A DNA stretch of 25,246 bases from a virus: positions 1 through 25,246 of IMG/VR virus record IMGVR_UViG_3300025467_000068, one strand, 5' to 3'. Every line of letters begins with the position of its first letter. Position 1 is the first letter of the stretch. Below the pieces are notes generated by a model. The model had not been told where the DNA came from and ran no database searches. It worked only from the letters and a program-made list of their open reading frames with translations. Below are positions 1 through 25,246 of the stretch, one piece after another. The translations under genes were made by a program, and so were the position numbers.

Positions 1-614
1 TTGCACCTCCAGGGTTCTTTGCACCTCCAGGGTTCTTTGCACCTCCAGGGTTCTTTGCACCTCCAGGGTTCTTTGCCCCACCAGGGTTCTTTGCACCACC
101 AGGTTTCTGTATACATGAAGACACTCTTGTTCTTACAACTACAGGATATAGAGCAGCAAAACACATATCTGTAGGAGACGTACTTCTTACCAAGGTTTTT
201 GACGGGATACTTGGAGATGTAAGTCTTAAAGAAATAGCAGCATTTAGTATAGCTGAATTAAATAATTTCAAATTTATTGAATCTGAAGTTACAGATATTA
301 CAGTTGCTACACAAAAAGAAACAATTATAATAAATGGAGATAAAGCTAAAAGATTCTCAGTATTAGAAGAAATTCTTGTATTAACAGATGGTCAATACAG
401 ATTAACTAATGCAAATCGTTTAGTTCCAGGTGATCAAATTGTTACTGTAGAAAGTGATCTTAACGATAATGAGATATACCTTCTAGATGTTAAATCAATA
501 GATGTAATTGATGAAATTACAGAGGTCTATGAGTTTAATAGAACGCCATTTGGATTAATTGTTGCAGATGGAGTAGTAGTAAACAATGGTTATCCAGATT
601 TTGATATAAATTAA
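1..614 (+). CDS. C-terminal part of a PPG-repeat protein ending in a degenerate Hint domain
   Basis: The reading frame is open from the left edge (first full codon at 3) and stops at 612-614, giving the last 203 residues of a longer protein. Residues 1-35 are hexapeptide repeats of the form APPGFF. The final F of the sixth repeat is replaced by Cys36, and from there the sequence reads as a Hint domain (intein/hedgehog fold). It begins with a block-A-like segment (CIHEDTLVLTTTG, then a VGD turn near residue 59), has a second LVPGD turn, and ends with a VVVNN block at residues 191-195 followed by an eight-residue tail. Cys1 and the terminal Asn are kept. The block-B histidine expected in a TxxH motif and the histidine of the usual HN pair appear to be replaced, so self-splicing or cleavage may be weak or lost. 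Proline-rich repeats followed by Hint domains are known from some phage structural proteins; a tail or fibre role is inferred. The N-terminus lies outside the window. Confidence 0.75.
   Translation, partial: APPGFFAPPGFFAPPGFFAPPGFFAPPGFFAPPGFCIHEDTLVLTTTGYRAAKHISVGDVLLTKVFDGILGDVSLKEIAAFSIAELNNFKFIESEVTDITVATQKETIIINGDKAKRFSVLEEILVLTDGQYRLTNANRLVPGDQIVTVESDLNDNEIYLLDVKSIDVIDEITEVYEFNRTPFGLIVADGVVVNNGYPDFDIN
3..110 (+). repeat. Six tandem 18-bp repeats encoding APPGFF
   Basis: Six in-frame 18-bp units run from 3 to 110. The first four are identical (GCACCTCCAGGGTTCTTT); units five and six differ by a few bases, and the last changes its final codon from TTT to TGT, producing the first Cys of the Hint domain. 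The array probably continues to the left of the window. Each unit contains a Pro-Pro-Gly triplet, the context hydroxylated by collagen-type prolyl hydroxylases. The repeats are coding, uninterrupted and without spacers, so this is not a CRISPR. Confidence 0.95.
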
Positions 615-626
615 ATTAAACATACA

Positions 627-665
627 CTGTACCCATAATTTTTAAATTAGACATTATGGGTACAG
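627..665 (+). terminator. Hairpin, likely terminator of the PPG/Hint gene
   Basis: A perfect 13-bp inverted repeat (CTGTACCCATAAT at 627-639, complement at 653-665) with a 13-nt loop lies 12 bp after the stop codon. No long T-tract follows, so rho-independent termination is plausible but not certain. Its right arm overlaps a possible -35 and ends 3 bp before the extended -10 element of the next promoter, so it could also act as an operator. Confidence 0.55.
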
Positions 666-677
666 CTATGTTATAAT
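648..677 (+). promoter_or_regulatory. Promoter P1 for the first oxygenase and DUF6065-like genes
   Basis: A TGT-TATAAT extended -10 element lies at 669-677, with a TAGACA hexamer (5 of 6 matches to TTGACA) at 648-653 and an 18-bp spacer. The predicted start of transcription is near 684, giving a leader of about 20 nt before ATG 703. Confidence 0.65.
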
Positions 678-702
678 CATTGTACTAATAGATAGGGTTA
701 AA

Positions 703-1383
703 ATGAGTTATTCATCTAAAGAAATGCTTTTCCCAGGAATTTGGGTTTATAAAGATGTATTTAAAAAAGAAGTTGATTTAATAGGACGTGTAGAAAACTT
801 AATTGCAAACAATAATTCTGATTTTAAATGGTCTGGAGCCACTGTTGGCTACATGGAATCTCGCCCAGAATATAGAGATTGTGTAGATTTTAAAATTGGC
901 GAAATTAAAGATCAATCAATGCTACAAAATCCAGATTTTCAAACTTTGCAGGACATCTGGAAAGATGCGTACTTAGCACAAATTGATGCTGTTAATGATT
1001 ATTGCGCAATGTATAATTCAAAGATGGATTATTGGGAAGTAATGAATTTTGTTAAATATGGTCCTGGACAACACTTCCAAGAACACGCAGACCATGGATT
1101 TTCGTATAGCGCAACAGTTTCATTGGTTGGGTATCCAAATGATGGTTATGTTGGCGGTGGATTAAGATTCCCAAAACTTAATATTGATATTCAACCAAAA
1201 GCAGGAGATCTTTATATATTCCCATCAACATACCTATTTTCACATGTTGCCCTTCCAGTTTCTGAAGGAACAAAATACTCTATTGTTACAATGCTTGATT
1301 ATAATGATCATGCGCATAATGATGAGTTTATGCAGATGCGTGAAAAGTGGGTCGCAAGAGATGCACAAAATAAAGGCCTTTAA
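703..1383 (+). CDS. 2OG-Fe(II) oxygenase, prolyl-4-hydroxylase-like (copy 1)
   Basis: This 226-residue protein is a 2-oxoglutarate and Fe(II)-dependent dioxygenase: the family couples decarboxylation of 2-oxoglutarate to hydroxylation of a substrate. The double-stranded beta-helix core covers roughly residues 115-197. Iron ligands are His128 and Asp130 (HAD) and His181; Lys191, ten residues after the distal His, is the expected 2-oxoglutarate carboxylate binder, as in collagen prolyl 4-hydroxylase. The GYVGG-LRF and KAGDLYIFPS segments are family hallmarks. ATG 703 is preceded by TAGGG at a suitable distance. It is the first of six related but divergent oxygenase genes. The substrate is unknown; a protein prolyl residue is the leading guess, other hydroxylations are possible. 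Confidence 0.88.
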   Translation: MSYSSKEMLFPGIWVYKDVFKKEVDLIGRVENLIANNNSDFKWSGATVGYMESRPEYRDCVDFKIGEIKDQSMLQNPDFQTLQDIWKDAYLAQIDAVNDYCAMYNSKMDYWEVMNFVKYGPGQHFQEHADHGFSYSATVSLVGYPNDGYVGGGLRFPKLNIDIQPKAGDLYIFPSTYLFSHVALPVSEGTKYSIVTMLDYNDHAHNDEFMQMREKWVARDAQNKGL

Positions 1384-2053
1384 AAGAGAAGGCTATGGAA
1401 ATTTATCTCCACTATCAATAAAAAGAGAATGGATGGATAATACTTGGAATTCACACGCCTATCACTGTTTTCCAATCGGCTTAACAAATCAGTTGGGGTG
1501 GGGCATATCTTTTCCAGAAGACATATCTTTTATTTGGGATGGAATAAATGATTCTTCACCAGAGCATGTAAAAATTATGTCTGGAGAAAAATATGTTTCA
1601 ACTGGAAGAGCTAATGCCACTATTAGTTTTAATACTGGTATAAGTTTTGAAACAGAAAAAAATGTTAGTATTTTATCTATGCCCGTACCAAACTATCCAA
1701 GAGATGGTATTACTCCTTTTTCTACAATTATGTCAACTTCTTTTTTTAATGAAGATTTGCCATGTGCATGGATAATAACTAGGCCAAATGTTGAGATAAC
1801 AATAAAAGCAAATACTCCAATTATTGCAATACTACCAATTGATTTATCAGAACTTCAGGGTTCTGAAATAGATCTTTTACCAATAGATCAAAAAAAGCCT
1901 CAATCAGTAGATATGAATGAATATGGTAATACAATATATGAAATTAATAGAAATGGAAAATGGACAAATTTTTACCGTGATGGGGTTGATCATAAAGGCA
2001 AAAAGCTTGGTGAGCATCAGGTTAAAGCAATAAGGCTAAGCGTAACTAACTAG
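1361..2053 (+). CDS. DUF6065-like protein of unknown function
   Basis: This 230-residue protein starts at ATG 1361, inside the end of the preceding oxygenase gene (23-bp overlap, other frame). The frame is open further upstream, but that part encodes implausible sequence that is a shadow of the oxygenase gene. The N-terminal third has the pattern I recall for DUF6065: a KREWMD motif near residue 21, AYHCFPIGLTNQLGW at about 33-47, and a W-D-G at 59-61. The rest looks beta-rich, with an ILP/DL segment around 157-162, and it ends with a hydrophilic GxHQVKAIRL tail. No catalytic site is recognised. The family assignment is from memory of its motif pattern, not from a search. Sitting inside the array and probably sharing promoter P1, it may act with the oxygenases, for example on the same substrate. 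Confidence 0.7.
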   Translation: MHKIKAFKREGYGNLSPLSIKREWMDNTWNSHAYHCFPIGLTNQLGWGISFPEDISFIWDGINDSSPEHVKIMSGEKYVSTGRANATISFNTGISFETEKNVSILSMPVPNYPRDGITPFSTIMSTSFFNEDLPCAWIITRPNVEITIKANTPIIAILPIDLSELQGSEIDLLPIDQKKPQSVDMNEYGNTIYEINRNGKWTNFYRDGVDHKGKKLGEHQVKAIRLSVTN

Positions 2054-2059
2054 TATCTA

Positions 2060-2068
2060 TGATATAAT
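2060..2068 (+). promoter_or_regulatory. Promoter P2 (extended -10) for oxygenases 2 to 5
   Basis: TGA-TATAAT lies in the 39-bp gap between the DUF6065-like gene and the second oxygenase, 24 bp before its ATG. No clear -35 hexamer is visible, as is usual for extended -10 promoters. Confidence 0.55.
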
Positions 2069-2092
2069 TATTTTATATAGAAAGAAGAAGCA

Positions 2093-2842
2093 ATGGAATT
2101 AGCTAATAATTGGAATAAAAATGATTTGCCAAAATCAATAACCCCGTCTGGATTTTTTGGAGATTCAATTGAAAATATTGTTGAGTTACAAAATTTTATT
2201 ACGGAAAAAGAACAAGAAAGCTTGATGAGATTTGCTTTAAACAATAAAATTTGGGATAAAACAGAAACACATGTTGACCAAGATGGTTTAGTTTTATATG
2301 ATGCAACAGTTTGGGAAGACCGTGTTTGCACATATAATTCTTTAATGGCATCAGATCCATCAATATTAAATCTTATCTATTCTTTAATTGATCGTTTAAA
2401 AATTGAAGTTGACAAATTTTTTAATGTAAATGTTCAAGCCACTGGACCAGCAATTGTTAGATGGCCTGTTGGAGCACGACAAGAGCCTCACGCAGACAAA
2501 GAGTTCCATGTAGGAGAAGAACGTGGCAGACCAAATGATTTTCCCTGGTATGATATAGCTGGCCTATTTTATTTTAATGACGATTATGTGGGTGGAGAAC
2601 TTTATTTTCCCCAACATGGAATAGAGTTTAAACCAAAGCCAAGGGCGGCGTACTTCTTTCCTGGAGACAAATATTATGCCCATGGAGTAAGACCAATAAA
2701 ATCGGGTAATAGATTTACTTCTCCATTTTTTTGGACAATAATGGAGCATACAGGTGAAAAACAACCACCTGCAGGTTTTATTGGTGGATTCGATAATCCA
2801 GAATATAAAAAGCTTTTTGAAAATAAGGAGAATAATGAATAA
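2093..2842 (+). CDS. 2OG-Fe(II) oxygenase, prolyl-4-hydroxylase-like (copy 2)
   Basis: This 249-residue dioxygenase has its beta-helix core at about residues 115-215. Ligands are His133 and Asp135 (HAD) and His197, with Arg207 ten residues further on for 2-oxoglutarate. The core shows FNDDYVGGELYFP at about 161-173 and KPKPRAAYFFPGD. An AGAAGAAG purine tract precedes ATG 2093. The insert between the HAD and the ND-GGE strand is long and includes a PWYD segment, unlike copies 1 and 4. It is the first of four genes that overlap one another and probably form one transcript from P2. A prolyl or other amino-acid side chain is the likely target; the substrate cannot be read from the sequence. Confidence 0.9.
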   Translation: MELANNWNKNDLPKSITPSGFFGDSIENIVELQNFITEKEQESLMRFALNNKIWDKTETHVDQDGLVLYDATVWEDRVCTYNSLMASDPSILNLIYSLIDRLKIEVDKFFNVNVQATGPAIVRWPVGARQEPHADKEFHVGEERGRPNDFPWYDIAGLFYFNDDYVGGELYFPQHGIEFKPKPRAAYFFPGDKYYAHGVRPIKSGNRFTSPFFWTIMEHTGEKQPPAGFIGGFDNPEYKKLFENKENNE

Positions 2843-3695
2843 TATTAAGTTTACAGATGATTTTAAAGATTTAGAGTTTGAAGAAATTTATCCAAATGTA
2901 ATTGTTTATAAAAATATGCTTTCTAATCCTCAAAAAGCTTATGAAACTATGTCTAAATCAGAATCAGCTTCTGAGGGAAAATATTTTTTAAAACCTTGGA
3001 CAAAGTGGGCTCAATTTGGAACTTATACTCAAATAAAATGGGGAGAAGATTTAAATAATGTTGAACAAGGAGAAATGTTTGATGATGAAAAATCCTTACA
3101 AGACGAATTGATTGCAGCTTACGAAAAAGCAGCATCTCATTATACTAATCATACAGGTTTAAAATTTCCAGAAGACGCACATTTTAGCGGAAATTCTTAT
3201 TGTAAATATTTTGATGAAATTGATGATTTAAAAAATAATATGACAATGCAATATCATACAGATTATATCATTTCTCAAAGAGACATGCCTGGAGATAAAT
3301 TTCACACAACAATGACATTTTATATAAATGACGATTATGATGGTGGGGATTTAGAATTTTATATTGATAACAATATTATTAATCATAAACCAAAAGCTGG
3401 TGATTTAGTTGTATTTCCTTCTACAGATCCTTATTATCATGGAGTTAAAAGAATTTCTAATGGAAACAAGTACTTTGTTAGAAATTTTGTTATGACAAAT
3501 TACCCAGGATCAGAAGAATGGCTAGAAAAGCAAAGAACAATTGGTGCTTATAAATGGTCTAAGATGGAATGGGAAAGAATTGAAAAAGAAGATGATGAAA
3601 ATATGATTTATTTAAGTAACGGAACAAAAATTACTTTTGCTGAAGCACAAAAAATTAGGGCAGAAAAGTTAGGTATAACTCAGACAAATGAATAA
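2835..3695 (+). CDS. 2OG-Fe(II) oxygenase, prolyl-4-hydroxylase-like (copy 3)
   Basis: This 286-residue protein starts at ATG 2835, well placed after AAGGAG at 2825-2830, and overlaps the previous gene by 8 bp (ATGAATAA). The frame is open 81 bp further upstream, but that part lies over the preceding gene and has no comparable ribosome binding site. His141 and Asp143 (HTD), His202 and Lys212 form the predicted iron and 2-oxoglutarate site; INDDYDGGDLEF and KPKAGDLVVFPS mark the core. A C-terminal extension after about residue 220, rich in charged residues and with predicted helices, is not part of the catalytic fold and might bind the substrate or a partner. It is the longest of the six oxygenases. 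Confidence 0.9.
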   Translation: MNNIKFTDDFKDLEFEEIYPNVIVYKNMLSNPQKAYETMSKSESASEGKYFLKPWTKWAQFGTYTQIKWGEDLNNVEQGEMFDDEKSLQDELIAAYEKAASHYTNHTGLKFPEDAHFSGNSYCKYFDEIDDLKNNMTMQYHTDYIISQRDMPGDKFHTTMTFYINDDYDGGDLEFYIDNNIINHKPKAGDLVVFPSTDPYYHGVKRISNGNKYFVRNFVMTNYPGSEEWLEKQRTIGAYKWSKMEWERIEKEDDENMIYLSNGTKITFAEAQKIRAEKLGITQTNE

Positions 3696-4428
3696 AAATT
3701 TTGTTTTAGATGATTTGCTGTTGATTGAAGATTTTATAACAAAAGAAGAAGCTGAAAAAACAATTGCTCTTTTAAATAGATTAAATGAAATAAGGCCAGA
3801 TTTTTGGAAGCCAATTTCATTTTATGAATCATATTCCTCTGGTTATCCAGAAGACAATGATCCAATACTTGCTGAGTTTGGTTTGCCAAATAATTGGTTT
3901 TCTAGCTTGTATAAAAGATTTAGAGATGCGGTTGCAGAAGTAGCTAATATTCCAGAACCACAGCTTTCAAAAATAAGTTTTCATTCACAAAAATGGGAGC
4001 CAGGCGCATTTGCTCCGCTTCACTCAGATAACAGCAATAATGATGGTGTTATGGGAGCATTTACAAGAAGTCGTTATGCAGCGTTCTTATATTTAAATGA
4101 TGATTTTGAAGGAGGAGAACTATCTTTTTCTGAACATAACCTTGAGTTTTTACCAAAAACAGGCATGTTGGCAGCTTTTCATGGTGGTCATAAAAACATG
4201 CATGAGGTTAAGGTTGTTAAAAAATCAAACAGATACACTATAGGTTCTTTTTTTGATGATCGTGAGGAATCAGATTATCCTCAAGAAACTAGGGATGCGT
4301 GGGCAAAAGAGCTTGCTGAGGTAAGAGCGATGCAAGCAGATCAAGCAGTAGAATGGTCAGGAATACGTCAAGAAGGAAAAAGATTGACACCAGATGGAAA
4401 TAAAATTTCAGAGAAAGATTTGATATGA
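3688..4428 (+). CDS. 2OG-Fe(II) oxygenase, prolyl-4-hydroxylase-like (copy 4)
   Basis: This 246-residue dioxygenase overlaps the previous gene by the same 8-bp junction (ATGAATAA) seen one gene earlier. His112 and Asp114 (HSD), His172 and Arg182 complete the catalytic set, with LNDDFEGGELSF at about 136-147. The loop after HSD is short and carries NSNNDG. The usual FP of the core is replaced by FHGG around residues 164-167. After the core comes a charged C-terminal helix region (about 190-246) ending at a TGA that overlaps the next ATG. It is translated with its neighbours in a tight cluster; the substrate is unknown. Confidence 0.9.
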   Translation: MNKNFVLDDLLLIEDFITKEEAEKTIALLNRLNEIRPDFWKPISFYESYSSGYPEDNDPILAEFGLPNNWFSSLYKRFRDAVAEVANIPEPQLSKISFHSQKWEPGAFAPLHSDNSNNDGVMGAFTRSRYAAFLYLNDDFEGGELSFSEHNLEFLPKTGMLAAFHGGHKNMHEVKVVKKSNRYTIGSFFDDREESDYPQETRDAWAKELAEVRAMQADQAVEWSGIRQEGKRLTPDGNKISEKDLI

Positions 4429-5081
4429 AGCAAAAATTTTTAGGCGGTAAAGAACAATATATAATGTTTGACCTAGATGTTTTGCATCCAGACATCTGGT
4501 ATTGGGATAATGTTATTAGTTACCCTGATGAGTTAGTTCAATTTATTAATAATATAGACTCTAATCAAATGTCTCATAAAGCCATATCTCCATGGAATGT
4601 TTGGACAGCAAGTAATAATAATGATTTAATTTATGGTGCAACCAAAAACATTAATAAAGATGAGTCTAAATGGGGTTGTGGGGATGAAAAAACTGATCAA
4701 AAAATCCTATATATTTACAATAGCTTAGAAATGGCCTTTGAAATGTGTTATTCAAGATATATGGACGGTCATAAAATTAATAAAGATGAATATAGATTAG
4801 AGACAGACAATATTCCTGTTAAAAAATGGCAAGAAGGCGCAAATATGGGTCCTCATGCTGATGGTTATGATGGCAATAAAGATTTGGCATTTTCTTTGGT
4901 TTGCTACCTTAATGAAAATTATGAGGGGGGAGAAATAAGCTTTCCAGGCCACAATATAACGATTAAGCCAAAGAAAGGTAGTATGATAATGTTTCCTTCT
5001 CAAACGCCCTTTATACACGAAGTAAAGCCTATTATAAGCGGTGATAGATACATGTCTACAGTATCTGCTTGGAAAATTTAA
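4425..5081 (+). CDS. 2OG-Fe(II) oxygenase, prolyl-4-hydroxylase-like (copy 5)
   Basis: This 218-residue protein starts at an ATGA overlap with the previous gene; AGAGAAAG at 4411-4418 may serve as the ribosome binding site. A second ATG at 4464, 13 codons later, is possible and would begin nearer the conserved domain. His144 and Asp146 (HAD), His198 and Arg208 form the active site; LNENYEGGEISFP and KPKKGSMIMFPS are typical of the fold. The protein ends soon after the core without the C-terminal extension of copies 3 and 4. It is the last gene of the four-gene overlapping cluster. Confidence 0.9.
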   Translation: MKQKFLGGKEQYIMFDLDVLHPDIWYWDNVISYPDELVQFINNIDSNQMSHKAISPWNVWTASNNNDLIYGATKNINKDESKWGCGDEKTDQKILYIYNSLEMAFEMCYSRYMDGHKINKDEYRLETDNIPVKKWQEGANMGPHADGYDGNKDLAFSLVCYLNENYEGGEISFPGHNITIKPKKGSMIMFPSQTPFIHEVKPIISGDRYMSTVSAWKI

Positions 5082-5096
5082 TCTATAATAAATTTA

Positions 5097-5105
5097 TGAT
5101 ATAAT
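5097..5105 (+). promoter_or_regulatory. Promoter P3 (extended -10) for oxygenase 6
   Basis: TGA-TATAAT lies in a 45-bp gap, 21 bp before ATG 5127. A GGGGG tract at 5117-5121 supplies the ribosome binding site just downstream. No convincing -35 is visible. Confidence 0.55.
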
Positions 5106-5126
5106 TTAGTTATATCGGGGGTATGA

Positions 5127-5969
5127 ATGTTTTTTTATGATAGACCAGATTGCTTAAATCCATCTCCATACGTTGATGAATATGGAACAAAATCTGGAAT
5201 TTTTATTTTTAAAAATATAGTTCCAGAAGAATTAGTTGAAAAAATTGAAAATGGGCTAAATGCTCTGCCAAATGAAATCCCTAAGTGTGATCAGGGTTTA
5301 ATGAGCTGGTATACAGAAAAAATGGCTCCAGGAGTGCCTGGCACAATAGAGCTATGGGAATTTATGAGCGAGCTTATAGGTCCAAATTGGATTATTCATC
5401 CTCAAAACGCTTATTTAAGAGTAAGGCCTGGAGATAATGGAATGTTTATTCACTCCGATAGTCCAGGTAAAGGACAATGTCATCTTTTGTCACAAAATGA
5501 TTTATGGAGTACTTGCTGCGAATTAGATTATGGAATATGTGCTTATTTTGGTGATTATGAAGGCGGAGAAATTTTTTATCCACAAATTAATCCAGATGGA
5601 ACAATAAAAACAACTCCTGAAGATTTTAAAAAAGGATGTTTTGAGTACAAGCCACAAAAGGGAGATATAGTAATTCATAGTGCTTTTGAGCCGTACGCAC
5701 ATGGAGTGAGAGAGGTCACTTCTGGTACAAGATATGTTTTTTCTAACTTTTCTTTAAAAAAAGAAGATGCTCCAGGAACATTTAATATATATGGAACCCC
5801 AGAATATTATAAGCAGATCGGTAACAAAACTCACGAAGAGATAAGGGCTTGGATGGATCCTTTAAAAATAAATCCTCAATTTAGTAAAGAAAAGCTTAAA
5901 GTTTATCAAGAATCAGGCCTGGAAGGCACAGATTTAGCAAAAACATTCTTTAGTGATATGGTCGAGTAA
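5127..5969 (+). CDS. 2OG-Fe(II) oxygenase, prolyl-4-hydroxylase-like (copy 6)
   Basis: This 280-residue dioxygenase has His109 and Asp111 (HSD), His192 and Arg202 as the predicted iron and 2-oxoglutarate ligands. The core includes FGDYEGGEIFYP at about 141-152 and KPQKGDIVIHS at about 175-185. Compared with the other copies it has a longer loop between these strands (about 153-172, including TIKTTPEDFKKGC) and more cysteines (for example Cys118, Cys130, Cys131, Cys138 and Cys171). The C-terminal extension of about 70 residues contains a YGTPEYYKQIG segment and ends in a helix-like region. It has its own promoter and a strong G-rich ribosome binding site, so it may be expressed separately from copies 1-5. 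Confidence 0.9.
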   Translation: MFFYDRPDCLNPSPYVDEYGTKSGIFIFKNIVPEELVEKIENGLNALPNEIPKCDQGLMSWYTEKMAPGVPGTIELWEFMSELIGPNWIIHPQNAYLRVRPGDNGMFIHSDSPGKGQCHLLSQNDLWSTCCELDYGICAYFGDYEGGEIFYPQINPDGTIKTTPEDFKKGCFEYKPQKGDIVIHSAFEPYAHGVREVTSGTRYVFSNFSLKKEDAPGTFNIYGTPEYYKQIGNKTHEEIRAWMDPLKINPQFSKEKLKVYQESGLEGTDLAKTFFSDMVE

Positions 5970-6174
5970 TTTGAGAGACTTAGCAAATGGCGGAACAGCA
6001 GAAGAATATGATGAGGCCATTGATTTAACTATACACACAAAATGCCCTGAAAAATGGCTTTTGATTGATATGGAAACAGGTCAACAATACATAGGATCTC
6101 CAACACCAAATCTTTATGGAAAATGGCGTAGAGTAAATACGTATAAGTGGGAAGAAGTGGCAGCTACAGAATAG
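5953..6174 (+). CDS. Small conserved-looking protein of unknown function
   Basis: This 73-residue frame begins with GTG 5953, overlapping the oxygenase end, or with TTG 5971 just after it; neither has a strong ribosome binding site. The product has a CPEKWLLIDMETGQQYIG segment and a W-RRV near the C-terminus, which looks like a compact beta-rich domain built around tryptophans. I do not recognise a family with certainty. It probably shares the transcript of oxygenase 6. Confidence 0.6.
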   Translation: MIWSSNLRDLANGGTAEEYDEAIDLTIHTKCPEKWLLIDMETGQQYIGSPTPNLYGKWRRVNTYKWEEVAATE

Positions 6175-6199
6175 TTTTTTAAGCTTTGTGGCAGTAGTG

Positions 6200-6208
6200 T
6201 GGTAGAAT
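6200..6208 (+). promoter_or_regulatory. Promoter P4 (extended -10), predicted leaderless start
   Basis: TGG-TAGAAT ends 6 bp before ATG 6215. Transcription would start about at the A of the ATG, and there is no ribosome binding site between them, so the mRNA is predicted to be leaderless. Confidence 0.5.
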
Positions 6209-6214
6209 TTAACT

Positions 6215-6544
6215 ATGAAAGTAACACCTATAGACGAAGTTAATTGGGGAATATATGTCTGGCAGATGCCAGATGGCTCTATTGTTAGAGATGAAGATGA
6301 TAACACTCTAAACATTCCCGCAATTCGTGGAGATATTAGCCAGATTCAAAAACTTAAAAAAGTTGCAAAAGAGCTAGGCCTAGATGAAGGTCATCCAATG
6401 TTTTTCTCTGGTCATAGAAGAGTTACTGATGATGAACTTGAAGAACAAAAAGCACGTGCACAAATTGGACTTGTTCCAGATCCACAAGATATGCCAGCTA
6501 TGATGGAATATGTAAGAGATATGAAGGAGATGGACCTTGGCTAG
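6215..6544 (+). CDS. Hypothetical protein upstream of the portal
   Basis: This 109-residue protein is acidic and probably mixed alpha/beta, with a VW-MPDGSIVRDED segment near residues 15-28 and a PMFFSGHRRVTDDELEEQKAR stretch at about 68-88. It overlaps the portal gene by 8 bp, and the portal ribosome binding site lies inside it, so the two are translationally linked. Its position suggests a packaging or head-assembly accessory, but no terminase motifs (Walker A or B, nuclease) are present and it is far too short for a large terminase. No family recognised. Confidence 0.75.
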   Translation: MKVTPIDEVNWGIYVWQMPDGSIVRDEDDNTLNIPAIRGDISQIQKLKKVAKELGLDEGHPMFFSGHRRVTDDELEEQKARAQIGLVPDPQDMPAMMEYVRDMKEMDLG

Positions 6545-8123
6545 ATTAACCACCGCTGATGATGATGATCAGGACGGCACACAAAGAATTTATACAGGAG
6601 AAGATTTTAATCTTGTTGCAAAGTCTGAAGAAACATTTGACGACCCATTCAATGTAAGCTGGGAAGAAATTAAAAAATCAGAAGGCCTAAATGATAATTT
6701 TAGACGCAGAGCTAACAGACTTGAAAAGTCCTTTACTGGAGTAAAAGATGCAAAATCTAAAAAATTAGATCCGCTTGATTTAACAGGCTATTCATTATTT
6801 CAAATTGTTCAACCTCCATACAACGTCTTATATCTTGCACAATTATATGATGTTTCTCCATATCATCACTCTGCTGTAAATGCTAAAGCAGCAAACGTTG
6901 TAGGTTTAGGATACAAGTTTGAAGAAACTTGGGCAACAAAGGAAAAAGTTGAATCAGCAATGTCTGATCCTAAAAAGCTTGATAAGCTTCGTACAAAGCT
7001 TGAAAAATCAAAAGAAGATTTAAGAGGATATCTTGAGTCAATGAACTCAGACGATTCTTTTATTGAAAATATGAAAAAAGTATTTATTGATTTAGAATCA
7101 ACAGGAAACGGCTACCTAGAAGTTGGTAGAACCGCAACTGGAAAGATCGGATACCTAGGACACATACCTGCAACAACTATGAGAATACGTCGTCACCGTG
7201 ACGGTTTTGTTCAAGTTGTTTATAACCGATACACCTTCTTTAGAAATTTTGGAGATACTGAGACCCCAGATCAGATCGGAACTGACCCACAACCAAACGA
7301 AGTAATTCATTTCAAGGTATTCTCACCATCAAATACATACTATGGAATACCAGATATTCTTTCTGCCAAAAACGCACTTGCGGGTGACGAATTTGCACAA
7401 AGATTTAACTTAGACTATTTTGAAAATAAAGCTGTACCACGTTATATAATTACCGTAAAGGGAGCAAAACTTACTGCTGATGCAGAACGCAAATTGCTTG
7501 AGTTCTTCCAGACTGGTCTTCGTGGTCGCAATCATAGAACTTTATATATTCCTCTTCCATCAGATGGAGAAAACTCTCGTGTTGAATTCAACATGGAGCC
7601 AATTGAAGCGGGAATTCAAGATTCTTCATTCAAGAATTATGCTGTAGAAAATAGAGATCGCATTCTCCTTGCACATCGTGTTCCAGTATCTAAGCTCGGA
7701 ATGCCAGCAAACGTGTCATTGGCAAATGCTAAAGATGCAGATAAAACATTTAAAGAGCAGGTATGTCGTCCACGACAAGAAGAACTTGAGTATAAGATTA
7801 ACAAGATTATCAGTGAAATAACTGATGCTTTTGTTCTTAGATTTAATGAGCTTGCACTTACAGATGAGGAAACACAATCAAGAATTGATGATCGTTACCT
7901 TAAGGATCAAGTTATTCTTCCTAACGAAGTTCGTGCACGTAAGGGACTTCCTCCTATTGCCACAGGAGATACAGTTCTTGTGTTAAATCCAAAAGATGCT
8001 GGTGATGCAAAATCAGACGCTAGTGGAAATAAGACACGTGATCAAAATAGAACATTGAATGCGCCAGATAAAATGGGTACAGCTCGTAATGCAAAAGGCG
8101 AAGGTCCCCAAGAAGGTAACTAA
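6537..8123 (+). CDS. Phage portal protein
   Basis: The 528-residue portal forms the dodecameric ring at the capsid vertex through which DNA is packaged and ejected. Translation starts at TTG 6537, seven nt after AAGGAG at 6524-6529. The N-terminal part has a typical portal segment, PPYNVLYLAQLYDVSPYHHS at about 93-112. The central part carries SPSNTYYGIPDILSA and FNLDYFENKAVPRYI, which resemble PBSX-type portals. A helical stretch follows, then a disordered Gly/Asn/Lys-rich tail after about residue 490. Length is normal for the family. It leads the head module. Confidence 0.93.
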   Translation: MARLTTADDDDQDGTQRIYTGEDFNLVAKSEETFDDPFNVSWEEIKKSEGLNDNFRRRANRLEKSFTGVKDAKSKKLDPLDLTGYSLFQIVQPPYNVLYLAQLYDVSPYHHSAVNAKAANVVGLGYKFEETWATKEKVESAMSDPKKLDKLRTKLEKSKEDLRGYLESMNSDDSFIENMKKVFIDLESTGNGYLEVGRTATGKIGYLGHIPATTMRIRRHRDGFVQVVYNRYTFFRNFGDTETPDQIGTDPQPNEVIHFKVFSPSNTYYGIPDILSAKNALAGDEFAQRFNLDYFENKAVPRYIITVKGAKLTADAERKLLEFFQTGLRGRNHRTLYIPLPSDGENSRVEFNMEPIEAGIQDSSFKNYAVENRDRILLAHRVPVSKLGMPANVSLANAKDADKTFKEQVCRPRQEELEYKINKIISEITDAFVLRFNELALTDEETQSRIDDRYLKDQVILPNEVRARKGLPPIATGDTVLVLNPKDAGDAKSDASGNKTRDQNRTLNAPDKMGTARNAKGEGPQEGN

Positions 8124-8125
8124 TA

Positions 8126-8974
8126 ATGGCTACAGCAATAGATGTATTAAATATTGCTAGAAGTCAAATTGGTTTCTATGAAGGTGCTAATAATGAAAAT
8201 CCATACGGTGATTGGTATGGTATAAAAAATGCTCCTTATTGTGCAATGGGAATTAGCTGGTGCTTTGCGCAAGTTGGTTTATCACATTTAATTGCTGCAC
8301 AAACTCCAAAAGGATTTTCTTTTAATCCTGCAGCACTCCATTGGTTTCAAATGCAAGGCCTTATTGTTAATAAGATGCAGATGCAACCAGGGGATTTGGT
8401 AATGTATGACTGGAATGGGGACGGGGTAGCAGATCACGTAGAACTATGTGAAAATGCAAGTCCTGGAGGATTTACCACAATTGCATTTAATACAGGTAAT
8501 CCAAATGATCCTACAAAAGAAGGATGCTTTAGAGTTCATAGAAATTATCTTTTTGTGATTGCAGTAATAAGACCAAAATACCCAGTGCCAATTCAGCCAG
8601 CAGTATCTAAAATAACTACAAAGAAAGCAACAGCAGGTGTTGCAGCAACTGCAACTGCAATAACTGGAGGCATGTTAGCGACACATCCAGGAACAACAAA
8701 TTCTGGATCTTTATCTAAATCTACAACAGTTTTTGTTGCTCCACCATTTCCCACATCTCAAGCTTCCTTTGCTATTAGCCAAACAAACGATGCAGTTTGG
8801 ACTGTTCAAAAAGCTTTAGAAAAAGCGGGACTTTTACCAAAAGCCTACGATACTGGAACAATGAATAAACAAACCATAACAGGTTTAAGTCAATATGAAA
8901 AAGCATTGGGTATAACGGTTGCAAATAATACAATTCCACAAATAGTTTATGACAACCTTAAAGGAACATTATGA
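8126..8974 (+). CDS. Endolysin with CHAP and peptidoglycan-binding domains
   Basis: This 282-residue protein has an N-terminal CHAP amidase/endopeptidase domain (about 1-150). The nucleophile is probably Cys39 in the APYCAMGISWCF motif, and the general base His104 in NGDGVADHVEL. An Ala/Thr-rich linker (about 160-215) contains a mildly hydrophobic AATATAITGG segment. The C-terminal 60 residues, with WTVQKALEKAGLLPKAYDTG and a following QYEKALGI segment, resemble a PG_binding_1 domain. It would cleave cell-wall peptide cross-links at lysis. There is no signal peptide, so a holin is expected; the next gene overlaps by 4 bp and is hydrophobic. A role as a virion-associated lysin is also possible because it sits between head genes. 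Confidence 0.87.
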   Translation: MATAIDVLNIARSQIGFYEGANNENPYGDWYGIKNAPYCAMGISWCFAQVGLSHLIAAQTPKGFSFNPAALHWFQMQGLIVNKMQMQPGDLVMYDWNGDGVADHVELCENASPGGFTTIAFNTGNPNDPTKEGCFRVHRNYLFVIAVIRPKYPVPIQPAVSKITTKKATAGVAATATAITGGMLATHPGTTNSGSLSKSTTVFVAPPFPTSQASFAISQTNDAVWTVQKALEKAGLLPKAYDTGTMNKQTITGLSQYEKALGITVANNTIPQIVYDNLKGTL

Positions 8975-9321
8975 GGCTAAAACATCATTTTAAGTTCACA
9001 GTTGGAGACGCAAAACAACTCAGTATAGCCTTTACTGGAGCAATTTCAGCTTGGGCAGCAACAGGCTTTCAGCGTGATATAGCCCATTTAGCATATCCGA
9101 TAATTGGCTTTGTTACGGGTGGGCTAGTATCTCATAATTCAACTAATGACCCTGGTGTATTGCCTCCATCGCACATAGAAACGCCGTATGCCAATAACAT
9201 AAATGATAATTCTAAATCAGTTCCAGATCCAATTTTATCGGGAGAAACCTACAAGCCAGAAGGTGCCGATATTAAAAAGGTCATAAAAATCAATTCAAAT
9301 ATAATAAAAAATATCCCCTAA
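8971..9321 (+). CDS. Possible holin (small membrane protein)
   Basis: This 116-residue protein overlaps the endolysin by ATGA. Two hydrophobic stretches, IAFTGAISAWAATGF at about 20-34 and AHLAYPIIGFVTGGLVS at about 38-54, could form two membrane helices or a hairpin. The N-terminus is basic (MRLKHHFKF) and the last 60 residues are hydrophilic. Position and topology fit a holin, but holins are poorly conserved and no family is recognised; another membrane-anchored lysis helper is possible. Confidence 0.5.
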   Translation: MRLKHHFKFTVGDAKQLSIAFTGAISAWAATGFQRDIAHLAYPIIGFVTGGLVSHNSTNDPGVLPPSHIETPYANNINDNSKSVPDPILSGETYKPEGADIKKVIKINSNIIKNIP

Positions 9322-9344
9322 AATTATGACTTATTTATAAAACT

Positions 9345-9353
9345 TGCTATTAT
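9345..9353 (+). promoter_or_regulatory. Promoter P5 (extended -10) for protease/scaffold
   Basis: TGC-TATTAT lies 10 bp before ATG 9364, with ATGACT (4 of 6 to TTGACA) at 9326-9331 and a 16-bp spacer. The leader would be only a few nt with no ribosome binding site, so this start is also nearly leaderless. Confidence 0.5.
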
Positions 9354-9363
9354 TTATTTACAT

Positions 9364-10728
9364 ATGGACATTCAAAAAACGTACTGGACAAACAGCGAAA
9401 ATTCAATGGCCCTCCACTTTCCTATTACAAAGGTTAACAAGGAGAAGAGAACCGTTTCTGGTTTTGCCACATTAGACAATTTAGATCGTCACGGAGACAT
9501 AGTAACAGCAGAAGCAAGTAAAAAAGCTTTTGATAATTTTAGAGGAAACATTCGTGAAATGCATGGATCCTCAGCAGTTGGCAAGATGGTCAACTTTAAA
9601 GAAGATAATTTTTTTGATCCATCAACACAAAAGAAATATTCTGGTATTTATGTAACAGCATACATATCAAAAGGCGCACAAGATGCTTGGGAAAAATGTT
9701 TGGATGGAACTTATTCAGGTTTTTCTATTGGCGGAAATATTGTAGATGCAAAGATGGAGAAATCAGATGATGGAACAGAGTCTCACAGAGTTATTCATAA
9801 TTTTGATTTGCACGAACTTAGCATTGTTGATTCACCAGCAAATCAACTATCTAATTTCTTTTCTATTCAAAAAATGGCAGAAGGCATAATTACAGAAAAT
9901 GTATTTTGGTGTTCAACAGATGAAGTTGCATCAACATCAACAGCAACAACAAAAAGCTGTGTTGTTTGTGATACAAACATGACAAATATTGGTTGGGTAG
10001 AACAATCTGATACTGAAAAATTTGAAGCAATTGAAAAAGTAATTGACTCTTATTTTACAAAAGATGATGCTCCAACATCAGCACACGAAGCAACGGAGTC
10101 AGCAGCTCCAGGTTTGGCAGGTAATATAAATGTAGTTGACTCAACAGTTGCAACACTTATGTATCCTGATCAAAATGAAAAAAACAAGGTAACTAAGAGT
10201 GATGATATTTCACTCGCTGAAGGGGGTAACACAATGGCAGAAGATACAAATGCTACAATTGAAAAGTCAATTGATGCAGAAGCTCCCGCCGAAGAAGTTG
10301 CGGTAATTGAAGAGGTAGCAGTAGCTGCTGAAGAGTCAATTGAAAAAGCCGTTTCTATTTCAGAAGTTGAAAATGCTTTTGATTTTGAGAAGATGGTTTC
10401 TGACCTAAAAACCTTCTTTGGTGAGTCTTTAACAAAGAACTACTCAGATAGTTCTGCAGCTGTAGAAGCTACTAACAAGATGTTTGAGGAAACATCTGCT
10501 AATTTAGCTAAGCAGATTGCCGATTTGGGCGAAAAATATGAAGCCCTAAATAAGTCAGTTACGGATATGTATGGAAAAATTGAATATGTAAATCATCAAT
10601 TAACCAACTTTGAATCCGCATCTGCAGTTAAGAAGTCCAGTGACCTAAATGGATCATTGGAGACAAATAAAAAAATAAATAAAAGTGTATGGCAAGGAGC
10701 CTTCCTCAAGGTTAATAGCTTAAACTAA
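9364..10728 (+). CDS. Prohead protease fused to scaffold domain
   Basis: The first 170 residues of this 454-residue protein are a HK97-type prohead serine protease. The VSGFATLDNLDRHGDIV segment opens the fold; His67 in EMHGS and Ser121 in YSGFSIGG are the likely catalytic pair, and HELSIVDSPAN at about 150-160 is the usual closing motif. A linker with Cys183 and a CxxC pair (Cys199, Cys202) follows. After an acidic Glu/Ala-rich stretch comes a helical region (about 330-430) with heptad-like character, as expected for a scaffold. During assembly the scaffold would template the prohead and the protease would then digest it. It lies directly before the major capsid gene. Confidence 0.92.
   Translation: MDIQKTYWTNSENSMALHFPITKVNKEKRTVSGFATLDNLDRHGDIVTAEASKKAFDNFRGNIREMHGSSAVGKMVNFKEDNFFDPSTQKKYSGIYVTAYISKGAQDAWEKCLDGTYSGFSIGGNIVDAKMEKSDDGTESHRVIHNFDLHELSIVDSPANQLSNFFSIQKMAEGIITENVFWCSTDEVASTSTATTKSCVVCDTNMTNIGWVEQSDTEKFEAIEKVIDSYFTKDDAPTSAHEATESAAPGLAGNINVVDSTVATLMYPDQNEKNKVTKSDDISLAEGGNTMAEDTNATIEKSIDAEAPAEEVAVIEEVAVAAEESIEKAVSISEVENAFDFEKMVSDLKTFFGESLTKNYSDSSAAVEATNKMFEETSANLAKQIADLGEKYEALNKSVTDMYGKIEYVNHQLTNFESASAVKKSSDLNGSLETNKKINKSVWQGAFLKVNSLN
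10234..10728 (+). CDS. Predicted internal start producing free scaffold protein
   Basis: ATG 10234, in the same frame as the protease gene (Met291), is preceded by AGGGGGT at 10220-10226 with a 7-nt gap, a better ribosome binding site than that of the full-length start. The 164-residue product would contain only the acidic and coiled-coil scaffold part. Nested protease/scaffold genes are established in lambda (C and Nu3). The initiation itself is inferred from the sequence. Confidence 0.65.
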   Translation: MAEDTNATIEKSIDAEAPAEEVAVIEEVAVAAEESIEKAVSISEVENAFDFEKMVSDLKTFFGESLTKNYSDSSAAVEATNKMFEETSANLAKQIADLGEKYEALNKSVTDMYGKIEYVNHQLTNFESASAVKKSSDLNGSLETNKKINKSVWQGAFLKVNSLN

Positions 10729-10738
10729 ATCTACAAAA

Positions 10739-10759
10739 AAAATAAGGTGGTGAAATAAA
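10739..10759 (+). promoter_or_regulatory. Strong ribosome binding leader of the major capsid gene
   Basis: The leader contains AAGGTGGTGAAATAAA, which pairs well with the 3' end of 16S rRNA (one mismatch to AAGGAGGTGA), 12 nt before ATG 10763. The same 21 bp occurs before the major tail gene at 15084-15104. Confidence 0.75.
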
Positions 10760-10762
10760 TAA

Positions 10763-11884
10763 ATGAGTAATGAACTTTTACAAAAAGTAATTGACACAAC
10801 AAATCTAGGTTCTTCAGCAGTTAATGCTTCTGGAGATTCTTCAAATCTCAGCGGTGATGGTCTCCTCTATCCAGATCAGGCTAACCGTTTCCTAGATTAC
10901 ATGTGGGATGCTACGATTCTTGCTAAGGCAGCTCGTACTATCCGTATGCGTTCTAACACAACCGAGATTGATCGTGTTGCAGTTGGACAGCGCATCATGA
11001 CAGTTGCACAAGAAGATAATCCTCGTGATTATGTTCAGGGTTATACCAATGCTGCAGCTACATTTAATAAGATCTCGCTTACAACTCGTAAGCTTCGTCT
11101 TGATTGGGAACTTTCTTCAGAGTCTCTTGAAGACAATATTGAAGGTCCAGATCTCGAAGATCACATTGCACGTTTGATGGCTACCCAGGCTGGTAACGAC
11201 ATTGAGGATGTTCTAATCAATGGTACAGGATCAGGCTCTGGTCTTATGTCAGCTTTCAAGGGATTCCGTCAACTCGCAGTTGACAACGCTCACGTTGTTG
11301 ATGCACAAGGTAATGGTCTTGACAAAGCAATTTTCAATCTTGCTATCAAGACTCTTCCACGTAAGTACAAGCAACGCCGTAATCAACTTCGCTTCTTCAC
11401 AGGATCGAACTTGGTTCAAGATTATCTATATAATCTAACAGCTGAAACCTCTTCAGGTTTCACACCATTTGATATCGCTTCAGGTATCGTCCGTGGTGAT
11501 GTTGCTGCTAACGATGGTGGCCCAGGCACAGTAACACCATTTGCATTTGGTATTCCAGTTATCAACGTTCCGTTGATGACAGAGACCGTTGCTGGTGACT
11601 ACTCAGGTGCTGCAGGGGATCACGGTGATCTTCACCTCACATTCCCACAGAACTTCATTGTTGGTATCAAGCGTGATGTAACAGTCTATCGTTTGTTCCA
11701 GCCAAAGAAGGATACAATTGAGTACACTCTCTTTATCCGTGTTGGCGCACAAATGGAGAACTACGATGCACACGTTATCGTTAAGAACGTTAAGGTTGCA
11801 GGTTCCGTAGCAGGCTTTGATTTCCAAGGTTCTGTTTCAAACGGTGCAAATGTAACTGGCGGATTAAACGGAAACACATTCTAA
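10763..11884 (+). CDS. Major capsid protein (HK97 fold)
   Basis: This 373-residue protein has the length and position of a major capsid subunit, immediately after the protease/scaffold gene. Features of a HK97-type capsid protein include a Q-E-D region followed by KISLTTRKLRLDWELSSESL around residues 112-131, then an ARLMATQAGNDIEDVLINGTG helix-to-turn segment near 137-157, and a C-terminal RVGAQMENYDAHVIVKNVKV strand. The codon choice (CGT for Arg, AAG and TTC, many C-ending codons) is clearly different from the AT-rich oxygenase genes, as expected for a very highly expressed protein. It has a strong ribosome binding leader; a hairpin follows. Confidence 0.9.
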   Translation: MSNELLQKVIDTTNLGSSAVNASGDSSNLSGDGLLYPDQANRFLDYMWDATILAKAARTIRMRSNTTEIDRVAVGQRIMTVAQEDNPRDYVQGYTNAAATFNKISLTTRKLRLDWELSSESLEDNIEGPDLEDHIARLMATQAGNDIEDVLINGTGSGSGLMSAFKGFRQLAVDNAHVVDAQGNGLDKAIFNLAIKTLPRKYKQRRNQLRFFTGSNLVQDYLYNLTAETSSGFTPFDIASGIVRGDVAANDGGPGTVTPFAFGIPVINVPLMTETVAGDYSGAAGDHGDLHLTFPQNFIVGIKRDVTVYRLFQPKKDTIEYTLFIRVGAQMENYDAHVIVKNVKVAGSVAGFDFQGSVSNGANVTGGLNGNTF

Positions 11885-11900
11885 TTTTAATTAGATGCAA

Positions 11901-11931
11901 GGCGGGGGAATACTATGTATTCCCCTTAGCC
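11901..11931 (+). terminator. Hairpin after the capsid gene
   Basis: GGGGAATAC at 11905-11913 and GTATTCCCC at 11917-11925 form a perfect 9-bp stem with a 3-nt loop, and outer GGC/GCC can extend it past a small bulge. It lies 16 bp after the capsid stop. The following bases are AT-rich but not a T-run, so it may be a partial terminator or an mRNA-stabilising 3' end. Confidence 0.65.
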
Positions 11932-11937
11932 ATTTAA

Positions 11938-11946
11938 TGGTATAAT
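11938..11946 (+). promoter_or_regulatory. Promoter P6 (extended -10) for the connector genes
   Basis: TGG-TATAAT immediately follows the capsid hairpin and lies 22 bp before ATG 11969. It would re-initiate transcription of the neck genes at a lower level than the capsid gene. Confidence 0.6.
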
Positions 11947-11968
11947 TAACAATGACGAAAGGAAATAT

Positions 11969-12367
11969 ATGTCATTTACAGAACTAAAGTTGCCAGAATT
12001 AAAAAAGATTGCAGACTCATTTGGTGTTGATATTTCAGATATAAAAACCAAAAATGAGGTTGTTTCACGTCTTGCTGAAGAAGGAATCACATGGCAGATG
12101 TATGATAAGTTTAATAATGCCGAAAAAGAAGAAGTTAAAGTACCAGCAATAGAACAAAAGAAGCGGTCAGCAACTTCAGCAAACAAATCTAATTCTGTTT
12201 TAGTAAAAATGGAAAGAACAAATCATTCATATCAAGTGGGGGGATATACTTTTACGGATCAACACCCATTTGTAGCTATGCCAGAAGAGAATGCACAACA
12301 AATTTTTGATAGACAGACTGGCTTCAGATTAGCAACGCCTAGAGAAGCCCAGGAGTTTTACAGCTAA
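11969..12367 (+). CDS. Small head-region protein with Rho-N/SAP-like N-terminus
   Basis: This 132-residue protein begins with a helix-turn-helix segment, LKLPELKKIADSFGVDI then a helix near residues 28-38, that resembles Rho-N, HeH or SAP mini-domains. These small helical modules bind nucleic acid or proteins and often occur in genes just after the capsid gene. A Lys/Ser-rich linker follows, then a second part with a YTFTDQHPFVAM segment. GAAAGGA precedes the ATG. A head-tail joining or DNA-vertex role is inferred from position. Confidence 0.7.
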   Translation: MSFTELKLPELKKIADSFGVDISDIKTKNEVVSRLAEEGITWQMYDKFNNAEKEEVKVPAIEQKKRSATSANKSNSVLVKMERTNHSYQVGGYTFTDQHPFVAMPEENAQQIFDRQTGFRLATPREAQEFYS

Positions 12368-12395
12368 AAAATAAATAAAAAGGGGGGTAATCTGA

Positions 12396-13346
12396 ATGCA
12401 GAATATCCAGGTAGGAAGTCAAGAGAAAGTATACATTTACGTATATAGTGATGGAGTGCTTACTCAAGCAGATCACCCCCCAACTTTATCAATTTATGAT
12501 GCAGATAATGATGCATTACCAATATCAGGATTTAATTCGTCAAACGTTATTGATGAGCCAGAACCTGGTAAGTATGGGTTTTTATTAACGCAACTGGTTA
12601 CAAACACAGTTCGTGTTTTAGAGTTAAGATGGACATATGTAATAAATGGTCTTTCAGTAACTCAAACAGATTTTTATCAAATTCAACCAGTTTATTCGAC
12701 TATTAGCGAGATAATAGATTTTTTAAACTATGGGGCTACTCCATCAGATATAAATTATCATCCAATATCTGAGATACAAAATGCAGAAAAATTAGCAAGA
12801 ACAATTATTGACGGATATACTGGTCTTAAATTTTATTTAAGAAATGATTCTCAAGAGATGTTTGCAAATGGATCTGATGCACTTCAACTTGTTGAAAGAA
12901 TGACAAGTGTTGATAAGATGTATGAAGATGACATTCTTGTTATTGATAATACGCAGCAACCAGCTTATAATCAATTTGGGTACAATATTGAATTAACGCA
13001 AACTGGATACGTTGCAAGATTAATAGATCCAGGGTGGGACATTAGATACGATAACGAAGTTGATGCAAACGTTCTTTATTATGGAAGATTTAGAGACGGA
13101 TCTAGGTACAAATTTGTTGGAAATATAGGATATAAATATGTGCCAGAGGATATTAAAATTGCATCTATGCTACTTGTAAACGACATATTGTCTAATGATT
13201 ATAACTGGAGAAATAAATATCTTTCTAAAGTTGATCTCAGCGAAATTTCATTTGAAATGTCAAAAGGAGCATTTAATGGTACGGGTAATATCACTGTGGA
13301 TAACATCCTTGATCAATATCGTAACATTAATATGATGTTGATATAA
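12396..13346 (+). CDS. Head-tail adaptor protein
   Basis: The 316-residue protein has a beta-rich N-terminal half (about 1-100) and a C-terminal half that resembles gp6-type adaptors. The key segments are EIQNAEKLARTIIDGYTGLKF at about 128-148 and VPEDIKIASMLLVNDILSNDYNWRNKYL at about 249-276. In known phages such adaptors bind beneath the portal ring. AAGGGGGG at 12380-12387 is the ribosome binding site. Its stop overlaps the next ATG (TAATG). The extra N-terminal beta domain is longer than in simple gp6 proteins. Confidence 0.65.
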   Translation: MQNIQVGSQEKVYIYVYSDGVLTQADHPPTLSIYDADNDALPISGFNSSNVIDEPEPGKYGFLLTQLVTNTVRVLELRWTYVINGLSVTQTDFYQIQPVYSTISEIIDFLNYGATPSDINYHPISEIQNAEKLARTIIDGYTGLKFYLRNDSQEMFANGSDALQLVERMTSVDKMYEDDILVIDNTQQPAYNQFGYNIELTQTGYVARLIDPGWDIRYDNEVDANVLYYGRFRDGSRYKFVGNIGYKYVPEDIKIASMLLVNDILSNDYNWRNKYLSKVDLSEISFEMSKGAFNGTGNITVDNILDQYRNINMMLI

Positions 13347-13792
13347 TGTTTAATGCATCAATAATGGGTTCTATAATGAACACTAAAGCTGATATATACA
13401 TACAAGAGTACAGTCAAGATCCCAACACTGGTGCTGTGTTAAGAAGTTGGTCTTATGCAAAAACCATAGATTGTAAAATTGAGCCAGTAAAAGTTCATGG
13501 TGCTTCAACACGAACAGATAATAAGGTTTTTAAAAGTGGTTCTGAGGGAGATTATAACGAAAAACTTCAGCTTAAAATTAAATGTAATGAGCTTTTAAGT
13601 AAAAGATGGCGTATAGAAAATATACGCTCAAGCGATAATAAACCAATATTTATTGAAATGGATAGGTTTGGTGATCCAGATACAATATTTGAAGTAACTT
13701 CTTCTCATCCAACACTTGATCCATTTGGAAGAATTGCTTATTATGAAGCTGTGCTTCTAAGAGTTCAGGCACAAAATAATGATATCTCTTAA
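13346..13792 (+). CDS. Head closure (stopper) protein candidate
   Basis: This 148-residue protein has a small beta-barrel pattern: repeated beta strands such as KADIYIQEY near the N-terminus, a KLQLKIKCNELL stretch at about 71-82, and a WRIENIR segment. Size and place between the adaptor and tail terminator fit head-closure proteins of the HK97 gp7/SPP1 gp16 kind. Translation is coupled to both neighbours by overlaps. The assignment rests on order and length more than on motifs. Confidence 0.55.
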   Translation: MFNASIMGSIMNTKADIYIQEYSQDPNTGAVLRSWSYAKTIDCKIEPVKVHGASTRTDNKVFKSGSEGDYNEKLQLKIKCNELLSKRWRIENIRSSDNKPIFIEMDRFGDPDTIFEVTSSHPTLDPFGRIAYYEAVLLRVQAQNNDIS

Positions 13793-14498
13793 CATTGATT
13801 CTAAACAAATAGTGTCAGATCTTGATGGATTTTTAAGCAATGTAAAACAAATTACAAATCCTTCAGTTGTAAGCGAAATTTCAAAAGGAATATTTACTGT
13901 AACTGGTGAAGAGTTTGTTAAATCTGTAGATAGATATGCCAGGATGAATCCTAAAAAAATGCACCACGTTTATGAGTGGGGTAAAGTTGGGGAGCCATCT
14001 GGTAGGTTGTTTGTTCTTGAAAGAAATTCAGTTTTAAATGGCTCATTAATAATTAATGCAAAATTTTTACCTTCTAGAATGCCAGTTCCAATCAATCCAG
14101 AGCTTTTGCAACAAGGAAAAAATGGAAAAATTGTAACAAGAAGAAGTATATTTGCAGATAAAGCAACAGTAATGGAAGAAGGTAGATCTGTATCTTTTAC
14201 TGCAAAAAGAATATTGTCTTTTGTTGGCGATAGCGGATTAGTTTTTGTAAAGCCTGGTACTCAAATAAACATACTACATCCAGGTGGCAAAGGAGTAAAT
14301 GGTGCATTTTCAGAATTTTTATTAGAATGGTATACAAATAATGGATACAGTGCAATGGACAATTCTGGGTTTTTTGAAAAAATATCCAACAACGTTTCTA
14401 TTGCATTAAATCAAAACAATGCTACCATTAATACAGTAAAAAGAGCGGTATCAGATTCAATAATTTCAATGGGTCTAGACCAGGAGGTTATAGTATGA
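13779..14498 (+). CDS. Neck/tail-joining protein candidate
   Basis: This 239-residue protein overlaps the previous gene by 14 bp. Its N-terminal helical part (about 1-50) is followed by a WGKVGEPSGRLFVLE segment and a basic, beta-rich middle with a HPGGKGVNGAF motif near residues 167-177. It lies where HK97 gp10-like neck proteins are found. No specific family is recognised. The stop codon overlaps the next start (ATGA), and the AGGAGG for that gene lies within it. Confidence 0.5.
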   Translation: MISLNIDSKQIVSDLDGFLSNVKQITNPSVVSEISKGIFTVTGEEFVKSVDRYARMNPKKMHHVYEWGKVGEPSGRLFVLERNSVLNGSLIINAKFLPSRMPVPINPELLQQGKNGKIVTRRSIFADKATVMEEGRSVSFTAKRILSFVGDSGLVFVKPGTQINILHPGGKGVNGAFSEFLLEWYTNNGYSAMDNSGFFEKISNNVSIALNQNNATINTVKRAVSDSIISMGLDQEVIV

Positions 14499-15010
14499 CA
14501 GACTATACGTTAGTAGCAGCTTATGATGTAAGAAATGCTATTTGGAGTGAATTGCAGGCAGCGGGACTTTTTGATATAAATGATTATTATCCTGATGGAT
14601 TTCCCGAGCCTTTGATCCCTATTATCCCTGCACAGCAAATACCAGAAATAAATAATTTGCTTCCAGGAAAAGATTTTTTAACCTATGATATAGCTCAAAA
14701 GCGAGCAAATCCGCAATGGTGGATAACATATGAGTCAATTACACTCATGATCGTTTCTAGGGATAATGCTAGAATTATGACCATAAGCAACTTTTTGACA
14801 GATCTGTTCAGAAGATATGATCTATCGGCTAAAGATATTAATCTGCAACTATCTGAAGGAAGCCCCTTCAATTTCCTTACTTTTAATATAGAGTACTCGG
14901 ACCCAGTTCAACCATTTACAGACGAGGGTGGATATATGAGTGGTGTACTAACTATAGGCTATTCGTATACACGTGATATAGCAAACAGCTACACTGGAAG
15001 ATACTCTTAA
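14495..15010 (+). CDS. Tail terminator (completion) protein candidate
   Basis: This 171-residue protein is of the length and location typical of tail terminators, directly before the major tail protein. It starts with a helix (about 9-24), has a QWWITYESITLMIVSRDNARI strand-helix segment at about 73-93, and ends with a beta strand, as in that alpha/beta fold. AGGAGGT upstream is a strong ribosome binding site. Terminators cap the tail tube and connect it to the neck. Confidence 0.6.
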   Translation: MTDYTLVAAYDVRNAIWSELQAAGLFDINDYYPDGFPEPLIPIIPAQQIPEINNLLPGKDFLTYDIAQKRANPQWWITYESITLMIVSRDNARIMTISNFLTDLFRRYDLSAKDINLQLSEGSPFNFLTFNIEYSDPVQPFTDEGGYMSGVLTIGYSYTRDIANSYTGRYS

Positions 15011-15013
15011 AAT

Positions 15014-15041
15014 TTGATTTATTTTAAAATAATGCTATGAT
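15014..15041 (+). promoter_or_regulatory. Promoter P7 for the major tail protein
   Basis: TTGATT at 15014-15019, a 16-bp spacer and TGC-TATGAT at 15033-15041 make one of the most complete promoters in the window. The leader would be about 60 nt, the longest here. Confidence 0.6.
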
Positions 15042-15083
15042 TCTATATGAGGAAGCAAGTTGTCATCTAGTTTTATTACAAAT

Positions 15084-15104
15084 AAAATAAGGTGGTGAAA
15101 TAAA
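15084..15104 (+). promoter_or_regulatory. Strong ribosome binding leader of the major tail gene
   Basis: The 21 bp here are identical to those before the capsid gene (10739-10759), including AAGGTGGTGAAATAAA. ATG 15109 follows a few bases later. Confidence 0.75.
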
Positions 15105-15108
15105 AAAT

Positions 15109-15834
15109 ATGGCTACAAATACAAGAAACGTAATAGTTGGTGCAGCTCAGATTTTCGTCTCTAATAATGACGGAATCAATAGCCCACGCCCTACTACTAC
15201 ACCAAATGATATCAAAACTCTTCTAGGTACTTCAACAGGTACTTCAGCAGCAGCAGCACTCAATGGTAATGCATCATACCGCAACGTCGGTTTGACAAAC
15301 ACTGGTTTGGAACTTAACTATCAGCCAACATATGCTGAAGTTAAAGTTGATCAACTACTTGACGCAGCTAGACTTTTTAAGTCAGATATTAAAGTAGAAC
15401 TCAAGACAGAGCTTTCAGAAGCAACACTTGAAAACCTACAACTCGCATGGGGTCAAATGGATTCTTATTATAATGCAGCAGGCAGTGCAGTTGACGCTTT
15501 GAAACTTACAGATCCTATCACAGGTGAAGTCGGTGCAACTCTCAACATGGCAGCAGGTTCTCTTGGAGATGCTCCAGTAGAACGTGTTATTGTCGCTGTT
15601 GGTAATGCTCCATATGCAATCGGAGATGCAACACAAACTTATGCAGGACGCAATAAAGAGCGTATCTACATCGGTCGTCGTGCAGTTTCAATGGATGTTA
15701 CAATGCACTCTTTGAAGCGTGACGCAGCAACTGTATTCCCAGTTGCATTTCGTTTGCTCCCTGATGATTCTCAGGCATCATACGGTGGTTCTGAATACGG
15801 CGTCGTAATTGACCGTGTATGGGGAACAAACTAA
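15109..15834 (+). CDS. Major tail protein (tail tube subunit)
   Basis: This 241-residue protein has an immunogenic-looking N-terminal arm (about 1-65, including a Ser/Thr/Gly/Ala-rich stretch), then a beta-rich core with TYAEVKVDQLLDAARLFKSD and later RVIVAVGNAPYAIGD, and ends with a YGVVIDRVWGTN strand. Position after the terminator and before the chaperones, capsid-like codon use, its own promoter and the shared strong leader all indicate a high-copy tail-tube protein. It is followed by a strong terminator. Confidence 0.8.
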   Translation: MATNTRNVIVGAAQIFVSNNDGINSPRPTTTPNDIKTLLGTSTGTSAAAALNGNASYRNVGLTNTGLELNYQPTYAEVKVDQLLDAARLFKSDIKVELKTELSEATLENLQLAWGQMDSYYNAAGSAVDALKLTDPITGEVGATLNMAAGSLGDAPVERVIVAVGNAPYAIGDATQTYAGRNKERIYIGRRAVSMDVTMHSLKRDAATVFPVAFRLLPDDSQASYGGSEYGVVIDRVWGTN

Positions 15835-15867
15835 TCCCAGATTAGTATATAAAACTTAATATAGAAT

Positions 15868-15900
15868 TTCAAGCCCTCCGAGAAATCGGGGGGTCTTGAA
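15868..15900 (+). terminator. Strong hairpin terminator after the major tail gene
   Basis: TTCAAGCCCTCCG at 15868-15880 pairs with the sequence at 15887-15900, giving a 13-bp stem with one G-T pair, one bulged base and a 6-nt loop. ATTTG follows. The GC-rich stem stands out in this AT-rich DNA. Confidence 0.8.
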
Positions 15901-15920
15901 TTTGTATTACCTTATAATAT

Positions 15921-15929
15921 TGGTATAAT
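15921..15929 (+). promoter_or_regulatory. Promoter P8 (extended -10) for chaperones and tape measure
   Basis: TGG-TATAAT lies 20 bp after the terminator and 25 bp before the TTG start at 15955. AAAGGAG at 15941-15947 is the ribosome binding site. Confidence 0.6.
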
Positions 15930-15954
15930 TTAACTAACACAAAGGAGCTATAAA

Positions 15955-16290
15955 TTGGCAACAACAGTATATGATGTACTAGATATTGAATTAAGCGATG
16001 GATCAACTATCGAGCTTAAACCTCTGCCTATTAAACAATTAAGAAAATTTATGGAAATAATTAATGCTATGCAGGATGTAGAAGATGGTTCTGCCGATGC
16101 AGCAATGGAAATTTTTATTAAAGCAGCTATGATTTGCTTAAAATCTACAAGACCAGATCTTGCAGAAGATCAAGATAAGTTTGAAGAAATCATTGAAACT
16201 CCTACAATGATGAAAATCCTTGAGGTTGTCGGCGGTCTGAAACTAACAGACCCAAACCTTCTGGGAGCGGCTCTAGTTGGGACGAACTAG
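15955..16290 (+). CDS. Tail assembly chaperone, short form (gpG-like)
   Basis: Translation starts at TTG 15955, seven nt after AAAGGAG. The 111-residue protein is small and acidic, with a KPLPIKQLRKFMEIINAM segment at about 22-39 and helical remainder, like tail assembly chaperones that coat the tape measure before tube polymerisation. Most ribosomes would stop at TAG 16288-16290; a fraction slips at 16251-16257 into the next frame to make the longer form. Confidence 0.85.
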   Translation: MATTVYDVLDIELSDGSTIELKPLPIKQLRKFMEIINAMQDVEDGSADAAMEIFIKAAMICLKSTRPDLAEDQDKFEEIIETPTMMKILEVVGGLKLTDPNLLGAALVGTN

Positions 16291-16301
16291 ATCTACGCTC
16301 C
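16251..16301 (+). promoter_or_regulatory. Programmed -1 ribosomal frameshift signal
   Basis: The slippery heptamer C-CCA-AAC (16251-16257) is in the correct phase with the upstream frame. After a 6-nt spacer comes a two-part stem: GGAGCG (16264-16269) pairs with CGCTCC (16296-16301), and TCTAGTT (16272-16278) pairs with AACTAGA (16285-16291). This is a complete canonical signal. Confidence 0.9.
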
Positions 16302-16571
16302 TTAGAGTCTGAAGCTTTCTTGCTCGGTCATTGGAAAAACTTTGACGAGTTAGAATCTTCACTTTCTCTTGATGAACTAACAGCTTTGTTAGATTACTCA
16401 AGAAAAAAAGATCGTGAAGATAAAAAGTTTAGTGCAGCACTTCAGGGTGTTGAACTAGAAGAGGAAGTGGCAGTTTTGGATATTGCTGATCTAAAAGGAT
16501 ATGCAGCAAACCAAGAAGGTTTCGGTATAGGTCAGGGCTTAGGATTTATGTCTATAGGAGGTGAAGAGTAA
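16257..16571 (+). CDS. Tail assembly chaperone, frameshifted extension (gpT-like)
   Basis: This frame is open from 16224 to the TAA at 16569-16571 and is entered by the -1 slip, beginning with the codon at 16257. The fused product would have 101 residues of the first frame plus 104 of this one, 205 in all. The extension starts PSGSGSSWDELDLRSLESEA, then a helix-rich HWKNFDELESSLSLDEL and a DYSRKKDREDKK segment, and ends with Gly-rich sequence. An in-frame ATG at 16320 has no good ribosome binding site. The stop overlaps the tape measure start (TAATG). Such G/GT pairs are conserved in siphophages. Confidence 0.85.
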   Translation, partial: PSGSGSSWDELDLRSLESEAFLLGHWKNFDELESSLSLDELTALLDYSRKKDREDKKFSAALQGVELEEEVAVLDIADLKGYAANQEGFGIGQGLGFMSIGGEE

Positions 16572-19500
16572 TGGCAAATATTGAATTAAATATAGTTGCG
16601 TTAGGTGATTTTACATCTGTATCAGATCAAATAACAAAACTTAAAGCGCAAGTTGCTGCACTCAACACCTCATTAGCGGGAGCAACGGGAGCATCATTTG
16701 ATAAAGCTGCTAAAAGTGTAAATGCTTTATCAAACGAATTTAGTAATGCTCTAACAGCAAGTGGATCTTTTACAAAACAAACTGTACAACTTCAAACAGA
16801 AACAGAAAAGTTTGGCCAATCACTTCAAAAAGGAACTCTTGGTTTAACAAGTTATTATCAAATATTAACTAAGCAGCAGGGCGCAGCTACAGATTCAGTA
16901 AAAGCTTTAGCCGTAGAACAAACAAAGTTACAAAATTCTGTAATTATGGCAGATCCCTCTAAGCAGGGTTTCTATTCAGTTTTTACACCTAAAAGTATTG
17001 ATGCAGTTGCTAATGCTACAAAAATAGCTGCAAATGCACAAAATATTTATAATATTGCAATTAGGCAAGGCGCAAATGAATTAATTAACTGGGGTAAAAA
17101 TACTCAGTGGGCTGGTCGTCAGTTAACTGTTGGTCTCTCTATGCCAATGGTTTTATTTGCTCAACAAGCAGTATCTGCATTTAATAGCGTAAACACAGCA
17201 TTAACCCAATTTCAAAAAGTTTATGGAGAAGGACTTGTTCCTCCAAGCCAAAATTCAATTGATCAAATTTCTAAACAAGTTCTTGATTTAGGAAGAAATA
17301 TGGCAGCAACTTTGGGAATATCTCAAGAATTTACTGTTCAAGTTGCTTCGTCTTTTGCTGCAATGGGTAAAATGGGAACTGATCTTACAACAATGACAGA
17401 ACAGACAGATAGACTTGCAAAGTTAGGCAACTTAGATCAAAAAACTGCAACCACGGCAGTGATTGCTTTACAAAATGTTTATAAATTAAGTACAACACAG
17501 CTTGCTGATGCAGTAAATTATTTTGGAGCAATTCAGAAACAAACTTCTCTTTCTATGAACGACCTAGTTGATGCTGAAAGTAGAGTTGGTCCAATTATTG
17601 ATCAATTGGGCGGTAGTTATAAAGATACTGCTATTATGTTGCTTGCAATGAAGGAAGCTGGTGTTCCAGCAGCACAAGGCGCAAACGCACTTAAATCTGC
17701 TTTTGCATCAATTATTGCTCCAACCTCAGCAGCAACAAAAGAATTTCAAAAGTACGGAATTAACTTAGCTCAGATTAAAAATGCTGGCGGACCCGTTCAA
17801 ATGATTCAAGAGCTTCAAGGAGCGTTGCAAAATCTTAACCCATTAATTAAAGAACAACTTATTGAAAAATTATTTGGTAAATACCAGTTCTCTAGGGTTT
17901 CTGCATTGATTGATAACTTTGGAAAAGTTGGTTCACAAACTGCAAATGCTATGACAGTCGCTGCAGCATCGTCCGATCAAATTGCAAAGCTTGCAAATCA
18001 AGAAATTGCTCAAGCAACATCTTCTCCATCAGCTCAATGGACAAAAGCATTGAATACTTTTAAGGCAGATTTATACCCAGTTGGTCAAGAAATAATGAAA
18101 ATTGCTACAAAAGTACTTGAATTTGGAAACAAAATAGCAAACTTATTCCAAGGATTACCTGGACCAATAAAATTATTAATGGCAATATTTGCTGGAGTTA
18201 CCGTACTAGCTGGACCTATATTGATGTTAACTGGTTTAATGGCTAACTTTGTCGGTAATATTTTAAAGGGAGTGATTAATCTTAAAGATTTAGTAAGTGG
18301 TGGTAAAACAATGAGGCAGTTGTTTACTCCAGAAATTGTTGCAGCACAAAATGCAACAGATTTATTTGCTGCTGGACTTAAGGGCGATGTAGACCAGGTT
18401 CAACTTTTAACACAAGCTATTACTGATTTAACAGATAAGCTTGCAATAATGAAAGACCAAATGAATGTTGGCGCAGGAATTGAAGGACTTAAATCAGCAG
18501 TTGGTGCAACAGCACAAGTAGAAGCTGGGATATTTTCTCAAATGTCTATTCCAGGATTTGCAAGTGGTACAAATGGCGGAATAATAATTGGACCAGGAAC
18601 TGGAACATCAGATAGTATAGTCGCAAGAGTTTCAAATGGCGAAACAATTCTTACTGCACAACAAACAAAAGATAATTTAGCTGTTATTAATGCAATTGTA
18701 AATGGAAAGAAAATTCCAGGATTTAATGGCGGTAAAATGGGTGTTCCAAGCCGAACTGGTTTAACTGGACAATATATAGATCAATCACATATGGCAGGAA
18801 ACTTTGAGCCAGGTTCACCAGAGTATGATAATTTAATTGCAAATGATCCAGCATTAGCTTGGGCAGCAAAGCATGGATCTGTAAAGGTTACACCAGATCT
18901 TACTGCTGATACATCAAAATTGCTTAACTTAAAGTTAAGAGCAAATAAAGGCGGGGCAAGTATAGATGAATTTAGCAGAGGTTGGGACGAGGGTGGATCT
19001 GGTAAGTTTGTAGCTTCTGCAGGAAGACATGGTGCCGACATGTCAGATCCAGCGATGAGCCAGGCAGCAAAAGATTTTGATGATGCTGTAAAGCAAAGAG
19101 TAATTCAAGAAAGAAAGGCCAAAGAATTAGCTGCAGCAGCAGAAGGAAGAACTCTTGAAAAAGGAATTTTAGATGAAGACCTTCAAAAAGCTGTAAGGTC
19201 TGAAATTGATGCAAGAAAAAATTCAGAAGGTGCTGAAGGTAAATTTGCCGCATCTCTTGACAAAGCTTCAAAATCAATAGGCGAAATTCGTGCAAATGCT
19301 GGAACAAAAGCAATAAAAGAAGGGCTAGACTCTGGTGTATTAACAAGACAAAATCTTGATGGATCGGGAGAGGGATTAAATGTAAGGTTTGCCGACCAAG
19401 CAACATATGGAACAAGTGCTGTTGGTCAAGTTAGGGCAAATGGTAGAGTTGCAAATGCTTCTATGGCAGGAGATGGTAGCTATATTACAGGTGCTGGTAA

Positions 19501-21883
19501 AACTGCTGGAAAAAATGCTTTATCTTCATTTGAAAAATCATTTGCAGAAGGACTTAATGAAGCTTCAAGATCTGCTTCACCTTCAAAAGAAACTCAGCAA
19601 GCAACAAAAAATATAGTTGATGGCGTTGTTACACAAATTGAAAAATCTCAATCAGATATAGAATCAGCAATGCAAAATACTATGACTGAATCTGTATCAA
19701 AAGCAAATGAAGCTGTTCAAGCAGAACAAATGCAACTTCCATTATCTTCATTCCAAACACCAGATCTTACGCCTCAGATTGGTCCAAGAATGGCAAACGG
19801 AGGCTTCTATTCTGGAGAAATTGCTCCAGGAATTATGGGTGAAGAAGAATCATCAAGAATATCATCAAGACTTGACACTGCAAGACAAAAACTTTCTAAT
19901 ATTACAGAAAGAGTTACTGACAAATTTAAAAAAGAAGATGGAAAGTTGAATGCTGGAGCAAAAGCTGGTATAGGAACCGCATTGATGATGGGCGGACAGA
20001 TGCTAGGAAACTCTTTGCCAAAAGGAAGCGTTGCTGGACAAGCAGTAAATAATATGTCAAGTTACGCTGGAATGGGAATGATGTTCGGTCCTTATGGAGC
20101 AGCTGCTGGAGCAGCTATCGGTGGCATAATGACTGTATTTAATATAATGAAACAGCATGCAGCAGAAGCAGCAAAAGCATGGACTGATGCTACAACAACA
20201 TCTCAAGCAGACTTATCAATATTTGGAAGCACTGTTGCAAATACATCTATTTCTACAAAAAATATGGTCGGTGAAACAGCAACATTAACTACAACATCAA
20301 ATACAGCAGCTTCCAGCATTTCAAATCTGGGTGGTGCAATAAGCAACCTTTCGCCACACATTGATGCAATGGTTAAAGCAATTGGAGATTTGCCTACAGG
20401 AGACCCGTTAGGCGACCTTGTAAAAGCAATTAAAAAAGATCCAAATTACACAACATCGGGCGTTACTGGAGAAATAAGAAAAAGCGTACAAAATGCAATT
20501 TCAACTGGAGGATTAAAACCAGAAGATTCTAAAAGTTATGTTTTTGCAGCGTTAAAAGCAGCAGGACGATCTTCAGATTTTGGCACTGTGTGGAAAGAAG
20601 TATCAAAAGCAATAGGATTTAGTGAAAAGACTGGAAAAGCTAATACTGCAAAAGCAACAACATCGTCTCTTGATTATTTAAGTAGAAACAAAGCAAACGA
20701 TAATGCAAATGGGCCAGAAGGTTTTCAGCAAGCGGACGCAGGGAGCCTAGCAGGACAATTTACTCCAAAAGCATATAAAGATCTGCAAGGAAATGCTAAA
20801 GCTTTAGCAGATCAAATGAAAAATCTTTATGCAGAAGTTTCTAACGGCTCTTTGTCTTTTGCAGAAGCAGATCAAAGAATAAAGGGTATGTCACAGTCAG
20901 CAAACGACACTGGTGTAAACCTAGTAGCGTTAGAACAATCAATTATTGGAACTGGAACTTCTGATGATATAAAAAGACTTCACGATATTGAATCAATGAT
21001 TAAGGCTGCTGGCCCAGCAGCAAAGCTTTCTGCATCTGAAATTACAAAATATCAAACAGTTTTAAATGTAAAGAACCAAGCAGACCTAGTAACTTGGGGA
21101 AAGAAAATGGGTATCATTGCTGGTAACGCAACGGGTGCTCAAATTACAGCAGCTATGACAAAAGTTGTTGACGCTTATTATAATTCTCCAGAGTATAAAA
21201 AAGCTATGGATGCTGCAAACATTTCTCTTACTGGACCTCAGTCTGGCGGGAACTTAGGCGGAGGAACGCCAGCTCCTTTTGTACCAACAGCACAAGAAAA
21301 AGGTTTGCAAAAACAGCTTGAAGGAATGTTGTCTACACAAAATGCACAATTAAAAATAGTTAAAGATCAACTTTCAATACAACAAAAAGTTTCTCAAGAA
21401 CTTAAAGCTCAAATGCAATATCAACAACAAATAAATGGCTTGCAAAATGATGCAAGAACTGCTATGATTAGTGGTGACTATTTGCAAGCAGCTACTATTA
21501 AGCAACAAATATCTGGCGCAAAAGTAGATTTTAATGCTACATCTGTTGCTGCAAAAATGCAAGATCAGATAGATAAAATGCAGCCAAATGCAGATGCAAT
21601 TAATCAAGCGTTGTCAGACCTTAAAGATTTGATTGGCAATAGTAAAACAGTTGTTCCAGCATCAATATTAGCTGCTACAAAATTGGGTACAGTAAGAGCA
21701 CAATCAGTGTCTGCTGGTATTGCAAATGGTGCACCAACTGTAAGCACTATAATTAACGTTACTGGAACGGTAGATTCAACATCAACAACATCTTCTCATC
21801 CAACAACATCAACAAGTACAAAAATTATAAAAGGTGGATCTAAAATTAAATCGGGATCAACAATAAAAGCGGGGGCTAAATAA
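16571..21883 (+). CDS. Tape measure protein
   Basis: This 1770-residue protein is the longest gene and sits just after the frameshifted chaperones, as tape measures do. The N-terminal 500 residues are helical and contain the TP901-type core (VQVASSFAAMGKMGTDLTTM near 255-275 and a GVPAAQGANALKSAFASI segment). A hydrophobic region lies at about 529-565 and a second, Gly/Ala-rich one, at about 1170-1190. GPGTGTSDSIVARVSNGETI at about 670-690 and SASPSKETQQ near 1000 are common tape-measure motifs. A coiled coil near 1577-1625 and a Ser/Thr/Lys-rich tail close the protein. At about 1.5 angstroms per residue the tail would be about 260 nm. Confidence 0.96.
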   Translation: MANIELNIVALGDFTSVSDQITKLKAQVAALNTSLAGATGASFDKAAKSVNALSNEFSNALTASGSFTKQTVQLQTETEKFGQSLQKGTLGLTSYYQILTKQQGAATDSVKALAVEQTKLQNSVIMADPSKQGFYSVFTPKSIDAVANATKIAANAQNIYNIAIRQGANELINWGKNTQWAGRQLTVGLSMPMVLFAQQAVSAFNSVNTALTQFQKVYGEGLVPPSQNSIDQISKQVLDLGRNMAATLGISQEFTVQVASSFAAMGKMGTDLTTMTEQTDRLAKLGNLDQKTATTAVIALQNVYKLSTTQLADAVNYFGAIQKQTSLSMNDLVDAESRVGPIIDQLGGSYKDTAIMLLAMKEAGVPAAQGANALKSAFASIIAPTSAATKEFQKYGINLAQIKNAGGPVQMIQELQGALQNLNPLIKEQLIEKLFGKYQFSRVSALIDNFGKVGSQTANAMTVAAASSDQIAKLANQEIAQATSSPSAQWTKALNTFKADLYPVGQEIMKIATKVLEFGNKIANLFQGLPGPIKLLMAIFAGVTVLAGPILMLTGLMANFVGNILKGVINLKDLVSGGKTMRQLFTPEIVAAQNATDLFAAGLKGDVDQVQLLTQAITDLTDKLAIMKDQMNVGAGIEGLKSAVGATAQVEAGIFSQMSIPGFASGTNGGIIIGPGTGTSDSIVARVSNGETILTAQQTKDNLAVINAIVNGKKIPGFNGGKMGVPSRTGLTGQYIDQSHMAGNFEPGSPEYDNLIANDPALAWAAKHGSVKVTPDLTADTSKLLNLKLRANKGGASIDEFSRGWDEGGSGKFVASAGRHGADMSDPAMSQAAKDFDDAVKQRVIQERKAKELAAAAEGRTLEKGILDEDLQKAVRSEIDARKNSEGAEGKFAASLDKASKSIGEIRANAGTKAIKEGLDSGVLTRQNLDGSGEGLNVRFADQATYGTSAVGQVRANGRVANASMAGDGSYITGAGKTAGKNALSSFEKSFAEGLNEASRSASPSKETQQATKNIVDGVVTQIEKSQSDIESAMQNTMTESVSKANEAVQAEQMQLPLSSFQTPDLTPQIGPRMANGGFYSGEIAPGIMGEEESSRISSRLDTARQKLSNITERVTDKFKKEDGKLNAGAKAGIGTALMMGGQMLGNSLPKGSVAGQAVNNMSSYAGMGMMFGPYGAAAGAAIGGIMTVFNIMKQHAAEAAKAWTDATTTSQADLSIFGSTVANTSISTKNMVGETATLTTTSNTAASSISNLGGAISNLSPHIDAMVKAIGDLPTGDPLGDLVKAIKKDPNYTTSGVTGEIRKSVQNAISTGGLKPEDSKSYVFAALKAAGRSSDFGTVWKEVSKAIGFSEKTGKANTAKATTSSLDYLSRNKANDNANGPEGFQQADAGSLAGQFTPKAYKDLQGNAKALADQMKNLYAEVSNGSLSFAEADQRIKGMSQSANDTGVNLVALEQSIIGTGTSDDIKRLHDIESMIKAAGPAAKLSASEITKYQTVLNVKNQADLVTWGKKMGIIAGNATGAQITAAMTKVVDAYYNSPEYKKAMDAANISLTGPQSGGNLGGGTPAPFVPTAQEKGLQKQLEGMLSTQNAQLKIVKDQLSIQQKVSQELKAQMQYQQQINGLQNDARTAMISGDYLQAATIKQQISGAKVDFNATSVAAKMQDQIDKMQPNADAINQALSDLKDLIGNSKTVVPASILAATKLGTVRAQSVSAGIANGAPTVSTIINVTGTVDSTSTTSSHPTTSTSTKIIKGGSKIKSGSTIKAGAK

Positions 21884-22428
21884 TGACATATCAAATTGCA
21901 CAAGGAGTTGATGTATCTCTTGATGGTGTAACATGGTATCCATTAACAGACCATAATCGCCAACCAATAAATATTACATATACTCTTGTTGAGCAGGCAG
22001 ATAGAATGGCAAATGGAACTATGAGAAAATATGTAATTGCCAGAAAGTTTACACACAAGATTGACTGGAAAGATGTTCCAACATACGACCCATATCTTGT
22101 TGATTACAATGGGGCGGGTGGTACTTCACACGGCCCCGCTTGGATAAAAGCTTTTTATGAAGGTAATTATAATAACCCAATATATGTAAGGTTTATATTT
22201 GCACAGCAGCAACCAACAGTAAATGGTTTACCTGTAGACGGAACTTATACATCTTCAAAACAAAACCCCAGCGGTGTTAACCCAACGACTGGAAATCCTT
22301 GGAACGTATATCAAGCTTTTATGACAACATTTACTTATGACGTAACAAAAAGAATGCGTGGAAATGCTGCAACTGCTGGAGTAGGGTATGACCACGTTGA
22401 TTTGTCTATAGAATTTACGGAGGTATAA
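21883..22428 (+). CDS. Small tail protein, possible distal tail component
   Basis: This 181-residue, beta-rich protein lies directly after the tape measure, in the usual place of a distal tail (Dit-like) subunit. Its N-terminus (VDVSLDGVTWYPL) and an IARKFTHKIDWKDVPTYDP segment at about 51-69 are notable, and a VDLSIEFTEV strand ends the protein. It has no family motif I can name. Both ends overlap neighbours (TAATG), and it carries the next gene's ribosome binding site (GGAGG). Confidence 0.55.
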   Translation: MTYQIAQGVDVSLDGVTWYPLTDHNRQPINITYTLVEQADRMANGTMRKYVIARKFTHKIDWKDVPTYDPYLVDYNGAGGTSHGPAWIKAFYEGNYNNPIYVRFIFAQQQPTVNGLPVDGTYTSSKQNPSGVNPTTGNPWNVYQAFMTTFTYDVTKRMRGNAATAGVGYDHVDLSIEFTEV

Positions 22429-25246
22429 TGTTAAACAGTCAATATACAAACGTATTTACTGGATCAAACCCTGCATCTTCAGTTACTTTGTTTCCAATAG
22501 TTTCTGCTGAATGGAATCAAAACTTATTTAGTCAGCCATACATAACCGTAGCGGGAACGGGTGTACAAGAAAATATTGGAAATCCTTCAATAACAGTTTC
22601 AGATGTTACAAACACCACAGAAGCTATGGCGGGATCAATAACAAAATCTTTTAAAATGTCTAATACAAATACTTCATTGTCTTATACGTTCAATACAGCA
22701 ACAAGCTCTCCAGCATATAAAATAATAACTTATATTAAAACTGACAGTGATTTACCAATAATGGCTAATGCTTATGCAAAAGGCTCTGCAAGCCAATTTG
22801 GCTCATCAACTGTTGATATTAATGCATTTGGATATATGAAGCTTGTAACTTATGTTGGATCTTCGGGACCAACCGACACAATTTCTTCTATGAAATATAC
22901 CATTAATTTAAATACTTATAATTCTAATTCAATATCAACACCAATTAATGTGTATTATACGCAACCAGAAGTGTTTCCTATATCTTATTACAGCTATCAA
23001 AACGATTCTTTATGGCCAACTGACAGCCCTTTTGGTTTCTTTAGACCTGGAGAATCTTATGTTCAAACAGGAAATAGCTCAGTATCACTTCCTTCAAACT
23101 TTAGACAAATAAGTACTCAGACTATAAATGGAAAAACTGGAATATATCCTCCAGTATCTCCAATAACACAAAATCCACATTTTGCTTTAGCAACACCTCC
23201 AACACCTATGTATAAAAATGTGATGCCTAGTGATATGGCTCCATACAAATATTTTGTTTCTGATGCATCAGCAAACACCCCAAACCCAAGCATAAGTGGA
23301 ATATACCAACCAAATACTAATGCAAACAAAATTGTTTTAAAATTTAATACAATACAAAGTATACCTACAATTAATGTGCTTTTGGACGGAACTGCGATTG
23401 CAACAGGACTGGTGGTTCCTTCAAATGGAGTTGTTGTTCTTTACTATAATGGATCTACGTGGTCACAAAATAAATGGTCTACTATGCCATCATTTAATAA
23501 TGATGGAACAATTTCTTTATTAAAAAGCTTTAGTAAAATAACTGTTACTCAAACTTCAACTACGCCAACTTCAGATTTTGCATCCTATACTTCAAGTGCA
23601 TACGTAGCTTCAGATTTAACAAGAATGCAAGTTATTGAAATTTCTCCAAGAATTGAAGTTGATTTAACTCCGTACGTTATGGATCTTGATATAACAAAGC
23701 AGCTTGATTCAAAAAATAACTATATTCCAATTTCATCAATTAACCCAAATGATGCCTCAATTACTTTGTCTGGAATTCCCTTAACCCATAACAACTCCCC
23801 AGTACCCATATTTTCTAGTCAAAACCAAGGTTCAGTTTTGTACAATATGATGAAGAAAAACATCAAGATATACATAAACTGGAATCTTCAAGAATATTTT
23901 CAGGGTACAGAACAGATTCCAAACGCATTCATACCAGCTGGAATTTATTGGGTAGATACATGGACAGAAACAGATATTCAAACAATTAAAGTTTCATGTT
24001 TTGATATAGTAAATTATCTACAAACACTTCCAGCTCCAGACTATGTTGCAAGTAATAAAAGTATTTTTGACATTTTAACAAATGTTTTAGATTTGGCGGG
24101 GTTCACAGATTACGATTATGACAGTTTATATAGGGTAACAAATGACTCTTATACAGAAATGGACCTATATTATTATTATTGTAACTCTCAATCGGTTACG
24201 CTTTATGACGCAATATCTGAACTTTTCTTAGCTCATCAAATAGGTGCATATATAGATGAGTTTGGAATCATGAAATTTTTAAGCCTTTCAGATATTATAA
24301 GGGCCAAAGACTCAGTTGTAGGATTTAACGATGCCAGCATTATTCAAGGTGGATATTCTATAACAAATAAAGCAAAACCAGGTGCAATTACTATTAGCTA
24401 TCAAGAACCAAAAGTTACACAATCTCTTGCTTTGCAAAATGCTACTGATCCATCTGTTCAAAAATCTCCATCATTTGTATACACAACATCAAATGAAGTT
24501 TTATGGACTCAAAAGGATCCAGATTCTGTCGGCGCAAATTACCTTTCAACTTCAATGAATGAGTCTGATAATTTCTTCCAAATGAATAATAATAGCTTGC
24601 TTGATGTATTTCACACATATCTTTTAAATACTGATGGATACGCTGCAATTGAAAACGAAATCGTTTCTTTTATTTACAAAGAGTATGAATTAAAACAGAT
24701 ATCAACAGGAATTACACAGCTTGTTTATCCAAAAAATGATTTAGAGTTATCTTCAGCAATTAATCAATTTATAAAACTTCATCAAATTAAATTGGTAACA
24801 AGTGATGGGTCAATAAATACAAATGCTTTAGATGTTAAAATTACTCCAACTGGCAAAATTGGAAATGTTCAAAGAGGAATGTTTGGAACAGTTGCATCAA
24901 CACACAATATACCATCTAACATAAGTGAAAAGAATTTAACTTCTGTTCAGGGTGGAACATCTGTTATAACGGAAAATCTAGCTAGCTCAGATAATCCAGT
25001 AATATCAAAAATTGCTACAGTGCCAAATTCAAATGCCATGCAGTATGTATATAATAATTCTGTTATTAATCCAGGTTACAAAACCTATTCAGCTAAATTT
25101 GATTTAAATGCAGTAAGTCCTGTGTCTGGTGGAGTATTTTTTAGTTCTTCAGATACAGAATATCGTGTGGAATTAGTACAGGTAGGAAATTCCCTAGCAA
25201 CAAATACTTATGTTGTTGCTCCGCCACCTCCGCCTCCATACGTGGC
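22428..25246 (+). CDS. Large tail-tip (tail-associated) protein, truncated by window edge
   Basis: The frame starts at ATG 22428, overlapping the previous stop, with GGAGG just upstream, and is open through the right edge for 939 codons. The first 400 residues are Ser/Thr/Asn-rich and beta-like. A middle part, with LTRMQVIEISPRIEVDLTPY at about 400-419 and later ITLYDAISELFLAH-like sequence near 588-604 followed by GAYIDEFGIMKFLSL, resembles hub or tail-associated proteins of siphophages. The visible end is a polyproline stretch (APPPPPPYVA), suggesting a proline-rich repeat begins there. It probably contacts the host; the receptor-binding part may lie beyond the window. Confidence 0.75.
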   Translation, partial: MLNSQYTNVFTGSNPASSVTLFPIVSAEWNQNLFSQPYITVAGTGVQENIGNPSITVSDVTNTTEAMAGSITKSFKMSNTNTSLSYTFNTATSSPAYKIITYIKTDSDLPIMANAYAKGSASQFGSSTVDINAFGYMKLVTYVGSSGPTDTISSMKYTINLNTYNSNSISTPINVYYTQPEVFPISYYSYQNDSLWPTDSPFGFFRPGESYVQTGNSSVSLPSNFRQISTQTINGKTGIYPPVSPITQNPHFALATPPTPMYKNVMPSDMAPYKYFVSDASANTPNPSISGIYQPNTNANKIVLKFNTIQSIPTINVLLDGTAIATGLVVPSNGVVVLYYNGSTWSQNKWSTMPSFNNDGTISLLKSFSKITVTQTSTTPTSDFASYTSSAYVASDLTRMQVIEISPRIEVDLTPYVMDLDITKQLDSKNNYIPISSINPNDASITLSGIPLTHNNSPVPIFSSQNQGSVLYNMMKKNIKIYINWNLQEYFQGTEQIPNAFIPAGIYWVDTWTETDIQTIKVSCFDIVNYLQTLPAPDYVASNKSIFDILTNVLDLAGFTDYDYDSLYRVTNDSYTEMDLYYYYCNSQSVTLYDAISELFLAHQIGAYIDEFGIMKFLSLSDIIRAKDSVVGFNDASIIQGGYSITNKAKPGAITISYQEPKVTQSLALQNATDPSVQKSPSFVYTTSNEVLWTQKDPDSVGANYLSTSMNESDNFFQMNNNSLLDVFHTYLLNTDGYAAIENEIVSFIYKEYELKQISTGITQLVYPKNDLELSSAINQFIKLHQIKLVTSDGSINTNALDVKITPTGKIGNVQRGMFGTVASTHNIPSNISEKNLTSVQGGTSVITENLASSDNPVISKIATVPNSNAMQYVYNNSVINPGYKTYSAKFDLNAVSPVSGGVFFSSSDTEYRVELVQVGNSLATNTYVVAPPPPPPYV

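Follow-up and report, generated by a model that had tools for sequence, protein, structure and literature searches.

The six prolyl-4-hydroxylase (P4H)-like oxygenase genes at positions 703–5969 of the window, that is, the complete linear virus record of 25,246 bases analysed here, are part of an ordered gene set that lies next to a gene for an Fn3-(FFxPPx)n repeat protein. We propose, with a probability of roughly 0.64, that this array supplies the P4H-like enzymes of a virion-maturation module, the other half being the neighbouring repeat-containing fibre, which they would hydroxylate. Such a decoration of the fibre is probable because dozens of other uncultured phages have the same ordered set beside a repeat of this kind. 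The original prediction, which described the six oxygenases, omitted both this likely substrate and a further partner gene, encoding a DUF6065 protein.

The presence of portal, capsid and tape-measure genes identifies the window as a phage. The portal protein (6537–8123, forward strand), which ends the cassette and was used as the anchor for the comparison of relatives, has its closest annotated relatives in Streptomyces phages at ca 55% identity, and an actinobacterial host is guessed on this basis. A freshwater habitat of these phages is in part inferred, as the collections give metagenome accession numbers and not habitats.

All six oxygenase genes are on the forward strand and have intact reading frames. 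They carry the HxD...H ligands and the downstream 2OG-binding Lys or Arg, namely H128, D130, H181 and K191 in O1 (703–1383, subfamily F1); H133, D135, H197 and R207 in O2 (2093–2842, F2); H141, D143, H202 and K212 in O3 (2835–3695, F3), which overlaps both O2 and O4; H112, D114, H172 and R182 in O4 (3688–4428, F4); H144, D146, H198 and R208 in O5 (4425–5081, F5); and H109, D111, H192 and R202 in the divergent O6 (5127–5969), which is found only in the close kin of the window. These 24 residues agree exactly with those listed originally, and the Lys or Arg follows the distal His by ten residues in all six proteins. In collagen P4H the His-to-Lys spacing is likewise ten residues. The Pfam profile 2OG-FeII_Oxy_3 matches all six, with O1, O3, O4 and O5 exceeding its curated cut-off of 27 bits, O2 just missing it at 25.3 bits and O6 weak at 18.8 bits, and all six match phrog_61 (‘2OG-Fe(II) oxygenase’). 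The copies are indeed strongly diverged, the pairwise BLASTP identities being ca 22–43% over the core. Across the relatives, the metal ligands are invariant in F1–F4 and nearly so in F5, and the subfamilies have specific conserved residues of their own. With dN/dS values of 0.04–0.18, all six genes are under purifying selection, which rules out decayed copies. Since every gene is under such selection and many other phages have the array too, a chance array can be ruled out as well.

A structure prediction had been proposed as a check of the beta-helix site. For O1, the one oxygenase that was folded, the predicted structure (pLDDT 90.9) shows the double-stranded beta-helix P4H fold, and its best solved matches are the viral collagen P4H of PBCV-1, bacterial, human and algal P4Hs, and PHD2. 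P4H activity, that is, C4 hydroxylation of peptidyl proline, would be the reaction expected of the array enzymes.

It should be pointed out that the copies, which had been described as lying side by side, are clustered but not strictly contiguous. The gene for the DUF6065 protein (1361–2053, forward strand; 230 aa, with the start placed by alignment) splits O1 and O2. This protein matches PF19541 with 98.6 bits (cut-off 26.6) and is a constant partner of the array. In a search for cultured relatives, a comparison with 50,697 phage records gave no match for it, and no DNA match was obtained for the oxygenase region. The intergenic gaps of the array also contain three TATGnTATAAT motifs, all on the forward strand: the extended −10-like TATGTTATAATCA (667–679) ahead of O1, TATGATATAATTA (2058–2070) ahead of O2 and TATGATATAATTT (5095–5107, one mismatch) ahead of O6. 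There are 5 matches to this motif in the window, compared to 1.8 expected. An inverted repeat with 19-nt arms and a 1-nt gap (627–665), located between the repeat gene and O1, is a candidate terminator or operator.

We now turn to the proposed substrate. The window begins with the 3′ end of the repeat-protein gene (3–614, forward strand), the start of which is off the contig, and its first bases (1–108, forward strand) are a tandem 18-bp repeat of six copies with 95% matches, encoding APPGFF units. In the near-identical contigs L008, L087 and L089, the whole protein has 673 aa and combines Fn3 domains and FFAPPG repeats with a Hint-like domain at its C terminus, for which the window gives weak Hint/intein matches below the cut-off. 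By inspection, the block-B His of this domain is kept in L052 and replaced by Glu in the window. Over 1269 units, the repeat has a period of six, FF-[A/S]-PP-x, with the consensus FF-[A/S]-PP-[G/S/L/A] and ca 3–35 copies per protein. Pro-Pro-Gly occurs in it, but there is no collagen-like Gly-X-Y triplet repeat. The X-Pro-Gly sequence used by collagen P4Hs is contained in APPG. Some phages encode a further FFxPPx protein (cluster 15), which is longer (ca 800 aa) and lies 5′ of the fibre genes, as at L111:7942–10620 and L141:1039–3666. A bacterial source of the repeat was considered and rejected: one genome scan of bacteria and archaea yielded five matches, all of them lacking a nearby oxygenase and most resembling out-of-frame coincidences.

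The search for the same array in related contigs, also suggested originally, shows that the cluster is conserved, with 20 complete non-redundant cassettes containing 4–7 oxygenases each (median 6). Their order is fibres – Fn3-(FFxPPx)n – F1(–F1) – DUF6065(–DUF6065-like) – F2 – F3/F4 – F5 – LamG protein – small gene – portal, the fibre-like genes being 5′ of the repeat protein; in the window, the repeat protein is followed by the oxygenases, small genes and the portal. The phylogeny gives five orthologous subfamilies in conserved order, plus O6. F2 is a single clade in 20/20 cassettes (SH-aLRT 100) and F1, F3 and F4 are well supported, while F5 is less clean and the deep joins, with their long branches, are unsure. 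Since orthologous subfamilies recur in conserved order, the copies are neither random single captures nor recent local duplicates, the exceptions to the latter being additional copies of F1 and, in L010, one of F5. Together with the predicted fold of O1, the conserved cluster means that neither of the refuting outcomes named originally was seen. In a separate lineage, the FFxPPx protein is a different, short one and F2 is on the other strand, with F1, F2 and usually DUF6065 kept.

A number of other genes are found in or near the cassettes. A sulfotransferase (PF03567) and an Asp/Asn beta-hydroxylase (PF05118) lie between the repeat protein and the array in 14 loci each (examples are L125:4353–5072 and L144:2086–2691, both on the reverse strand). 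The same slot is occupied in 7–8 loci by a GNAT-like gene together with an unassigned one (L149:4515–5060, L099:5054–5650); the first gene of the pair has no Pfam match. In close kin of the window, a luciferase-like monooxygenase (weak PF00296) follows O6 (L012:8626–9435, L010:8637–9437); the window is without it. At L183:874–3613, one strand carries nine short pieces of oxygenase genes, which look like the result of frameshift errors or decay.

The association between repeat and array was quantified by scanning IMG/VR for DNA encoding (FFxPPx)3, which yielded at least 115 loci at which the repeat is in frame. Among the matches listed, oxygenases are present in 97 of 115 loci (3.39 per 10 kb), and 390 of the 407 oxygenase reading frames are 3′ of the repeat gene on the same strand. 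Most of the oxygenase-negative loci stop just after the repeat. Where 1.5 kb or more of downstream sequence is present, the count is 84/88, and after dereplication 70/72 at 95% and 36/37 at 80% identity, again among the matches listed. Control loci picked in the same way gave, among the matches listed, oxygenases in 5/120 cases for a GxQ repeat (0.11 per 10 kb) and in 10/120 for a Pro-Thr repeat (0.10 per 10 kb). The former rules out that any repetitive fibre attracts oxygenases, and the latter that any proline-rich repeat does so.

We have also considered a portal-anchored set, selected independently of the repeat and consisting of portal relatives that have 6 kb or more of upstream sequence. 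Here, oxygenases are present in all nine relatives with a proline repeat and in 3 of the 24 without (Fisher p = 5.7e-6, kinship ignored). The nine include repeat types other than FFxPPx, namely FAPVFS, TTNPGV and FxPFxF, seen together with oxygenases at L052:1506–2852, L017:5222–6049 and L018:1–540. In the three relatives with oxygenases and no visible proline repeat, the chunks end near the oxygenases. As these phages share ancestry, the co-occurrence counts are not independent and the p-values overstate independence.

On the basis of these results, the following scenario can be suggested. Late in infection, the phage would make its tail-region fibre proteins, one of them with FFxPPx repeats and often with a C-terminal Hint domain that may be self-processing. 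The co-inherited set of Fe(II)/2OG P4H-like enzymes, that is, five old non-redundant subfamilies and in this case O6, would then hydroxylate the repeat, most likely at its invariant Pro-Pro, with each enzyme possibly taking its own position, neighbour context or residue. The modification could stiffen the chain, make it more hydrophilic or ready it for further decoration. The sulfotransferase and the Asp/Asn hydroxylase (14 loci) and the GNAT-like gene (8) in the slot before the array fit a decorated fibre. The original suggestion of a multi-step or multi-site pathway instead of one auxiliary gene stands as far as a pathway-like set of conserved orthologous subfamilies is concerned, while multi-step or multi-site chemistry would be a further supposition. 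The activity of the enzymes, the role of the repeat as their substrate, the presence of the repeat protein in the virion, the number of steps and the benefit are all inferred. A more elaborate version, in which five P4H subfamilies and DUF6065, sometimes with the sulfotransferase or Asp/Asn hydroxylase, modify Fn3-(FFxPPx)n into a hydroxyproline-rich fibre that the Hint domain then cleaves or attaches, in widespread uncultured freshwater phages, is tentative.

Another option is that the oxygenases act on host proteins, such as EF-Tu or other translation or surface factors, and that the fibre-side position is a conserved late-region cargo site. A host target is possible because the folds nearest to O1 include the P4Hs of P. 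putida and B. anthracis, described as EF-Tu-acting, and the PDB titles of 4iw3 and 5v7y speak of bacterial P4Hs hydroxylating or binding EF-Tu. In addition, other phages have 2OG oxygenases at a distance from the fibres, for instance beside recombinase and helicase genes in S-H38. However, most relatives that have another fibre repeat at this site are without the array, the rearranged lineage keeps F1, F2 and usually DUF6065 together with its different FFxPPx protein, and one host target needs fewer than five orthologous subfamilies in fixed order. We consider this option to be unlikely, although it deserves to be kept in mind.

The enzymes might instead modify other tail-fibre proteins of the operon, with FFxPPx being a merely correlated part of the fibre type. 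Fibre genes do flank the cassette in most loci, and in cyanophage S-MbCM7 two 2OG oxygenases are encoded amid tail-fibre and tail genes, with no repeats of this type there. Yet the repeat predicts the array better than the fibre type does, and non-proline collagen-like fibres at this place usually lack the array, which makes this scenario quite improbable. Less probable still is a hypermodification of DNA or nucleotides, with the oxygenases oxidising bases and DUF6065 handling the nucleotide. The best fold matches of the predicted DUF6065 structure (pLDDT 93.2) are dUTPase and dCTP deaminase, but the likeness is weak and at the fold level only (TM normalised by query ca 0.4, ca 10% identity), and an assignment as dUTPase was rejected since the Asp-containing catalytic motif is, by inspection, missing from the conserved columns. 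Moreover, O1 matches protein P4Hs and not base oxygenases, and the array genes are placed between the fibre and portal genes. Finally, the enzymes might use up or modulate 2-oxoglutarate and thereby change the nitrogen or energy metabolism of the host, as has been put forward for the 2OG oxygenases of cyanophages (PMC3037559) and again for a lake phage (PMC10611076). This leaves the five orthologous subfamilies, their specific residues and the link to one repeat type unexplained, and is very improbable.

Hydroxylation of the repeat protein would give one large group of oxygenases a specific and testable substrate next door. Few unexplained genes of aquatic phages are as common as those for 2OG-Fe(II) oxygenases, which have mostly been classed under auxiliary metabolism or DNA repair (PMC3037559, PMC12774648); phage members have been explained by 2OG/nitrogen metabolism and DNA repair (PMC3037559, PMC10611076), and a structure survey, which names no substrate, found prolyl-hydroxylase-like folds to be widespread in marine phages (PMC12774648). 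Searches of the openly licensed literature turned up no earlier description of an FFxPPx–oxygenase module. If correct, our proposal would provide the first concrete substrate for this gene class, and the module points to phage fibres that are built post-translationally.

It is instructive to compare the module with known systems. The 2OG-Fe(II) oxygenases of cyanophages (P-SSM3, S-MbCM7 and others) match the same phrog_61 profile and some adjoin tail-fibre genes, but neither a proline-aromatic repeat nor a DUF6065 relative was found in annotated phages. At the cyanophage loci examined, no proline repeat was found on a nearby coding gene, the one instance being in an antisense frame. Fibre hydroxylation is therefore not the general role of the family, and the module is a specialised case. 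The top structural match of O1, PBCV-1 vCPH (PDB 5c5t, E = 8e-10), is also a virus-encoded P4H fold, but it comes from a eukaryotic algal virus and has 15% identity to O1, whereas the tailed phage here has five or six subfamilies arrayed beside a repeat protein. The P4Hs of Bacillus anthracis (5hv0) and Pseudomonas putida (4iw3) share the fold and the HxD...H ligands, but are described as interacting with EF-Tu and have no tie to a phage repeat protein. The lysyl hydroxylase of Mimivirus (6ax7) is a viral 2OG hydroxylase with a fold similar to O1, but it is from a giant virus and has a lysyl target, whereas the phage repeat is without the Gly-X-Y pattern. As in Hedgehog/intein (Hint) domains, the C-terminal domain of the phage protein begins with Cys, directly after the repeats, although its matches are below the Pfam cut-offs and the block-B His is changed in the window. 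The building of a hydroxyproline-rich phage fibre, if such a fibre is indeed made, which we suggest only tentatively, would correspond in phages to the maturation of collagen or plant extensin.
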